The notes below the pieces were generated by a model. The model saw nothing but the letters and a program-made list of their open reading frames with translations. It made no database searches and was not told the DNA's origin. From NCBI GenBank assembly GCA_023489335.1, contig JAMDCP010000017.1, positions 1 to 64,000 on the forward strand: a DNA stretch of 64,000 nt, given 5' to 3'. Shown here piece by piece: positions 1-64,000 of the stretch. Source of the DNA: Deltaproteobacteria bacterium. GTDB taxonomy: Bacteria; SZUA-79; Acidulodesulfobacterales; Acidulodesulfobacteraceae. Made by a program: the position numbers and the translations under genes. Each line of letters opens with the position of its first letter. Within the stretch, counting starts at the first letter, position 1.

Positions 1-108
1 TACAACGACTTAAGCCTTCTTGATTGTTTCATATGCGTAAAATCAAAAGAACTTAAAATCGATATGCTAAGTTTTGATAAAAACTTACATAAAAAATGTG
101 ATAGATAA
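1..108 (+). CDS. PIN-domain protein, C-terminal fragment (cut by window edge)
   Basis: The window opens inside a reading frame of 35 codons that ends at a TAA. The residues read YNDLSLLDCFICVKS, then LKIDMLSFDKNLHKKC. The D-x-S-L-x-D pattern followed by a 'L-S-F-D-K' strand is the usual end of VapC-type PIN ribonuclease toxins, where the Asp residues belong to the acidic metal site. The N-terminal half and any antitoxin lie outside the window. Seen: the in-frame tail. Inferred: a VapC-like toxin, in keeping with the toxin-antitoxin genes that follow. Confidence 0.6.
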   Translation, partial: YNDLSLLDCFICVKSKELKIDMLSFDKNLHKKCDR

Positions 109-125
109 ACCGTATCTTGTTAAAT

Positions 126-180
126 AAAGGCGTCAGATTTATTTATTCCCTTACTCCCGCTTGAATCTGTGGGGTAGGGG
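126..180 (+). repeat. Short dispersed repeat, copy A
   Basis: Begins AAAGGCGTCAGATTTATTTA and continues through an ACTCCCGCTTGAATCTG-like core to GGGGTAGGGG. Near-identical blocks recur at 865, 2998, 4211, 4274 and 4423, always between genes of the toxin-antitoxin strip. The first 20 bases match the terminal inverted repeat of the longer palindromic elements at 29263 and 56083, so the short copies are probably reduced members of the same family. Confidence 0.7.
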
Positions 181-275
181 TTTTATTTTTACCGCTATTT
201 TAAAAAAGGGGTCGGCTTATGAATAATATAATAAAAAAAAGCAACAGAGCCAATAAATAACCGGGGGAAGATAAT

Positions 276-866
276 ATGGACATGAAACTTGTTTATATAA
301 TTCTTACAGCATTTTTTACAAGTATCTGTTATTATATAGCCTCATTGATCCTCAATAGGAAACAAGCTGGGGACAGGTTATTCACGCTCCTTGCATCCAT
401 AAAAACTGAATTATTAACACTCAAGGATAGGGAACAGGAACTTGTAGGGAATATCATAGAAGAGGCCAAGAAAGATTCAGATTATCCATTAAAAAAGGTG
501 CCGTTGATTGGACTTATAAAGCCTTCTTTTGAATATTTTACCGTATACGATAACTCTTCTCACGAACTAATAGGGCTTTTAAGGAATAAAAGCAAAACTC
601 TTGCTCCGGATATTGCAAAAACATATCTTTTGGTTAAAGGCTATTACGATGAAATAATTTACTTTCCGGAGCTTGATAAAATGCGCACAGACCCATCAGA
701 TTATATGAAAAATCATGAAGTCTGCCCTGATGGAAAAATAACTTATATTAAAAATGATTCTGCGCTTATTAATTATTTTAATAATTTTATATTAAGAGAT
801 CGTAAAGCAATATTAAAAACTATTGATAATATTGTAAGTGAAATCAATATAATTTTAGGCTCGTAA
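276..866 (+). CDS. Hypothetical membrane-anchored protein
   Basis: 196 residues, not recognised. One hydrophobic segment spans about residues 4-26 and looks like an uncleaved N-terminal anchor. It is followed by a charged, mostly helical region (about 30-70) and a mixed alpha/beta body without cysteine pairs, nucleotide-binding loops or other motifs I can name. A GGGGGAAG ribosome-binding site precedes the ATG. It stands alone between two copies of the short dispersed repeat and between toxin-antitoxin remnants, so it may be accessory cargo. Codon use looks like that of its neighbours. No function is proposed. Confidence 0.6.
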   Translation: MDMKLVYIILTAFFTSICYYIASLILNRKQAGDRLFTLLASIKTELLTLKDREQELVGNIIEEAKKDSDYPLKKVPLIGLIKPSFEYFTVYDNSSHELIGLLRNKSKTLAPDIAKTYLLVKGYYDEIIYFPELDKMRTDPSDYMKNHEVCPDGKITYIKNDSALINYFNNFILRDRKAILKTIDNIVSEINIILGS

Positions 867-907
867 AGGTATCTGATTTATCCGTCACTCCCGCTTGAAT
901 CTGCTGG
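865..907 (+). repeat. Short dispersed repeat, copy B
   Basis: AAAGGTATCTGATTTA followed by CCGTCACTCCCGCTTGAATCTG. It overlaps the stop codon of the preceding hypothetical gene by two bases. It is a shortened copy of the family described at 126. Confidence 0.6.
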
Positions 908-946
908 TTTTGTCCGCCCGTAACACACAATTACAATTACGTAAAC

Positions 947-992
947 TTGATTATTTTTTAAATTTGATGTATATATTAATGTATATATCAAA
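947..992 (+). promoter_or_regulatory. Promoter with overlapping palindromic operator for addiction module
   Basis: TTGATT (947-952) and TATATA (970-975) are separated by 17 bases. The -10 lies inside an imperfect 30-base palindrome (963-992, ends TTTGAT and ATCAAA). This is the usual layout of a promoter repressed by its own antitoxin-toxin complex, and it sits about 57 bases before the antitoxin start at 1049. The elements are seen; autorepression is inferred. Confidence 0.45.
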
Positions 993-1048
993 TAAATTTA
1001 TGTTTTTTTAGTGTGTAAATTTAATTTTTTAAAAATTGGGTAATAAAA

Positions 1049-1276
1049 ATGACACAAACTGAAGATCTTTTCGATGAAATTGTTTCTTTGCCGTTAGATT
1101 TAAAAATACAGCTTATCGATAAATTATTACAGAGCATTCAGCCTATCAACATAGAAATAGATAAGCTATGGGCAGATGAGGCGGAAAAAAGAATTCAAGA
1201 AATAAAATGCGGTAAAGTCAATACTATTTCCGGCAAAGAGGTATTTAATAAGATATATAAAAGGTTAAACTCTTGA
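1049..1276 (+). CDS. Addiction-module antitoxin (TIGR02574 / Unstab_antitox type)
   Basis: 75 residues. The 'IVSLPLDLKIQLIDKLLQSI' helix followed by a C-terminal '...LWADEAEKRIQEIKCGKV' stretch is typical of the short unstable antitoxins that pair with RelE/ParE-type toxins. In that family the C-terminal part wraps around the toxin. The stop codon overlaps the TTG start of the toxin fragment at 1273, as expected for a coupled pair. Since that toxin is truncated, the antitoxin may have no functional partner here. Family assignment rests on pattern only. Confidence 0.75.
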   Translation: MTQTEDLFDEIVSLPLDLKIQLIDKLLQSIQPINIEIDKLWADEAEKRIQEIKCGKVNTISGKEVFNKIYKRLNS

Positions 1277-1449
1277 TTTATTCTTTTCATCCCGAAGCTG
1301 AAAAAGAACTCAACGAGGCTATTGAATACTATAATAAATGTAAGGACGGTTTAGGATTTGAGTTTACCGAAGAGGTTTATTTAGCCATTCAAGAAATTAT
1401 TTCTTTCCCTCAAGCATGGACTAATATGTCGGCTAATACAAGTAAGTAA
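1273..1449 (+). pseudogene. RelE/ParE-family toxin, C-terminally truncated
   Basis: A frame opening at TTG (1273), overlapping the antitoxin stop, encodes 58 residues. It starts LIYSFHPEAEKELNEAIEYY, a classic RelE/ParE N-terminus (beta strand, then the amphipathic 'EAxxEL.EAI.YY' helix). It runs to SFPQAWTNMSANTSK and stops. Intact relatives are roughly 90-100 residues and continue from this point with the basic, catalytic beta sheet ('RRxLxxRFPYxIxY'). That half is missing, so the toxin should be inactive. The next antitoxin's ribosome-binding site begins seven bases after the stop, suggesting a deletion that joined two modules. Confidence 0.7.
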
Positions 1450-1470
1450 TGAGAAAAGGAGGGTTTGATT

Positions 1471-1662
1471 ATGAAAATGGTTAAAAAAGAAGTTATTCAA
1501 TTAATACAGTCATTGCCGGACGATATAAATATCAATGATATAATGGATGAGCTTTACTTTAAGCTTCAGGTAGATAGCGGACTAAAAGAGCTCGAAGAAG
1601 GCAAGTGGATTTCCCATGAAGATGTCGAGCAAAAATTAAAAGAAAAATGGCTGCAAAAATAA
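1471..1662 (+). CDS. Antitoxin of a RelE/ParE-type module
   Basis: 63 residues from ATG 1471. A strong AAGGAGGG (1456-1463) sits seven bases ahead of that ATG, so I prefer it to the in-frame TTG at 1465. The protein has 'IIQSLPDD'-like and 'MDELYFKLQVDSGLKELEEG' elements and ends 'ISHEDVEQKLKEKWLQK'. This is the common architecture of antitoxins from ParE/RelE pairs, with an N-terminal dimer and DNA-binding part and a C-terminal toxin-binding helix. It overlaps the toxin start at 1647 by 16 bases. Its toxin is also shortened. Confidence 0.75.
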   Translation: MKMVKKEVIQLIQSLPDDININDIMDELYFKLQVDSGLKELEEGKWISHEDVEQKLKEKWLQK

Positions 1663-1862
1663 GGTGGTCTATCCGTGCTGTTTCAAATCTTGAAGAAATA
1701 TATAATTATATTTCAAAGGATTCTAAAAATTACGCTAATTTTTTCATAAAAAATGTGCTATCCGCAATTAAAAGCATTCCCGATTTTCCAAATAAAGGAA
1801 GAATGGTTCCTGAATATATGGATAAAAATTTAAGAGAGTTAATCTTCAAAAATTATAGATGA
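1647..1862 (+). pseudogene. ParE/RelE-type toxin, C-terminally truncated
   Basis: 71 residues. The pattern 'RWSIRAVSNLEEIYNYISKDS...A..FI..VL.AI..IPDFPNKGRMVPE' is typical of ParE, a gyrase-poisoning family. Intact members are about 95-100 residues and read 'RELIFKNYRIxYxI...' at the end. Here the frame stops immediately after FKNYR, so the last strands are gone. The break coincides with the start of a hairpin-rich segment at about 1858, which also decapitates the next gene. Likely inactive, although a short product would still be made from the antitoxin operon. Confidence 0.65.
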
Positions 1863-1878
1863 AAACCTGCCTGTTGAA

Positions 1879-1950
1879 AGTTCCGAAGGAACTTCATGAG
1901 ACCGAAGGTCATATCGGAAGCAGGCATCGAAGCATTGCTTCGATGCCTGC
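1879..1950. repeat. Cluster of three tight hairpins at a gene-fusion scar
   Basis: Three perfect inverted repeats lie within 72 bases: AGTTCC-GAA-GGAACT (1879-1893), GACC-GAA-GGTC (1900-1910), and a 31-base repeat whose arms are GCAGGCATCGAAGCA (1920-1934) and its complement (1936-1950) around a single T. Two of the loops are GAA. The segment separates a ParE gene that has lost its end from a DUF5615-type gene that has lost its beginning. It therefore looks like an inserted small palindromic element or a rearrangement scar. Confidence 0.7.
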
Positions 1951-2294
1951 TGGAGATGGCGAAGCGGTCAATTTCGGAAATGCTGACCAACGCCGGTTAT
2001 GATTCAAAAACCGTAAACGACCAAAAACTTCAAGGCTCAAAAGATTCCGTTCTTATTGAAATATGTAAAAGCGAACAGCGTGTTTTAATTACCCTCGATA
2101 TTGATTTTACCGATATTAGGTTATATCCGCCCGAAGAATGTTCCGGTATTATTGTTTTAAGGGGCAAAATCCACTCGAAAAATCATTTAATCGATATTTT
2201 TCGCAAGGCTATACCTTTGCTTCAGAGTGAGCCTTTAGACCGGCATTTATGGATTGTCGAAGAAACGAAGATTCGTATAAGGGGTAAGGATTAA
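1896..2294 (+). pseudogene. DUF5615-type PIN-like protein with replaced N-terminus
   Basis: Frame of 132 residues. From about residue 27 it reads 'RSISEMLTNAGYDSKTVNDQ' and 'VLITLDIDFTDIRLYPPEE..GIIVLR', clear hallmarks of the DUF5615 PIN-like toxin family. Intact members start 'MKxLxDENLP', which supplies the first catalytic Asp. Here those residues are absent, and the first 25 or so codons read through the palindromic segment at 1920-1950. The start used (ATG 1896) has AAGGAA four bases upstream, so a chimeric protein could be translated, but I expect it to be catalytically dead. Confidence 0.55.
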
Positions 2295-2309
2295 GAAAAT
2301 AAAAGGGTC

Positions 2310-2684
2310 TTAAGGATAATAAATTAACTCTTTTTTCGGATAGTGTTTTATATTTCCGGTAAGAATTTTATATTTTTTTAAATATGCGGTTGCCATTATT
2401 AAGCAATCCACGGTAGTTAAAGTTATGCCGGTTTTTCTATATTTTTTAAAAAGTTCGCCCCCGTATTCGGCAATTTCCAAAGAAACCGGTTCTATAACAG
2501 AGGCGTTTATAAAATTAACGGTATCGTCTTTTTCATTTTTCTTCATTCCTGCAAAAAGTTCATAGGCGGACAGGATGCTTATATGGGTTATACTGTTTTC
2601 CCACAACTTTGATAAAATATTTTCTACGGTTTTGCCCCCTCTTAAGAAATCTATTGCAATATCGGTATCAATTATTACCTTCAG
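2310..2684 (-). CDS. vapC: VapC-family PIN ribonuclease toxin (non-standard start codon)
   Basis: 124 residues if translation starts at CTG 2684. The frame then reads LKVIIDTDIAIDFLRGG, the textbook PIN opening with D6 and D8. It continues with 'SAYELFAGM' (second acidic residue), 'LTTVDCLIMATA' (third Asp) and 'ILTGNIKHYPKK'. A conventional start is found only at TTG 2606, which would remove the catalytic D-T-D. GGGAG precedes CTG/ATA/ATT codons in the right place, and the start overlaps the antitoxin end by 17 bases. The toxin probably cleaves RNA, often initiator tRNA or rRNA in this family. All acidic residues are present, so it is likely active. Confidence 0.75.
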   Translation of the reverse strand: MKVIIDTDIAIDFLRGGKTVENILSKLWENSITHISILSAYELFAGMKKNEKDDTVNFINASVIEPVSLEIAEYGGELFKKYRKTGITLTTVDCLIMATAYLKKYKILTGNIKHYPKKELIYYP

Positions 2685-2901
2685 TATAATTTCTCCCTTT
2701 GTCGGTTCTTATTTCTTTTATTATATTTTCGGTGGATTCAGTCCTATTTTTCCATTTGCCGAAACTGTTTTTTGCCTTTTCTATTCTTTTTTTCTGCAAA
2801 TATTGAATTAAAGCTTCGGAGACCGTATGGCTAAAGTTATCGGATATGCTCCTTGCCTCTTCGAATATTTCATCCGAAACGGAAATGCATGTTTTTTTCA
2901 T
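2668..2901 (-). CDS. vapB: VapB-type ribbon-helix-helix antitoxin
   Basis: 77 residues from ATG 2901, which has GGAGGTG eleven bases upstream. An upstream GTG at 2937 would add a poorly supported leader. The N-terminus 'MKKTCISVSDEIFEEARSI' is a CopG/Arc-like strand plus helix, followed by 'FSHTVSEALIQYLQKKR' as the second helix. The acidic, flexible C-terminus should bind and neutralise the PIN toxin encoded just downstream with overlap. Expected to repress its own promoter at 2951-2979. Confidence 0.75.
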   Translation of the reverse strand: MKKTCISVSDEIFEEARSISDNFSHTVSEALIQYLQKKRIEKAKNSFGKWKNRTESTENIIKEIRTDKGRNYTEGNN

Positions 2902-2950
2902 AATTTTTCTTACACCTCCATATTTATATAATACCACATAGTATATTTAT

Positions 2951-2979
2951 ATTATATTACTAAATATTATTACCGTCAA
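2951..2979 (-). promoter_or_regulatory. Sigma-70-type promoter of the vapBC pair
   Basis: On the minus strand TTGACG (2979-2974) and a perfect TATAAT (2956-2951) are separated by 17 bases, about 50 bases before the antitoxin ATG. This is a near-consensus housekeeping promoter in the right place and direction. Confidence 0.65.
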
Positions 2980-2997
2980 GCTTTTAGCTTTTAAAAT

Positions 2998-3052
2998 AAA
3001 GGCGTCCGATTTATTTATTCCCCCACTTCCGCTTGTATCTGCGGGGTAGGGG
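2998..3052 (+). repeat. Short dispersed repeat, copy C
   Basis: AAAGGCGTCCGATTTATTTA, then a CACTTCCGCTTGTATCTG core, ending in GGGGTAGGGG. Closest to copy A at 126. It lies between the divergent vapBC pair and the AbrB-like gene. Confidence 0.7.
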
Positions 3053-3110
3053 ATTTTTATTTTAACCTATAAACATTAACTTGTTTTTTTAATTAATACC
3101 AGCATAATAA

Positions 3111-3129
3111 AAGTAAGAAATACTTACTT
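3111..3129 (+). promoter_or_regulatory. Inverted-repeat operator upstream of AbrB-like gene
   Basis: AAGTAAG and CTTACTT flank five bases, immediately upstream of the ribosome-binding site of the AbrB-like gene. A weak promoter (TTGTTT 3081, CATAAT 3103, 16 apart) precedes it. A dimeric swapped-hairpin antitoxin could bind here; the role is inferred. Confidence 0.4.
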
Positions 3130-3149
3130 AGGAGGTGTATATTTATATT

Positions 3150-3386
3150 ATGGAAACTACAAGCATGTCCGTTAAAGGACAGGTGGTAATACCAAATAAA
3201 ATCAGAAAAGCACTTGGTTTAAAGCCTAATTCCAAACTGATTATACTTCAGGACGGAAGCAATATTCTTTTAAAGCCCATAGAAGAACCCAAGATGAAGG
3301 ATTTTAAAAATCTTATCGCCATGGGGGACGAAATTTCTAAAAAATTAAATCTAAAGCGCAAAGACGTCAGCAGGGTCAACTTTTAA
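3150..3386 (+). CDS. AbrB/MazE-type swapped-hairpin antitoxin, apparently orphan
   Basis: 78 residues from ATG 3150, preferred over the in-frame GTG 3135 that overlaps the GGAGGTG site (3131-3137). Residues 1-45 give the SpoVT/AbrB signature 'MSVKGQVVIPNKIRKALGLKP.SKL.I..DG..ILLKPI', a DNA-binding swapped hairpin. The C-terminal 30 residues are charged and would be the toxin-binding arm. No toxin gene follows: the next frame is a separate ribbon-helix-helix/PIN pair with its own promoter. It could be an orphan antitoxin, a stand-alone regulator, or act on a toxin elsewhere. Confidence 0.75.
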   Translation: METTSMSVKGQVVIPNKIRKALGLKPNSKLIILQDGSNILLKPIEEPKMKDFKNLIAMGDEISKKLNLKRKDVSRVNF

Positions 3387-3394
3387 TTCGCATA

Positions 3395-3440
3395 TTGACA
3401 TTCGGCATATAAGTGTGTATAATTGTAATACACACTTATA
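3395..3440 (+). promoter_or_regulatory. Consensus sigma-70 promoter overlapped by a 12-bp inverted repeat
   Basis: TTGACA (3395-3400), 17 bases, then TATAAT (3418-3423): both boxes match consensus exactly. A perfect inverted repeat, TATAAGTGTGTA (3408-3419) and its complement (3429-3440) around nine bases, covers the -10 and start region. This is what an autorepressed toxin-antitoxin promoter should look like. It drives the pair at 3506-4196. Confidence 0.75.
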
Positions 3441-3505
3441 TTGGTGTCGGAGCGAAACGATATGCAATTATGCCAATTTAATTAATTATTGCGGAAGGAT
3501 TTAAT

Positions 3506-3772
3506 ATGGCTTTAATAAAAAATAATAAAAAAGAATTATCTATAAGAAAAAATATTACTATGCCTGTGGAAACAGAACAGGATTTAGAGCTTTTGTCAAA
3601 AATAATGAATAAACCTCAAAGCATGATTATACGGGAACTCATAGAAGAAAAATCGAAAGAATTTAAAAAAATGAAAAAAATAGAAGCATTTAATAAAACC
3701 ACAGGCATTGCCGCAAATTTAATCGGAAATATAACAACACAGCAGATAAAATCTCAAAGAAACGATGTTTAA
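3506..3772 (+). CDS. Ribbon-helix-helix antitoxin of a PIN-toxin pair
   Basis: 88 residues. 'SIRKNITMPVETEQDLELLSKIMNKPQSMIIRELIEEKSKEF' fits a CopG/RHH fold: a beta strand, helix A, a turn with 'KPQSMI', then helix B. The C-terminal tail, rich in Lys, Gln and Asn, would bind toxin. GGAAGG lies ahead of the ATG, and the end overlaps the PIN gene by eight bases. Predicted to bind the 3408-3440 inverted repeat and control its own operon. Confidence 0.7.
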   Translation: MALIKNNKKELSIRKNITMPVETEQDLELLSKIMNKPQSMIIRELIEEKSKEFKKMKKIEAFNKTTGIAANLIGNITTQQIKSQRNDV

Positions 3773-4196
3773 AAAAGTATTTATAGACGCTAACGTTATA
3801 CTCGATATTTTTGATAATAGCCGGTCTTTTAGTAAATACAGCATAGAGACGATAAGTTATTTATTAACCAACAGTGCGCAGTTATTTACCAGCAGCGATT
3901 TAATTACTACCGTATATTATATTTTATCAAAGAAAAATAAAAATATAGCTTTAAAATCCATAAAACTATCTTTGGATTACTTAGATTTAATCCCGTTTTC
4001 CAACTTCGAAACCGCAAAAGCTATAAAACTTATGGAAGCGGATAAAAGCTATAAAGATTTTGAGGACACATTGCAATATGTTCTTGCTAAAAAAAATAAA
4101 TGTGAAATTATTTTAAGCAACGATAATAATTTTTACGGAAAAGATATTGAAATTGCAACCACAGAAAAGTTTTGTAAAATTTATATAAAAAATTAA
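3765..4196 (+). CDS. PIN-domain ribonuclease toxin
   Basis: 143 residues. It opens 'KKVFIDANVILDIFD', with the first catalytic Asp in the D-A-N form common to PIN toxins. Further on are 'TSSDLITTVYYIL', 'KDFEDTLQYVLAKK' (E and D of the acidic site) and 'IILSNDNNF' (final D). Translation is coupled to the upstream antitoxin by an eight-base overlap. All metal-binding positions seem present, so this looks like the most complete toxin-antitoxin pair of the strip. Target RNA unknown. Confidence 0.75.
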   Translation: MFKKVFIDANVILDIFDNSRSFSKYSIETISYLLTNSAQLFTSSDLITTVYYILSKKNKNIALKSIKLSLDYLDLIPFSNFETAKAIKLMEADKSYKDFEDTLQYVLAKKNKCEIILSNDNNFYGKDIEIATTEKFCKIYIKN

Positions 4197-4210
4197 CCAA
4201 CAAAAAGCAA

Positions 4211-4270
4211 AAAGGCATCCGATTTATTCATTCATTTATTCCGTCACTTCCGCTTGTATCTGCGGGGTAT
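4211..4270 (+). repeat. Short dispersed repeat, copy D
   Basis: AAAGGCATCCGATTTATTCA with a small internal duplication, then CCGTCACTTCCGCTTGTATC and TGCGGGGTAT. It follows the PIN toxin directly. Confidence 0.7.
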
Positions 4271-4273
4271 AAC

Positions 4274-4320
4274 AAAGGTGTCAGATTTATTTATTCCCCA
4301 ACTCCCGCCCGTATTTGCCT
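4274..4320 (+). repeat. Short dispersed repeat, copy E
   Basis: AAAGGTGTCAGATTTATTTA, then CCCCAACTCCCGCCCGTATT. Almost tandem with copy D, same orientation, three bases between them. Confidence 0.65.
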
Positions 4321-4422
4321 ATTTCAACCTTTGTTCTCTCTGTCGTTCACCATAATTACCTAAAAATTTAATTTCCTGAATAAAAAACCTCGTTACATCG
4401 CCTCCATATTTAAAATTAAATT

Positions 4423-4466
4423 AAAGGTGTCCGATTTATTTATTTCCCGCAGGCGGCGGGACGGGG
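4423..4466 (+). repeat. Short dispersed repeat, copy F, with GC-rich palindrome
   Basis: AAAGGTGTCCGATTTATTTA followed by TCCCGCAGGCGGCGGGACGG, which holds a small GC-rich hairpin. Between copies E and F (4321-4422) I see only AT-rich spacer. The element lies just past the end of the converging DciA-like gene and could act as its terminator. Confidence 0.6.
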
Positions 4467-4474
4467 AGCAAATA

Positions 4475-4813
4475 TCAGTTATTGATAAACCTGATATCCC
4501 TGGCGGTTATATGCTTTTCCGCTTTTTCCGCAAATATTTTTTTCTTTTCTAAAGAAAAAAGATAGCCGTTGACTTTGCCGAGCAAGTCTTCTTTCTTAAA
4601 CCCGAGTTCAAATAAAAGAACCGGGTTATCGACGCTGACCGTCAGAATATCTTTATTAAACGCCTTTGGTTTGGTTTTTTTTCCTAAATCGGGGCCGCAA
4701 ATAGTTTCCCAATTTCCGTATAGCATTAAGGTAATGTAATCGGAAAAACTGAGTTTGCTTTTTAGCGCTTTTAAAAGAATATCTTTTAAATTTAATTGTT
4801 GATTTGCGTTCAT
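4475..4813 (-). CDS. DciA-like protein (DUF721)
   Basis: 112 residues. The pattern 'W..ICGPDLGKKTKPKAFNKDILTVSVDNPVLLFELGFKKEDLL..VN' is the DUF721 core of DciA, the loader of the replicative helicase DnaB in bacteria that lack DnaC. In that family the KH-like N-terminal domain carries the Trp and the basic surface. The gene is short, as DciA proteins often are, and has no obvious extra domain. It diverges from the zinc-ribbon gene at 4899 with an 85-base shared control region. Function rests on family resemblance only. Confidence 0.6.
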   Translation of the reverse strand: MNANQQLNLKDILLKALKSKLSFSDYITLMLYGNWETICGPDLGKKTKPKAFNKDILTVSVDNPVLLFELGFKKEDLLGKVNGYLFSLEKKKIFAEKAEKHITARDIRFINN

Positions 4814-4898
4814 AATTATATTATTATTGCTTATAATATAAAAATTTTCAATAATATTAATATCCCAAAATTTATTAAAAAGGTAAAGGTATATAATT

Positions 4899-5372
4899 AT
4901 GATGCGTATTTATTGCCCTTATTGCGGAACATCGTACGATATCGACAAATCTTTAATGCCCGAAGGCAATGTAAAAGTAAGATGCAGGTCATGCGCAAAT
5001 GTTTTCATAATAGATAGGGAAAAGGGGGCTGTTAAAGATGAGCCCGTCCGGCAGGAATACGAATATGAAAAGGTTTCCCTGCCCGGGGATGAACCTGCGG
5101 AACCTGTGCCTGCAACGGAAAAAAACCCGGACGAGGATAAAGACATCGCCTATGATAATGACTTTATGAAATCGGTTATACAGGAAATACACGGCTCACT
5201 AAACCAGGAAGATAAGGAAGAAAATGAAAATAAACCGGGCAGTAAGAAAATAAATTATCTTCAGTTTGTAACATTACTAATACTAATTATATTATTAATA
5301 TTGGCAGGCGCTTATACCCTTGAATATTATAAAATAATAAACTTGCCTTTAACTCTGCCGAAACTGTTTTAA
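4899..5372 (+). CDS. MJ0042-type zinc-ribbon protein with C-terminal membrane anchor
   Basis: 157 residues. The start 'MRIYCPYCGTSYDID' and 'VKVRCRSCANVFII' place two CxxC pairs about 20 residues apart, the MJ0042/zinc-ribbon_5 fold common at the N-terminus of delta- and alphaproteobacterial membrane proteins. A long acidic, Pro- and Glu-rich linker (about 45-115) leads to a single membrane helix (about 125-145) and a short tail. I infer a tail-anchored cytoplasmic sensor or scaffold. The last four bases overlap the end of the convergent kinase gene. Confidence 0.65.
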   Translation: MMRIYCPYCGTSYDIDKSLMPEGNVKVRCRSCANVFIIDREKGAVKDEPVRQEYEYEKVSLPGDEPAEPVPATEKNPDEDKDIAYDNDFMKSVIQEIHGSLNQEDKEENENKPGSKKINYLQFVTLLILIILLILAGAYTLEYYKIINLPLTLPKLF

Positions 5373-6469
5373 TAAGATTTTCTTTTCTCGATCGGGAGAT
5401 AAATAGTCACGGATGTCCCGTGATTTTTAACGGAGTCTATATTAATAAATCCGTTATGCTCGTAAATTATCTTCTGGCTGATGGCAAGGCCGAGCCCGCT
5501 TCCCTTTTCTTTTGTCGTAAAAAACGGAACGAATATATTTTTAATATCCTTTTTGCTTATTCCGCAGCCGTTATCGGCAAATTCTATTTTTAAGAATTTT
5601 GGATTGTTTCTCGTGTAATCCAGCTTCGTGGTAATCTTTATTATACCCTTGGTTTCAGGCTTTACCGCCTCTATCCCGTTTTTTAAGGCGTTTAAAAAAA
5701 CCTGCTTTAAGGCATTTTCGGACGCATAAATTTTTGGAAGGCTCGGGTCGAATTCTTTAATAATTTCCACATTTTTATTTGCCAATGCTTCCTGTTCCAA
5801 CAGTATTATTTCATTAACCACCTTATTGATATTAATCTTTTCGCTCCTTGTCTTATGTTTTTTAGACAAGGATAAAAGGTCTTCGATAAGGTTGTTTATT
5901 CTGCCGACTTCTTTTATTATTATTTCCAGGAAATTATTTAAATCCGCAACGTTCGCCGGCGCCGCAAGCGCCGCCGAGTCAAATTTTCTTTTCAGGTAAG
6001 AAGCGGCTGCCTTAACGCCGCCAAGCGGATTTCTTATCTCGTGCGACATCTCCGCTATGAATCTTGATAAATCGTTAAGCCTTTCTTCGTTTTTGATATT
6101 ATTGTCCATTTCCTTAAATCTTGTTATATCCTTTAAGGAAATAATAATATAAAACTTATCCTCGTCCGCAATTTTAGATATTTCTAAAATAACCACGCGC
6201 ATTAATCGGTTCTTATTTTCGAACTTATATTCGAAATCGATAAAACCCTCCCCTGTTTTTATAACCTCGCGGGCATGCTCCTCTATATACCTGTTATTAT
6301 AAAAAAAATCGCTAAGGCTTATATTGTTTAGGAATCTGTCGGAATATCCGGTAAGTTCCTGCGCCGGCAAATTTAAAAACTTTAAGGTAAGGTTTTCGTC
6401 GAATAAGATTAAAGAGTAGTTTAAATTATTAATAATTAAATTGTTTATATCCATAAGAAAATGATACAT
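5369..6469 (-). CDS. NtrB-like PAS/histidine kinase
   Basis: About 366 residues: a PAS domain (about 10-125), then HisKA with 'MSHEIRNPLGGVKAA' carrying the phospho-His, then a HATPase domain with N box 'NALKNGIEAV', G1 'DNGCGI' and G2 'GSGLGLAIS'. No membrane segment, so a soluble kinase like NtrB/GlnL. It lies downstream of amtB on the same strand but behind two terminators, so probably has its own promoter. The start is uncertain: ATG 6469 and ATG 6454 both lack a good ribosome site, and TTG 6478 lies in the terminator T-run. No response regulator is adjacent; the nearest is ntrX at 10002. Confidence 0.75.
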   Translation of the reverse strand: MYHFLMDINNLIINNLNYSLILFDENLTLKFLNLPAQELTGYSDRFLNNISLSDFFYNNRYIEEHAREVIKTGEGFIDFEYKFENKNRLMRVVILEISKIADEDKFYIIISLKDITRFKEMDNNIKNEERLNDLSRFIAEMSHEIRNPLGGVKAAASYLKRKFDSAALAAPANVADLNNFLEIIIKEVGRINNLIEDLLSLSKKHKTRSEKININKVVNEIILLEQEALANKNVEIIKEFDPSLPKIYASENALKQVFLNALKNGIEAVKPETKGIIKITTKLDYTRNNPKFLKIEFADNGCGISKKDIKNIFVPFFTTKEKGSGLGLAISQKIIYEHNGFINIDSVKNHGTSVTIYLPIEKRKSY

Positions 6470-6476
6470 TTGCGGC

Positions 6477-6502
6477 AAAAAAACCGCAAGAAAAAATTGC
6501 GG
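6477..6502 (-). terminator. Intrinsic terminator (minus strand)
   Basis: On the minus strand CCGCAA, a seven-base loop, TTGCGG, then seven T. It ends within ten bases of the kinase start codons and would stop read-through from the amtB side. Confidence 0.6.
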
Positions 6503-6593
6503 GTACGCGGAATATTAATAGTGTTAACACTGAGATTGCTTCGCTATGCTCGCAATGACTGACGCGGGTATGCGGAATGTTAATAGTGTTAAC
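6499..6593. repeat. Pair of 30-bp direct repeats around a REP-like palindrome
   Basis: 6499-6528 and 6564-6593 both read GCGGGTAyGCGGAATrTTAA followed by TAGTGTTAAC and differ at two positions. Between them lies GAGATTGCTTCGCTATGCTC then GCAATGAC, a motif resembling the 'GAGATTGCTTCGC..CGCAATGAC' palindromic repeats dispersed in many bacterial genomes. A degraded relative appears at about 29380-29410. Confidence 0.65.
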
Positions 6594-6602
6594 GCCCTGC
6601 CC

Positions 6603-6650
6603 CAAATAAAAATGGGTCAAGTCTTTTAAGGCTTGACCCATTTTTATTTG
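6603..6650. terminator. Bidirectional terminator downstream of amtB
   Basis: A perfect 19-base stem: CAAATAAAAATGGGTCAAG and its complement around a ten-base loop. It has an A-rich left arm and a T-rich right arm, so it can act in either direction. It ends the porin-glnK-amtB transcript. Confidence 0.8.
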
Positions 6651-6686
6651 CGAAACTATTATATTTAAATAAATTTAAATATAAAT

Positions 6687-8051
6687 TTAGAAGTTGTATC
6701 CCGCTTCGTCGTGCTGCGTGATATCGAGACCAATGCTTTCCGTTTCCTTATCGACCCTTAAGCCCATAACCTTATCTATTACCTTAAATATTATGTAGCT
6801 CATCGTGAATGAATAGGCGGCAACGGTGATGACGGTCAAGAATTGAACCCACATCTGTCCGGGATTTCCGTAAAATAACCCTCTTCCCGCAGAGTTAATA
6901 AGCGGGTCTGCAAATAAGCCCGTAGCCAGCGCCCCCCATGCCCCGCCTATCGCATGGACATTAAATGCGTCGAGAGCATCGTCGTAACCAAGTTTCGGCT
7001 TAACATAAACAACCATCGAATAACAGATAACGCCTGCGACAAAGCCGATTATTATAGAAGCAATAGGATTAACGAATCCCGATGCGGGGGTTATCGCAAC
7101 AAGCCCTGCAACGGCGCCGGAAACCATGCCTAAGGTCGTGGGTTTTCCGCTGCGTATCCATTCGGCAATCATCCATCCTAAAGCCGCCGCAGCCGTGGCC
7201 GTATTCGTTACCAAAAATGCAGATGTAGCAAGCGGGCTGGCTTCCAGCGCGCTTCCCGCATTAAATCCGAACCATCCGAACCATAAAAGCGCACCGCCCA
7301 ATATCGTATAACCAAGCTGGTTCGGCTGGACTATGTTTTCTTTCATATACCCCTTTCTTTTTCCCAGAACAAGCGCTCCCGCAAGCCCTGCAACACCGGA
7401 ATCGATATGGACGACCGTTCCGCCGGCAAAATCGAGGGCGCCCATTTTTTGAAACAATCCTCCTAATCCCCATACCGCCTGGGCTATCGGGGCATAAACC
7501 AAGGTAAGCCATACTATCGTAAAAACAACCCATGAAGAAAACTTTATTCTTTCGACGAGCGAACCGCTTACCAATGCAACCGTTATTATTGCGAACATAA
7601 GTTGAAACATAACATAAATATATGAGGGTATCGTACCGTCATATCTTGAATGCTGAACTTCTTTCATGGCAAATAAACCGAGATATTTAAAATTGCCGAT
7701 AATCCCTCCAAAAGCGTCAGGACCGAAAGCTAAAGAATAACCCCATAAAATCCATATAACGCTGACCGTACAAATTGTAATGAAACTGAGCGATATAGTA
7801 TTTAAAACATTTTTTCTCCTGACCATGCCTCCGTAATAAAAACCAAGACCCGGCGTCATAATTAAAACGAGAGCCGTTGAAGCCAGAACCCATGCTGTAT
7901 TGCCTGCGCTAAACGCCGGAACCTTGGAGCCGTCGGCAAAAACAGGGCTTACCCATGAAAACAAAACTAATGACAAGCCGCCTATTAATGACCATATGAA
8001 TGTCAACGGACTCAACGGCATTTTAAAATTTTTAAGCATATTTAGATTCAT
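6687..8051 (-). CDS. amtB: Ammonium transporter AmtB
   Basis: 454 residues. A leader of about 40 residues resembles a cleaved signal peptide and is followed by eleven membrane helices. 'GLGFYYGGMVRRKNVL', 'GTVVHIDSGVAGL' and 'NVHAIGGAWGALATG' are Amt signatures; the two His in the last two motifs form the twin-His pore. The C-terminus 'GLDITQHDEAGYN' is the conserved tail that binds PII. GGAGG precedes the ATG. It is the last gene of a porin-glnK-amtB operon, 60 bases after glnK, so the partner PII protein is encoded alongside. Should be induced under nitrogen limitation via the sigma-54 promoter at 9882. Confidence 0.95.
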   Translation of the reverse strand: MNLNMLKNFKMPLSPLTFIWSLIGGLSLVLFSWVSPVFADGSKVPAFSAGNTAWVLASTALVLIMTPGLGFYYGGMVRRKNVLNTISLSFITICTVSVIWILWGYSLAFGPDAFGGIIGNFKYLGLFAMKEVQHSRYDGTIPSYIYVMFQLMFAIITVALVSGSLVERIKFSSWVVFTIVWLTLVYAPIAQAVWGLGGLFQKMGALDFAGGTVVHIDSGVAGLAGALVLGKRKGYMKENIVQPNQLGYTILGGALLWFGWFGFNAGSALEASPLATSAFLVTNTATAAAALGWMIAEWIRSGKPTTLGMVSGAVAGLVAITPASGFVNPIASIIIGFVAGVICYSMVVYVKPKLGYDDALDAFNVHAIGGAWGALATGLFADPLINSAGRGLFYGNPGQMWVQFLTVITVAAYSFTMSYIIFKVIDKVMGLRVDKETESIGLDITQHDEAGYNF

Positions 8052-8111
8052 AATTTTTCCTTCTACCTCCTTATTTTTTTTTATTTACTTTTTCTGCAAA
8101 AGAGCCGTAAA

Positions 8112-9769
<1,658 letters not shown>

Positions 9770-9814
9770 AAAATAATTCTCCCGATTAATAATTTTATAT
9801 TCATTTAAAATAAA

Positions 9815-9832
9815 TTTACCTGCGCAGGTAAA
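9815..9832. promoter_or_regulatory. 18-bp perfect palindrome in the porin leader
   Basis: TTTACCTGC followed directly by GCAGGTAAA. It lies between the sigma-54 promoter and the porin start codon, in the predicted 5' untranslated leader. The half-site AGGTAAAGC recurs at 9853-9861. It may be an operator for a second regulator; no adjacent regulator suggests which. Confidence 0.45.
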
Positions 9833-9881
9833 GCCCTGAAAATTTACATTGGAGGTAAAGCTAAAGGGTTATAATAGGGTA

Positions 9882-9897
9882 AGCAAAATTTATGCCA
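9882..9897 (-). promoter_or_regulatory. Sigma-54 promoter of porin-glnK-amtB
   Basis: The minus strand reads TGGCATAAATTTTGCT: the -24 GG and -12 GC are exactly ten bases apart, matching TGGCAC-N5-TTGCW with one change. It is about 113 bases from the porin start. rpoN and an NtrC-class activator are encoded in the same window. Upstream, CCAG-N10-CTGG and related half-sites at 9895-9945 could bind an activator, but they are too weak to call. Confidence 0.8.
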
Positions 9898-10001
9898 GAT
9901 TAAAAAAGCTGGATTTAACGCAGTTTTGCAGATAAATAAGGCTGGTTCGATTTAAAATATGCTATAAAAATAGTCATATTAATAAAACATTTTTTTATTG
10001 A

Positions 10002-11390
10002 TTAATTTTTAGGCAAGAAATGAATACCGAGCAGCGCCATCCTTTTCTGGAGGTTTCTCCTGCTCATGCCGATATTTTCGGCTGTTTTTGTAATATTGTT
10101 ATCGTTTTCCTTAAGTTTATTGGCTAAATATACCCTTTCAAAGGCTTCTTTTGCTTCCTTGAAGGAGCTTATACCTGTGCCTGTATATTTTTCGAAAGCG
10201 TTTTTATCGTTATCTTTATTAATGCCGTCTTGAACATTTTTAATCTTTAATTCGTTTAACACATCTTCTTCGGTTATTTTATCCTGCAAATTAAAAATGG
10301 AAAACCTTTCGATAATATTTTTTAACTCCCTGACATTTCCGGGCCAGTCATAGCTCTTAAGCACATTCATTGCGCGTTCGTCTATTTTTAATACCTGCGC
10401 CTTGCTAAAACTTTTAACGAAATAATTAACCAATAACGGAATATCCTCCCTTCTTTGCCTTAAAGGAGGAATAAAAAAGGGGATAACATTCAGCCTGTAA
10501 AACAAATCGCTTCTGAACCTGCCCGCCGCAATCTCCTTTTCAAGGTCTTTATTTGTCGCGGCTATAACCCTGGTATCCACCTCGATCTCCGTTTCCCCCC
10601 CGACCCTTTGAAACTTATTATCCTGCAAGACCCGCAAAATCTTGGACTGCATCCTTAAACTCATATCCCCTATTTCGTCAAGAAATATGGTTCCGCCGTC
10701 GGCAAGTTCAAATTTTCCCTTTTTTTTACTGTTAGCGCCGGTAAAAGCCCCTTTTTCATAGCCAAAAATCTCGCTTTCTATAAGTTCTTCGGGAATGGCG
10801 GCGCAGTTAATAGCGATAAAAGGCTCTTCTTTCCTCAAACTGCTTAAATGGAGCGCCCTTGCAACCATCTCTTTTCCCGTTCCGTTTTCTCCCGTAATCA
10901 AAACGGGCGCTTCAGCCTGTGCCGCCTTCAATATTTTTTCTTTTAAAAACTTAATGCTGTCAGACTCCCCGATAAGTTCGAAATCGCCTGAAAGGCTTCC
11001 TGCGATTATTGTCTTTTTTTCGCTGACGCTGTTATATTTAACGGCATTTTCGACGGTGATAAGAACCCTGTCGAGTGATAAGGGTTTTTCTATAAAATCA
11101 TACGCCCCCATTCTTATGGTCTTTATGGCGGTATCGATATCGGAATGGCCTGAAATCATAATAACGGGAATATTTTTATTTGCTTTGACCATATTGTCTA
11201 AAATATCAACCCCGTCCCTATCCGGAAGCCAGATATCCAATAAAACAGCATTTGGGGACATTTCGTTAAAAGCCTTAAGCCCCGCTTCCCCGCTTCCTTC
11301 CGATACGACTTTGTATCCCTCGTCCGCCAGGATGCCTTCCAGAGACTTTCTTATGCTTTCTTCATCGTCTATTATTAAAATGAGCTTCAA
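10002..11390 (-). CDS. ntrX: NtrX-type sigma-54 response regulator
   Basis: 462 residues: a receiver domain (1-120, acidic pair D8-D9, phospho-acceptor D52, 'FIEKPL' Lys), then a sigma-54 AAA+ domain (about 145-375) with Walker A 'GENGTGKE', an intact 'GAFTGA' loop that contacts sigma-54, and '[13 protein letters not shown]' Walker B. A Fis-type helix-turn-helix ends the protein ('[19 protein letters not shown]'). The phrase '[20 protein letters not shown]' is characteristic of NtrX, and ntrY lies five bases upstream. A good candidate activator of the sigma-54 promoter at 9882, although direct control is inferred. Confidence 0.88.
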
Positions 11391-11395
11391 TTCTT

Positions 11396-13306
11396 TTAAC
11401 CCTCCCCTTGCCTCTTGCCCGACTTTAATTCTATAATAAAACTTGCCCCGCCGTCTTCGTTGTTTTCCGCTCTTATTACGGCATTGTTCTCGACCATTAT
11501 ATTTTTCGTTATGGCAAGGCCTAAGCCTGTTCCGCCCTGCTTTGTAGAAAAATAAGGCTCATACATATTTTGCATAACCTCGCCTTCTATACCAGTTCCG
11601 TTATCCGCAAAAACTATCCTGACGGTATTTTCACCGGCAACTTTTTTTGTCTCCACCGTGAGCCTGCCGTTATATCCGGATTCTTTTCCGCCCTGGTATT
11701 TTAATAAAATGCTATACACTCCGTTGTCGATTATATTCATAAATGCCCGCTTCATCTGTTGTTTGTCTATAAAAACTTCGGGTAAATCTCCGCCAAGATT
11801 TGTGATAAATTCTATATTTTTATGGGCGTTTTTATAAAGCGGTATAACGCTTTCAATCAAGTAATTTACATTTATATATTCGAAGTTAGCCTCCGGAAGC
11901 CTTGCATAAAGCGAAAACTCATCTACAAGATTTTTTAAATCGCCGACCTCTTTAATAATGGTATCCACCATTTCATTAAAAATCAAATCTTCATTGCCCG
12001 CCTTTCCGCCAAACTTTCTTTTAAGCCTTTCGGCCGAAAGTTTAATCGGCGTCAGAGGGTTTTTTATTTCGTGCGCCATTCGTTTTGCAACCTCTTCCCA
12101 TGCCGCAACCCTTTGGGCTTTCATCATGTCCGTCGTATCGTTTAAAACAATGATGAAACCTATATAATTATTTAATTCGTCTTTTAAAACCGTAAGATTT
12201 ACGATATAAACCTTCACGCCGCCTTTAACATTAAGTTTTATCTCTTTTGTTATGCTTTCTTTATTCTCTCTTGCCAAATCTTTAATCATGCCCCTTATAT
12301 CCGAAAATGCCGTTTTATCGAAAACATCTTTATAATGAAGGTTGACGGACTTTTTAGAATTTAAGTCGAACATATTCTCGGCGGCATTATTTATATTTCT
12401 GATTTTACCGGTCTTGTCTATAGCGATAACCCCCGCATGAATATTTTTAAGGATTATCTCCATATATTTTCTTCTTCTGTCGATTTCTTCGTTAATCTTT
12501 CGTAAATCAAGATTTGCCTTTTCTATTACCTGCTTATTTTCACTTAAATCCTTAGCCATAACATTAAAAGAATCTATAAGCATCCCTATTTCATCGCCCG
12601 GACCGGCGGGAACCGAGGTATCAAGATTCCCCGCAGCTACTTTCTTGGTTCCCTCAACCAGGTCTATTATCGGTTTTGTCAATTTTTTCGACAGGTAAAA
12701 TCCCACCCATAAAGAAATGAATAAAATAATAAGGGTAAATATGGAAAAAAATATAAGATATGTCGTTTCCATAGGATTTTTTATAAACCGTATCTGTGAA
12801 TATTCTTTATAAAAATCGGAGAGCCAGTATATCTTGCGGGCAATCTTTTCCTGCCCGCCCGCATTATGCTTATGGTAAAATCTTGCAATGTCTATCGCAT
12901 AATCCATTGCTTTTTCGATTTTTGGGGCATACCATTTGTTGATAATATTGGCGGCAAAACCGGTTGCGACTATCACGATAAACATAAATACGGATGGAAC
13001 AAGGGAGACTATCACAAACAAAGAAACCAATTTTGTCCTTAATTTTGCCCCCGTAACTTTCATTTTTCTTTCTATAAGGAGTTTGATTACATTCCTTATA
13101 ACTAAAAAGAGCATAAATAAGAACAGGATAACGGTTATATTGATATAAGCGTAAACGATAATCTTGGATGTTAAGGATGTATTCGTAAAAGAAATCATCC
13201 TGACTTCCGCAAAGGTCGAGATTATTATCAGAAATATCGCTACGATTATAAATATAATCTCTCTTCTTATCCTGATTTTTTCTATTGATTTATCCTGAGC
13301 TTTCAT
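11396..13306 (-). CDS. ntrY: NtrY-type transmembrane histidine kinase
   Basis: 636 residues. The N-terminal half holds about four membrane helices (about 12-30, 40-65, 85-110, 185-205) with a periplasmic stretch, followed by HAMP ('KLTKPIIDLVEGTKKVAAGN') and a PAS domain ('KNIHAGVIAIDKTGKIRNIN'). HisKA 'AHEIKNPLTPIKLSAERL' carries the phospho-His, and the HATPase has 'FADNGTGI' and 'GGTGLGLAI'. Five bases before ntrX, so one transcript. In NtrY/NtrX systems the kinase responds to nitrogen or redox state. Confidence 0.88.
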   Translation of the reverse strand: MKAQDKSIEKIRIRREIIFIIVAIFLIIISTFAEVRMISFTNTSLTSKIIVYAYINITVILFLFMLFLVIRNVIKLLIERKMKVTGAKLRTKLVSLFVIVSLVPSVFMFIVIVATGFAANIINKWYAPKIEKAMDYAIDIARFYHKHNAGGQEKIARKIYWLSDFYKEYSQIRFIKNPMETTYLIFFSIFTLIILFISLWVGFYLSKKLTKPIIDLVEGTKKVAAGNLDTSVPAGPGDEIGMLIDSFNVMAKDLSENKQVIEKANLDLRKINEEIDRRRKYMEIILKNIHAGVIAIDKTGKIRNINNAAENMFDLNSKKSVNLHYKDVFDKTAFSDIRGMIKDLARENKESITKEIKLNVKGGVKVYIVNLTVLKDELNNYIGFIIVLNDTTDMMKAQRVAAWEEVAKRMAHEIKNPLTPIKLSAERLKRKFGGKAGNEDLIFNEMVDTIIKEVGDLKNLVDEFSLYARLPEANFEYINVNYLIESVIPLYKNAHKNIEFITNLGGDLPEVFIDKQQMKRAFMNIIDNGVYSILLKYQGGKESGYNGRLTVETKKVAGENTVRIVFADNGTGIEGEVMQNMYEPYFSTKQGGTGLGLAITKNIMVENNAVIRAENNEDGGASFIIELKSGKRQGEG

Positions 13307-13341
13307 CTTATATTTATATAAATATTGTTAAAAAAATAAAT

Positions 13342-13941
13342 TTAATAAATAAATTTAAGGCTGTATGTATTTGTGGTCATCAGGAAATAACCCGCAAGAA
13401 ACGGGATGTAATTAAGAGGAAACGGGATATGGAATGTGCCTAAAACTCCTCTTATGGTGAGCTCGTATTTGCGGCCTAACCTAAAATTTCTTTTGGCCCG
13501 CACCTGCAAATTTTGCACCTTAGACATGTAAGCTAATGCGCCGGCAAATGACCTTGCTATTAATTTTTTACCAAATTTACCCTTATAATTATATCTTATA
13601 ATGAAATAATTATTCAGTTCATCGTATTTTATGGAATTTATTAAAACGCGGTCATATAAAACCCTCCCGCCGGGTTCCGACCGCACCTTAACATAAAATC
13701 GAAATTTGACTGGAAACCCGCTTAAAACAGCTTTTTTTAAATCTTCATTAAAAGCATCGTTTACTTTAAAATATAAAATAACGCTGTTTTTATTATACGA
13801 TGTCAGTATTACATCCGAGATTTTCGGCATTCCGAAAGCTTTTTGGGGGAAAAATAAGCACACGGCGAAAACCGCCGGAAACATAAACCTAATTAAAAAC
13901 GATACAGCCCTTTTTTTCATTATTAACCTGCGCTTAATCAT
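13342..13941 (-). CDS. DUF4390 family secreted/membrane-anchored protein
   Basis: 199 residues. A hydrophobic N-terminal segment (about 15-36) ends in 'PQKAFG', consistent with a signal peptide. The core 'ISDVILTSYNKNSVILYFKVNDAFNEDLKKAVLSGFPVKFRFYV' (shown in part) matches DUF4390, a family usually found next to ntrY, as here (35 bases upstream of it). Probably periplasmic and functionally linked to the NtrY sensor, but its activity is unknown. An in-frame ATG at 13920 is an alternative start. Confidence 0.65.
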   Translation of the reverse strand: MIKRRLIMKKRAVSFLIRFMFPAVFAVCLFFPQKAFGMPKISDVILTSYNKNSVILYFKVNDAFNEDLKKAVLSGFPVKFRFYVKVRSEPGGRVLYDRVLINSIKYDELNNYFIIRYNYKGKFGKKLIARSFAGALAYMSKVQNLQVRAKRNFRLGRKYELTIRGVLGTFHIPFPLNYIPFLAGYFLMTTNTYSLKFIY

Positions 13942-13977
13942 TTACTTAAGATAGATTTTATTGTATCATAAAAAAAT

Positions 13978-14736
13978 ATGAAAGTATTAGTATTAGGCTG
14001 CGGCACTTCAACGGGCGTTCCGCTAATCGGCTGCAATTGCAAAATTTGCGCATCAGCCAATCCAAAAAACAAAAGATTAAGGCCGTCGATTCTTGTGTCG
14101 GAAAATAACCTGAATATTTTAATCGATACGCCTCCAGATTTACGAACCCAGGCGCTAAAGGAAGATGTAAAAAACATCGATATCGTCTTATACACCCATA
14201 CCCATGCCGACCATCTTTTCGGGATAGACGATTTAAGGATGTTTAACTACATTAAAAAGGCCCCGATACCCATATATGCATCCGAAACCGCAATACATTT
14301 CATTAAAAATAAATTCGATTACATATTTAAAGAAAAAACGCTTTCAAGCAAGCCTAACCTTACGCCGAATATATTAAAAGACAGAATAGAAATTAACGGG
14401 TTAAGCATAACGGCGGTTCCAGTTTATCACGGCAACGATATAATAAACGGATATAGAATAAACGATTTTGCATATATTACCGATGTTTCGAAAATACCGG
14501 AATCATCCTTTAAGTTGCTAAAGAATTTAAAAGTATTGATGATAGATGCACTGAGATACAAACCGCACCCGACGCATTTAAGCATAGATGAAGCAATGGC
14601 CGTTTCCAAAAGAATAAATCCCCTTAAAACTTACTTTACCCACATGGGACACAACATCGATTATGAAGAAATTAAAAAATCCTGCGCAAACGGTAATTTT
14701 ATACCTGCCTATGACGGATTAACATTTGAGGTATAA
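13978..14736 (+). CDS. Metallo-beta-lactamase-fold hydrolase, PhnP-like
   Basis: 252 residues. 'LGCGTSTGVPLIGCNCKIC' opens the protein as in PhnP/YcbJ-type phosphodiesterases and includes three Cys. 'THTHADHLFGID' is the HxHxDH metal site, and further ligands appear as 'PVYHGN', 'YITDVSKIP' and 'FTHMGHNID'. Members of this group hydrolyse cyclic or linear phosphodiesters. Divergent from the DUF4390 gene with only 36 bases between starts, and convergent with lptG. No terminator is visible in the 12 bases at the convergent end. Confidence 0.8.
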   Translation: MKVLVLGCGTSTGVPLIGCNCKICASANPKNKRLRPSILVSENNLNILIDTPPDLRTQALKEDVKNIDIVLYTHTHADHLFGIDDLRMFNYIKKAPIPIYASETAIHFIKNKFDYIFKEKTLSSKPNLTPNILKDRIEINGLSITAVPVYHGNDIINGYRINDFAYITDVSKIPESSFKLLKNLKVLMIDALRYKPHPTHLSIDEAMAVSKRINPLKTYFTHMGHNIDYEEIKKSCANGNFIPAYDGLTFEV

Positions 14737-14748
14737 TTAACCCGCCCG

Positions 14749-15852
14749 TTAATCTATATCCGCCATAAGATATACGGCAAACAATAAAAATATAATATCC
14801 GCCATAAATGCGGCTAAAAGCGGGTTTAGCTGGGAGGACTCCCCGAGCGACAGGGCAATGGAATTAACAATCCACCATGTAAAGGCAAATACGATGCTTA
14901 TTCCTATCGCGATAGGCGTACCCCCTTTTTTTTCCAGCAATAATCCAACGGAAATGCCGATAAGTATAAGAATCAGATTTATGAGCGGGTAGGATAATTT
15001 GGAATAAAAACCCGTAAGAATATAACTAACGCCGGATTCCGTTTTTTTTGCAACCGCAAGCATCTTTGACAGGCTGGTTATAGAAAGAAACTCCGGTTTT
15101 AAGGTGTATGATTTAAAAAAATTTAAGTTTAAATTAATAGGCATTTCTATATTTTTAAAAAATTTTTCCGAAAATCCGGATTTATTTTTAAACTCGAATT
15201 TGTCTAACCGCCCGTTAATTAACTCAAGATTTTTATATTTAAAATACCCCTCTTTCGCTATATATCTTTTCTTTAAGACAAAATCGTCGTCGAACTCGTA
15301 AATATTGACGCCTTTAATTGCCTTCTCTGACGGATCCAAGGATTTTGCCGTAATAATATATTTTTTGTAATGAATCATAATATCCTTTGTCCTGTATTTA
15401 TATACGGAATTTATATTATAAGACGAATTTTTGTTGATATACCTTTGCATTACGAACCTTCTCAGTATATTGGTTCTAACGGCAATAAAATTCGAAAGAA
15501 AAAAGGCCGAGAGCGATATTATAATTCCGGTCAAAATCAAAGGCATAAAGAACTTAGACATGCTCAAACCCGAAGACTTTACAGGCACTATTTCATTGTT
15601 TTTATTCAAAAATGTTATGGCAAGCAGGGTCGATAAGAGGACGGATAACGGAAGCACCCTGTAAATTATTTCGGGAAGCTTATATAAAAAATATAGAATA
15701 ACATAACCGGCATCGGGCGAATGCTTTGTGAATGCGCCTATATTGGAAATAAAATCCACCACAATATAAAAAGCGGCTAAACTTAAAATGGTGATGGCCA
15801 GATATTTTAAAAATTCGGCCAATAAATATCTTTGTAATATTTTTATTTTCAT
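14749..15852 (-). CDS. lptG: LPS export permease LptG
   Basis: 367 residues, YjgP/YjgQ family: an N-terminal pair of helices ('YLLAEFLKYLAITILSLAAF'), a third and fourth helix near 60-120, a periplasmic beta-jellyroll-like region (about 130-265), then two or three C-terminal helices ('FAFTWWIVNSIALSLGE'). Together with LptF and the LptB ATPase (26788) it forms the inner-membrane transporter that pulls LPS toward LptC and LptA. Thirteen bases downstream of lptF. Assigned LptG rather than LptF from position and sequence style. Confidence 0.85.
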   Translation of the reverse strand: MKIKILQRYLLAEFLKYLAITILSLAAFYIVVDFISNIGAFTKHSPDAGYVILYFLYKLPEIIYRVLPLSVLLSTLLAITFLNKNNEIVPVKSSGLSMSKFFMPLILTGIIISLSAFFLSNFIAVRTNILRRFVMQRYINKNSSYNINSVYKYRTKDIMIHYKKYIITAKSLDPSEKAIKGVNIYEFDDDFVLKKRYIAKEGYFKYKNLELINGRLDKFEFKNKSGFSEKFFKNIEMPINLNLNFFKSYTLKPEFLSITSLSKMLAVAKKTESGVSYILTGFYSKLSYPLINLILILIGISVGLLLEKKGGTPIAIGISIVFAFTWWIVNSIALSLGESSQLNPLLAAFMADIIFLLFAVYLMADID

Positions 15853-15865
15853 ATTGTCATTCCCG

Positions 15866-16954
15866 CTATCTTAAAAGCGTCCTTAAATATAATATAAAAC
15901 CAAAAATAAAAAGGAATAAATCCGCCCCCCAAACGCCTATAACCGGGTTTATTTGATTTCTTAGCGACAGATAAAAACCCGATGTGAATAAAATATAATA
16001 AGACACCACAATTATTATCGTATAAGAAATTGCCAGAAACAGGCTTCTTTTCTCCAGAAGCATCCCGAGGGACATGCCGATAAATACAAACAATATTGCG
16101 GCAAGGGGAATGGCAATCTTTTTGTATAAGTATATGAGATAAATATTCTTGAGCTTGCTATTCTTTTCCGATAAATACCTTCTCGCGAGTTCGGAAAATG
16201 TCATAAAATGAACGGAACCGTTTTTACCCGGAAACGACAGCCCTTTTAATTTTATATTTATCTTATATGTGTTAAAATGCAACATCCAAAAATTTTTAGA
16301 ATTTGGGTTTTGATTTTGAATTATGCCGTTTTTTAAATAAAAATACAGGGTATTTTGTTTTTGATTATAAACGATAGCCCCCTTTTTGGCAATCAGGGTT
16401 TCAGGCGTGTCATGCACCCTGTTTAGTATAAAAATACCCTTTAAGGTCGATTTGTTCGTGTCAACATCCCTGACAAAAATTTTTAATTTTCCGAATTTAT
16501 CCGTAAAAGCATTTTTTTTTAATGCCGAAAGCGCCGCCTTTTTAAATTCTTTTACCGCAAGCACCCTGAAAAAAAAGTTAAATCTCGGAGCCATATAAAA
16601 AGAAAATAAAATTGAAACGGCAAACGGTATCAGGGCAAAGAGAAGGGCCGGCTTCGTCAGTTTAAAAACCGAGACGCCGGAAACCTTTAATGCCATAATT
16701 TCGTTGTCCTGCGTCATTTTCCCGAAAACCGTTAATACCGCAAGCAAAAAAGATACGGGAAGGGTTATTATCATAAAATCCGGTATCGTTAAACTGGCAA
16801 GCTTTAGTACGGCGGTTATGCTGACCCCCTTATTAAGCACCATTTGGGTAAGCAATAAAATCCGATTTATCGTAATGCTAAAGGTAAATATTAAAAGTCC
16901 GAATATAAAAGGGGGGATAAATTGTTTAAATATGTATCTGTCTATTGTTGACAT
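15866..16954 (-). CDS. lptF: LPS export permease LptF
   Basis: 362 residues. Starts 'MSTIDRYIFKQFIPPFIFGLLIFT', the typical LptF opening, with 'ITLPVSFLLAVLTVFGKM' and 'NEIMALKVSGVS' in the coupling region that contacts LptB. A soluble periplasmic domain spans about 125-265, followed by helices near 275-360. First gene of the lptF-lptG pair and divergent from the regulator gene at 17181. Confidence 0.88.
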   Translation of the reverse strand: MSTIDRYIFKQFIPPFIFGLLIFTFSITINRILLLTQMVLNKGVSITAVLKLASLTIPDFMIITLPVSFLLAVLTVFGKMTQDNEIMALKVSGVSVFKLTKPALLFALIPFAVSILFSFYMAPRFNFFFRVLAVKEFKKAALSALKKNAFTDKFGKLKIFVRDVDTNKSTLKGIFILNRVHDTPETLIAKKGAIVYNQKQNTLYFYLKNGIIQNQNPNSKNFWMLHFNTYKINIKLKGLSFPGKNGSVHFMTFSELARRYLSEKNSKLKNIYLIYLYKKIAIPLAAILFVFIGMSLGMLLEKRSLFLAISYTIIIVVSYYILFTSGFYLSLRNQINPVIGVWGADLFLFIFGFILYLRTLLR

Positions 16955-17027
16955 AACTTATTAATAAAAAAAATCCCCCGTTTTTATAAAAAATATTAAA
17001 ATTAATTTATGCTAAAATAATAAATTA

Positions 17028-17056
17028 TTGACTATATTATTTAATAATATTAAAAT
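17028..17056 (+). promoter_or_regulatory. Candidate promoter for the pseudo-receiver gene
   Basis: TTGACT (17028-17033) and TAAAAT (17051-17056) with 17 bases between, about 125 bases before the start at 17181. The region is very AT-rich, so a chance match is possible. The leader contains TTTCCTTAGCCCGCAAAGGAAA (17126-17147), a small hairpin of unknown role. Confidence 0.35.
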
Positions 17057-17180
17057 TAACCTTAAACATTAAAAAATAACAGTTATCAGTATAACAAAAA
17101 CGGCGTATATTTTAAAGCATTAATTTCCTTAGCCCGCAAAGGAAAAATACGGGCGGGATATTAATATACGGGAGGTCATA

Positions 17181-18281
17181 ATGGCATATAATATAATTTT
17201 TATCGATGACAGCGATTCGATGCAAAAGGCTGTTTCAACCATATTTATAAATAACCCCGACTTCAATTTAAATCCGATTAGCGAGCCGAAGTCTTTATTT
17301 AAAATAGCCGGAGATTTTCATCCGGATATTATCATATTAAGTTATAATTCGGTCAATACCGAAGTCAAGGGAAATGTTTCCGAAATTAAAAATAACGCCG
17401 ACCTCTCCCAGATTCCCCTTGTTCTTTTAGTTCCTTCCGATTTGTCGGATAATGAAAGGGAGCTTCTTATCCAGGAGGGGGTAAACGGATTTATATACAG
17501 GCCGTTTGAAAAAGAGGTTTTTCTTTCAAAAATAAAAAGAATATTGGGCATTATAGACATCTCCGAAAAAACGGAGGAAAAAATATACGATATTTCATCA
17601 TTCGAAACTAAAGAAACGGCCCAAAAAGCGCCGGCAACTCCGGCTCCGACCCCGGCTCAGGAGGCATCGACTCCGGTGGTTTCCATACCTGTAACGCCCG
17701 CCGATGACTATACGGCCGAAAAAGCAGACGAAAACGATTCGGGAGGCGGATATTTCAACAATGTGGTCAACATCGACTCCGCAGAATTAAGCCAGGCTTT
17801 TGAAAATCTTTTTAAAGACGATGCCATATTTGAAGAATTTCAGAAACTTAATAAAAAGGATGAAGGGGAGACCGCCGGTAAAATGTTCGAGGAAAGCCCT
17901 GTAGCCGAAGAACCTGCTTTGCCTGCCGAAGGCAAGGTATTAGGAGAGCCGGAAAACCTTAATAAAACGGAGGCGGAGCCTGAACCGGAATTGAATCAGG
18001 AATTGAATGAAGATATTAAAGATGTTATAAATCTTATAAATTTGGAAGAAAATATTATAACTGAAAATAAAATTACAACCGAAGGGGGGTTAAAATTGGA
18101 AATTTTAGACGAGCAGAGCCTGTTAAAATTGGACGCATTATTAAAAAATTCGATACAAAAAACACTGGAAGAAATTAAGCCTCAAGTAATTGAAAATATA
18201 AAGAACATGTTACCCGAAATTATCGAAAGGCTTGCTAAAGAAGAAATAGAAAAAATCAAGCAGGCGGTGGCAAACAATTAA
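17181..18281 (+). CDS. Degenerate receiver-domain protein with PopZ-like C-terminal helices
   Basis: 366 residues. Residues 1-125 fold like a response-regulator receiver: the acidic pair D9-D10 is present ('FIDDSDSM'), but the phospho-acceptor position reads 'PDIIILSYN', Ser54 for Asp, and the invariant Lys is Arg107 ('YRPFEKE'). Phosphorylation is therefore unlikely. A long acidic, Pro- and Ala-rich linker (about 140-300) follows. The last 50 residues ('LLKNSIQKTLEEI', 'MLPEIIERLAKEEIEKI') resemble the C-terminal oligomerising helices of PopZ/DUF2497. GGGAGG precedes the ATG, and nadC follows 24 bases later. I infer a scaffold or polarity protein. Confidence 0.7.
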   Translation: MAYNIIFIDDSDSMQKAVSTIFINNPDFNLNPISEPKSLFKIAGDFHPDIIILSYNSVNTEVKGNVSEIKNNADLSQIPLVLLVPSDLSDNERELLIQEGVNGFIYRPFEKEVFLSKIKRILGIIDISEKTEEKIYDISSFETKETAQKAPATPAPTPAQEASTPVVSIPVTPADDYTAEKADENDSGGGYFNNVVNIDSAELSQAFENLFKDDAIFEEFQKLNKKDEGETAGKMFEESPVAEEPALPAEGKVLGEPENLNKTEAEPEPELNQELNEDIKDVINLINLEENIITENKITTEGGLKLEILDEQSLLKLDALLKNSIQKTLEEIKPQVIENIKNMLPEIIERLAKEEIEKIKQAVANN

Positions 18282-18305
18282 GAGAAGTAACATATAAGCA
18301 AAAAT

Positions 18306-19157
18306 ATGCATTTATTCGAATCTCAAGTAAAACCTCTCATATATAACGCTTTAAGCGAAGATATAAAGGGCGGGGATATTACGACCGATGCCGTTACCCT
18401 CAAAAACGATCCAGAAATCCTGTGCGATGTTACCGCAAAAGAAAATGGGGTTGTTTGCGGCCTGCAAATATTTTCGATGGTTTTTGATATAGTCTCTAAA
18501 AATAATTATGAAATAAATTTTTTGGTCCAGGAGGGCGAGCCTGTTTTAAAATCCCAGAAGGTAATACTTCTCAAAGCAAAGGCAAGCGTCATACTTTATG
18601 CAGAAAGGACGGCTCTCAATTTTATTCAGCATCTGTCCGGAATCGCAACAATCGCAAATTTAGCCCGGAAAGAGCTCGAAGGGCTTAAAACGAAAGTGTT
18701 GGACACAAGAAAAACAATCCCCGGATTAAGGCTGTTGCAAAAATATGCCGTTAAGATAGGGGGGGCTGAAAATCACAGGTTCGACCTGTCATCCGGGATA
18801 TTAATAAAGGACAATCATATTAAATTAGCCGGCGGCGTAAAAAATGCTTTAAAGATGGTAAGAGATTACTATTCGGGATTTAATTTTAAAATAGAAGTGG
18901 AGGCATCCACTTTAGACGAAGTAAAAGAATGCCTCGAAGGCGGGGCCGATATAATTATGCTTGACAATATGGATGTCCCTGCTATGAAAAACGCCGTTGA
19001 ACTTATAAACGGCAAGTCCTTAACGGAAGCTTCGGGCAATATAACAATAAACAAATTAAGAAAAATAGCGCAAGATTCAGGGGTAGATTATATCTCTATG
19101 GGTTCGCTGACCAATTCTATAACGCCTGCCGATTTCTCCTTGAATTTTATTATTTAG
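18306..19157 (+). CDS. nadC: Quinolinate phosphoribosyltransferase
   Basis: 283 residues. Makes nicotinate mononucleotide from quinolinate and PRPP in de novo NAD synthesis. Hallmarks: 'EDIKGGDITTDAV', 'ERTALNFIQHLSGIAT', 'LDTRKTIPGLR' and 'KYAVKIGGAENHRFDLS' with the Arg/His/Lys substrate site, 'IKDNHIKLAGG', and the barrel end 'GADIIMLDNM'. Normal family length. No nadA or nadB in the window. Confidence 0.95.
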   Translation: MHLFESQVKPLIYNALSEDIKGGDITTDAVTLKNDPEILCDVTAKENGVVCGLQIFSMVFDIVSKNNYEINFLVQEGEPVLKSQKVILLKAKASVILYAERTALNFIQHLSGIATIANLARKELEGLKTKVLDTRKTIPGLRLLQKYAVKIGGAENHRFDLSSGILIKDNHIKLAGGVKNALKMVRDYYSGFNFKIEVEASTLDEVKECLEGGADIIMLDNMDVPAMKNAVELINGKSLTEASGNITINKLRKIAQDSGVDYISMGSLTNSITPADFSLNFII

Positions 19158-19222
19158 TTAAATTTTAAATTAAAATAGTGTAAAATATAACCTATGGGTT
19201 ACGGTTATAACGGTTAGTTGCG

Positions 19223-19340
19223 TTTTTTAATTCCCCTTTTTTAAAAGGGGTGATATATTCACCTATACGATTGTCAAGGCATGCCCTTGATGCAGGTGAA
19301 TATGCCGCTTTAGCGGACTGACGGGGTATTTATAAATAAT
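19223..19340 (-). repeat. Nested palindromic element, inverted copy with extra inner hairpin
   Basis: Read on the minus strand it matches the elements at 29263, 56083 and 60542: TTATAAATACCCCGTCAGTC opens it, a hairpin GTCCGC-TAAA-GCGG follows, and CACCCCTTTTAAAAAAGGGG closes it. The inner stem is interrupted by about 48 bases that form their own imperfect palindrome (ATATTCACCT ... AGGTGAATAT with CAAGGGCATGCCTTG inside). Lies between nadC and birA; may act as a terminator for nadC. Confidence 0.7.
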
Positions 19341-19371
19341 TTTCTAAAGGTTTTAAGGAGTTATAAAAAAA

Positions 19372-20199
19372 ATGGATGAAATTGGTTTAAAAGATGTGAA
19401 CTATATCGACATTTTTGAAATTAAAAAAAATCTGAAGGGCGCTTTTGTCGGCAAAAACATATATTATGAAGAAAAAGTCGATTCTACAAACACGCTGGCA
19501 AGAGAACTCTCGCTCAAAGGGGTAAAGAACGGCAGCGTCGTAATATCGGATTATCAAGAAAGGGGAAGGGGAAGAAACGGAAAAATTTGGACATCTCCCT
19601 GCGGATGCAATATATATATGTCTATAATATTAAAACCTAAATTTAGTCCCGAAGTTGCCCAAGGAATGACTATTTTGGCAGCCGTTTCGGTTGCGGACGC
19701 AATCGCGGAGGTTGCCTCTTTAAAACCCCAAATTAAATGGCCGAACGACATCCTTATAGACTCAAAAAAGGTTTCCGGAATATTAACCGAGATGAGCACG
19801 CAAAATATGATAATAGAGCATATTATAGTCGGCATCGGAATAAATGTGAACGCCGAAGAAAAAGATATGGAAGACGGCATAAAAAATATTGCCACATCCC
19901 TTTTAATAGAATCAAAAAAAACAAACGAATTTGCAGGCCCTCTAAATAGAAACAAACTTATTACTTCTATCCTTAATAAATTCGATAAATATTATGAAAT
20001 GTTTTTATCCACAGGTTTGTCGTCCGTTCTTCAATATTACCAAAAATACTTTAGCATGATAGGCAAGGAAATCGAGATAAATATTAGGGACAAGAGGGTT
20101 AAAGGCCAGGTTGTCGGAATAGATTCAAAAGGCGCTCTTCTTTTAAAGACGGGTGAAAATGAACTCGAGAAGGTTGTTTCTGGCGAAATATACTTTTAA
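19372..20199 (+). CDS. birA: Biotin-protein ligase, catalytic type
   Basis: 275 residues. Attaches biotin to acetyl-CoA carboxylase carrier protein. Catalytic core: 'VDSTNTLAREL', biotinyl-AMP loop 'ERGRGRNGKIW', 'IKWPNDILI', 'KVSGILTEM' and 'IIVGIGINVN'. The C-terminal SH3-like part ends 'LLLKTGENELEKVVSGEI'. There is no N-terminal winged helix, so it lacks the DNA-binding repressor half of E. coli BirA. AAGGAG precedes the ATG. Eleven bases before coaX, so probably co-transcribed. Confidence 0.92.
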   Translation: MDEIGLKDVNYIDIFEIKKNLKGAFVGKNIYYEEKVDSTNTLARELSLKGVKNGSVVISDYQERGRGRNGKIWTSPCGCNIYMSIILKPKFSPEVAQGMTILAAVSVADAIAEVASLKPQIKWPNDILIDSKKVSGILTEMSTQNMIIEHIIVGIGINVNAEEKDMEDGIKNIATSLLIESKKTNEFAGPLNRNKLITSILNKFDKYYEMFLSTGLSSVLQYYQKYFSMIGKEIEINIRDKRVKGQVVGIDSKGALLLKTGENELEKVVSGEIYF

Positions 20200-20210
20200 G
20201 CTATCTTTCT

Positions 20211-20990
20211 ATGCTATTAGCATGCGACATCGGTAATTCATCTTCCGTTTTTGGAATATTCGATACGGAAGGCAATATAGTTAAAACATTCAGGGTGAAT
20301 ACATCCGAAATGTCCTCCGTGAAAGATTTAAATCAAAATTTTTCTAAAAATTTTGATTTAAAATGCGTGGAAGGGGTTTCTATCTCCTCCGTTGTTCCGA
20401 GCGTGGACAATGTCTATAAAGATTTTTTCAAAAAATTTAATATCGACCCTTTATTTATTTCATCAAAAATAAAATTAAATATCCGCATTTGCGCAGAAAA
20501 CCCTGAACAATTAGGTTCCGACAGGATTGCCAACATAAGTTATGCCCATTTTGTAAGCCAAAAATTCCAAATCGTCGTAGATTCAGGAACTGCCTTAACT
20601 ATCGATGCGGTAAATGAAAACGGGGATTTTTTGGGCGGAATTATTTTTCCGGGGTTATCTTCGCTTGCCGCCTGCCTCCCTCTATCAACCGAAAAACTTC
20701 CTCTTATAAATATTACAGAAAATATAGGAAAGCCGCAAAGGCTGCTCGGGACAAACACCGAAATGTCTATAATGTCCGGGGTGTATTACGGAACCCTATT
20801 CTTAATTAAGGGATTTATCGAAAATATTTGTGGTTATTATAACGCAGGTATTAATAACTTAAATGTTATTTTCACAGGAGGACAGTCCTGCCTGTTTTTT
20901 GAAAACATTAATATAAAAGGTAAAAAAATCTTAGATGAATTTTTCACGCTCAAAGGCATTAAATATTTATATGATTTGAATGTGAATTAA
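20211..20990 (+). CDS. coaX: Type III pantothenate kinase
   Basis: 259 residues. First step of coenzyme A synthesis. 'LLACDIGNSSSVFGIFD' is the phosphate loop of the ASKHA fold. 'PEQLGSDRIANISYAH' contains the catalytic Asp and pantothenate site, 'VVDSGTALTIDAV' is the second phosphate motif, and 'GGIIFPGL' is also diagnostic. Follows birA as in many bacteria. Convergent with ahcY with eight bases between stops. Confidence 0.93.
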   Translation: MLLACDIGNSSSVFGIFDTEGNIVKTFRVNTSEMSSVKDLNQNFSKNFDLKCVEGVSISSVVPSVDNVYKDFFKKFNIDPLFISSKIKLNIRICAENPEQLGSDRIANISYAHFVSQKFQIVVDSGTALTIDAVNENGDFLGGIIFPGLSSLAACLPLSTEKLPLINITENIGKPQRLLGTNTEMSIMSGVYYGTLFLIKGFIENICGYYNAGINNLNVIFTGGQSCLFFENINIKGKKILDEFFTLKGIKYLYDLNVN

Positions 20991-20998
20991 TGAGGTCT

Positions 20999-22249
20999 TT
21001 ATGTCCCTTCCTGCCATGACTTCAAGTAATTAATCTGTTCATCCGTAAGCGTGTCTATCTCGATGCCCATCGATTTTAATTTTAAGGACGCGATCCTTTC
21101 ATCTATTTCCTTGGGAACATTATAAACTCTCGGGGACATATTTTTTCCCAAAACGGCAAACTCTGCCGAAAGGGCCTGAACGGAGAAACTCATATCCATA
21201 ACGCTTGCCGGATGCCCGTGAGCGCTTGCAAGATTGATAAGCCTGCCTTCGGCCAATAAATATATTCTTTTGCCGTCTTGAAGCCTGTATTCCTCGACAA
21301 AATCCTTTACCTTTTTTACCGACTTTGCCATTTTTTTAAGTTTATTTATATTGATTTCGACATCAAAATGGCCGGAATTTGACACGATAGCGCCATCCTT
21401 CATATTTTCAAAGTGTTCGGTATTTATAACATTTATATCGCCCGTGACGGTGCAAAAAATATCCCCAATCCTGGCGGCATCCGTTCCCTTCATTACCCTG
21501 AACCCGTCCATTACGGCTTCTAAAGCCTTAACGGGGTCAACCTCCGTAACAATAACATTGGAGCCGATACCTTTTGCCCTTAATGCAAGCCCTTTTCCGC
21601 ACCAGCCGTAACCCATTACTACAAAGTTCCTGCCCGCAAGCAGCATATCCGTTGCCCTGATAATGCCGTCTATAGTTGACTGGCCTGTTCCGTATCTATT
21701 GTCGAAAAGATGTTTGGCATCGGCATCGTTTACCGCTATAACGGGTATTTTAAGTTCCCCCGCGGCTTCCATAGAGCGAAGCCTTATCACGCCGGTGGTC
21801 GTTTCTTCCATCGAGGCTTTTATATTTTTAATTAATTTTTTATACTTTTTATGTATAACGGATATAAGGTCTGCTCCATCATCGAGGGTAACATTCGGTT
21901 TGGCGGCTAAAACACTGTCTATATGTTCATAATAAGTTTTTGAGTCTTCTCCTTTAATGGCATACACATCTATGCCGAAGTCTTTAACTAACGAGGCTGC
22001 AACATCATCCTGGGTCGAAAGGGGGTTGGAAGCGCATAAATAAACATCGGCGCCGCCGTTCTTTAATGTTCTGGCGAGATTAGCCGTTTCTGCCGTAACA
22101 TGAAGGCATAGCCCCATATTCAAACCCTTAAACGGCTTTTTTTCGGCAAACTGTTCTTTTATCAGCGACAAAACCGGCATATCCTGCTCTGCCCATAAAA
22201 TTCTCTCTTTACCCTGTTTTGCAAGCTTAATATCCTTTATATCCGCCAT
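20999..22249 (-). CDS. ahcY: Adenosylhomocysteinase
   Basis: 416 residues from ATG 22249, which has GGGGGT seven bases upstream (an ATG at 22267 is less likely). Splits S-adenosylhomocysteine into adenosine and homocysteine. '[15 protein letters not shown]', '[12 protein letters not shown]', 'DDGADLI', '[10 protein letters not shown]', the Rossmann '[10 protein letters not shown]' and 'NSGHFDVEI' are family marks. Shorter than eukaryotic forms, as is common in bacteria. Follows metK by 32 bases, together giving two steps of the activated methyl cycle. Confidence 0.95.
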
Positions 22250-22281
22250 TATACCCCCGCATATCAATATAGTTAAAATAA

Positions 22282-23475
22282 TTAAACAAACGATTTAGTC
22301 TTGCTTAAATTAAGAGCCGTTTCCTTAAGTTCGTGAATTTTAACAAGTTTTTCCCATGTAAAATCATCGTCGGGTCTGCCAAAATGACCATAGTTAGAGG
22401 TTTTAGCGAAAATAGGCCTTAAAAGGTTAAGCGTTTTTACCAAATTATAGGGTCTTAAGTCAAACACATTACATACGGCATTCGAGATAATTTCATCGCT
22501 GTATATCCCCGTGCCGAAAGTATTTGCCATAATCGAAATAGGTTCGGCTACGCCTATCGCATAGGCAACCTGAACCTCGCACTTTTCGGCGAGTCCGCTT
22601 GCGACGACATTTTTGGCGATAAACCTTGCCATGTACGACCCGCTTCTATCAACCTTGGATGGGTCTTTTCCCGAAAAAGCCCCGCCGCCGTGCCTTCCCA
22701 TTCCACCGTAAGTATCGACTATGATTTTTCTTCCCGTAAGTCCCGTATCGCCGTGCGGACCGCCGATAACAAAACGGCCCGTAGGGTTTATAAAAAATTT
22801 TGTATTATTATCCAGAAGCTCGGCCGGCAGCGCTTTTTTAATTACCTCTTCGATAACGGCATCCTTAAGCATTTCCTGTGAAACCGACTCGGCGTGCTGG
22901 GTCGAAAGAACAATGGAGGTAATTTTAGAAACTTCGTTATTTTCGTATTTAACGGACACCTGGGTCTTTCCGTCTGGTCTTATAAAATCTAAAACTTTGC
23001 TTTTTCTGACATCGGCAAGCCTTTTAGAAAGTTTATGCGCATAATAAATCGGGGCGGGCATAAAATCCGGGGTTTCCGATGTAGCATAACCAAACATAAG
23101 CCCCTGATCTCCTGCCCCCTGTTCCTCTTCCCTGTCTCTTTCCACACCCATTTTTATATCGGAAGATTGTTTGCCTACGGTCGTAATTATCCCGCAGCTT
23201 TTATAATCAAAGCCCATGGAAGAATCATCATATCCTATTTCTTTTATTACGCTTCTGATTAAATCTTGATAGTTTACTACGCCGTTTGAAGTAACCTCGC
23301 CCGCTATTATGACAAGTCCTGTCGTAACCATTGTTTCTAACGCAACTTTTGAACACTTATCCTGTGTTATAAACGCATCGAGTATCGAATCCGATATTTT
23401 ATCGCAAATTTTATCCGGATGGCCTTCGGTCACGGATTCGGATGTAAAAATAAAACTTCCATTTTTAAAATTCAT
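22282..23475 (-). CDS. metK: S-adenosylmethionine synthetase
   Basis: 397 residues from ATG 23475, set seven bases behind AAAGGTG; an upstream GTG (23484) overlaps that site. '[19 protein letters not shown]', '[12 protein letters not shown]', '[14 protein letters not shown]' and '[16 protein letters not shown]' are the ATP, methionine and K+/Mg2+ sites. Makes AdoMet; ahcY follows to recycle the product. I find no SAM riboswitch in the 120 bases upstream. Confidence 0.96.
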
Positions 23476-23595
23476 TTCACTCACCTTTCTTTAAAAATTA
23501 AAAATCTCTTTAAAAAACATTTTTTAACTTTTTTTTAAAAAAGATACGATTATAATATAATAACTGAAGGAATGTGTCAATTTAAAAGTTTGCCT

Positions 23596-24534
23596 TTATT
23601 TATTAACATCCCTGTGGTAGTAAGATATGCCGTATTCGTCGTTTATGCTGCCCAGCTTGTTTTTAAGTTCCTCGGCAATAAAAACAGACCTGTGAACCCC
23701 GCCGGTGCAGCCTATCCCGACCGTGAAGTAAGATTTGCTTTCTTTCCTGTAGAGAGGAAGGCTGAATTTTAAAAAACTTGCTATATGTTCTATAAAATTA
23801 TTCGACTCATTAAAGGACAGCATGTATTCCCTAACTTCCCTGTTAAAACCTGTAAGTCCTTTTAACAGCGGAACAAAAAATGGGTTTGGAAGAAATCTTG
23901 CATCAAAAATTGTATCCGCTTCCAGCGGCAAGCCGTATTTAAAGCCAAAAGACAGTATTTTTACCGAAAATGCCGGATTATATATTATGTCCCCTATATG
24001 GGGCAATAAAATGCCCTCTAATTCGTGAATATTGACATCGGTGGTATCCAAAACCACATCGGCGTGGAGTTTAATATTCTTAAGAAGCTGCCTTTCTTCC
24101 CTGACCGCAATATTAATATCGTCCCCGGACAGCGGATGCTTTCTCCTTGTTTCGGAATATCTTTTTATGACGGCTTCGTCTCTTGCTTCAAGAAATATGT
24201 ATTTAAAAAACGAGGATTGCAGCCTTAAAAATTTAACATAATCTTCGAATGAGCTTCGCTGATTTTCAATATCGTTTAAAAAACTCTTTTCCCTTATATC
24301 GACGATAAAGAGTATATTTTTTAATTTTGCCGATAATCCTAATTCAAAAAATTTTGGAAGCAGCATCATCGGCATATTATCAACGCAAAAAAAGCCTTTA
24401 TCCTCAAGTATTTTTAATGCGGATGATTTTCCCGAACCAGAAATTCCGCTGATTAAAATAATATTCGGCTTTAGCGCTCCTTCGTCCGCTATACTGAACA
24501 GGCTGCTTTGCAACCCTCTTTCATTTTCTTCCAT
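23596..24534 (-). CDS. rapZ: RapZ-type RNase adapter / nucleotide-binding protein
   Basis: 312 residues. The Walker A 'GISGSGKSSAL' near residue 30, then 'GFFCVDNMP', 'FLEARDEAVIKRYSETRRKHPL', and the C-terminal domain with 'FGFKYGLPLEADTIFDARFLPNPF', 'IGCTGGVHRSV' (each quoted in part) define RapZ/YvcJ. In enterobacteria RapZ directs RNase E to GlmZ and tunes amino-sugar supply. Its location at the end of the rpoN-hpf block is conserved. The usual ptsN gene between hpf and rapZ is missing here. Confidence 0.92.
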   Translation of the reverse strand: MEENERGLQSSLFSIADEGALKPNIILISGISGSGKSSALKILEDKGFFCVDNMPMMLLPKFFELGLSAKLKNILFIVDIREKSFLNDIENQRSSFEDYVKFLRLQSSFFKYIFLEARDEAVIKRYSETRRKHPLSGDDINIAVREERQLLKNIKLHADVVLDTTDVNIHELEGILLPHIGDIIYNPAFSVKILSFGFKYGLPLEADTIFDARFLPNPFFVPLLKGLTGFNREVREYMLSFNESNNFIEHIASFLKFSLPLYRKESKSYFTVGIGCTGGVHRSVFIAEELKNKLGSINDEYGISYYHRDVNK

Positions 24535-24557
24535 ATATTAAATCCATTAAATCCATA

Positions 24558-25082
24558 TTATAAATCCGGCGCTATCAGGGAAAAACTTCCGTCTTCGCCT
24601 TTAAAAATAAAAGATATTTTTGAAGACGCTTTATCTTTAAAAATTATAAAATCTTCGTCTCTGTTTCTAAGTTTTTGCACCGCTTCTTCGATGCCAAGGG
24701 GATGTTTTTCATAATCCTGCCTTATTTCTATATTTGGAATATTTTCCTCCTCCCCGGCTGAGGCAAGAGCCTTATCTTCGTACTCTTTTCTTCTGTTTTT
24801 TTCTTTGTGTTTTTTAATCTGGGCTTCAACCTTTTCCATCAGCAAATCGATGGCGCTGTATATATCCGATGATTTTTCTTCGGCATTAATAGTCAGATTC
24901 TTCGCAGTTAATTTAATCTGCGCGATACCCGACTCCTTATGTTCGACGCGTTCCATGCTAAGGGTTATATGCGCCTCCATGATATTATTCAAATACTTTT
25001 CCAGTTTTAAGACCTTTGACTCTGCATACTGCCTTATGGCATCGCTCGAACCGATATGCTTAAATGTAACCGCTATGTTCAT
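24558..25082 (-). CDS. hpf: Ribosome hibernation promoting factor, long form
   Basis: 174 residues from ATG 25082, spaced correctly from AAGGAG; an ATG at 25091 abuts that site. Residues 1-100 are the HPF/RaiA fold ('MNIAVTFKHIGSSDAIRQYAESK', quoted in part; 'KLTAKNLTINAEEKSSDIYSAID'). A linker leads to the C-terminal dimerisation domain 'EEAVQKLRNRDEDFIIFKDK...ISFIFKGEDGSFSLI'. The long form pairs 70S ribosomes into inactive 100S dimers. Sits between rpoN and rapZ. Confidence 0.92.
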   Translation of the reverse strand: MNIAVTFKHIGSSDAIRQYAESKVLKLEKYLNNIMEAHITLSMERVEHKESGIAQIKLTAKNLTINAEEKSSDIYSAIDLLMEKVEAQIKKHKEKNRRKEYEDKALASAGEEENIPNIEIRQDYEKHPLGIEEAVQKLRNRDEDFIIFKDKASSKISFIFKGEDGSFSLIAPDL

Positions 25083-25113
25083 TTGCGTCATCTCCTTGAT
25101 TAATTTATTATAT

Positions 25114-26664
25114 TTATTTCGCTCTTTTAATTAACTTATTTCTCTGGCGTGCGGGAGGAATATTCATAATTTCCCTATACTTGGCGATTGTCCTGCGGGC
25201 GATAACGATTCCGTCCCTTTTCAGCAGATCCGTTATTTCATTATCATGGTAAACCCTCCCGATATCATTTTCCCGGGCTATAATCTTTTTTATCCTTGCC
25301 ATTACATTTTCCGATGACGAATCCCCGTAAGAAGCGCTGGAGAAAAAACTCTTAAGTTCAAAAACACCCAGATGCGTGCTTAGATATTTGTTAGATGTTG
25401 CCCTTGAAACCGTTGATTCGTGAATATTCAGCTCGGCGGCAATATCTTTTAATATTAAATGTTTCAAATTTCCTATTCCGTTGTCAAAATAATCGGCCTG
25501 CTTGTTGACTATTAATTCCGCTATTTTTAGAATAGTTTCCTTTCTGGTGTTGATGCTTTTAACTAACCATGAAGCCGATTTAAACCTTTCTTCGACATAA
25601 TTTTTCATATCGGGACTCACTACTATTTCTCCGCTAAGCACCTTTTTGTAGTAAGAATTGATTTTAATCTGCGGAATATAATCGTCGTCCATAAAAACAA
25701 CATATTTTCCTTTAATTTTTTTTAAATACAGGTCCGGCACTATAAATCTTGTTTCTGCCTGGCCGAAATTAGCCGCGGGTCTCGGGTTAAGCCTTTTAAG
25801 CCTTTCGACGGAGTCCAATACGCTAAGCGCACTTTTTCCCGTTTCCTTAGCAATCTTTTGATAATTTTTATTTGCGACATCCTTTAAGTAATTTTTGATT
25901 ATAATTTTAAGCAAATCATCGTCTTTAAAATAATAATCGGCCTGAACCAATAAACTCGATACCGTATCAAAAGCCGCTAAACCAACGGGCTCAAGCCTGC
26001 CGAGCTTGGTTAAGACAGTATCTATAAATTTATCTACGCCCGCATCCCCGTTGTCTTTTTTTTTAAATATATTGCCGGCTGCGTAATCCGCAAGCTCCTG
26101 CCTTGAAACGGCTAAGAAGCCGTTTGAATCTAAGTTGCCTGCGATATACTCGGAAATTTTAACCTCTTGGGGAGAAAAATTGCCCGTTCTTACCTGCTCC
26201 ATTATAGATTCATATAATGTCTTTACGCTATAAAAACTATTTTCGATTATATAATTCTTGTCGCTGTACTTATAATCGCCGCCGTTATCTTTAGATAAAT
26301 CAAGAAACTGCTCATTATAATTCACCAGATAATCCGCCAGTTCTTTGGCTGCGGATGAGTCTTGCCGGGCTTCGACGCCGTTTAAAGGGACATCGTAGTC
26401 AGATTTGCCGCCTTCATCTTTTACCTGATTTTTAACATTTGAGCTAAGCTGGTTTTCAATTCCGAGCAGGGTCTCTTTTTTGGCTTCGCCCGTAAACACG
26501 GCGGAATCGATATCGATGATAGGATTTTCGGATATTTCCTGCTTTATCATATCCGAAAGCTCGATGTTGTTTAACGCCAGCATTTTTATAGCGAGCTGAA
26601 GACGCGGGGTCATAACCAATTGCTGCGTTAATTTCAAATTTTGCCTTAATTCGATATTGCCCAT
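25114..26664 (-). CDS. rpoN: RNA polymerase sigma-54 factor
   Basis: 516 residues. Region I is Gln/Leu-rich ('LKLTQQLVMTPRLQLAIKML'), region II is acidic, and the core-binding domain spans about 130-320. The helix-turn-helix carries 'NIHESTVSRATSNKYLST', and the RpoN box 'ARRTIAKYREIMNIPPA' recognises the -24 element. Serves the promoter at 9882. Gene order lptB-rpoN-hpf-rapZ is the standard proteobacterial one. 123 bases separate it from lptB, so it may also have its own promoter. Confidence 0.96.
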   Translation of the reverse strand: MGNIELRQNLKLTQQLVMTPRLQLAIKMLALNNIELSDMIKQEISENPIIDIDSAVFTGEAKKETLLGIENQLSSNVKNQVKDEGGKSDYDVPLNGVEARQDSSAAKELADYLVNYNEQFLDLSKDNGGDYKYSDKNYIIENSFYSVKTLYESIMEQVRTGNFSPQEVKISEYIAGNLDSNGFLAVSRQELADYAAGNIFKKKDNGDAGVDKFIDTVLTKLGRLEPVGLAAFDTVSSLLVQADYYFKDDDLLKIIIKNYLKDVANKNYQKIAKETGKSALSVLDSVERLKRLNPRPAANFGQAETRFIVPDLYLKKIKGKYVVFMDDDYIPQIKINSYYKKVLSGEIVVSPDMKNYVEERFKSASWLVKSINTRKETILKIAELIVNKQADYFDNGIGNLKHLILKDIAAELNIHESTVSRATSNKYLSTHLGVFELKSFFSSASYGDSSSENVMARIKKIIARENDIGRVYHDNEITDLLKRDGIVIARRTIAKYREIMNIPPARQRNKLIKRAK

Positions 26665-26787
26665 ATTGTATCCAAAAATTAATATGTTTTTACAACCTTT
26701 ATTGTTTCCTTAATATATATTATATATCATTATACATAATTATAAAACAGGCATTCCTGGCAGGCGTATAATTAAGGCCGGATATTT

Positions 26788-27510
26788 TCAGATACCTATA
26801 TTAAACTTCTCTCCAAGAAAAAATCTCTTTACGACGCTGCTCGAGATAATATGGGAAGGCTTACCGTTTTCTATAATTTTGCCGTCGTTGATTATGTAGG
26901 CGCTATTGCATATTCTAAGGGCTTCCCTGACATTATGGTCAGTTATCAGTATGCCTATGGATTCGTTTTTTAAATTGGTAAGTATATCCTGCATATCCTC
27001 AACCGCAATAGGGTCTATTCCTGAAAACGGTTCGTCCAAGAGAATAAATTTAGGGGAAGAAATCAGTGAGCGGGCAACTTCGACCCTTCTTCTTTCGCCG
27101 CCCGATAAACTCATAACCGGAGACTTCCTGACCTTTTCGAGGCCGAATTTTTCTATCAATTCGTTGAGCCTTTCTTCTTTTTCCCTGTCGGATATTTTTA
27201 ATAATTCAAAAATGGCTAATAAGTTTTGTTCGGTCGTAAGTTTTCTAAAAACGGATGTTTCCTGAGGCAAATACCCTATGCCTAATCTGGCTCTTTTATA
27301 CATCGGCATTTTAGTAATATCGACATCGTCTAAAAATATAGACCCGCTGTTTGGCCTCAGCATGCCGGAAATCATATTGAATGTGGTAGTTTTGCCTGCG
27401 CCGTTTGGACCCAAAAGGCCTGTGATTTCCCCTGTTTTAATCTCTAAGCTAATATCGTTTACCACAGCCCTTTTTTTAAATCTTTTTACTAAATTGACCA
27501 CTCTAATCAT
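26788..27510 (-). CDS. lptB: LPS export ABC transporter ATPase LptB
   Basis: 240 residues. Walker A 'GPNGAGKTTTF', Q-loop 'GYLPQETSVFRKLT', signature 'LSGGERRRVEVARSL', Walker B 'FILLDEPFSGIDPIAV' and H-loop 'ITDHNVREAL'. The Q-loop phrase and the 'SGIDPIAV' wording are typical of LptB rather than amino-acid transporters. Powers LptF/LptG. Fifteen bases after lptA. Confidence 0.95.
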   Translation of the reverse strand: MIRVVNLVKRFKKRAVVNDISLEIKTGEITGLLGPNGAGKTTTFNMISGMLRPNSGSIFLDDVDITKMPMYKRARLGIGYLPQETSVFRKLTTEQNLLAIFELLKISDREKEERLNELIEKFGLEKVRKSPVMSLSGGERRRVEVARSLISSPKFILLDEPFSGIDPIAVEDMQDILTNLKNESIGILITDHNVREALRICNSAYIINDGKIIENGKPSHIISSSVVKRFFLGEKFNIGI

Positions 27511-27525
27511 TGCAGTTAATCACTA

Positions 27526-28170
27526 TTATTTATTATTGTTTTTATTTTTTACTTTTTTTAAGTTTTTTGAAGGCTGAACCGTTAAAGATTTATTGGAATA
27601 CACCGTGGCGTTAACCCTTTTAGTATGTCCGCCAAAAACCGTCGAAATACCTGTTTTAAAGTTAATCGTTATTTTCTCCCCGGCTATTTTATTTTTACCT
27701 TCGTATGCTACGGGATTTTGCGTAATTATCGCAATCCCCGATTTTTCATAGTAAACAGCATTCCCGCCCGTAATATTGTCTTTTCCCTTGATAATATGCA
27801 CATTTCCGGTTGCAATAAGCGTCTTTATTTTATTTTTTTTCGTATATAAAACATGCAATATATCGGAAAAAATTTTAAGATTACCTTTAATGGCTATAAC
27901 ATGGCCGGAGAATACCGCCGTCTTGCTTTTATTATTAACTACGAGGGAATCCGCCGTTATATCGATTTTGGAGGGTTTAACCGGCTTACTCGAGGCCGCT
28001 GTCATCCCTCCCCTAACCCCCCCCGCAAGGGTAGGGGAATGTTTAACCGTCCCCGGCGTTAATCCAAACCCGTTTTGGGGGGCAGCAAAAAAACTGTAGA
28101 TTAAAACTGGTATGGCGAGAAAGAATAAATACCCTTTTTTATTCCCTATATTTATTAGATTTATCCGCAT
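27526..28170 (-). CDS. lptA: Periplasmic LPS-bridge protein LptA with in-frame repeat insertion
   Basis: 214 residues. Signal-like helix at about 13-30, then the OstA jellyroll: 'IDITADSLVVNNKSKTAVFSGHV', 'KIFSDILHVLY' and 'GNVHIIKGKDNITGGNAVYYE' (first and last quoted in part). LptA forms the periplasmic bridge between LptC and LptD. Between the signal and the OstA fold, residues 44-56 (HSPTLAGGVRGGM) are encoded by a GC-rich imperfect hairpin at 28010-28037 that looks like a REP element. This linker should be tolerated because it precedes the fold. Start codon shares one base with the lptC stop. Confidence 0.88.
   Translation of the reverse strand: MRINLINIGNKKGYLFFLAIPVLIYSFFAAPQNGFGLTPGTVKHSPTLAGGVRGGMTAASSKPVKPSKIDITADSLVVNNKSKTAVFSGHVIAIKGNLKIFSDILHVLYTKKNKIKTLIATGNVHIIKGKDNITGGNAVYYEKSGIAIITQNPVAYEGKNKIAGEKITINFKTGISTVFGGHTKRVNATVYSNKSLTVQPSKNLKKVKNKNNNK
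28003..28041. repeat. GC-rich REP-like hairpin inside lptA
   Basis: CCCCTAACCC (28010-28019) pairs with GGGTAGGGG (28029-28037) with one bulged base. The block is sharply richer in G and C than the surrounding gene. A related block (CCCTCCC ... GGGAGGGG) lies before dapA at 34911-34941. Resembles the CCCTCCC-type palindromic repeats dispersed in other bacteria; the relationship is inferred. Confidence 0.5.
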
Positions 28171-28751
28171 TACCTTCTTCCCCCGTCAGATATAAAATGG
28201 ACATCTTTGCTTAAAATAAAAAGCTTTTTTTTAATATAAAAAATCAAACCGCTCCCCGAAATGCCGTAATTTTTACTTTTAATTTTCATATAACCAGGGG
28301 CGACAATTTTATCGTCCTTTGCAATATAATATATTAAATTTGTTTTCATGTACGAACCGTTAATATCTTTTATTATAACGCCCCCCGAAACCGTAACATT
28401 TTTGGAAACGGCGTTTAAACGCCCATGCCTTCCAGTTATAATATATGCGGGCTTTTTATTTTTTCCGTAAATGTAGGCTTTTACGCCTTCCAGTTTAATT
28501 ATATTCTTTTTGGGGGAATAATAATTTAAACTTTTCGAAAATATTTCGTAGGTGAGCGCGCCGTTTTTAAAAAATTTGTAATCTACCGTCTTTAAAGTTA
28601 TATATCCCTTGGATATACTTAAATTTAATAATCCTTTTTTAATATTTATATAGTGAAGAATTAAAAAAAAAGCAAGCACTAAAAGAAACAGGATACCGAG
28701 AACAAGGGCTGTTTTTTTTAAAATTTGCTGATTGATTGCCTTAAGACCCAT
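28170..28751 (-). CDS. lptC: LPS export protein LptC
   Basis: 193 residues. One N-terminal membrane helix (about 12-34), then a beta-rich periplasmic domain ('LEGVKAYIYGKNKKPAYIIT', 'GRHGRLNAVSKNVTVSGGVI', 'GSGLIFYIKKKLFILSKDVHF') of the LptC/OstA type. LptC docks on LptF/LptG and hands LPS to LptA. Overlaps kdsC by 11 bases and lptA by one, so translation is tightly coupled. Confidence 0.88.
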   Translation of the reverse strand: MGLKAINQQILKKTALVLGILFLLVLAFFLILHYINIKKGLLNLSISKGYITLKTVDYKFFKNGALTYEIFSKSLNYYSPKKNIIKLEGVKAYIYGKNKKPAYIITGRHGRLNAVSKNVTVSGGVIIKDINGSYMKTNLIYYIAKDDKIVAPGYMKIKSKNYGISGSGLIFYIKKKLFILSKDVHFISDGGRR

Positions 28752-29274
28752 TTTTATTTAAATCGTTTAAAAAATTAAATAAAAGCCCTTTTTTTTCAAG
28801 AATCATGTCGCAAACTTCTCTCACCGCGCCGCAACCCCCGCTTTTTTTCGTAACAAAATCTGCATAATCCTGCACATATTTAGGGGCATCCGGAACCGAT
28901 GCCGAAATGCCTGCCCTGTTTAAAAGTTCGATATCGACTATATCGTCGCCCATATAAAATAAATTTTTAAAATCAAGATTATAGTCTTTTAGAACCTTTG
29001 TTAAAGAGTTTAATTTATCTTTGCATCCTTCTATGTAAAAATCTACGCCCAGTTCTTTTACCCTAATGACGGCGGCATTGCTTGTCCTCGCAGAGATAAA
29101 GCCCACTTTAAGCCCCATTTTTTTTGCAAGCCTTATCCCCGCCCCGTCATGGGCAAAAAATGTTTTGGTTTCAACCCCGGACTCCGATATATGTATCTTT
29201 CCATCCGTTAATACGCCGTCAACATCAAAAACAAGAATTTTGATTTCGTTAAAATCTAAATTAAAGGTGTCCAA
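28741..29274 (-). CDS. kdsC: Kdo-8-phosphate phosphatase
   Basis: 177 residues. HAD fold without a cap: 'LVFDVDGVLTDG' with nucleophile D17 and D19, 'ISARTS' (motif II), 'YIEGCKDK' (Lys) and 'FYMGDDIVDIELL' (motif IV). 'KKSGGCGAVREVCDMIL' is typical of KdsC tetramers. Removes phosphate to give free Kdo. The only start that gives a full N-terminus is TTG 29274, with AGGA nine bases upstream; both lie in the end of the palindromic element at 29263. Confidence 0.92.
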   Translation of the reverse strand: MDTFNLDFNEIKILVFDVDGVLTDGKIHISESGVETKTFFAHDGAGIRLAKKMGLKVGFISARTSNAAVIRVKELGVDFYIEGCKDKLNSLTKVLKDYNLDFKNLFYMGDDIVDIELLNRAGISASVPDAPKYVQDYADFVTKKSGGCGAVREVCDMILEKKGLLFNFLNDLNKNGS

Positions 29275-29467
29275 TTAAATGTATCCTAATTAAATGTATC
29301 CGATTTATTTTATAAATACCCCGTCAGTCAGCCTAAAGGCTGACTGCCACCCCTTTTAAAAAAGGGGAATTAAAGACGGAAACGAGATTGAAGAGCTATG
29401 CTCGCAATAACAAATTCCTCTTTTAAAAAAAGGGGAATTATACAGGGTGTCCGATTTATTTATTTCC
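29263..29467 (+). repeat. Nested palindromic element between kdsD and kdsC (compound copy)
   Basis: Starts AAAGGTGTCCAATTAAATGT with a duplicated TAATTAAATGTATCC, then CGATTTATTTTATAAATACC, an inner hairpin GTCAGTCAGCC-TAAA-GGCTGAC, and CCCCTTTTAAAAAAGGGG. A second CCTCTTTTAAAAAAAGG arm and an inverted end GGTGTCCGATTTATTTATTT follow at 29415-29467. Between them a degraded GAGATTG...GCTATGCTCGCAATAAC motif occurs (29384-29411). Probably two insertions. Confidence 0.7.
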
Positions 29468-29469
29468 GT

Positions 29470-30453
29470 TTAATAACCGGATATGCCCGCCTTTACAATA
29501 TCGTGTATATGTATAACCCCTATGGGCTTAGGATTATCCAAAGATTCGACGACAAAAAGCGATGTAATCTTTAAATCCTCCATTTTCTTTAAAGCGTTAA
29601 CCGCAAGGGTGTCTCTAAACACGGTCTTAGGGTTTGCCGTCATAATATCCCTGGCGGGTTTGTTAAATATATTTTCCGCGGAAGCAAGCAATGCCCTTCT
29701 TAAATCACCGTCCACTATGATTCCGCAAAGACGGCAATTTTCATCAATAACCCCGGTCAGCCCCAGTCTTTTCGAATTCATTTCGATAATCGCTTCGTTT
29801 AACAAAGCCGATTCTTTTATGAGCGGAATTTCTTTTTCTTTGTGCATTATATCGGAAACTTTTAAAAACTTCTTTCCTATCGAGCCTCCGGGGTGAAGCC
29901 TCGCAAAATCCTCTTCGAGAAAATTTCTCCTTTTTAGCAATGATACCGCAAGGGCATCGCCTATGGCAAGCTGCGCCGTCGTGCTTGCGGTCGGGGCAAT
30001 ATTAAACGGACAGGCCTCTTTTTCGACGGAAACATCAAAAAAGTAGTCCGATAGTTCATAAAGCGGGGAGTTCTTGTTTCCGGAAAACCCGATAATCTTA
30101 GCCCCTATAAGTTTTATACTCGGAAGTATGGATATAATTTCTTTTGTGTTGCCGCTATTGGATAATACGACAATAGCGTCATCCTGGCCGATCATTCCTA
30201 AATCGCCGTGGGAAGCCTCCGCAGGGTGCATAAAAAAGGACGGCGTGCCCGTACTTGCTAAGGTCGAAGATATTTTCCTTGCTATAATCCCCGATTTACC
30301 CATGCCCGTGAGAATTACTTTTCCCTTAATATTAATGAGTAAATCGACCATTCCCGCAAAATTATCGTCAAGCCTGCCTATTAGCGCAGTTATAGAGTCG
30401 GCCTCTATCTTTAAAACATCCTTAGCCGTTTCCAGAATATTTAGTTCTTCCAT
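29470..30453 (-). CDS. kdsD: Arabinose-5-phosphate isomerase
   Basis: 327 residues from ATG 30453 (AGGAAAA upstream, and homologues begin 'MEELxI'); ATG 30489 is an alternative. SIS domain: 'KVILTGMGKSGIIARKISST', 'HPAEASHGDLGMI', 'VVLSNSGNTKEIISILP'. Then 'LARLHPGGSIGK'-type linker (here 'FARLHPGGSIGKKFL') and two CBS domains (about 200-325). Converts ribulose-5-phosphate to arabinose-5-phosphate, the substrate of KdsA encoded just upstream. Confidence 0.93.
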   Translation of the reverse strand: MEELNILETAKDVLKIEADSITALIGRLDDNFAGMVDLLINIKGKVILTGMGKSGIIARKISSTLASTGTPSFFMHPAEASHGDLGMIGQDDAIVVLSNSGNTKEIISILPSIKLIGAKIIGFSGNKNSPLYELSDYFFDVSVEKEACPFNIAPTASTTAQLAIGDALAVSLLKRRNFLEEDFARLHPGGSIGKKFLKVSDIMHKEKEIPLIKESALLNEAIIEMNSKRLGLTGVIDENCRLCGIIVDGDLRRALLASAENIFNKPARDIMTANPKTVFRDTLAVNALKKMEDLKITSLFVVESLDNPKPIGVIHIHDIVKAGISGY

Positions 30454-30492
30454 TTTTCCTGTATTTTTCCTGCTTTTTAAATTAATCATTAA

Positions 30493-31335
30493 TCAAATTC
30501 CGCTATATTTGGATATTTCGAGAACATTTTTTAAATCACTTTTAAAAGACGACAGATAAACGGAATTTGCCGAATCGCTTAACGCCCGCGGCGGGTCGGT
30601 GTGAACTTCGAAAAAAATGCCGTCGACTCCCACTGCGGAAGCCGCTCTTGCAAGCGGCATAACATGCTTTCTTTCGCCTGAAGAACTGGAACCCGAACCG
30701 CCGGGAAGCTGTACGCTGTGAGTCGCATCGAAAACAACAAGCGCTCCAAATTCCCTCATTATCTGCAATGCCCTAAAATCTACGACAAGATTATTATAGC
30801 CGAAGCTAACGCCCCTTTCCGTTAAAATAATTTTATTGTTCCCCGCGGACATGATCTTTTCGACAATATGTTTTGTATCCCCCGGGGCTAAAAACTGCCC
30901 CTTCTTAACATTCACTATCTTGTTTGTTTTTGCCGCCTCGAGCAAAATATCCGTTTGCCTTGACAAAAAAGCGGGTATCTGAATTACATCGAGAACATCT
31001 TTAGCTTTTTCGATATCGCTGACGCTGTGGACATCACTCAAGACCGGAATATCGTATTTTTTTTTAATGTCAAAAAGCATTTTAAGCCCGTTATCTATAC
31101 CGGGGCCGCGAAAAGAATGAACGGATGTCCTGTTGGCTTTATCGTAAGATGCCTTAAATATTAAATTAAATTTAAGTTCTTCCGAATAGCCCTTTAAAAC
31201 AGCAGCAATCTCGTCAAGGGTTTTAAAATCCTCGATGACACACGGGCCTGCGATAATAAAAGGGTAAGCATTACCCCATTTAAAGTTTAATAACGACTTT
31301 AAATCATCTTTATCGAAGATATTTAAATTTTCCAT
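30493..31335 (-). CDS. kdsA: Kdo-8-phosphate synthase
   Basis: 280 residues, standard length. Condenses phosphoenolpyruvate with arabinose-5-phosphate. 'IIAGPCVIEDFKT', 'FKASYDKANRTS', 'FRGPGIDNGLKML', 'IPAFLSRQTDILLEAAKT', 'VKKGQFLAPGD', 'LTERGVSFGYNNLVVD', 'FDATHSVQLPGG' and 'FFEVHTDPPRALSD' are the classic blocks. Lies 18 bases after pyrG, an order conserved in many proteobacteria. Confidence 0.96.
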   Translation of the reverse strand: MENLNIFDKDDLKSLLNFKWGNAYPFIIAGPCVIEDFKTLDEIAAVLKGYSEELKFNLIFKASYDKANRTSVHSFRGPGIDNGLKMLFDIKKKYDIPVLSDVHSVSDIEKAKDVLDVIQIPAFLSRQTDILLEAAKTNKIVNVKKGQFLAPGDTKHIVEKIMSAGNNKIILTERGVSFGYNNLVVDFRALQIMREFGALVVFDATHSVQLPGGSGSSSSGERKHVMPLARAASAVGVDGIFFEVHTDPPRALSDSANSVYLSSFKSDLKNVLEISKYSGI

Positions 31336-31353
31336 ATCTATATATTTCGGAGC

Positions 31354-33150
31354 TTAAACCCTTGCCTTTTTTTTAGCCCCGGAAACGGCCCTGGATTTAG
31401 ATTCGGATTTGCGTCTTTTGCCTGTTTTAATAATAGAAACTTTTTCCATTTTAGGCTTCGCCTTTAACTTGCCATTATGCAGGGTTAAATATTTAATGGA
31501 CGCTAAAACAAAGTCTTTAAATAAGGGGTGCGGGGATAACGGCGACGATTTAAATTCCGGATGGAACTGGCATCCGATAAACCACGGGTAGTCTTTTAAC
31601 TCGCAAATCTCTACAAGCTTATTGTCGGGTGAAACGCCCGAAAAAATAAAACCGGAAGACTCGAATATTTCCCTGTAATCGTTATTAAATTCCAATCTAT
31701 GCCTGTGCCTTTCGCTAATCAAAAGGCTGCCGTTTTGGTATAATTTAGCATAGTTCTTCTGGTTTAACATCTGTTTTTTATTATTTTTAATGTAAATATG
31801 ATAAGCGAGGGTATTTTTAGATATTATGCATGGATATGCCCCGAGCCTCATAGTCCCGCCCATCCGGCCGATGTTTTTCTGGCTTTCCATAAGGTGGATT
31901 ACAGGATCTGGGGCGTCGGCGTCAAACTCAACGGAATTAGCATTTTTAAGCCCGAGAACATTTCTTGCATATTCAACCGTCATAAGTTGCATACCCAGGC
32001 ATATTCCGAAATAAGGAATTTTGTTAATCCTGGCATAATTAATTACCCTGACCATTCCATTGATTCCGCGGGAGCCGAAGCCGCCGGGAACCAGTATGCC
32101 CGAACAATCCGACAATTCTTTAAGTTTTTCTCCGTAATCACCCGTTTCAAAATCCTCGGAATTAATATATTTTATATTAACATTGACATTATTTGCCAGC
32201 CCTCCGTGTATAAGGCTTTCATTTAAGCTTTTATAGGACTCTTTTAAATTTACATATTTTCCGACTACCCCGATAGTTACGGAATTTTTCAAATTCTTTA
32301 ATATATTCGATATCTTATTCCATTCGCTTAAATCCGGAGACTTAGCCCAGATATTAAGATATTCTATTATTTTTGAGTCGAGCCCTTCATTGTGGAGCGA
32401 TAACGGAACATTATAAATACTTTCCTCATCTTTTGCCGTAATAACGGCGCTTTCTTCTACATTGCAAAACAGGGCAATTTTCGCCCTGATATCCTGGGGA
32501 AGAACCCTGTCCGCCCTGCAAATTATAATAGAAGGCTCTATGCCGATAGCCCTGAGTTCTTTCACGGAATGCTGGGTCGGCTTTGTTTTCAGCTCGTCGG
32601 CAGTTTTAATATACGGCACAAGCGTTAGATGAATGTATAAAACATTGTCTTTTCCCATGTCAAGCTTAAACTGCCTTATCGCTTCCAAAAAGGGAAGGCT
32701 TTCGATGTCGCCGACGGTTCCGCCGATTTCTATAATGGCCACATCCCTGCCCTCCGAAACCTCTATTATTTTCTTTTTTATTTCGTCGGTGATATGAGGT
32801 ATCACCTGAACCGTTTTGCCCAGATATATCCCTTTTCTTTCATTGTTTATTACCGCATCGTAAACCTGGCCGCTCGTCAAATTATTCTTTTTTGTAAGCG
32901 AAAGCGATGTAAACCTTTCGTAATGTCCTAAATCAAGGTCTGTTTCGGCGCCGTCATCCGTTACAAAAACCTCTCCGTGCTGAAAAGGATTCATAGTTCC
33001 GGGGTCAACATTAATATAGGGGTCAAGTTTCTGCATGGTAATATTAAGCCCCCTTGCTTCAAGAAGCGCGCCTATCGATGCGGCGGCAATGCCCTTTCCC
33101 AAACTTGAAACAACGCCGCCCGTGACAAAAATATACTTTGTTTTATTCAT
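31354..33150 (-). CDS. pyrG: CTP synthase with extra basic C-terminal tail
   Basis: 598 residues. N-terminal synthetase '[20 protein letters not shown]' with '[20 protein letters not shown]'. C-terminal class I glutamine amidotransferase with 'PGGFGSRG', nucleophile Cys in '[10 protein letters not shown]' and the 'FHPEFKS' His/Glu. Typical enzymes are about 535-550 residues. Here about 44 residues follow the normal end, rich in Lys, Arg and Ser ('[20 protein letters not shown]'), with no counterpart I know. Overlaps dapB by eight bases. Confidence 0.95.
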
Positions 33151-33988
33151 ATTTATTCAACCCCAGCACATCTCTCATATCATAAAATCCTTTGTTTTTT
33201 TCGCTAAGCCAAATGGCCGCTTTGAGCGCCCCTCTTGCAAAATTATCCCTTGAAACCGCCTTATGCGTGAACTCTATAACCTCTTCGTTCCCTGCAAACA
33301 TAACCTTATGTTCCCCGATTATATCCCCCGCCCTGACCGATAAAATGCCGATTTCGTCTTTTTCTCTTTCTCCCGTTATCCCGCACCTGCCATATACGCC
33401 CTTTTCGTTTAAATCGACATTTCTTTGCTTGGCAACGGATTCGGCAAGCATTTTGGCCGTTCCGCTCGGGGCATCCTTTTTCTTTCTATGATGCGTTTCT
33501 ACTATCTCGCAATCGTAGCCTTCGCCCAAATATTTTGACGCTTCATAGACTATATTCAACAAAACATTGATGCCGAGGCTCATATTTCCGGATAGAACCA
33601 CGGGAATATGCTTGCCGTACCCCTTTATTGTATTAATGTCTTCATCCGAAAAACCCGTTGAACCGATAACTATAGGAGTATTATAAAGCATCGCTTCCTC
33701 GGCATGGATAAGCGATGCGCTTTTAGATGTAAAGTCGATTATAACCTTGTTTTTAATCTTTGCCGTAAGATGAAGGGCTTCTTTTAAGGTAAGGAACTTC
33801 CCGGGGGGAATCCTTTTAGACTCTAAATCTTCTATGGCTAAAAAATGGGAGGATGCGGCCTCTTCGCCCGAATAGCCTGAATCGACCCCTCCTATAAATA
33901 CTAACCTGCCGTAATCGTTTAAGAGAAGAGTTATGGAGCGGCCCATTCTGCCGTTACTCCCGCATACGATTATACCTATTTTTTCCAT
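33143..33988 (-). CDS. dapB: 4-Hydroxy-tetrahydrodipicolinate reductase
   Basis: 281 residues. NAD(P)-binding '[13 protein letters not shown]', 'VIDFTSKSA', '[10 protein letters not shown]', '[10 protein letters not shown]', and the substrate motif '[15 protein letters not shown]' with the catalytic His/Lys. Follows dapA by 41 bases; together with lysA it covers the lysine/diaminopimelate path. Confidence 0.94.
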
Positions 33989-34029
33989 TTTTTTTAAAAA
34001 CCTTAAAACCTGTTATTTTTCTTTAACCC

Positions 34030-34905
34030 TTATCTTAATATACCATATTCTTTTAAAGCAACCCTAATCTTTTCTACAGTGGCACCTGAAGCTTCCGATA
34101 AAGGAAGCCTTATTTCGTTTTCGATAAAGCCCATAATATTTAAAGCCTTTTTAACGGGAATCGGATTTGTTTCGATAAACATGGCGTGAATTAACGGGAG
34201 GAGTTTAAAGTTAATCTTCCTTGCAGGTTTATAGTCCCCTTTAAAAGCATATTCGGTCATGGAAACCATATCTTTCGGCGCAACATTTGAAACAGTGGAA
34301 ATAACTCCGTGGCCTCCAACGGCGATTACCGGTAATGTAAGGGCATCATCCCCCGACAATACGCAAAAATCCCCGGGAGCCTTTCTTAAAATGGCTGTAA
34401 CCTGGTCTAAGGAACCGCTTGCCTCTTTAATGCCTTTTATGTTATCTGTCTCGAAAAGCCTGAATACGGTTTCTGGAAGCAAATTAACCGCGGTCCTTGA
34501 CGGAACATTGTAAAGGATTACCGGCAGCGAACAGTTTTGCGCAACGGCCCTAAAATGAAAATATAATCCATCCTGCGTAGGCTTGTTATAGTACGGGGTA
34601 ATTTGCAAATGTCCGTCTATTTTAAACTTCTCGGCTTCTTTAGCAAGATGAATCGCTTCAGTCGTGTTATTGGAACCTGTTCCCGCAATAACTTTAACCC
34701 TTTTGTTGACAATTTCCGAGGTGAGCCCTATAACGGCGATATGCTCCTCGAAAGAAAGGGTTGCGGATTCGCCGGTGCTTCCGCACGCAACAATGCCGGA
34801 GACTCCGTTTTCTATCTGAAATTCTATTAATTTTTCAAGAGCTTTTTCATCGATATGGCCGCCGTTAAAAGGCGTAACAATGGCCGTAAACACACCTTTA
34901 AACAT
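34030..34905 (-). CDS. dapA: 4-Hydroxy-tetrahydrodipicolinate synthase
   Basis: 291 residues from ATG 34905. A GGGAGGG site six bases upstream and the family's usual opening 'MFKGVFTAIVTPF' fix this start; the frame is open to 34989 but that part reads through a repeat. 'GSTGESATLSFEEH', 'GTGSNNTTEAI', 'YNVPSRT' (Tyr) and 'GIKEASG' (Schiff-base Lys) are present. Condenses pyruvate with aspartate semialdehyde. Confidence 0.94.
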   Translation of the reverse strand: MFKGVFTAIVTPFNGGHIDEKALEKLIEFQIENGVSGIVACGSTGESATLSFEEHIAVIGLTSEIVNKRVKVIAGTGSNNTTEAIHLAKEAEKFKIDGHLQITPYYNKPTQDGLYFHFRAVAQNCSLPVILYNVPSRTAVNLLPETVFRLFETDNIKGIKEASGSLDQVTAILRKAPGDFCVLSGDDALTLPVIAVGGHGVISTVSNVAPKDMVSMTEYAFKGDYKPARKINFKLLPLIHAMFIETNPIPVKKALNIMGFIENEIRLPLSEASGATVEKIRVALKEYGILR

Positions 34906-34910
34906 TTTTA

Positions 34911-34941
34911 CCCTCCCATACCCCTGCCATAAAGGGAGGGG
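34911..34941. repeat. REP-like hairpin before dapA
   Basis: CCCTCCC (34911-34917) and GGGAGGGG (34934-34941) form a stem around about 16 bases. On the minus strand its distal arm is the dapA ribosome-binding site, GGGAGGG. A folded messenger would hide that site. Similar in kind to the block inside lptA. Confidence 0.55.
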
Positions 34942-34963
34942 AATAAGCATATTATATTTATTT

Positions 34964-36211
34964 TTATTGGGGTATAAATTCTCTGGCAATTAAATCGCCG
35001 TATGTTTCCCTTTCCCTTATGATACAATATTTATCTTTATCTACCAGAATCTCCGGCACTCTGGGTCTTGAATTGTAGTTGGAAGACATCGAAAATCCGT
35101 AAGCGCCGGCGCTGTATACCGCAAGCAAATCTCCTTCCAGAACCTGGCTTAGAAGCCTATCTTTGCCGAGAAAATCGGCGGACTCGCAAATAGGGCCGAC
35201 CACATCGGCTCTTATCCTTGGCCCGCTTCTTTTGACTACAGGAACAATCTCGTGATATGCCTCATACAATGCCGGCCTGATCAAGTCGTTCATGCCGCCG
35301 TCAACTATAACAAAATTTTTACTGCCCGTGTCTTTATTATATATAACTTTTGTTACAAATATGCCGCTATTTCCCACAATCACTCTTCCAGGCTCAAATA
35401 TAACCTTTCCTTTATAATCTCCCAAAATATTTTTTATGGAATTCATATAAGTGGAAGGATGCGGGGGCATTTCATTTTCATATGTGATGCCGAGTCCGCC
35501 GCCTAAATCTAAATATTTTATGTCAAAACCGCTTGCGGTAAGTTTTAAAAGTAAATCTTTAATTATTAGCACGGCATCGTTAAACGGGGAAATTTCCGTT
35601 AATTGCGAACCGATATGGCAGTCAAGGCCGACCACATCTATATTTTTTAATTCTTTAGATTGTTCATAAGTAGAAACGGCATGTTTTATGCTTATTCCAA
35701 ACTTATTTTTTTTAAGCCCCGTAGAAATATATGGATGGGTTTTTGGATCGACATTAGGGTTAATTCTAAAAGAAATCCGCGCTTTTTTACCTAAATTTCC
35801 TGCAATTTTATCTATTAAAAATAATTCGGGCAAAGATTCGACATTAAACATTAATATATCCGACTTAAGGGCAAATTCTATCTCACTTTCCATTTTACCG
35901 ACGCCTGAATATACGACTTTTTGCGTATCGACTCCTGCTTGAATCGCCCTGAAAAGCTCCCCGCCTGAAACAATATCCGCTCCCCATCCCATTTTAAATA
36001 AAAAATTAAGAATGGCGATGTTCGAATTTGCCTTTACGCTATAACAAACAATGGAATTTAGTACTTTTGAACTTTCGTCAAAGGCATCAAAGTGCCTTTT
36101 TAATGTTGCAAGCGAATATAAATAAAAAGGGGTCCCGACTTCGGCCGCAATATGCTTGACAGGAACATCTTCGCAGTATAATTCGTTTTCTTTAAAGATA
36201 AAATCGTTCAT
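34964..36211 (-). CDS. lysA: Diaminopimelate decarboxylase
   Basis: 415 residues. PLP Lys in 'IVCYSVKANSNIAIL', 'GGELFRAIQAGVD', 'HIGSQLTEISPF', 'LDLGGGLGI', 'EPGRVIVGNSG', 'GPICESADFLGKDR' and 'GAYGFSMSSNYNSRPR'. Last step of lysine synthesis. Three bases downstream of the polyprenyl synthase gene and 58 before dapA. Confidence 0.95.
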   Translation of the reverse strand: MNDFIFKENELYCEDVPVKHIAAEVGTPFYLYSLATLKRHFDAFDESSKVLNSIVCYSVKANSNIAILNFLFKMGWGADIVSGGELFRAIQAGVDTQKVVYSGVGKMESEIEFALKSDILMFNVESLPELFLIDKIAGNLGKKARISFRINPNVDPKTHPYISTGLKKNKFGISIKHAVSTYEQSKELKNIDVVGLDCHIGSQLTEISPFNDAVLIIKDLLLKLTASGFDIKYLDLGGGLGITYENEMPPHPSTYMNSIKNILGDYKGKVIFEPGRVIVGNSGIFVTKVIYNKDTGSKNFVIVDGGMNDLIRPALYEAYHEIVPVVKRSGPRIRADVVGPICESADFLGKDRLLSQVLEGDLLAVYSAGAYGFSMSSNYNSRPRVPEILVDKDKYCIIRERETYGDLIAREFIPQ

Positions 36212-36214
36212 GAG

Positions 36215-37183
36215 TTATAATTTCCTTTCTATTATGTAATTTGCTATATCCGTTAAATTTCTTTTGTGTTCCGAATCGGGAAAAACATTTAAATTTTCTT
36301 TTGCTTTCGAAACGGCCGCCTTTGCTTTCGATATAGTGTAATCTATCGAGTCATAGCTTTTTACGAGTTTTAAAACGGCTTGAAGGTCCGCGTTCGTAAG
36401 TTTTTTCTTGTAAATAATTTCGGAAACGAGAGCTTTCTCGCTCTCAGGACATCTTTCCATGGTATGAATCAACGGAAGGGTGAGCTTGCCCTCCTTTAAA
36501 TCATTGCCTATAAACTTGCCGAATTCTTCGTTTGAGGTATAATCGAGGGCATCGTCCATAAGCTGGAATGCAATGCCGATGTTTAAACCGTAATCGTAAA
36601 GGTTTTGGCCGTATTCGTCGTTTTTCAGGGAAATTATTGCGCCTATTTGCGATGCGCAGGCAAAAAGCACGGCTGTTTTCTTTATAATTATATCGAGATA
36701 ATCGTCCTCCGTCGTTTTAATGTCGGCGGTTTTAACAAGCTCTTTCACTTCGCCCTCGGCCATAAGCGTCGTAGCAAGAGAATAAGCCTTTATAACATCC
36801 ATATTATCTAAGCTCGAAAGCACCTTGAAAGACTTTGCGAACAAATAATCGCCCACAAGCACCGAAGCTTCATTTCCAAAAACCGTATTTGCGGATGACT
36901 TTCCCCGTCTTAACGGGGCGTTATCGACAACATCGTCGTGAAGAAGCGTAGCGGTGTGGATAAACTCGATAACAGCGGCTAAAGAAATATGGTCATCGCC
37001 TTTATATCCGCAAATTTTTGAAGATACAAGGAGCAGTATAGGGCGTATTCTCTTTCCGCCGCTCGAAATCACATATTTTGCAACCCTTTGAATCAGCGGC
37101 GTTTCGGTAGCAAGATGAGTTTCAAACTGGTCTTCGACCATTCTCAGTTCATCTTCTATGTAATCAAAGGAAATATTCTGCAA
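36215..37183 (-). CDS. ispB: Long-chain polyprenyl diphosphate synthase
   Basis: 322 residues. First Asp-rich motif 'LLHDDVVDNAPLRRG', second 'QLMDDALDYTSNEE', plus 'SGGKRIRPILLL', 'GDYLFAKSF' and 'GNDLKEGKLTLPLIH'. Makes the octaprenyl- or similar chain for quinones from FPP and IPP. Product length cannot be read from the sequence. Tightly linked to lysA (three bases). Confidence 0.88.
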   Translation of the reverse strand: MQNISFDYIEDELRMVEDQFETHLATETPLIQRVAKYVISSGGKRIRPILLLVSSKICGYKGDDHISLAAVIEFIHTATLLHDDVVDNAPLRRGKSSANTVFGNEASVLVGDYLFAKSFKVLSSLDNMDVIKAYSLATTLMAEGEVKELVKTADIKTTEDDYLDIIIKKTAVLFACASQIGAIISLKNDEYGQNLYDYGLNIGIAFQLMDDALDYTSNEEFGKFIGNDLKEGKLTLPLIHTMERCPESEKALVSEIIYKKKLTNADLQAVLKLVKSYDSIDYTISKAKAAVSKAKENLNVFPDSEHKRNLTDIANYIIERKL

Positions 37184-37269
37184 TTTAAATCCCGGTTAAA
37201 ATTTTTAATTATAATTAATTATACCGTTTATTTTTTATTCGTTGCCTAAATTGTATTATTTTATGTCAG

Positions 37270-38625
37270 TTAGCTTAAATATTCAATGATTTTTTTTAGT
37301 TTTGAAACAGGGTGAAAATTTATTTCCTTAAAACCTTTTATGTCTTTTAAATTCGATTCGGGAAGTATGATATTGGAAAAACCTAAATTAACGGCCTCTT
37401 TAACGCGGGCAGACGGGTTCATCACCCCTCTGACCTCGCCTGTAAGGCCTATCTCTCCAAAAGCCATAAAATCCGGGGGTATAGGCTTTTCTAAATAGCT
37501 TGAAATAACGGAAACCGCAATCGGTAAATCTATCCCCGGCTCTTGAATAGTTATCCCTCCAAATATTTTAACATAAATTTCTTTAGATGAAAGCTTAATT
37601 CCTTCTTTTTTTTCTAAAACCGCCGCTATAATAGAAACCCTTCCGCCGTCTATTCCCAGACAGACCCTTTTTGGAACGGGCATATATGATTGAACGACTA
37701 AGGCTTGAACCTCCACAAGCAAAGATCTTGTCCCCTCCAAACATGCCGTTACGACGGAACCGGGGGAACCGGCCTGCCTTTCCTCTATAAAATATGCCGA
37801 TGGATTTTTTACTCCTATTAAGCCGTTTTCGGACATTTCATAAACGCCGATTTCATCGGTGGAACCAAACCTGTTTTTATAACACCTTAATATGCGGTAA
37901 GAATCCTTTTTGCTTGAATCAAAGTATAAAACGGTATCTACTATATGTTCCAGGGTTTTTGGGCCGGCAAAATTACCCTCTTTGGTAACATGTCCCACAA
38001 AAAATACCCCGCAATTTTTTTTAAGGCAGGCGGATGTTATCTCGTGGGCAGCCTCCCTTAAAGAATTAGGGCTCCCGTATGCGGTCTCGGAGTGCGGCAT
38101 CGTTACCCTTTGAATGGAGTCTATAATTATAAAACCGTAATCCCCGTTATTAATGGTGTATAATATCTCGTTTATATCGTTAAGGGATAATAAAAACAGG
38201 TTGTCCGAGGTAAGCCCGAGCCTTTTCGCCCTCAAAAGAAGCTGGCTTAATGATTCCTCGGTGGAAATATATAATACCTTTAAACCTGGGTCCGGCGAAG
38301 CGAGCCTGTTTGAAATCTGAAGCATAAGGGTGGATTTGCCTATTCCGGGGTCGCCGCCTATCAGTATGCTTTGGCCGTTAACTAAGCCTGAGCCGACGGA
38401 AACATCGAACTCGTTAATTCCTGTTTTGATTCGAAATAAAGCCTTTGAACTTTCGGCCTCAAGCGGGGTTACGGGGGAATTTTTCGGGGGCTTATCATAT
38501 AACCTGACGGTTTTGGTCGATTTTGCCTCGTAGAGGGCAATCTCCATCGTGTTATAGCTCTGGCACTCTGGACATTTTCCGACCCATTTTATGGAAGCGG
38601 CGCCGCAATTTTTACATTTATACAT
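37270..38625 (-). CDS. radA: DNA repair protein RadA/Sms
   Basis: 451 residues. Zinc finger 'CKNCGAASIKWVGKCPEC', RecA-like ATPase with Walker A 'GGDPGIGKST', 'LYISTEES', the RadA-specific 'KNRFGSTDEIG', and a Lon-protease-like C-terminal domain ('LEKPIPPDFMAFGEIGLTGE', 'AVNLGFSNIILPESN'). A branch-migration helicase acting in recombination. Its start overlaps the upstream RpiB-like gene by eight bases. Confidence 0.95.
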   Translation of the reverse strand: MYKCKNCGAASIKWVGKCPECQSYNTMEIALYEAKSTKTVRLYDKPPKNSPVTPLEAESSKALFRIKTGINEFDVSVGSGLVNGQSILIGGDPGIGKSTLMLQISNRLASPDPGLKVLYISTEESLSQLLLRAKRLGLTSDNLFLLSLNDINEILYTINNGDYGFIIIDSIQRVTMPHSETAYGSPNSLREAAHEITSACLKKNCGVFFVGHVTKEGNFAGPKTLEHIVDTVLYFDSSKKDSYRILRCYKNRFGSTDEIGVYEMSENGLIGVKNPSAYFIEERQAGSPGSVVTACLEGTRSLLVEVQALVVQSYMPVPKRVCLGIDGGRVSIIAAVLEKKEGIKLSSKEIYVKIFGGITIQEPGIDLPIAVSVISSYLEKPIPPDFMAFGEIGLTGEVRGVMNPSARVKEAVNLGFSNIILPESNLKDIKGFKEINFHPVSKLKKIIEYLS

Positions 38626-39130
38626 TTATGTTTTCTGCATTAGCAATAAAATCCAGCACACCCCGGTTCCCTTCTTCAAAACCGGTCGAAAGAAAAATAT
38701 CTATCTCCCTTTCGCAATTTTTGGTGTCTATGGTAACATCCTTATTTTCGACGACTATTGCATTGGCGTTAAATTCCTTTCTGGAATTAACGATAATCTT
38801 ATCGTTTTCAGCAAAGACGGCTCTTACATTTTTGAATTTATTCAGCAAAACCGTAATAGCGGCACAATTGTTTTTAAGCAAAACAATTCCGAACTCTAAC
38901 TTCCCCGTCTCTAAAGCCTCTCCCAGTTTAAGAGCCATCTTGAATATGTCTTTATGCTGGTCGAGCCTTGAGGGGCCTATATCGTAAAGGCTTGTCCACT
39001 TTGTATCGAGGTAAATCCCGACCTTTTCTTTAAAGAAAAAGCTATCATTATCGGAAAATATGCCTATTTTCAAGGCTTTTTTATTTTGCCTTTCCGAAGT
39101 ATTCACCCGGTCCCTAAGCTGCATTGTCAT
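38618..39130 (-). CDS. RpiB/LacAB-like protein lacking the isomerase active site
   Basis: 170 residues. Aligns along its length with ribose-5-phosphate isomerase B: 'KIGIFSDNDSFFFKEKVGIYL' (quoted in part), 'YDIGP', 'ALKLGEALETGKLEFGIVLL', 'NKFKNVRAVFAEN' and 'FNANAIVV'. The catalytic positions differ: 'SDHxG' reads SDND, the 'ICGTGxG' loop with the nucleophilic Cys reads LLKNNCA, and the 'RxHND' His reads RKEFNAN. Predicted to be a non-catalytic relative, perhaps a binding or regulatory protein. GGTGGA lies upstream of the ATG. Coupled to radA by an eight-base overlap. Confidence 0.65.
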   Translation of the reverse strand: MTMQLRDRVNTSERQNKKALKIGIFSDNDSFFFKEKVGIYLDTKWTSLYDIGPSRLDQHKDIFKMALKLGEALETGKLEFGIVLLKNNCAAITVLLNKFKNVRAVFAENDKIIVNSRKEFNANAIVVENKDVTIDTKNCEREIDIFLSTGFEEGNRGVLDFIANAENINV

Positions 39131-39215
39131 TTTAAAAGTCCACCCATATCATATAAGTATAGGTTTATTTTACCTTTTTATGGGGAATAAAACAAGTTCA
39201 ATATTTCTAAATATT

Positions 39216-40310
39216 TCAGCTATTCTGTTTGCCGTAATACCCCTCGAACGAAGGCCATAATTGTTTTATAAACATGTCTATGCCGTCTTCGCCTGTCATT
39301 AAGGGATATAATTCGTAACGCTTTTTTGAAGCGGTTGACAGGGGTTTTTTAAAAATGGATTCTATCTCCTGCCTGTATTCCTCTAATAAATTTTTTGATG
39401 TTTTTATGCTTTCCGCAACATAATCGCCCAATAAACCCCCTGAAATTACGGCGCTTACAATGCCCGCTCCGGTAATCGGATGCGTCAGCCCCGCGGCATC
39501 GCCGCACAATGCAATATTGCCGGAATATAAATCATTTAAGCCCGATACGGGAACAAGGCCGGATGTTTTTCCGTATATCTCGGAACCGATAAGCCCTTTA
39601 TTCCTTATTTCGTTAAGAAAATTATTAAGGGAACTTGAAAGCGGCATATCAACCCTTAGTTTTTCGATACCTATACCGACATTTGCAAATTTGCTTTTAG
39701 GAAAAACCCAGCCGTAACCGTAGGGGATATAAGGCCTGAAATAACAGAGGGTAGAATCGAGCCCTCCCTCTTTTAAAAGATCGGCTCTTACCTGCGTTGC
39801 AAAAATATAAGATTTATTTTTAAGCCCCGATTTAAATTTACCTTCTAAATCAAAACTATTTTTAGGGCCGGCCGCTATAATTAAATAATCATAGTTAATT
39901 TCTATAGATTTATTACCGGCGGTATCCACTCCCGTGAGCTTATTTTCACCTGCATTAATTTTCAGGATATTTGTTTGTTTAAGTAAATTAGTTCCCGCCT
40001 TAACCGCGGATTTAACAATATAATCATCAAAAACATCCCTATTTATTATATACCCCTTCCCCTCGAACCTGTAAAGATTCTTGCCAGTATCGATGTCCAT
40101 AAAACTAACTTTTTGATTTACGGCGGAGGGAATTTCGGTTAAATTAACGAATTGATTTATATTACGGCTGACAAACTCTGCGCATTGAACGGGGAAGCCG
40201 ATGATTTTTCTTTTATCTATTAAAACATTTTCTATTCCCTTAAGGGATAAGGAATATGCGCACGAAGCCCCTGCAGGGCCTGCGCCGATTATTGCAGCCG
40301 CCGTCCGCAT
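39216..40310 (-). CDS. Geranylgeranyl-reductase-family FAD oxidoreductase
   Basis: 364 residues. Dinucleotide-binding 'AAIIGAGPAGASCAYSLSLK', 'DKRKIIGFPVQCAEFV' and 'YLIIAAGP'; the second flavin motif is 'NIALCGDAAGLTHPITGAGI'. The pattern 'YGYGWVFPKSKFANVGIGI' is typical of geranylgeranyl or menaquinone reductases, which saturate isoprenoid chains. A polyprenyl synthase lies 2 kb downstream in the same run, which fits an isoprenoid substrate, but this is inference. Seven bases after the NHL gene. Confidence 0.8.
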   Translation of the reverse strand: MRTAAAIIGAGPAGASCAYSLSLKGIENVLIDKRKIIGFPVQCAEFVSRNINQFVNLTEIPSAVNQKVSFMDIDTGKNLYRFEGKGYIINRDVFDDYIVKSAVKAGTNLLKQTNILKINAGENKLTGVDTAGNKSIEINYDYLIIAAGPKNSFDLEGKFKSGLKNKSYIFATQVRADLLKEGGLDSTLCYFRPYIPYGYGWVFPKSKFANVGIGIEKLRVDMPLSSSLNNFLNEIRNKGLIGSEIYGKTSGLVPVSGLNDLYSGNIALCGDAAGLTHPITGAGIVSAVISGGLLGDYVAESIKTSKNLLEEYRQEIESIFKKPLSTASKKRYELYPLMTGEDGIDMFIKQLWPSFEGYYGKQNS

Positions 40311-40317
40311 TTATGAA

Positions 40318-41361
40318 TCAATCAGCCCCGAATATCCGGTATATTAATATGTTATCGTTGTTGGTGTCCGCTACCGCCATGTACTTGCCGTTTTTAGATA
40401 TAGAGATATTAGATTCGTGGTTAAAGTTCCTGTTCCCTATTCCGGGGGTGCCGAAATTGTAAGATTTTACGACATTATAACCGTTGACTAACTTAAAAAC
40501 CGTTATGATGCTTCTTCCATAATTTGCAACATAAAGATACCCGTTTTTATAAACAATACCTACCGGATGATAAAGTTTATAACCGTCGTCCCCCGGCGTG
40601 CCGATTGAGCCTATATAATCAAACTGCCTGTTAAAAACAAGTATCTCGGATAGGCTGTAATCCGATACATAAATGTATTTCCGGGAAAAAGCCATGCTTA
40701 CCGGTTTTTTAAATGCTGCATTGCCAATGTTTATTTTGCCTTTCCCGCCGCCTTGCTTTCCGGTTTTTGCCGCGCTGCCAGTATTAATTAATTTTAGATT
40801 TTTTTTCCTTTCGTAAAACTGCCCGTTTTTTAAATAAATAAGTATATCGTTAGCCCCGGAGTTTGCAACATAAATTCTATTATAAGCAAAGCCCAAAAAT
40901 GTCGGTTCTATCAATAATCTTTTAGAATTAGAGGTTTTCCCGAATTCCGAAATAAAACTTCCGTCCGGCTTAAAAATCTGAATTCTTGAATTTCCCGAAT
41001 CGACTATAAAAATTCTTTCGGGATTACCGCTGGCACATCCGTATAAAGGAACCATAAACTCGCCTGTCGTCTTACCCTCGATACCCCATTGGCGCAGATA
41101 ATTTCCGGCAAGATTAAATTTTATTATTCTTGAATTTCCTGAATCGACGACATACAGGTTATTGTTTGCCCCGAAAAAAACATCGGCAGGACCCTTAAGG
41201 TTGGACTTCCCCCCTATAACGCGAACTAATTTTATGGAATAGGGAACCTTTTTAAAATAAAGCCCGAACCTTTTTTGAAACAGCAAAACGGCAAGTATTA
41301 CAATTATTATTATGCTTAATAAAAAGAATACTTTATTAAGTTTTTCCTTGAATAAAGCCAT
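40318..41361 (-). CDS. Membrane-anchored six-bladed NHL-repeat protein
   Basis: 347 residues. One N-terminal membrane helix (about 10-27), then six NHL-like blades, each with 'P..v.......lYVvDsgNsrI..F...G': examples are 'NLYVVDSGNSRIIKF', 'RIFIVDSGNSRIQIF', 'RIYVANSGANDILIY', 'YIYVSDYSLSEILVF', 'YLYVANYGRSIITVF' and 'MAVADTNNDNILIY'. A propeller facing the periplasm is likely. A 25-residue Gly/Lys-rich loop interrupts the fourth blade. Between a lipoprotein gene (18 bases) and a flavin reductase (7 bases), so these three probably act together. Ligand unknown. Confidence 0.75.
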   Translation of the reverse strand: MALFKEKLNKVFFLLSIIIIVILAVLLFQKRFGLYFKKVPYSIKLVRVIGGKSNLKGPADVFFGANNNLYVVDSGNSRIIKFNLAGNYLRQWGIEGKTTGEFMVPLYGCASGNPERIFIVDSGNSRIQIFKPDGSFISEFGKTSNSKRLLIEPTFLGFAYNRIYVANSGANDILIYLKNGQFYERKKNLKLINTGSAAKTGKQGGGKGKINIGNAAFKKPVSMAFSRKYIYVSDYSLSEILVFNRQFDYIGSIGTPGDDGYKLYHPVGIVYKNGYLYVANYGRSIITVFKLVNGYNVVKSYNFGTPGIGNRNFNHESNISISKNGKYMAVADTNNDNILIYRIFGAD

Positions 41362-41379
41362 ATAAATGCCTCCAAATTT

Positions 41380-41886
41380 TTACATTACTATATGAACGGC
41401 TATATAATTTGAAAACCTGGATTTTATTCCAAAATTATCTTCGCTGCGGATGCAAAAAATATAATAGCCGGTTTTCAAATCTTTTTTATTTACATTATAA
41501 AAAAACTTATTATATTGCAAGCTAAATTTTTTTATGAAAAGCAAATCCTGAAAAGCGATAAGGGTAGAAGAATTACATGAAAACTTTACCTTCCTCTTGT
41601 TTTTATACCATTTTTCATAGATTAAAAATCCCTTTATCCCGTTTAAACTATGGCTGTACTCATATATAATACTAATGCTGTTTTTGAGCTTCTTTGCCGA
41701 TAAAACTTTCGGGGAGAGGGGAGGCGTTATAATCGGGGGGCTAGGATAAGCAGTTTTGGCGCATCCGGATAAAAAAAAGGCAAGAGGTAAAACGGTAAAG
41801 ATTAGAATTAATAAAGGAATAAATAGAATTCTTTTACTGCTTAAGCCTCTCCAGTGATTTTTTATTTCTTTCGATTTCTTCTTCAT
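41380..41886 (-). CDS. Small lipoprotein
   Basis: 168 residues. A long basic start, a hydrophobic run (about 20-40) and lipobox 'LSGC' predict lipidation at Cys42. After a Pro-rich linker, about 120 residues resemble a fibronectin-III-like beta sandwich ('ISIIYEYSHSLNGIKGFLIY', 'GYYIFCIRSEDNFGIKSRFS'). Such a fold would suit a binding role at the membrane. The start overlaps the end of argH by 53 bases, and no later in-frame start exists before the hydrophobic run. Confidence 0.65.
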   Translation of the reverse strand: MKKKSKEIKNHWRGLSSKRILFIPLLILIFTVLPLAFFLSGCAKTAYPSPPIITPPLSPKVLSAKKLKNSISIIYEYSHSLNGIKGFLIYEKWYKNKRKVKFSCNSSTLIAFQDLLFIKKFSLQYNKFFYNVNKKDLKTGYYIFCIRSEDNFGIKSRFSNYIAVHIVM

Positions 41887-43294
41887 AATCGTTTATAATA
41901 GATTTAACCCTGCTTAAAGCGGTTCCGCCGTAAGATTTTTTTAAATTGGCGGAGGCTGACGGATTAAATACCTCAAATATATCATTCTCAATGGCGCCGC
42001 ATATTTTCTTATATTCCTCAATCTTGAGTTTTGACAATGTTTTTTTATTTTCTTTAGCATAATTTACGAGCTGCCCGACTATTTCATGGGATTTTCTAAA
42101 AGGGATGCCCTTTTTTACAAGGTATGTCGCAATGTCGGTAGCATAAATAAAATCGTCGTCCAGCTCCCTGCGCATATTTTTTGCATTAAACTTAACCGTT
42201 TTTATAATCTCCTTAAAAATTAAAATGGAGTTATAAACGGTATCCGCGCTTTCCATAACCGGCTTTTTATCCTCCTGCATATCCCTGTTGTATGTTAACG
42301 GCAAGGCTTTCATCATTATGAACAGCGATAAAAGGTTCGATATGACGCCTCCGGTTTTTCCTCTTATAAGCTCCAGGACATCGGGATTTTTCTTTTGCGG
42401 CATAATGCTTGAACCTGTCGTAAATTCGTCCTTTAATTCGATAAATCCAAATTCTTCGCTGTTCCATATTATCAACTCTTCGCAAAACCTCGAAAGATGC
42501 ATCATAATCATTGAAAGGGCAAAATTAAACTCAAGAGCAAAATCCCTGTCCGAAACGCTATCCATGCTGTTTCTTGAAATCTTTGCAAACCCGAGCATCT
42601 TTGCCTCCAACTGCCTGTCTATTTCAAAATCGACGCCTGCAAGAGCGCCGCTGCCGAGCGTAAGAACATCGGCTGCGGCATAACAATTTATTAATCTCTC
42701 GAAATCTCTGGTAAACATCTCATAGTAAGCCAAAATATGATGGGCTAACGACACGGGTTGGGCATGCTGAAGATGGGTATATCCGGGAAGAATAGTATTT
42801 ATATTTTTTTTGGCAATGTTTACAAGTTCCAATCTTAAATCTAACAACGGCAGGGCAACTTTTTTAATTTCATTTTTCACATAAAGCCTGAAATCAATCG
42901 AAACCTGATCGTTCCTGGATCTTGCGGTGTGGAGTTTGGCTCCGGAAACAGGGGCAAGCAGGGTTAATCTTTTTTCTATGTTCATATGTATATCTTCGTA
43001 CCTTTTGTCAAATTTAAAGGCGCCGGATTTAATATCTTCTTTTATTCTTAACAGGGATTTTTCTATCTCTTTCTTTTCTTTTTCGCTTACGACGCCCGCC
43101 TTTCTTAATGCGTAAAGATGGGCAATGCTTCCTGCTATGTCAAAATCCGCAAGCCTTTTATCGATGTCCAAGGAAGAGGTAAAATCTGCCGTAATACCCG
43201 AAATGTCCTCCTTAAAACGCCCTCTGACAAAATTATCGCCGGTTTTGCTTTCTTTTTCTTTTGCCCGCGCCTGCTTTTTTTTCTTCGAATACAT
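41834..43294 (-). CDS. argH: Argininosuccinate lyase
   Basis: 486 residues. 'SLDIDKRLADFDIAGSIAHL', 'ARSRNDQV', 'LPGYTHLQHAQPVSLAHH', 'GSGALAGVDFEID', 'DRDFALEFNFAL' and the signature 'GSSIMPQKKNPDVLELIRG'. About 20 extra Lys-rich residues (MYSKKKKQARAKEKES) precede the usual start; no internal Met gives a shorter form. Last step of arginine synthesis, at the end of argB-D-F-G-H. Confidence 0.94.
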   Translation of the reverse strand: MYSKKKKQARAKEKESKTGDNFVRGRFKEDISGITADFTSSLDIDKRLADFDIAGSIAHLYALRKAGVVSEKEKKEIEKSLLRIKEDIKSGAFKFDKRYEDIHMNIEKRLTLLAPVSGAKLHTARSRNDQVSIDFRLYVKNEIKKVALPLLDLRLELVNIAKKNINTILPGYTHLQHAQPVSLAHHILAYYEMFTRDFERLINCYAAADVLTLGSGALAGVDFEIDRQLEAKMLGFAKISRNSMDSVSDRDFALEFNFALSMIMMHLSRFCEELIIWNSEEFGFIELKDEFTTGSSIMPQKKNPDVLELIRGKTGGVISNLLSLFIMMKALPLTYNRDMQEDKKPVMESADTVYNSILIFKEIIKTVKFNAKNMRRELDDDFIYATDIATYLVKKGIPFRKSHEIVGQLVNYAKENKKTLSKLKIEEYKKICGAIENDIFEVFNPSASANLKKSYGGTALSRVKSIINDYEEEIERNKKSLERLKQ

Positions 43295-43332
43295 ATTTTT
43301 ATTAACAATTAAATGCTTAGTTTAAGTTTATT

Positions 43333-44532
43333 TTAAGCCTTAAGCTTATACCGCAGCGACTTTAAATGAATAAATCCCGTCGCATCGCTCTGGGAATACG
43401 CCCCTTTGTCGTCCTCGAATGTAACGATATTTTTTGAATAAAGGCTTTTGCCTGATTTCCGGTATAAAACCTTCATATTTCCTTTGTATAATTCTAAGCC
43501 GATATGCCCTGAAACAGATTTCTGGGTGCGGTCTATTAACGCTTGAATAGCGTTAAATTCCGGACTAAACCAGCCGCCTTCGTATATTAGCTTTGAATAC
43601 TTTGGGACAAGGCTGTCTTTAAGTTCAATCTCTTCGCCCGTTAAAGTAATGGATTCCAAAAGCCTGTGGGCAAAACTTAAAACGGTTCCCGCCGGCGTTT
43701 CATAAACGCCCCTCGACTTCATACCGGTAATCCTTGTCTCGACGATATCCGCTCTTCCTATGCCGTTTCTGCCGGCAATTAAATTCAGCTCTTCTATAAT
43801 CCCTGCCGGCGTTAAACCTTTTCCGTTTAACGATACGGGGTTGCCGTCCTCATAGGCAATATCTATTGTCTCGGGAACATCCGGAGCCCCGCTGGGGGAA
43901 ACGGTGATTTCAAACATGGATTCATCGGGGGCGTTTTCAATATCTTCCAGAATGCCGCCCTCGTAACTTATATGGAAAAGATTTTTATCGCTCGAATAAG
44001 GTTTTTCTTTTGTAACCGGAACCGCAATGCCGTTATCTTCCGCATATTTAACAAGCTCCGCCCTGGACGATATTTCCCATGTTCTCCATGGAGCTATTAC
44101 TTTAATACCCGGATTAATTGCGCTATATGTAAGTTCGAATCTAACCTGGTCGTTTCCCTTTCCCGTAGCCCCGTGAGCCACAAAATTTGCCCCTGCTTCT
44201 TTGGCGATTTCTATCTGCCTCTTTGCTATGAGCGGTCTTGCAATAGCTGTTCCCAGCAGGTATGCGCCCTCATAAAGGGCATTGCCTCTTAACGCCGGAA
44301 AGATGTAGTTCCGGGCAAATTCCTCTTTCATATCTTCGACTATCGCTCCTACCGCCCCGGTCTTTAAAGCCTTTTCTTTTACGGACTTCAAGTCTTCTTT
44401 TTGCCCCACATCGCAGCAATAGGCAATAACATCGGCTTTATAGGTATTGATAAGCCATTTAAGTATAACCGAAGTATCAAGCCCTCCAGAGTAAGCCAAA
44501 ACAATCTTATCTTTAGGTTTAGATATAGCCAT
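43333..44532 (-). CDS. argG: Argininosuccinate synthase
   Basis: 399 residues from ATG 44532 (homologues begin near 'KIVLAYSGGLDTSVI'); an ATG at 44583 would add 17 atypical residues. PP-loop 'AYSGGLDTS', 'HGATGKGNDQVRFE', 'KPYSSDKNLFHISYEGG' and 'GRADIVETRITGMKSRGVYE'. Joins citrulline and aspartate. Confidence 0.95.
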   Translation of the reverse strand: MAISKPKDKIVLAYSGGLDTSVILKWLINTYKADVIAYCCDVGQKEDLKSVKEKALKTGAVGAIVEDMKEEFARNYIFPALRGNALYEGAYLLGTAIARPLIAKRQIEIAKEAGANFVAHGATGKGNDQVRFELTYSAINPGIKVIAPWRTWEISSRAELVKYAEDNGIAVPVTKEKPYSSDKNLFHISYEGGILEDIENAPDESMFEITVSPSGAPDVPETIDIAYEDGNPVSLNGKGLTPAGIIEELNLIAGRNGIGRADIVETRITGMKSRGVYETPAGTVLSFAHRLLESITLTGEEIELKDSLVPKYSKLIYEGGWFSPEFNAIQALIDRTQKSVSGHIGLELYKGNMKVLYRKSGKSLYSKNIVTFEDDKGAYSQSDATGFIHLKSLRYKLKA

Positions 44533-44593
44533 AATAAATAAAATCCCTCTGTTTAATTTAGCTTTTATATATATCCCGCTCAACCCTGAGCTA

Positions 44594-45553
44594 TTAAAAA
44601 AGCATCTCCATTATCGCCTTTTGCACATGAAGCCTGTTTTCAGCCTCTTCGAACACGATGGACGAAAACCTTTCAAATACGGCTTCGGTAACCTCTTCAT
44701 TTCTGTGGACAGGCAAACAATGAAGGAATATAACATCGTCCTTAGCATTATCAATTACCGCGTCATCAATAATAAACGGCTTAAGTTTATCAATCTTTGC
44801 CTGCTCTTCATTCTGCCCCATACTGATAAAAACATCGGTGGTAACGACATCGGCATTATTTGCAGCCTGAATTTTATTATGGGAAACGGCAAACCTTCCT
44901 CCCCTTTTTTGGGATTCTCCCGCAACCAGATCATCTATTTTAAATCCGTCCGGCATTGCCAAAACAAGCTCAAAACCCATAACAGCCTGAAGGTTGATCC
45001 ACGAATTTGCCATATTGTTTGCGTCGCCGAAGTACGCTATTTTAAGATTTTTAATAATGTCTCCGGCATCTCCAGCAATGGCATCCGCCGCTTTATTCGT
45101 ATTATTCCGCATTTTGCTTTTCGCTTCGTAAACGGTGAATATATCGGTTAAAATCTGAGCGGGGTGATACAGGTCGGTAAGGCCGTTAATCACCGGCTTT
45201 TTAAAATACCCGGCAAACTCCTCTATTCTTGCCTGCTCAAATGTTCTTATAATCGCTCCGTCTATATACCTGCTCAGAACCCGGGCGGTATCTTTTATAG
45301 GCTCGCCTCTGCCCAACTGCATGTCTCTGGGCGACATAAAAATCGGGTACCCGCCCAGCTCCATTACTCCAACCTCAAAAGATACCCTCGTTCTTGTGGA
45401 AGACTTTTCGAATATAAGTCCTATTTTTTTGCCTTTGAGACAACCGCTGCCGAGGGTTCTATCCGCTTTTAAAAGAGCGGCCCTCGAAAGAATATCATAT
45501 ATTTCATCCGCGGTTAAGTCGTAAACGGACAAAAAATTTCGTATGGAATTCAT
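44594..45553 (-). CDS. argF: Ornithine carbamoyltransferase
   Basis: 319 residues. Carbamoyl-phosphate motif 'FEKSSTRTRVSFEV', 'HPAQILTDIFTVYE', ornithine loop 'SMGQNEEQ' and 'FLHCLPVHRNEEVTEAVF'. A short, slightly unusual insertion (about 155-175, 'SKMRNNTNKAADAIAGDAGD') sits in a surface loop. Part of the arg cluster. Confidence 0.94.
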   Translation of the reverse strand: MNSIRNFLSVYDLTADEIYDILSRAALLKADRTLGSGCLKGKKIGLIFEKSSTRTRVSFEVGVMELGGYPIFMSPRDMQLGRGEPIKDTARVLSRYIDGAIIRTFEQARIEEFAGYFKKPVINGLTDLYHPAQILTDIFTVYEAKSKMRNNTNKAADAIAGDAGDIIKNLKIAYFGDANNMANSWINLQAVMGFELVLAMPDGFKIDDLVAGESQKRGGRFAVSHNKIQAANNADVVTTDVFISMGQNEEQAKIDKLKPFIIDDAVIDNAKDDVIFLHCLPVHRNEEVTEAVFERFSSIVFEEAENRLHVQKAIMEMLF

Positions 45554-45573
45554 AATTTTATTCTGTAATTATA

Positions 45574-46782
45574 TTATTTTGTAACGGAATTATTAAGAAC
45601 TTCTGCGGCATTCCCTATAAGCGAATCGATTTCGTCTTTTTTGATAATTAACGGCGGAGTAAGCCTGAGAACCCTGTCCTGAACGGCTGTGGTTAAGAAT
45701 CCTTTTTCGATTAATTTGGCCGCAATATCCTTTGCCTTTAAATCATAAAACTCGACTGCGCTTATAAGCCCGATAGTTCTAATTTCTTTTATTAATTTTG
45801 GAAATTTATTTTTCAAATCGTTTAATTTGATGCCGATATAATCCCCTTTTTTTAAGACATCATCCAGGAATCCGCCTTTCGTTATTTCGTCAAAAAAAGC
45901 ATTAGCCGCCGATAAAACAAGCGGTCCGCCCCCAAATGTCGATGCATGATTGCCCGGTTCGAAAGCCCTTGCTACCTCGTCTTTTGCCAGCACGGCGCCG
46001 ATAGGAAGCCCTCCTGCAAGCGGTTTTGCAAGGGTCATAATATCCGGTTCCACATCAAAATTCATATAGGCAAAGAGCTTTCCCGTTCTTCCAAGCCCGA
46101 CCTGAACTTCGTCGAAAATCAAAAGAATATTGTTTTTAAAGGTTAATTCCCTGAGTTTCTTCAGGTAGTCTCTATCCGCTATATTAACCCCGCCTTCCCC
46201 CTGCACGGGTTCCACTATAACGGCGCAATATTCGGGATTTTTAACAAGAGCCTCGATTTCGGTTAAGTCGTTAAATTTTACATAAGTAAAGCCGTCAAGA
46301 AGCGGTTCAAATCCGTTATGATACTTTTCCTGTCCGGTTGCCGATAGCGCCCCGAAAGTCCTCCCGTGAAAGGAATTTTGCATGGTTATTATCTTATATC
46401 CCCTTTTTGAAAATTTATTCGCAAAAATTCTTGCAAGCTTAATGGCGCCCTCGACGCTTTCCGCCCCGCTATTGCAGAAGAAAACTTTATCCGCAAATGA
46501 ATTCATGCAAAGTTTTTCCGCAAGCAAGGCTTGAGGCTCCGTATAAAAATAGTTGGACACATGAATTAATTTGCTTAGCTGTTCTATTATCGCTGAATTT
46601 ATAGCCTTATTGTTATATCCAAGGTTATTTACGGCTATTCCCGATGCAAAATCGATATAACTTTTGCCGTTTTCGTCAAAAAGGATTGTCCCGTCGCCTT
46701 TTACTAAAGCCAGGTCAAATCTGCCGTAGGTATTCATAATGTACTTATTCGTAAGCTCTTTTATATCCGCTTTTGTAAACAT
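45574..46782 (-). CDS. argD: Acetylornithine aminotransferase
   Basis: 402 residues. Class III PLP aminotransferase: 'FASGIAVNNLGYNNKAI', 'FFCNSGAESVEGAIKLAR', 'SFHGRTFGALSATGQ', 'VIVEPVQGEGGVN', 'LIFDEVQVGLGRTGKLFAY' and PLP Lys in 'TLAKPLAGGLPIGAVL'. May also serve the lysine pathway as in E. coli, which would fit the nearby dap genes. Confidence 0.94.
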   Translation of the reverse strand: MFTKADIKELTNKYIMNTYGRFDLALVKGDGTILFDENGKSYIDFASGIAVNNLGYNNKAINSAIIEQLSKLIHVSNYFYTEPQALLAEKLCMNSFADKVFFCNSGAESVEGAIKLARIFANKFSKRGYKIITMQNSFHGRTFGALSATGQEKYHNGFEPLLDGFTYVKFNDLTEIEALVKNPEYCAVIVEPVQGEGGVNIADRDYLKKLRELTFKNNILLIFDEVQVGLGRTGKLFAYMNFDVEPDIMTLAKPLAGGLPIGAVLAKDEVARAFEPGNHASTFGGGPLVLSAANAFFDEITKGGFLDDVLKKGDYIGIKLNDLKNKFPKLIKEIRTIGLISAVEFYDLKAKDIAAKLIEKGFLTTAVQDRVLRLTPPLIIKKDEIDSLIGNAAEVLNNSVTK

Positions 46783-46819
46783 ACCCGATTTATTATTTCC
46801 GCCTCGTTCTATATTTCTA

Positions 46820-47668
46820 TTAATGAGTTATCTGTGTTCCTATGCCCTTTTTTGTAAATATTTCTATTAAAACTGCATGGGGAATACTTCCGTTTATTAT
46901 ATGCACATTCTTAACGCCCAAATTTAAAGCGCTTATGCAGGAATTGGCTTTCGGTATCATTCCGCCGTATATAACCCCGTCTTTTATCATCTTTTTTATC
47001 TCGTTTTCTTTTGCCGAAGATATTAATTCGTTTTTTGAATCTAAAAGGCCGTCCTGATCCGATAAAATTATAAGTTTTTCGGCTGCAAGTTCGGCGGCAA
47101 TGGCTCCCGCCGCCAAATCTGCATTAATATTAAGGGTATTTCCCGCCTCATCCATGCTGACCGGAGCAATCACGGGAATAAAAGATGCATCGAGCGTCAA
47201 TAATATCTCTTTATTGACCCTTTTTACGGCTCCCACATTCCCGAGGTCGATTTTACCCATTTTTATCTTTTCAGCCACAATAAGATTACCGTCTTTCCCC
47301 GATAAACCGCAGGCTTTCCCCCCAAATTTATTTATTAAAGCAACAAGTTCCTTGTTGATTTTGCCCGACAAAACCATTTCGACAACTTCCATTGTGCTTT
47401 CGTCGGTTAAACGGTATCCGTCGTGAAAATTAATTTTCATGCCGAGCTTCTTTAAAAGATTATCGATGTCTTTCCCGCCGCCGTGGACTATTATTATATT
47501 AATGCCGACGAGTTTTAAAAGTATAATGTCTTTAATAAAACCTTCCTTTAAATCGTTATCGGAAGCAATGGAACCGCCAAATTTAATTACGAAGGTTTTT
47601 GAAGCAAATTGTTGAATATACGGCAGCGCTTCAAGCAAAACCCCTGCTTTTTTTATGTATTCTTCCAT
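46820..47668 (-). CDS. argB: Acetylglutamate kinase
   Basis: 282 residues. 'FVIKFGGSIASDNDL', 'IIIVHGGGKDIDNLLKKLG', 'GLSGKDGNLI', 'NINADLAAGAIAAELAAEKL' and 'GVIYGGMIPKANSCISAL'. First gene of the arginine cluster in this window; argC, argJ and argA are not here. Has an N-terminal helix of the kind seen in arginine-inhibited hexamers. 23 bases after hslU. Confidence 0.94.
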   Translation of the reverse strand: MEEYIKKAGVLLEALPYIQQFASKTFVIKFGGSIASDNDLKEGFIKDIILLKLVGINIIIVHGGGKDIDNLLKKLGMKINFHDGYRLTDESTMEVVEMVLSGKINKELVALINKFGGKACGLSGKDGNLIVAEKIKMGKIDLGNVGAVKRVNKEILLTLDASFIPVIAPVSMDEAGNTLNINADLAAGAIAAELAAEKLIILSDQDGLLDSKNELISSAKENEIKKMIKDGVIYGGMIPKANSCISALNLGVKNVHIINGSIPHAVLIEIFTKKGIGTQITH

Positions 47669-47691
47669 TTTTAATATATATATCTATATAT

Positions 47692-49068
47692 TTACAGTAT
47701 ATACCTTGAAAGGTCTTCGTCTTTAACTATGTCTATTAACCTGTCATCGACATAAGCCTTATCTATAATGACCTTTTTAGATGTTTTGAACGGGGCTTCG
47801 AAGGAGACGCCTTCCATGACCTTTTCTAAAATCGTGTGAAGCCGCCTTGCGCCGATATTCTCGGTTTTCAGGTTGACCTCCTCGGCGATTTCGGCAATTC
47901 TTTCTATTCCGTCGTCCGTAAAATCTAATACCACATTTTCGGTTTTAAGGAGTTCAAAGTACTGTTTTATTAAAGCGCCTTTAGGCTCTTTCAATATTCT
48001 TATGAAATCCTTTTTGGACAACGAGTCCATCTCGACCCTTATCGGAAATCTTCCCTGGAGTTCCGGAATTAAATCGGACGGTTTAGACACATGGAATGCC
48101 CCTGCCGCAATAAATAAAATATGGTCTGTTTTAACCACCCCGTATTTTGTCATGACATTCGAACCTTCTATTATGGGAAGCAAATCTCTTTGAACGCCTT
48201 CTCTCGATACATCGGGACCGTAAGATTTTTCTCTGGAAGCAATTTTATCTATTTCATCGATAAATATCAAACCGGAATTTTCCACGCTTTGTATAGCGTT
48301 CCTAATAACCTTATCGGTATCTACAAGCCTTTCGCTCTCTTCGCGGACCAATATGTCATAAGCCTCGGGGACCCTTACCTTTTCCAATTTTTTTTGTTTG
48401 GGGAACATATTGGAAAACATGTCTTTAAAATCCTGCCCGATATCGTCCATCCCGGATTGAGAAAATATTTCTATGACGGGAATGGGGGGCCTGTTTAACG
48501 ACCTGACCTCCATTTCCACAAACCTTTCGTTTAGCTTGCCTTCTTTAAACATGGTCCTGAATTTTTCCCTTGTATTTGCATAACTGCTTTTAGCCTCAGC
48601 TTCACTGCTTGCGCCGTTTTTTTTGGGCATTCTCGGGGGCGGGGAAACTAATAAGTCTAAAAGTAATTCCTCTGCATTTTGTTTTGCCTTTTCGATAACA
48701 TACTCGGTTTCTTTAGCTCTTTCGCTTATATAGGCTGTTTCGACAATATCCCTGACCATGGATTCTACATCCCTTCCCATATAACCGACCTCTGTAAATT
48801 TTGATGCTTCGACCTTTATGAAAGGGGAATCGGATAATTTTGCGATGCGCCGTGCAATCTCGGTTTTGCCGACCCCTGTCGGACCGATTAAAAGGATATT
48901 TTTAGGAACGATATCGTCTATAATCGAAGGCGGTACATTGTTTCTTCTAAAGCGGGTCCTTAAGGCTATAGCTACAGATTTTTTTGCCCTGTCCTGCCCT
49001 ATGACATATTTATCGAGTTCTTTTACGATTTCTTTCGGTGTTAAAAAGTCTATCCTTTTATTAGCCAT
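47692..49068 (-). CDS. hslU: ATP-dependent protease ATPase subunit HslU
   Basis: 458 residues. AAA+ unfoldase with 'LTPKEIVKELDKYVIGQDRA', Walker A 'GPTGVGKTE', Walker B 'GLIFIDEIDKIA', 'GRFPIRVEMDSLS' and C-terminal 'DLSRYIL' that inserts into HslV. The pore loop reads GYMG where most relatives have GYVG. Six bases after hslV. Confidence 0.95.
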   Translation of the reverse strand: MANKRIDFLTPKEIVKELDKYVIGQDRAKKSVAIALRTRFRRNNVPPSIIDDIVPKNILLIGPTGVGKTEIARRIAKLSDSPFIKVEASKFTEVGYMGRDVESMVRDIVETAYISERAKETEYVIEKAKQNAEELLLDLLVSPPPRMPKKNGASSEAEAKSSYANTREKFRTMFKEGKLNERFVEMEVRSLNRPPIPVIEIFSQSGMDDIGQDFKDMFSNMFPKQKKLEKVRVPEAYDILVREESERLVDTDKVIRNAIQSVENSGLIFIDEIDKIASREKSYGPDVSREGVQRDLLPIIEGSNVMTKYGVVKTDHILFIAAGAFHVSKPSDLIPELQGRFPIRVEMDSLSKKDFIRILKEPKGALIKQYFELLKTENVVLDFTDDGIERIAEIAEEVNLKTENIGARRLHTILEKVMEGVSFEAPFKTSKKVIIDKAYVDDRLIDIVKDEDLSRYIL

Positions 49069-49074
49069 ACTATT

Positions 49075-49632
49075 TTATATCTCCTCTAAAATAATGTTAT
49101 CATTCGTGTAAATACAGATGCGGGAAGCTGTTTTCATTGCATACTCGGCAATTTCTTTTGCGCTTAAATCCGTTTTTTCCATTAAACCGAGCGCGCAGGC
49201 AAGGGCATAAGGGGCGCCCGAACCAATGGACAAAATATCCTCATCCGGCTCTATAACATCGCCTGCTCCCGATATTATGAAAGAGTCCGTTTTATCGACC
49301 ACTATCAGCATGGCCTCCAGCCGCCTGAGTATTTTATCCGTCCGCCAATCTTTTGCAAGTTCTACGCTTGCCCTTTTTACGCTGCCGTTATATTTTGAAA
49401 GTTTCTCTTCCATTTTTTCGAAAAGCGTAAAGGCATCGGCGGTTGCCCCCGCAAACCCTGCTATTACCTTATCGTTGTACAGCCGCCTGACCTTTCTCGC
49501 CTTGTGTTTCATAATGGTATTTCCAAGCGTAACCTGCCCGTCCCCTGCAACGGCGACACGTCCGTTTCTCCTGACTCCGATTATTGTGGTCCCGATAAGT
49601 TTTACCGCCTCATTAGCGTTATTATTATCCAT
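49075..49632 (-). CDS. hslV: ATP-dependent protease peptidase subunit HslV
   Basis: 185 residues. Threonine peptidase of the proteasome-like HslUV complex. A 14-residue propeptide ends before '[20 protein letters not shown]'; Thr15 is the expected nucleophile after processing. '[20 protein letters not shown]' and '[16 protein letters not shown]' are conserved. Gene order xerC-hslV-hslU is widespread. Confidence 0.95.
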
Positions 49633-49691
49633 TAATTTATTTCTCCTGTTTGTTTATCTAAATTTAAATTATATTATAGATAGCGGCAAGA

Positions 49692-50618
49692 TTATTTCCG
49701 TCCCGAAAGCGGATGAGACTTATTATAAACATCCAAAAGTTTCTTAAGGCTTAAGTGCGTATATTTTTCGGTTGTAGATAAGTTTGAATGCCCCAGCATA
49801 TCCTGAATGGACCTTAAATCGGCGCCGTTATCCAGAAGATTTGTAGCAAAAGAATGCCGCAAACTATGCGGCGAAATATTTTTAAACTGCCCCGTAATTA
49901 CCATAGACTCTTTTACCACCCTGTGGATAGTCCTTCTGACAAGATGCGAACCCTTCTTATTAATAATCAAATATCCCTCTTGCGGCGTTAAGCGAATCCC
50001 GTTTAAATAATCAAGCCATGCTTTAATCTTTTTAACGGTTATTTGCGTAAGAGGAACAATTCTTTGTTTTGAACCTTTTCCCAAAATCCTGACATAGCCC
50101 CCGCTTAATTCCAAATCCGTCTTTTTTACGGCAATTAACTCGCTGACTCTCAGGCCGCTTCCATATAAAAATTCTAAAATCAAGTCGTTTCTGATTATTT
50201 CGAAATGCCTATCCTGCTTCTCTTTATGCCATTTTAACGATGCATCTGCATAGTTATTTAATAAAAAATCTGCCTCTTTCGATGTTAAAAAGAACGGCAA
50301 TTTTTTTTCCACTTTTGGAAGTTCCAGTAAAAAAGCAGGGTTATGACTGATTAAATGTTTTTTTTCCAAAAAACCGAAAAAGGATTTTATAGATTCAATC
50401 TTTCTTGCCAGACTTGTCTTTTTAACGGTTTCATAAATCTTGCTTAAATAACCCTTTATTTCGAACTCGGTTACCTCTTCCAGCGAGGAGGCTGATGTAT
50501 CTTTCTTTAAATAGTCGATAAAAAGCTTAACATCCGTCCTATAAGCTAAAACCGTATTTGAAGAGTAATTTTTCTCGAGCTTAATATTTTTCGAAAATTC
50601 CTTTAAAAAATCTTCCAT
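49692..50618 (-). CDS. xerC: Tyrosine recombinase XerC
   Basis: 308 residues. N-terminal SAM-like domain 'YSSNTVLAYRTDVKLFIDYL' and the catalytic domain with Arg ('GSGLRVSELIAV'), Lys ('LGKGSKQRIVPL'), HxxR ('SPHSLRHSFATNLL'), His ('LGHSNLSTTEKY') and the nucleophile Tyr in 'TEKYTHL'. It resolves chromosome dimers at dif. The adjacent hslVU marks it as the housekeeping enzyme rather than a mobile-element integrase. Confidence 0.93.
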   Translation of the reverse strand: MEDFLKEFSKNIKLEKNYSSNTVLAYRTDVKLFIDYLKKDTSASSLEEVTEFEIKGYLSKIYETVKKTSLARKIESIKSFFGFLEKKHLISHNPAFLLELPKVEKKLPFFLTSKEADFLLNNYADASLKWHKEKQDRHFEIIRNDLILEFLYGSGLRVSELIAVKKTDLELSGGYVRILGKGSKQRIVPLTQITVKKIKAWLDYLNGIRLTPQEGYLIINKKGSHLVRRTIHRVVKESMVITGQFKNISPHSLRHSFATNLLDNGADLRSIQDMLGHSNLSTTEKYTHLSLKKLLDVYNKSHPLSGRK

Positions 50619-50732
50619 TTAACATTCACATATTTAAAATAAAATAATTTAAAGTTTAAATTATATCATAAATTGTAATGGAAATTAAATACAAATTTAA
50701 CTTAATATAGAGGGGGCAGGCAAAAAAACGGC

Positions 50733-51578
50733 TCAAATAAATCTGTAAGTTAAAACAAAGGCGCCAAATATTATGCAATAAAAGGCAAATGGGTAAAGGG
50801 CGTTTACTTCGTATTTATTAAAATATTTCATAAGGGCATAGACGCTTAAATATGCCGCAACTCCGGCAACTGCGCCGCTTATTAAGGACACTGCGGTAAA
50901 ATGAAGCATGTGCAGTTTAATCATCTTTGGAACCTCCAACAGTCCTGCGGCAAGAATTATGGGCGTTGCCAGAAGGAATGAAAATCTGGCGGCATATTCG
51001 TGTTTAAAACCTAAGTAAAGCGCGGCAACCATGGTAATCGCGGAACGGGATATGCCCGGTATCAGGGCAAACGACTGAAACGCGCCGATAATGAGAGCGG
51101 CGGCGATAGTCATATCGGATATTTTGGCAATACCCTGCTTTCTCCTTTTCTTTTCGCCCAGATACAGTATTACGCCGTTTACCATAAGAAAAACAGCCGC
51201 TATATCCGTAAAACCGAAAAGCCTTTTTAGCTTATGGACGAACAGCAGCCCTATAAGCCCGGCGGGAATAGTGGCAAGCGCAAGAAGATAAAGGGTTTTA
51301 GAGTCTTCGTTTATATTGAGATTTTTGTTTTTTAAGCCGGTGAAAAATCCTTTAAATAAATTAATCCAATCTTTATAAAAATATATGAGCAGGGCAAATG
51401 CGGTACCCAGGTGAAGCACGACAAGAAACGGCAAAAAGCCCTCAGATTGCCTGTTTATATGCCATCCCAAAAGCTTTGGAACTATAACCCCGTGAGCAAG
51501 GCTTGAAACTGGAAACAGCTCGGTTATCCCCTGAAGAACGGCTAAAATTAAAGCATGAAGCAATGAAAGATGAATCAT
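50733..51578 (-). CDS. uppP: Undecaprenyl-diphosphatase
   Basis: 281 residues from ATG 51578 (an ATG at 51590 is possible). Polytopic, about eight helices. 'ALILAVLQGITELFPVSSLA' holds the conserved Glu and Ser, and 'PGISRSAITMVAALYLGF' the catalytic Ser/Arg. Recycles the lipid carrier for cell-wall and O-antigen synthesis. Promoter at 51611-51639. Confidence 0.94.
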   Translation of the reverse strand: MIHLSLLHALILAVLQGITELFPVSSLAHGVIVPKLLGWHINRQSEGFLPFLVVLHLGTAFALLIYFYKDWINLFKGFFTGLKNKNLNINEDSKTLYLLALATIPAGLIGLLFVHKLKRLFGFTDIAAVFLMVNGVILYLGEKKRRKQGIAKISDMTIAAALIIGAFQSFALIPGISRSAITMVAALYLGFKHEYAARFSFLLATPIILAAGLLEVPKMIKLHMLHFTAVSLISGAVAGVAAYLSVYALMKYFNKYEVNALYPFAFYCIIFGAFVLTYRFI

Positions 51579-51610
51579 GTAACACCCCATTTTTATCTTA
51601 GTTTGCTTTA

Positions 51611-51639
51611 ATTTAATACGATTTAGAGTAAAATGTCAA
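51611..51639 (-). promoter_or_regulatory. Sigma-70 promoter of uppP
   Basis: Minus strand: TTGACA (51639-51634), 17 bases, TTAAAT (51616-51611). The -35 matches consensus exactly. About 33 bases before the uppP ATG. Confidence 0.65.
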
Positions 51640-51648
51640 TAACGAAAA

Positions 51649-51694
51649 ATACCCTTTGGCTAATCCTTAAATCTTTATATTAGCCGCAGGGTAT
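51649..51694. other. Imperfect hairpin in the uppP/FAH divergent region
   Basis: ATACCCTttGGCTAA and TTAGCCgcAGGGTAT pair at 13 of 15 positions around a 16-base loop. The 305-base gap 51579-51883 otherwise holds the uppP promoter, AT-rich spacer and the palindrome at 51812. With no T-run it is not a typical terminator. Its role is unknown. Confidence 0.45.
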
Positions 51695-51811
51695 CGAACC
51701 TTAAATGGAGGGTGATTTTTTGCTTACAGTATGAATTTATAATAACACGGGAAATGTTACAATAGTGTTAAGATTTTGTTAAGTTTTTGTTACAATCTCC
51801 CGCGGACAGCT

Positions 51812-51839
51812 AAATTTATTGAACCGGTTCAATAAATTT
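51812..51839. promoter_or_regulatory. 28-bp perfect palindrome, probable operator
   Basis: AAATTTATTGAACC followed directly by its complement GGTTCAATAAATTT. TATAAT (51845-51850) lies six bases downstream, so a protein bound here would cover the -35 region of a promoter for the FAH/MFS pair. The start codon at 51884 is 44 bases away. No regulator gene is adjacent. Confidence 0.65.
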
Positions 51840-51883
51840 GTTATTATAATGTATAACCTGATGCACGATAAAAAGGGGTCTAA

Positions 51884-52663
51884 ATGAAATTTGGAAGGTT
51901 CAGGCATAAGACCGGGGAAATGAGAACATATTACGGAACATTATCCACCGATGCGGGCAACACTTTTATTAATATTATAGAAGAAGATTTCGATTTTACT
52001 AATTTTAATTATACTGGAAGGCAGTATGAGCTTTCGGAACTCGAATTTTTGCCTCCGGTCATTCCTACCAAAATCGTCGCCGTAGGGTTAAATTATAAAG
52101 ACCACGCCGCCGAAATGCAAAAAAAATTGCCCGAAGAACCTTTGCTTTTTATTAAACCGTCCTCAAGCATTATCGCCCACCTTGGAACTATTGTAATGCC
52201 TGCGGCTTCTAAAAGAGTGGACTATGAATCCGAACTGGCAATCGTTATAGGCAAAACGGCAAAAAATGTTAAAAAAAGCGATGCGGAAGGGTTTATATTT
52301 GGATACACCTGCTTAAACGATGTTACCGCGAGAGATTTGCAGATTAAAGACATTCAATATACAAGGGCAAAGGGGTTTGACACTTTCGCGCCCGTAGGCC
52401 CTTTTATAGAAACAGAAATAGAAAACCCGTCCAATCTTCAAATTAAGGGGTATCTTAACGGCGAATTAAAACAATCGTCGAACACTTCCAACCTCCTGTT
52501 TGAACCCTGCGAGTTAGTCGAATTTATTTCCGGCATTATGACGCTCTTCCCCGGCGATATTATTTCAACGGGCACCCCTTCGGGAGTCGGCAGTTTAAGC
52601 CACGGGGATGTATTTGAAATCGAAATCGAAAATATCGGAAAATTAAAAAACTTCGTCGAATAA
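51884..52663 (+). CDS. Fumarylacetoacetate-hydrolase-family protein
   Basis: 259 residues. The C-terminal 200 residues form the FAH fold: 'KIVAVGLNYKDHAAEM', 'FIKPSSSIIAHLGTIVMP', 'DYESELAIVIGK' (two metal Glu), 'GYTCLNDVTARDLQ', 'KGFDTFAPVGPFIE' and 'FPGDIISTGTPSGVG'. Members cleave or isomerise beta-diketo acids, often from aromatic breakdown, or decarboxylate oxaloacetate. AAAAGGGG precedes the ATG. Four bases before an MFS exporter, with which it must form an operon. Substrate not determined. Confidence 0.88.
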   Translation: MKFGRFRHKTGEMRTYYGTLSTDAGNTFINIIEEDFDFTNFNYTGRQYELSELEFLPPVIPTKIVAVGLNYKDHAAEMQKKLPEEPLLFIKPSSSIIAHLGTIVMPAASKRVDYESELAIVIGKTAKNVKKSDAEGFIFGYTCLNDVTARDLQIKDIQYTRAKGFDTFAPVGPFIETEIENPSNLQIKGYLNGELKQSSNTSNLLFEPCELVEFISGIMTLFPGDIISTGTPSGVGSLSHGDVFEIEIENIGKLKNFVE

Positions 52664-52667
52664 AAAA

Positions 52668-54215
52668 ATGGCAGGTAATTCTAAAATTTCCGAGCACAGG
52701 CTATACAAATGGCTCATTCTTGCCATATCCGTTACCGCTTCCTTTATGGCAATATTGGATATAAACATCGTTATAGTAGCGCTCCCCAAGATGATGTCGC
52801 ACTTCGGGGTAAATGTTATAACGATAGACTGGGTTATTATTGCCTATACTATCACATACTCGATTATCATACTTCTTACAAGTTTTGCAAGTAAAAAATA
52901 CGGACTAAAAATACCGTTTGTAATTTCTATTATATTCTTTACGATAGGTTCCGCCTTCTGCGGATTCGCTCCGTCCTATAGAATAATGATTATCTTCAGA
53001 ATTATCCAGGCTGTCGGAGGGGCAGGGCTTATCCCTATATCCGTTAACTTAATAGCAAAATATTTTAAAGCGCGGGAAAGGGGAACGGCAATGGGCGTCT
53101 GGACTATCGGGATAATGGTGGCTCCGGCTTTAGGCCCTATAATCGGAGGATATTTTGTCGATTATGTCGATTGGAGAATGATATTTTATTTTAATGTCCC
53201 GATAGCTATAATCCTGCTTTTAGGAACATCTATTTTATTGGAAAACGATAAACCGTTAAAGCCTTTTGCGAAAAAATTCGACTTTACGGGTTTTATTTTA
53301 ATCGCGATATGTCTCGGAACATTGCTTTATGTTCTAAACGAAGGACAGACGCTGGAATGGGATTCGCCGGTAATCAGGTTAAACGAACTGATTTGCGCCG
53401 CTTCTTTTATACTCTTTCTTATCGTAGAAATCTTTTCTAAAAGGCACTTAATGGATTACTCGCTGTTTAAAAACAGAAATTTTTTAACCGGAAATTTAGT
53501 CAGCATGATAAGGGCGGGGGCAGTTTTCAGCTCATTATTCCTGCTGCCGATATTTATCGAAGACATACTGAGTTATAACGCAATGCATGCGGGATATTTA
53601 ATGGCGCCGTTTGCCGTGGCGGTTGCGGTTGCTTCCCCCGTTGCGGGCAAAATTTCCGATAAATACGGCCCGAAATACCTGCTTGTAGCAGGAATGTTTA
53701 TATTTGCCGCTGCAAATTTTTCGCTGGGAAGCATATCTCTTCAAACATCTATCCCCTTTATCGTATATAACCAATTCTTAAGGGGAATAGGCGTAGGGCT
53801 TATAAACGCTCCCGTTATGATGACCGTTATTAACTCGGCTAAGTTTGAACAGATACCCGACGCTTCGGCGCTGTATAATGTTTTATTCCAAATTGGGGCA
53901 TCGTTTGGAATAGCATGGTCGGGAAATGAACTTGCGGTCAGGCAGGTTTATCATTTAAACCAATATGCAAGGGATATTAACTATAATTTTTATGAATTTA
54001 AAAATGTAATAAATTTCTTGCGGGAAGATTTAATAAAAAACGGCAGTTCCTTTGTCAAGGCAATAGGTTATCCTTCCAATGCCGCTAAAGTCTTTGATTT
54101 TTTACTTAACGAATTTTCTTTAATCGGCGCTTACGGAGATGTATATGTTATGTTGGGTTATCTCTGTATTTTTGGGGGAATAGCGGCCGTATTCGTAAAA
54201 AATATTAAAAAATGA
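52668..54215 (+). CDS. DHA2-family MFS efflux transporter (EmrB/QacA type)
   Basis: 515 residues, about fourteen membrane helices. 'FMAILDINIVIVALPKM' in helix 1 and 'ARERGTAMGVWTIGIMVAPALGPIIGG' (quoted in two parts: motif 'RGTAMG' and antiporter motif C 'APALGPIIGG') identify a drug:H+ antiporter of the EmrB/QacA group. No EmrA-like adaptor is nearby. A periplasmic region between the last two helices (about 430-485) is enlarged. Coupled to the FAH gene, so it may export a related metabolite. Confidence 0.88.
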   Translation: MAGNSKISEHRLYKWLILAISVTASFMAILDINIVIVALPKMMSHFGVNVITIDWVIIAYTITYSIIILLTSFASKKYGLKIPFVISIIFFTIGSAFCGFAPSYRIMIIFRIIQAVGGAGLIPISVNLIAKYFKARERGTAMGVWTIGIMVAPALGPIIGGYFVDYVDWRMIFYFNVPIAIILLLGTSILLENDKPLKPFAKKFDFTGFILIAICLGTLLYVLNEGQTLEWDSPVIRLNELICAASFILFLIVEIFSKRHLMDYSLFKNRNFLTGNLVSMIRAGAVFSSLFLLPIFIEDILSYNAMHAGYLMAPFAVAVAVASPVAGKISDKYGPKYLLVAGMFIFAAANFSLGSISLQTSIPFIVYNQFLRGIGVGLINAPVMMTVINSAKFEQIPDASALYNVLFQIGASFGIAWSGNELAVRQVYHLNQYARDINYNFYEFKNVINFLREDLIKNGSSFVKAIGYPSNAAKVFDFLLNEFSLIGAYGDVYVMLGYLCIFGGIAAVFVKNIKK

Positions 54216-54249
54216 GGGGTGTTCGGGTTAATATAACCTTTCCTGCCCC

Positions 54250-54278
54250 TTGATTTAGTTTCACAGCTATAGTAAAAT
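54250..54278 (+). promoter_or_regulatory. Candidate promoter of the glucan phosphorylase gene
   Basis: TTGATT (54250-54255), 17 bases, TAAAAT (54273-54278), 70 bases before the ATG. An AGGAGG ribosome site follows at 54331. Confidence 0.45.
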
Positions 54279-54347
54279 AACCAAATTCGCGCAATTTATC
54301 CGCTGGCCGCTTAATTAATTATTTATTATCAGGAGGCTTTAAACTTT

Positions 54348-56072
54348 ATGATAGCCTATTTCGTTATGGAATGCGCCGTCGATAGCAGGATTCCTACATA
54401 TAGCGGAGGACTTGGAATTCTTGCCGGAGATACATTGCAAAGTTTTGCCGACCTTGAAGTTCCCGCTGTTTGCGTAACTCTTCTATGGAAAAGCGGCTTC
54501 ACCGGACAAAAGCTGGCAAGCGACGGGACTCAGCTTGATTCCATTCAGGAATGGGATGTCGAAAAGTATATGCAGCCCGCAAACATAAAAATTAAAATAC
54601 CTCTCGGCGGCAAAGATGTTACGCTCACCGCTTATAAATACACAATAGAATCGACAAAGGGGGATAATGAAATCGATGCTTATTTTCTCACCCCGGATGT
54701 CCCCGAAAACGACCCCGAAACAAGAAAAATATGCGACAGGCTGTATATCGAAGGGGGTTTAACCCGCCTTAAACAAGAAATAATCCTGGGCATAGGCGGA
54801 TATGAAATGCTAAAGGCGATAAAATACAAACCGTTTTTGTACCATATAAATGAAAGCCATTCAGCCTTTTTAATCGCAAGCCTTATGAAAGACATGAACG
54901 ATTTAAACAGGGTAAAATCGAGGGTGGTTTTTACGACCCATTCCCCCATCCCTGCCACTTTCGATAAATTCGCAATGAAAGATGTAGCGGCCATGCTCGA
55001 AAGATATGTGGATAAACATGTGCTTTATGAAATATATCAAGAAAAGCTTGAGGATAACGATGAACTAAACCTTTCGTGGCTTGCCATAAAAAATGCGAAA
55101 AATGTCGTGGCCGTCTCAAGAAAGCATAAATTTGTCTCGGAACAGATATTTGAAGGATACAGGCTTAAATATGTTACCAACGGCATTCACCATATAAAAT
55201 GGGCTTCCGCGCATCACAAAATGTTATATACAAAATATATTAAGGGCTGGGAGGATGACCCGGATTTACTGAGGGGCGTAGCCTGCATCCCTGACAGCGA
55301 GTTCGCTCAAGCGCATATATTATCGAAGGAATCCCTTATAGAAATGGTAAACTCCGAAAGCGATGCCTCGTTTATTCCCGAAGATTTTACGATAGCCATG
55401 GCAAAAAGGGTAACCCAGTATAAAAGAAATAATCTGATACTTTCGAATCCCAATAAATTAATCGACATAGCGGAAAGGAAAGGAAATATTCAGATTATCT
55501 TTGCGGGAAAAACCCATCCTGCCGATCCTGACGGTATAGCCATGATAAAATCTATTCATAATGCATCCCAATATATTGCGTCTAAAACAAAAAAAGTTAA
55601 GATTGCTTTTTTGGAAAATTACAACATTCATAAAGCTAACATAATATTAGCCGGCGTCGATTTATGGCTTAACAATCCTGTCAGGCCGTTAGAAGCATCC
55701 GGCACAAGCGGTATGAAGGCATCCCTTAACGGCGTTCCAAATTTTAGCGTTCTCGACGGTTGGTGGCTTGAAGCCTGCATGGAAGGAATCAACGGTTGGG
55801 GGATAGGGCCGAGGCCTGCGTGGACTGACCTCAGCTACTCGGACGATGTGCAGGATTTAAACGATATTTACGGAAAACTCGAATTTAACATACTGGATTT
55901 ATACTATAAAAATTTTTCCGATTATCTTAAAATAATGAAGATGGCGGTTTCCTCCATAGCTCCATATTTTAACACTCATAGAATGGTTTCGGAATATGTT
56001 ACGGACTTATATTTGACCGGCATAGTAATGTGCTATTTAGAGCGTGAAAAGACAGGAGTTTGCGATATGTAA
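54348..56072 (+). CDS. glgP: Compact alpha-glucan phosphorylase
   Basis: 574 residues. 'MIAYFVMECAVDSRIPTYSGGLGILAGDTL' (quoted: 'PTYSGGLGILAGDTL'), 'HINESHSAFL', 'FTTHSPIPATFDKF', 'TNGIHHIKWAS', 'KRVTQYKRNNLIL', 'FAGKTHPADP', and the PLP Lys motif 'EASGTSGMKASLNGVPNFSV' place it in the TIGR02094 branch. It breaks alpha-1,4 glucan to glucose-1-phosphate. E. coli-type enzymes exceed 800 residues; this one starts directly at the glycogen-phosphorylase core like short archaeal forms. No other glycogen gene is nearby. Confidence 0.9.
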   Translation: MIAYFVMECAVDSRIPTYSGGLGILAGDTLQSFADLEVPAVCVTLLWKSGFTGQKLASDGTQLDSIQEWDVEKYMQPANIKIKIPLGGKDVTLTAYKYTIESTKGDNEIDAYFLTPDVPENDPETRKICDRLYIEGGLTRLKQEIILGIGGYEMLKAIKYKPFLYHINESHSAFLIASLMKDMNDLNRVKSRVVFTTHSPIPATFDKFAMKDVAAMLERYVDKHVLYEIYQEKLEDNDELNLSWLAIKNAKNVVAVSRKHKFVSEQIFEGYRLKYVTNGIHHIKWASAHHKMLYTKYIKGWEDDPDLLRGVACIPDSEFAQAHILSKESLIEMVNSESDASFIPEDFTIAMAKRVTQYKRNNLILSNPNKLIDIAERKGNIQIIFAGKTHPADPDGIAMIKSIHNASQYIASKTKKVKIAFLENYNIHKANIILAGVDLWLNNPVRPLEASGTSGMKASLNGVPNFSVLDGWWLEACMEGINGWGIGPRPAWTDLSYSDDVQDLNDIYGKLEFNILDLYYKNFSDYLKIMKMAVSSIAPYFNTHRMVSEYVTDLYLTGIVMCYLEREKTGVCDM

Positions 56073-56082
56073 TTCTCAAAAG

Positions 56083-56190
56083 AAAAAGGTATCCGATTTA
56101 TTTTATAAATACCCCGTCAGTCCGCCTGAGGCGGACTGACACCCCTTTTAAAAAAGGGGAATTAAAAAAAATAAATCGGACACCTTTTTT
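56083..56190. repeat. Nested palindromic (MITE-like) element, most complete copy
   Basis: 108 bases. Terminal inverted repeats AAAAAGGTATCCGATTTATT and the complement at 56168-56189 match with one difference. Inside, CCCCGTCA opens a perfect hairpin GTCAGTCCGCC-TGA-GGCGGACTGAC, and CCCCTTTT-AA-AAAAGGGG forms a second. It lies between convergent genes, where it would also terminate transcription both ways. Confidence 0.8.
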
Positions 56191-56201
56191 ACTGTTATTG
56201 C

Positions 56202-57239
56202 CTACACATTTGGATTTATTATAATCTTTAAGGAATCCTGGGCTTTAGCCGTAAGCGCAAATCCTTCGGCAATATCTTTCAAAGGAAGCCTGTTAGTTAT
56301 CATATCTTTAACATTAACCCTTTTAGACCTTATAAGTTCAAGGGAAATCCTGTGGTCAAGTATTGAACCGGCATAGGAACTCAAAAGCGCAACCTCGGTT
56401 CTCCAGAATATTTCGTTTATGGCTAAAGGAAGTTTTGCCCCTTCGTCCGCCGCTCCAAAGAATAAAACGGTTCCGCCCCTCCTGACGGATTTAAGCCCCT
56501 GCGCAACGGCGCTGTCCGCCCCTGTCGATAAAATTACGACATCTGCCAAAAAACCGTCGTTTATTTTTTTAACCGCTTCAGGTAAATCTATATCTTTATT
56601 ACTTGCGTTAAACACATAGTCCGCCCCAAAATTCTTTGCATATTCAAGCCTTTTATCATTTATATCGGTTGCGATAATCCTGCTCGCGCCTGTCGTCCTT
56701 AAAAGATTAATATGAAGAAGTCCTGCAAGTCCGCTTCCAATAACGAGGGCTGTATCCGCAGGTTTTATGCCGGCTAATCTTTGACCCCTGACGACGCAGG
56801 CAAGCGGCTCGACAAATGTTCCCTCTTCAAAACTAACGGAATCGGGTAAAACATATACCCCGTTTTTGACATTTATTTCGGGAAGCCTTAAGAACTCGGA
56901 AAATCCCCCCGGGTCAAAGTTTGTCGACCTCAGGGTATCGCAAACGGTTTGATGGCCGCTTAAACAATATTTGCAGGTATTGCACGGAACATGGTGGGCG
57001 GCGCAAATTCTGTCCCCAACCTTATATCCCTTTACATTTTTTCCGACATTTACTATCACGCCCGCAACCTCGTGCCCCAAAACAAGAGGCACCTTATCCC
57101 TCCTATACCATTCTATTACATCGCTTCCGCAAATTCCGCTTGCCATAACCCTCATAAGAATTTCATCGCCGTTTATCTTTGGGATATCTTTTTCGATTAT
57201 TCTTATATCTTTATTGCTGTAATAAAGCGCGCAACGCAT
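56202..57239 (-). CDS. Zinc-dependent medium-chain alcohol/polyol dehydrogenase
   Basis: 345 residues. Catalytic zinc ligands in 'GICGSDVIEWY' (Cys) and 'LGHEVAGVIV' (His, Glu). A structural zinc lobe has four Cys in 'CNTCKYCLSGHQTVC'. Rossmann motif 'VIGSGLAGLLHI', then 'IATDINDKRLEYAKNFGADY'. Closest in style to sorbitol or threonine dehydrogenases; substrate unclear. Stands before the epimerase gene with a 76-base gap containing a small GC palindrome (57278-57298). Confidence 0.85.
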   Translation of the reverse strand: MRCALYYSNKDIRIIEKDIPKINGDEILMRVMASGICGSDVIEWYRRDKVPLVLGHEVAGVIVNVGKNVKGYKVGDRICAAHHVPCNTCKYCLSGHQTVCDTLRSTNFDPGGFSEFLRLPEINVKNGVYVLPDSVSFEEGTFVEPLACVVRGQRLAGIKPADTALVIGSGLAGLLHINLLRTTGASRIIATDINDKRLEYAKNFGADYVFNASNKDIDLPEAVKKINDGFLADVVILSTGADSAVAQGLKSVRRGGTVLFFGAADEGAKLPLAINEIFWRTEVALLSSYAGSILDHRISLELIRSKRVNVKDMITNRLPLKDIAEGFALTAKAQDSLKIIINPNV

Positions 57240-57315
57240 AATAAGCCACCGTATTGAAATTGTTTTATTATATAGATTCCCGCCGGAGCGGGACGGGACA
57301 TGAATTTTTTTATTT

Positions 57316-58320
57316 TCATTTAAACAGACCCATGTAATATTCTAATGTTTGTTCCAATCCTTCCTTTAACGAAAACTTTGGATTAAATCCCAGTTCTCTT
57401 TCGGCTTTAGTTATATCTGCTTGCGAATACTTTATATCTCCGTCCCTGAAAGGTCCATGCTCATATTGTATATCATTGCCGAAAAATCCCTTAAGAACCT
57501 GAACAAGTTCGTTTAAACTAACCGATTTTCCGCTTCCCGCATTATAAACATCCGCCTTTTTCTCTCCCCCGTACATTACTGCCAGAAGATTTATATCAAT
57601 AATGTCGTCAACATAGCAAAAATCTCTTGTAGTCGTTCCGTCTCCGTTGATAATAAACCTTTCGTTGCTCAAAATCTTTTTGACCCAGATTGGGATAACC
57701 GCCGCGTAAGCGGAATAAGGGTCTTGAAACTTTCCGTATATGTTAAAATACCTGAAACCTATCGACTCAAAACCAAAACTGTTAAAAAATGCCTTTGCGT
57801 ATATTTCATTGGTGAGCTTTGCGGCGCCGTAAACGGAAAGAGGCTCTCCTATATTGTCCTCTACCGACGGAATATTGGAATTAGCGCCGTAAACAGCCGA
57901 ACTCGACGCATAAATAAACCTCTTGACCCCCGAAAGCCTCGAGGCGTTAAGGATGTTAAAAAAAGCGGCATCGTTATTGGAATGAAAAAGATGCGGTTCT
58001 TTTAACGACCATGGAACAGACGCTATTGCCGCCTCATGAAAGACATAGTCTATATTTTCGGCAACATTTTTGCAAAGTTCGGGAGCGTTTAAATCCCCTT
58101 TAATAAATTTAAAAAAACCGGTTTTACCGTTTTCCTTTGCGAAATTATTAATATACTCTATATTGGAAGCCCTGCCGGTGATAAAGCTATCGACGACGGT
58201 AACGCTCTGCCCTAATTCTAAAAGCCTTAAAACTAAATTTGTCCCGACAAAGCCTGCCGCCCCTGTAACCAAAAAACTCAATTTTTTATTTGTAAACCAA
58301 TTTTTTATTTTTTCGGTCAA
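57316..58320 (-). CDS. NAD-dependent nucleotide-sugar epimerase (GalE/WbpP-like)
   Basis: 334 residues. Extended SDR: 'LVTGAAGFVGTNLVLRLLE', 'FHEAAIASVPWSLKEP', 'IYASSSAVYGANSN', the active 'YGAAK' Tyr/Lys, 'GFRYFNIYGKFQDP' and 'TTRDFCYVDDI'. Typical of UDP-GlcNAc or UDP-glucose 4-epimerases that supply LPS sugars. Its start overlaps the ClC stop by four bases (ATGA type). Confidence 0.88.
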   Translation of the reverse strand: MTEKIKNWFTNKKLSFLVTGAAGFVGTNLVLRLLELGQSVTVVDSFITGRASNIEYINNFAKENGKTGFFKFIKGDLNAPELCKNVAENIDYVFHEAAIASVPWSLKEPHLFHSNNDAAFFNILNASRLSGVKRFIYASSSAVYGANSNIPSVEDNIGEPLSVYGAAKLTNEIYAKAFFNSFGFESIGFRYFNIYGKFQDPYSAYAAVIPIWVKKILSNERFIINGDGTTTRDFCYVDDIIDINLLAVMYGGEKKADVYNAGSGKSVSLNELVQVLKGFFGNDIQYEHGPFRDGDIKYSQADITKAERELGFNPKFSLKEGLEQTLEYYMGLFK

Positions 58321-60134
58321 ATTTTTTGCCCCCCTTCTATCGTAAGCACTACATCACGTTTTCTCAAAATTCCCTCATAATTCCCGTCTTCATTAATCAC
58401 GATAAGTTCATCCGTATTTTTTCTGAAAAAGCTATGAACCGCGATATCCAATGTATCGGTTATTCTAATTCTTGGTATAAAAGACGAATCCATAATATCC
58501 TTTGCAAGCCTTGAATCATCGGGCGAGGTCAGCATTATATTTTTTATCTTGTCGTACTTAATCGTCCCGACTATTTTACCTGTTTTGTCTATGACGGGAT
58601 GCATAAAAAAATTAGAATTAAAAAAAATCTTAATCATCTCGTATAAAGGCATATCGGGGGCTATAGGCTTAGCCGCCGAACCTTCCTCCATAACATCCTT
58701 AACCGAATATCTTTGAAGCGGCTTAATCAAATAGTCTTTAAAGTGGGCGGGAGATTCCATTCTATTTCTTTTTTGCTTGGAGTAAATGCTTCTTTTGCCG
58801 CTTGCAACAAATGTTATTGCCGAAACAAGCATTAAAGGAGGCAAAAGCCCGTAACTTCCCGTCATCTCCGAAACCATCAATAATGATGAAATCGGCGTTT
58901 TTGCGGCGCCTGCAAAAAATCCTCCCATGCCTATTAGAACAAACGGCGCAATATCGGAAGCGAGTATCAGTTGCGGGAATAAAATATGAAAAATACCCCC
59001 TATTGCCCCTCCGAACGCTCCGCCTATTACCAATGAAGGAGCGTAAACCCCTGCGGAACCGCCGGAACTTATAGTAAACGAGGTAGCAACAATTTTAAAA
59101 AACCCTAAAAGTATAAGGGTTATTATGGTCAATTTTCCCAGAACGGCAAGCTGGAGCCAGCCGTAACCGACACCCATAATTTCGGGAAAAAAATAAGCTA
59201 TTATGCCGACCAGCGCGCCGCCGAGCATAGGTTTAAAGTGGGGTTTAATCCTTATCTTTTTAAAAATACCATGAACCCAGTAAAAAAATCTTATATAAAA
59301 ATTTCCCATAAAGGCAAGAAAAATCCCCAAAACTGCATAAAAAATTAGAATTACCGGCCTCGAATAGGTAAACATGGGGGTTAACACTACAGGACTAAAA
59401 CCTGCGTAAAAATAGGCATAAATGGAATATCCCACAATAGCCGCTATAATGGAAAGCATTAACGCCCCGCCTTCAAAATCCATTTCGGAATATAAAACCT
59501 CTACGCCGAACATTGCGCCTGCAAGGGGCGATTTAAAAATCGCGCCGATGCCTGCCCCTATCCCCGCAACAAGCATTGTTCTTCTATCAGGAATAGGCAG
59601 TCCCAAATAAGTTGCAAGGACGGAGCCGAATCCCGCTCCAATCTGCGCAACGGGCCCTTCCCTTCCGCCCGAACCACCCGAACCAAGCGTAACCGCGGAC
59701 GCCAGCATCTTAATTACCGGCACCCTTCCCCTGATAAACCCGTTCTTATTATGAAAGGCGTCTATAGCCGCATCCGTTCCATGCCCTTCGGCCTCGGGAG
59801 CAAAAGTGTAAACTAATAAACCGGATATAAGCCCGCCTGCCGCTATAACTAAAGGGATAACCCAGTGAATTACCGCCGCATTCGGCGGCGCCCCGGTCTG
59901 CCCTAACAGTTCGGACCTCGGAGAATAATAATGGGCCAAACTTACCTGAAATATAAACCTGAAAAGCCTTATTAACGAATTAAAAACTATGGCGCCGATG
60001 CCTGCGACAATCCCAATCAGCACCCCAAAAAAAATCCATCTCGAGAAATAAAAAATGGAATTGTCTTGAAATCTTATTATTTTTCTTTTGAGGTTTGTTT
60101 TAGCTTTTATAAATATTTTTTTCAAAGAAGGCAT
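58317..60134 (-). CDS. ClC-family chloride channel/antiporter with CBS pair
   Basis: 605 residues. Transport domain with 'EAEGHGTDAAIDAFH', selectivity loop 'GSGGSGGREGPVAQIGAG' including the gating Glu of GREGP, and 'SSGGSAGVYAPSLVIGGAFG'. Two CBS domains (about 475-600) follow ('YSVKDVMEEGSAAKPIAPDM', 'AKDIMDSSFIPRIRITDTL'), which usually bind adenine nucleotides and gate transport. Coupled to a downstream epimerase; the biological link is unclear. Confidence 0.92.
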   Translation of the reverse strand: MPSLKKIFIKAKTNLKRKIIRFQDNSIFYFSRWIFFGVLIGIVAGIGAIVFNSLIRLFRFIFQVSLAHYYSPRSELLGQTGAPPNAAVIHWVIPLVIAAGGLISGLLVYTFAPEAEGHGTDAAIDAFHNKNGFIRGRVPVIKMLASAVTLGSGGSGGREGPVAQIGAGFGSVLATYLGLPIPDRRTMLVAGIGAGIGAIFKSPLAGAMFGVEVLYSEMDFEGGALMLSIIAAIVGYSIYAYFYAGFSPVVLTPMFTYSRPVILIFYAVLGIFLAFMGNFYIRFFYWVHGIFKKIRIKPHFKPMLGGALVGIIAYFFPEIMGVGYGWLQLAVLGKLTIITLILLGFFKIVATSFTISSGGSAGVYAPSLVIGGAFGGAIGGIFHILFPQLILASDIAPFVLIGMGGFFAGAAKTPISSLLMVSEMTGSYGLLPPLMLVSAITFVASGKRSIYSKQKRNRMESPAHFKDYLIKPLQRYSVKDVMEEGSAAKPIAPDMPLYEMIKIFFNSNFFMHPVIDKTGKIVGTIKYDKIKNIMLTSPDDSRLAKDIMDSSFIPRIRITDTLDIAVHSFFRKNTDELIVINEDGNYEGILRKRDVVLTIEGGQKI

Positions 60135-60187
60135 ATATTTTTAGGAATGAAAATGCTTATTTTTAAATTAAGCATAATAAATAAAAA

Positions 60188-60262
60188 TGGCAGCCCCAAC
60201 GGGATTCGAACCCGTGTTACTGCCGTGAGAGGGCAACGTCCTAACCGCTAGACTATGGGGCC
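60188..60262 (-). tRNA. tRNA-Glu (anticodon CTC)
   Basis: Complete cloverleaf on the minus strand with encoded CCA. Acceptor GGCCCCA/TGGGGCT (G-U first pair), D arm GTCTAGCGGTTAGGAC, anticodon arm TTGCC-CTCTCAC-GGCAG with CTC at 34-36, T arm ACGGG-TTCGAAT-CCCGT, discriminator G. The anticodon reads GAG codons, the minor Glu codon in AT-rich genomes. Located 54 bases upstream of the ClC gene. Confidence 0.95.
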
Positions 60263-60307
60263 GTGGATGTTAATTATATAATATATTTAAAATAAAATAA
60301 ATAAAAA

Positions 60308-60520
60308 TTACTTTTTTATATAACCCCTTAAATATATGAATATCAACAGTATGTTTAATATAGCAAGGCCGGTAAGTTTTGAGTGAAAACCGACCGCCGT
60401 CCAGATAAAAGACGCAAGGCCGCTTATGATAAAACCGGATTTTTTATGCGAGCTTAATTGCCAAACGCCCGCTAATGTCACGGCAAATGCAAGCCAGTCT
60501 AATACATCCCAAAAATTCAA
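60308..60520 (-). CDS. Tiny three-helix membrane protein (PnuC/SWEET-like)
   Basis: 70 residues. Three hydrophobic helices (about 5-20, 27-44, 47-65) with 'GVWQLSSHKKSGFIISGLAS' and a basic end 'LRGYIKK'. The helix spacing and the 'W.L..KK..G' turn resemble half-size PnuC/SemiSWEET-type proteins, which work as dimers, but at this size the likeness could be fortuitous. Isolated between a tRNA and a repeat element. Confidence 0.5.
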   Translation of the reverse strand: MNFWDVLDWLAFAVTLAGVWQLSSHKKSGFIISGLASFIWTAVGFHSKLTGLAILNILLIFIYLRGYIKK

Positions 60521-60541
60521 TTTAATTTGCGCTCAAGGTTC

Positions 60542-60648
60542 AAAAAAGCACTGATATTTTATAAATACCCCGTCATTTTGCCTTAAAGCAAAATGACACC
60601 CCTTTTAAAAAAAGGGGAATTAAAAAAAATAAATCGGATACCTTTTTG
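60542..60648. repeat. Nested palindromic element, copy before rmlA
   Basis: About 107 bases. Right end AAAATAAATCGGATACCTTT is intact; the left end (AAAAAAGCACTGATATTTTA) is decayed. Inner hairpin GTCATTTTGC-CTTAAA-GCAAAATGAC replaces the GC-rich stem of the 56083 copy yet still pairs fully. The CCCCTTTTAAAAAAAGGGG hairpin is kept. Just past the stop of rmlA, so may terminate it. Confidence 0.75.
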
Positions 60649-60665
60649 CCTTTTTGTTATTTATT

Positions 60666-61574
60666 TTAAATCATCGATTTATTTCTATTTTTATTTTTTT
60701 CATCTGATACTATTTTTAAAATATATCCGCCGTAGCCGCTTTTAATGCATTTATTGGATAGTTCCTTCAATTCCTCTACGGATATGTAATTCATCTTATA
60801 GGCAATTTCTTCTACGCACCCGATTTTAAGCCCCTGCCTTTTTTCCATCATCTCGATAAACCTGGCTGCATCGAGGAGGCTTTCCGCCGTTCCCGTATCA
60901 AGCCAAGCGTAGCCCCTTCCAAGCGTAATGGCATTAAGCCTCCCGCGGTTTAAGTATATGTTGTTTACATCGGTTATCTCAAGTTCTCCCCTTTCGGAAG
61001 GCTTTAACTCTCTGGCTATACTTATGACATCGTTATCGTAAAAATAAACGCCCGTAACGGCATAGTTCGATTTTGGATTTTGCGGCTTTTCCTCTATCGA
61101 CAAAACTTTTCCGTCGCCGCCTATTTCGATAACCCCGTATCTTTGAGGGTCTTCGACATAATATGTAAATATGACGCCGCCCCCTTTTTTATTTATAATT
61201 TCTCTTGCGCGGTTAAATTCGTCTGGAATACCGTGCCCGTAAAAAATATTATCTCCCAAAATCAAACATACGGCATCCCTGCCTATAAAATCTTCTCCGA
61301 TGATAAAGGCTTCTGCAAGCCCGCCGGGCGAAACCTGCTCCTTATAGCTTATATTAAGCCCCAGGTCGCTTCCGTTGCCGAATATAGCTTTAAATTTATC
61401 CACATCGCCAGGGGTAGTGATTATCAAAATATCTTTTATACCAGCAAGCATGAGGGTTGACAACGGGTAATAAATCATCGGCTTGTCGTAAACGGGGAGA
61501 AGCTGTTTGCAAACGCTTAAGGTTATAGGATAAAGCCTTGTTCCGCTGCCGCCCGCAAGAATGATGCCCTTCAT
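60666..61574 (-). CDS. rmlA: Glucose-1-phosphate thymidylyltransferase
   Basis: 302 residues. 'KGIILAGGSGTRLYPITLSV' nucleotidyltransferase loop, 'KQLLPVYDKPMIYYPLSTLM', 'LILGDNIFYGHG', 'GVIEIGGDGKVLSIEEKP', 'NYAVTGVYFYDNDV' and 'GRGYAWLDTGTAESLLDAA'. Makes dTDP-glucose for rhamnose and other surface sugars. The rmlB, rmlC and rmlD genes are not adjacent. Confidence 0.94.
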   Translation of the reverse strand: MKGIILAGGSGTRLYPITLSVCKQLLPVYDKPMIYYPLSTLMLAGIKDILIITTPGDVDKFKAIFGNGSDLGLNISYKEQVSPGGLAEAFIIGEDFIGRDAVCLILGDNIFYGHGIPDEFNRAREIINKKGGGVIFTYYVEDPQRYGVIEIGGDGKVLSIEEKPQNPKSNYAVTGVYFYDNDVISIARELKPSERGELEITDVNNIYLNRGRLNAITLGRGYAWLDTGTAESLLDAARFIEMMEKRQGLKIGCVEEIAYKMNYISVEELKELSNKCIKSGYGGYILKIVSDEKNKNRNKSMI

Positions 61575-61647
61575 ATCGCTCTATTTTAATTAAATTTTAA
61601 TTAATTTATTGATTTGTTTATATTTTTTTTATTATCGTTGTTTTTAT

Positions 61648-61677
61648 TTGAAATTAAACTATATAATATAATATAAA
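61648..61677 (+). promoter_or_regulatory. Candidate promoter of the antiporter gene
   Basis: TTGAAA (61648-61653), then overlapping TATAAT/TATAAA boxes; the one at 61672-61677 gives an 18-base spacer. The tract is almost pure AT, so precise assignment is uncertain. Confidence 0.35.
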
Positions 61678-61744
61678 AATTTTAAAAACAAGAGAGGGGT
61701 TAAGGTTTAAAGATTAAACCCAAATCTAAGGCATAAGGGGAAAG

Positions 61745-63037
61745 GTGGAAAACGCAAGTTCCGAAATCGTTATAATCGCAATTATACTTTTATCTATTGC
61801 AATGGTCGGAGGTATTTTAACCAATTACCTTAAAATACCGTATGCTTCGATGCTGGTTTTAATCGGGCTTGCGGTCGGCTTATTCCATATTTTTCCCCAT
61901 TTGAAAATAACTCCCGCCATTATATATTATGTCTTTTTGCCGATATTGATAATGGAAGGGGCGGTTAAGTTTAAAGTCAAGACATTAAAAGAAAATCTCC
62001 TCCCGATTTCTGTTTACGCAATATTCGGAACAATTATTTCTACTATTTTGTCCGGACTGGCGCTTCATTATGTGTTCCGCATTCCCCTGAAACAATCTCT
62101 GCTGTTCGGCGCAATAATAAGCCCAACCGACCCTCTATCTATAATGGCATTGCTAAAAAATAACGGAAGCAAAAGTAATAAGAACGGGGAGGGCAGTGAG
62201 AACGGCGGCGAAAGCGGGAATAAACCGGGAGCAAGAGAAGGGATTGAAACCGTTCTTGAAGGCGAAAGCCTTTTCAACGACGGCATAAGCTTAGTTTTAT
62301 ATGAACTATTTTTAACGATAAATTTTAATAAAAACCCGGTTTTTATTATAGGAATCTCCTCTTTAAAGTTCCTATACACATTTCTTGGCGGGGCGGTGCT
62401 CGGCATAGGCTTAGGCTTTTTAATCTCGTTTATTCTTTCTTTTACCTATGATTATCTTGCCGAAATAATGATTTCGATTTTACTTGCGTATATATCGATT
62501 ATAGCGGCATATTATATAGGCGTATCGTTTATAATAACGATAATATTCAGCGGCATAATACTGGCAAATTATGGTTTCAAAAAAATGGTTTCGTCCCAGA
62601 CAATACAAGTTTTTCCTATCGTAATAGAATTCATGGCGTTTGTTTTGAATTCTTTAATATTTCTTTTAATAGGCATGGAGATGAATCTTTTTAAAATTTT
62701 AAATTTCTGGCTTGTTTCCGGTATTTTAATCGTTTTTGCCCTGTTTTCACGGGGCTTTTCGATATATATCCTTGCTCCGTTAATAAATTTTATTAAACAA
62801 AAATTTGAAATATTTTCAAAGGGTGTCGCTATGAATAACATTTATAAAAATTTTATGATTTTTGGCGGGCTGAGGGGCGCATTATCTATTGCAATGGCTC
62901 TATCCCTGCCTTTACACCTGAAAATGCGCTCCGAAATTATAACCTATGTCTTTATAATCGTGTTATTCTCGCTCACCGTTCAGGGGATAATCTTTGATAT
63001 TTACGCAAAAAAACGGATAAATAAATTTATATCTTAA
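61745..63037 (+). CDS. CPA1-family Na+/H+ antiporter (NhaP-like)
   Basis: 430 residues, starting at GTG with AAAGG upstream. Eleven or twelve membrane helices. 'SPTDPLSIMALLK' and 'VLEGESLFNDGISLVLYE' carry the ion-binding Asp and the Glu/Asn-Asp motif of CPA1; 'MIFGGLRGALSIAMALSLP' is the C-terminal signature. Residues 139-164, between the two ion motifs, are a Gly/Asn/Ser/Lys-rich insertion not usual in the family. Exchanges Na+ or K+ for protons for pH and salt control. Confidence 0.88.
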   Translation: MENASSEIVIIAIILLSIAMVGGILTNYLKIPYASMLVLIGLAVGLFHIFPHLKITPAIIYYVFLPILIMEGAVKFKVKTLKENLLPISVYAIFGTIISTILSGLALHYVFRIPLKQSLLFGAIISPTDPLSIMALLKNNGSKSNKNGEGSENGGESGNKPGAREGIETVLEGESLFNDGISLVLYELFLTINFNKNPVFIIGISSLKFLYTFLGGAVLGIGLGFLISFILSFTYDYLAEIMISILLAYISIIAAYYIGVSFIITIIFSGIILANYGFKKMVSSQTIQVFPIVIEFMAFVLNSLIFLLIGMEMNLFKILNFWLVSGILIVFALFSRGFSIYILAPLINFIKQKFEIFSKGVAMNNIYKNFMIFGGLRGALSIAMALSLPLHLKMRSEIITYVFIIVLFSLTVQGIIFDIYAKKRINKFIS

Positions 63038-63063
63038 AAACGATAGCAAATAACAAATACGAC

Positions 63064-64000
63064 ATGGAAATAATAAAAATAGATTCCTTAGCATACAAAG
63101 GTTACGGCGTCGGAAGGGTTAATTCCAGGGTTGTGTTTGTGGATTACGCCTGCCCCGGGGATACCTTAAAAATAGAAATTTACGATGAGCGTAAGAATTA
63201 TGCCTTTGGCAAAATCATTGAAATTATAAACCCGTCGCAAAATAGGATTGCGCCGGTTTGCAAGCACTTTGGCGTTTGCGGGGGATGCAACTATCTACAT
63301 ATACCGTACGAAGAGGAACTTTACTGGAAAGCGGAGATTTTTAAGACCGAATTTAAAAAGGCTTTTAAAGATTTTGAAAATGTTAATTTAATAAACGATT
63401 TTAAAACCCAAAATTATCTTGGATACAGGCAAAAGCTCGGGTTGAAAATTTCCCCTCCTTTCATCGGGTTTTATAAAAAATTATCCCATAATATCGTCGA
63501 TATAGAATATTGCCATCTCGCAAAAGCCGGCGTAAACGAACTGTTAAAAAATGTAAGAAATATACTCTTAAGCGGCAATTACAGGGATAATTTTTTGAAC
63601 GAAATATCTTCCGTAACGCTGACGGATGCAGGACTAAAAAATATAACTTTTAGTTTAAAAAGTCATATCCGGAACCTGCGCCAAAATTATGATTTAACCT
63701 TTAAGGATATAATGGAAAGAACGGGGGCGGATAATGTCTTTGTCGAGTGCAGGCAGAAAAAGGGGGATAAGGAAGGTAAAAAGATTATAAAATACAGCAG
63801 GGACAGGGATAAAAATGATAAAAATTTACGCTGCCAGAGTAATTACTTCACGCTAAAAGGCAAAAAATTTACATACGACCTCCCGTCTTTCATTCAGGTT
63901 AACAAGGAACAAAATGAGAATATAATAGGGAATGTAACGGCGTATATTAAAAACCTTAATGAAAACAGGGGAATTTATTTTAATAGCTCCCTCGATTTAT
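63064..64000 (+). CDS. RlmD/TrmA-type RNA uracil-5 methyltransferase (partial, runs off window)
   Basis: The frame opens at ATG 63064, 26 bases after the antiporter stop, and is open for 312 codons to the window end. It starts with a TRAM-like domain ('IDSLAYKGYGVGRVNSRVVF', 'DYACPGDTLKIEIYD'), followed by the 4Fe-4S ligands 'CKHFGVCGGCNYLH'. The next block 'NYLGYRQKLGLKI' and 'FIGFYKKLSHNIVDIEYCHL' is the RumA/RlmD core. 'SFIQVNKEQNENI' precedes the SAM-binding domain, which is cut off. Methylates uracil in 23S rRNA or tRNA; which one cannot be told. The middle (about 235-265) is unusually Lys-rich. Confidence 0.85.
   Translation, partial: MEIIKIDSLAYKGYGVGRVNSRVVFVDYACPGDTLKIEIYDERKNYAFGKIIEIINPSQNRIAPVCKHFGVCGGCNYLHIPYEEELYWKAEIFKTEFKKAFKDFENVNLINDFKTQNYLGYRQKLGLKISPPFIGFYKKLSHNIVDIEYCHLAKAGVNELLKNVRNILLSGNYRDNFLNEISSVTLTDAGLKNITFSLKSHIRNLRQNYDLTFKDIMERTGADNVFVECRQKKGDKEGKKIIKYSRDRDKNDKNLRCQSNYFTLKGKKFTYDLPSFIQVNKEQNENIIGNVTAYIKNLNENRGIYFNSSLDL

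Follow-up and report, generated by a model that had tools for sequence, protein, structure and literature searches.

A REP-like two-hairpin repeat that nests with other palindromes and shows paired stem changes, mostly exchanges of whole stems, in a draft genome of the Acidulodesulfobacteraceae

The small dispersed repeats of Nostoc (cyanobacteria) discussed by Elhai et al. in 2008 are reportedly very small, nested in one another and in minitransposons, and subject to compensatory changes that preserve their fold; an RNA intermediate is said to have been suggested for them. The repeat described here, which we call B, resembles them in size, nesting and compensated stem changes but differs in sequence, and its host yielded no reverse transcriptase. 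Closer to B are the CGTC-tagged REPs, whose groups CGTC-1 to CGTC-4 include Neisseria dRS3 and Rickettsia RPE-4/RPE-6 (Di Nocera et al. 2013, PMC3733652). Like these, B carries CGTC directly 5' of a stem (CCCCGTC in most copies), has a stem of about 8 bp with a 4-nt loop, varies in stem sequence, is intergenic, lies in some cases inside larger palindromes and lacks any known transposase of its own with the repeat at its flanks. REPs inserted in larger palindromes were known earlier from A. variabilis and H. neapolitanus (PMC3733652). The CGTC-tagged REP stem has 8–9 bp, starts with AT, encloses a loop of 4–5 nt and is followed by the tail CCA; in this genome B fits in length and loop, and has the AT start only in its TTTTGCC stem class. 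Unlike the tag of CGTC-tagged REPs, described as unpaired, the GTC of B is paired to GAC in the majority of copies, as it is across the other phyla discussed below, and is partly open in copies ending TGCC or CGCC. The tail of B is ACCCC, not CCA, and a second hairpin, CCCCTT..AAGGGG, belongs to the unit.

REPINs and GTAG REPs (Bertels and Rainey 2011, PMC3116915; Nunvar et al. 2010, PMC2817692) are, like B, short dispersed hairpin doublets. The variable part of the REPIN hairpin undergoes compensatory changes (PMC3116915), and compensatory stem changes and inverted dimers are likewise found in B, whereas the B hairpin lacks GTAG and no RAYT flanked by the element was found in the host or in 16 other carriers. 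With MITEs (NEMIS, RUP, ERIC and Nezha, listed in PMC3733652) the B family shares being non-coding, intergenic and bounded by inverted repeats, but neither a clear target-site duplication nor a parent insertion sequence was seen for it, and inverted repeats are present only for its outer palindrome, A. B appears to work like a REP or REPIN and stands close to the CGTC-tagged REPs; we do not assign it to them: its tag is paired, contrary to one of their defining features, its tail is different and it has a second hairpin. Searches of an open-access library turned up no description of the two-hairpin B frame.

The window, by which we mean the whole 64,000-nt stretch analysed (positions 1–64000 of contig C9 in a draft genome of 1.80 Mb and 21 contigs, 92% complete), contains four copies of B, with the consensus AAATACCCC-GTCA-stem-TGAC-ACCCC-TTTT..AAAA-GGGGAATTA. 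The unit is non-coding and consists of two side-by-side hairpins within a fixed C4/G4 frame, TACCCC-GTC ... GAC-ACCCC ... GGGGA(A/C)T, and the stems between these letters vary yet pair. Two constant blocks, ACCCCTTTTNAAAAAGGGGAATTA and TTTATAAATACCCCGTCA, each match the window four times, against 0.00 and 0.13 expected matches, and B is present at all four places where an element family had originally been predicted (19223, 29263, 56083 and 60542). At Rfam gathering scores a tRNA was the sole match in the window, and the B elements match no Rfam family. The features are as follows.

19228 to 19336, minus strand: B unit in which the 3' arm of hairpin 1 is replaced by palindrome C2, without outer palindrome A; the congener G002 has no copy.
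19255 to 19303, no strand assigned: palindrome C2 (ATATTCACCT..GGTGAATAT) within B; the stretches examined hold six C2 copies, always at the same joint of B.
29293 to 29461, plus strand: composite of an A half-site, B, a REP-like insert, a second AAAAGGGGAATT block and a second A half-site in the same orientation; missing from G002.
29309 to 29372, plus strand: B unit with stem GTCAGTCAGCC/GGCTGACTGCC, showing a single-pair compensation (C-G to A-T) and one T-C mismatch.
29384 to 29412, plus strand: hairpin insert GAGATTGAAGAGC..GCTCGCAATAACA, a GTCATTGCGAG-type REP, also found at loci L022 and L002.
56086 to 56186, plus strand: full nested element, in which A (18-bp inverted repeats) encloses B and folds shut over both B hairpins (z-score −10.6 as RNA, −9.7 as DNA); missing from G002.
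56116 to 56140, plus strand: hairpin 1 of the 56083 element, GTCAGTCCGCC TGA GGCGGACTGAC.
56142 to 56159, plus strand: hairpin 2 of the 56083 element, CCCCTTTTAAAAAAGGGG.
60558 to 60644, plus strand: B unit of the TTTTGCC stem class with one A half left (60627–60644, minus strand); missing from G002.
60572 to 60597, plus strand: hairpin 1 of the 60542 element, GTCATTTTGCC TTAA AGCAAAATGAC, with one inner mismatch.
60599 to 60617, plus strand: hairpin 2 of the 60542 element, CCCCTTTTAAAAAAAGGGG.

The B unit is therefore common to all four sites, whereas three traits that the original prediction had ascribed to every one of them hold only in part. Terminal inverted repeats are intact at 56083 (AAGGTATCCGATTTATTT..AAATAAATCGGACACCTT), reduced to one clear half at 60542, represented by two half-sites in the same orientation at 29263, and absent at 19223. 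The TGAC of the GTCA-stem-TGAC arm reads TGCC at 29263, and at 19223 a second palindrome takes its place. The stems, described as fully paired, are nearly so: 29263 has its T-C mismatch, 60542 an inner one, and 19223 retains no more than a short remnant.

Copies across the host genome were gathered by pattern search and retrieval of regional sequence. A strict arm pattern gave 19 matches; allowing up to three mismatches, the B head gave 58 and the tail 48, compared with 11 for a reversed head control. From 62 extracted matches, about 55 were judged by eye to be genuine B copies, more than the window alone could reveal, and their dispersal rules against one long duplicated region as their source. 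Thirty-five lie between tandem genes, 13 between convergent and 2 between divergent genes, the remainder being at locus edges or in doubtful frames. A gene-internal position, suggested for one copy (L046) by an open-ended frame, was rejected, as no start-to-stop frame of at least 150 aa spans that copy. Two neighbouring composites upstream of pilus-type genes (L053, 900–1100 and 2330–2500, corresponding to C20:142.6k and 144.0k) have in common a 70-bp segment (GGGGTGGTAGTAGGTGGATAAATAACGCTCTGAATTATTAAGC) that abuts B.

Covariation of the stems in a larger set had been named as decisive in the original prediction, and it is present. Among 26 distinct simple B copies, compared with shuffled and slid controls, 93.4% of cells were paired against 83.4% after shuffling, and the covariation score was 0.328, with shuffled controls scoring 0.146 ± 0.017 and slid ones never above 0.113. 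The number of extra pair types was not raised (9 observed versus 10.4), since a single block change supplies most of the signal: GTCC/GGAC is swapped for TTTT/AAAA between the stem classes GTCCGCC and TTTTGCC, and none of the 26 copies has exactly two of the three block-changed pairs. Apart from this swap, about five compensations affect single pairs (one each at columns 11, 13 and 15, two at column 17), and several changes are uncompensated, including T-C at column 11, the second pair, in 10 of the 26 copies; pairing of the outer arm is therefore not strictly required. The swap is clearest between the composites at C20:142621 and C20:144037, which match exactly over about 70 bases on one flank and nearly so over about 25 on the other, and differ substantially in the stem alone. 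The paired change is real, and it is mostly an exchange of whole stems.

The original prediction had read such change as selection on the fold or as the work of an enzyme that recognises structure. Structure is indeed kept while stem sequence varies, in this genome and more strikingly across phyla, but the covariation within this genome consists mostly of whole-stem block exchange with little stepwise compensation. Template switching has been reported to create and to mend stems (PMC8794818), and it or recombination can yield block swaps without selection on the fold. A neutral origin, in which recombination between copies and template switching within hairpins keep stems paired with neither selection nor a fold-reading enzyme, could well be right, although we lean slightly against it. 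It accommodates covariation that is mostly one three-pair block (GTCC to TTTT) with no two-of-three intermediates, and composites that differ almost only in the stem. It leaves unexplained the dispersal of the copies and the conserved C4, GTC/GAC, C4, G4 frame of distant phyla, and mismatches at two outer pairs have spread unmended through many copies. A neutral origin of pairing and mobility of the repeat can both hold: the neutral reading addresses only why the stems pair.

For mobility, comparison with the congener G002 is informative. At all seven alignable B sites of contig C9, G002 has no B, in flanks of about 79–92% identity. The gap in G002 is nearly clean at 19223 (the best site), 60542 and 73389; the other counterpart sites hold short or long unrelated sequence in the place of B. 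The B head had no copy in 60 relatives, including three congeners, and the tail was not found in 29 family members, both as exact patterns, which diverged copies could escape. Gain in the host species is the simplest reading, since B is absent from all other family members searched, and loss in G002 is possible for any single site. The copies thus look like recent insertions, apparently a recent expansion in one species, and the congener comparison strongly suggests that B is, or was, mobile.

Nesting, as originally predicted, describes the family correctly: many B copies lie within an older palindrome, A, and two further palindromes, C1 and C2, sit at fixed joints inside the B stem. A (AAGGTRTCCGATTTATTT..AAATAAATCGGAYACCTT), whose end pattern was located genome-wide, stands alone at four places and encloses B at others; B occurs without A in two further flank contexts. 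C1 (ATCTTTGCCTGC..GCAGGCAAAGAT) always splits the 5' arm of the B stem immediately past GTC, and C2 (ATATTCACCTG..CAGGTGAATAT) always splits the 3' arm; a single B copy, at L061, has both. A relative of C1 was found within a GTCATTGCGAG-type REP at L038, and inverted B dimers with a common hairpin 2 are present in the host genome. At L022, L039, L060 and L081, tandem partial A ends lie 5' of A, with AAAAGGTATC repeated a few bases ahead of AAGGTATCCGATTT, which looks like the outcome of several insertions of A at its own end. Half-sites of A (AAGGCGTCMGATTTATTTATTCCC or close variants) run into a repeat, CACTCCCGCTTGTATCTGCGGGGTAGGGG, in one orientation only at positions 127, 2999, 4212, 4275 and 4424 of the window, and similar stretches are found at C9:69617 and C9:81987 and in G002.

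These boundaries bring to mind a MITE of the DDE type, in which an insertion sequence since lost would have had A as its terminal inverted repeat, with B as mere cargo, a reading that would lead one to expect an insertion sequence with AAGGTRTCCGATTT ends. About ten elements are indeed bounded by 18-bp inverted repeats, and four of them have no B inside. We nevertheless consider it unlikely, given that B is found without A in many places in the host, in two further flank contexts, and in the genomes of many phyla. The target-site duplications that had been proposed as a check never exceed 3 bp around A (0–3 bp at about ten A-bounded elements), a weak test because the ends are A/T-rich.

The arm pattern, scanned over GTDB species genomes, returned 92 stretches, and 83 matches were read. 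A GGGGAAT tail, which was not part of the pattern, follows 53 of the 83. In these the inner stem is fully paired in 51 of 53 cases, with 134 inner pairs against 17.7 after shuffling (0/2000); among the 30 untailed matches, many of them in coding-looking sequence, inner pairs are absent from 19, and a few, with a variant tail, resemble true members. Judged by their record titles, the tailed matches come from Ignavibacteria, Bacteroidales, Rickettsiales and other Alphaproteobacteria, Endomicrobia, Atribacteria, Omnitrophota, Desulfobulbus, Chryseobacterium and Bacillota; the B frame occurs with unrelated yet paired stems in about eight other phyla. When the A of GTCA was freed, 13 genomes gave 2 to 146 exact matches each, and the reversed control gave none. 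Across 65 distinct hairpins from these 13 genomes, 84% of inner positions were paired compared with 53% when arms were re-dealt; this chance figure ignores relatedness, and hairpins of related copies are not phylogenetically independent. The richest carrier, the Rickettsiales MAG Nl494_bin11 (G066), has 146 exact core matches in 0.9 Mb and combines long and short types of hairpin 1 with three types of hairpin 2 in several ways within one frame; at C5:105027–105281 it has short tandem B runs with alternating second hairpins. In an Ignavibacteria MAG (G063; for example C8:63694 and 63756), inverted pairs of B cores with two different stems lie about 60 bp apart, like REP heterodimers.

That these matches converge on a generic palindrome motif instead of forming one family seems improbable to us. 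Stems do differ among genomes, and the scan pattern already specified the outer C4/GTC(A) and GAC/C4 letters; the GGGGAAT tail and the second hairpin lie outside the pattern and still follow 53 of the 83 matches, and these have paired inner stems, which are rare among the other 30; the reversed pattern has no match in the carrier genomes. Least credible, and in our view improbable, is that selection keeps the copies at the ends of genes as ordinary intrinsic terminators: they are intergenic, mainly between tandem or convergent genes with few between divergent ones, they fold strongly and A ends in a T run, but B is species-specific within the family searched and missing at the congener's matching sites, terminator-like matches in 55900–60800 are no commoner than in shuffled sequence, and near-identity across unrelated sites together with nesting requires copying.

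The reading we favour, as somewhat more probable than the reverse, is that the window holds four members of a REP-like mobile repeat whose stems are reshuffled by recombination and which a hairpin-acting enzyme mobilises in trans. A TnpA-REP acting on the copies had been proposed as something to look for, and none could be linked to them. In the host, a draft 92% complete from which a gene may be missing, PF01797 matches only a tnpA beside tnpB (IS200/IS605) and a fragment; one intact tnpA-tnpB pair of IS200/IS605 and one broken tnpA beside an intact tnpB are found at L070 (C16:9818) and L071 (C8:260341). Among 16 other carriers, including MAGs that may be incomplete, eight have a Y1 gene, and none of their 23 Y1 loci is flanked by the B core; at one, in the copy-rich genome, a tail-like hairpin lies at a distance of about 1 kb. 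A RAYT or TnpA-REP was accordingly rejected as the mobiliser, there being no association in the host or the 16 carriers. The host's own IS200/IS605 was set aside as a candidate trans mobiliser, its ends, judged by eye, showing no C4/GTC frame. Also rejected were an RNA intermediate, reverse transcriptase being absent from the host draft (92% complete) and from most carriers, and viral spread, the B core having no exact match in a viral contig collection. Carriers of CGTC-tagged REPs may likewise possess Y1 enzymes, none of them flanked by the repeat, and the pattern of unflanked Y1 genes around B agrees with that report (PMC3733652).

Under the favoured reading, trans mobilisation with stem reshuffling, an enzyme encoded elsewhere, or since lost, would read the C4, GTC/GAC and G4 blocks as a folded single strand, by analogy with the HUH/Y1 enzymes that act on REPs and on IS200/IS605 ends. 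It would place B into A/T-rich intergenic sites and into hairpins already present, with no duplication of the target. Since pairing alone would count within the stem, stems could drift, and template switching or recombination at shared modules could swap them as blocks. After insertion, copies probably behave like any other 3'-end hairpin and are tolerated by the host.

We know of no enzyme for CGTC-type palindromes. A broader proposal, which we regard as doubtful, would make B a family of two-hairpin mobile repeats that spans phyla. Its mobiliser would recognise the fixed frame and whether a stem is there, whatever the sequence of that stem; the family would spread between lineages by horizontal transfer and burst in single species with neither a RAYT nor a reverse transcriptase of its own, and its mobiliser would be the system, so far missing, that moves CGTC-type palindromes. 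B is also a warning that a paired change in a repeat may be a swap of blocks, in which case raw covariation overstates selection on structure. With an apparent recent burst, a congener without counterparts and a carrier with 146 matches, the B family offers a tractable case for CGTC-type palindromes, and its natural library of paired stems suggests that a mobiliser would need the letters of the frame, not those of the stem.
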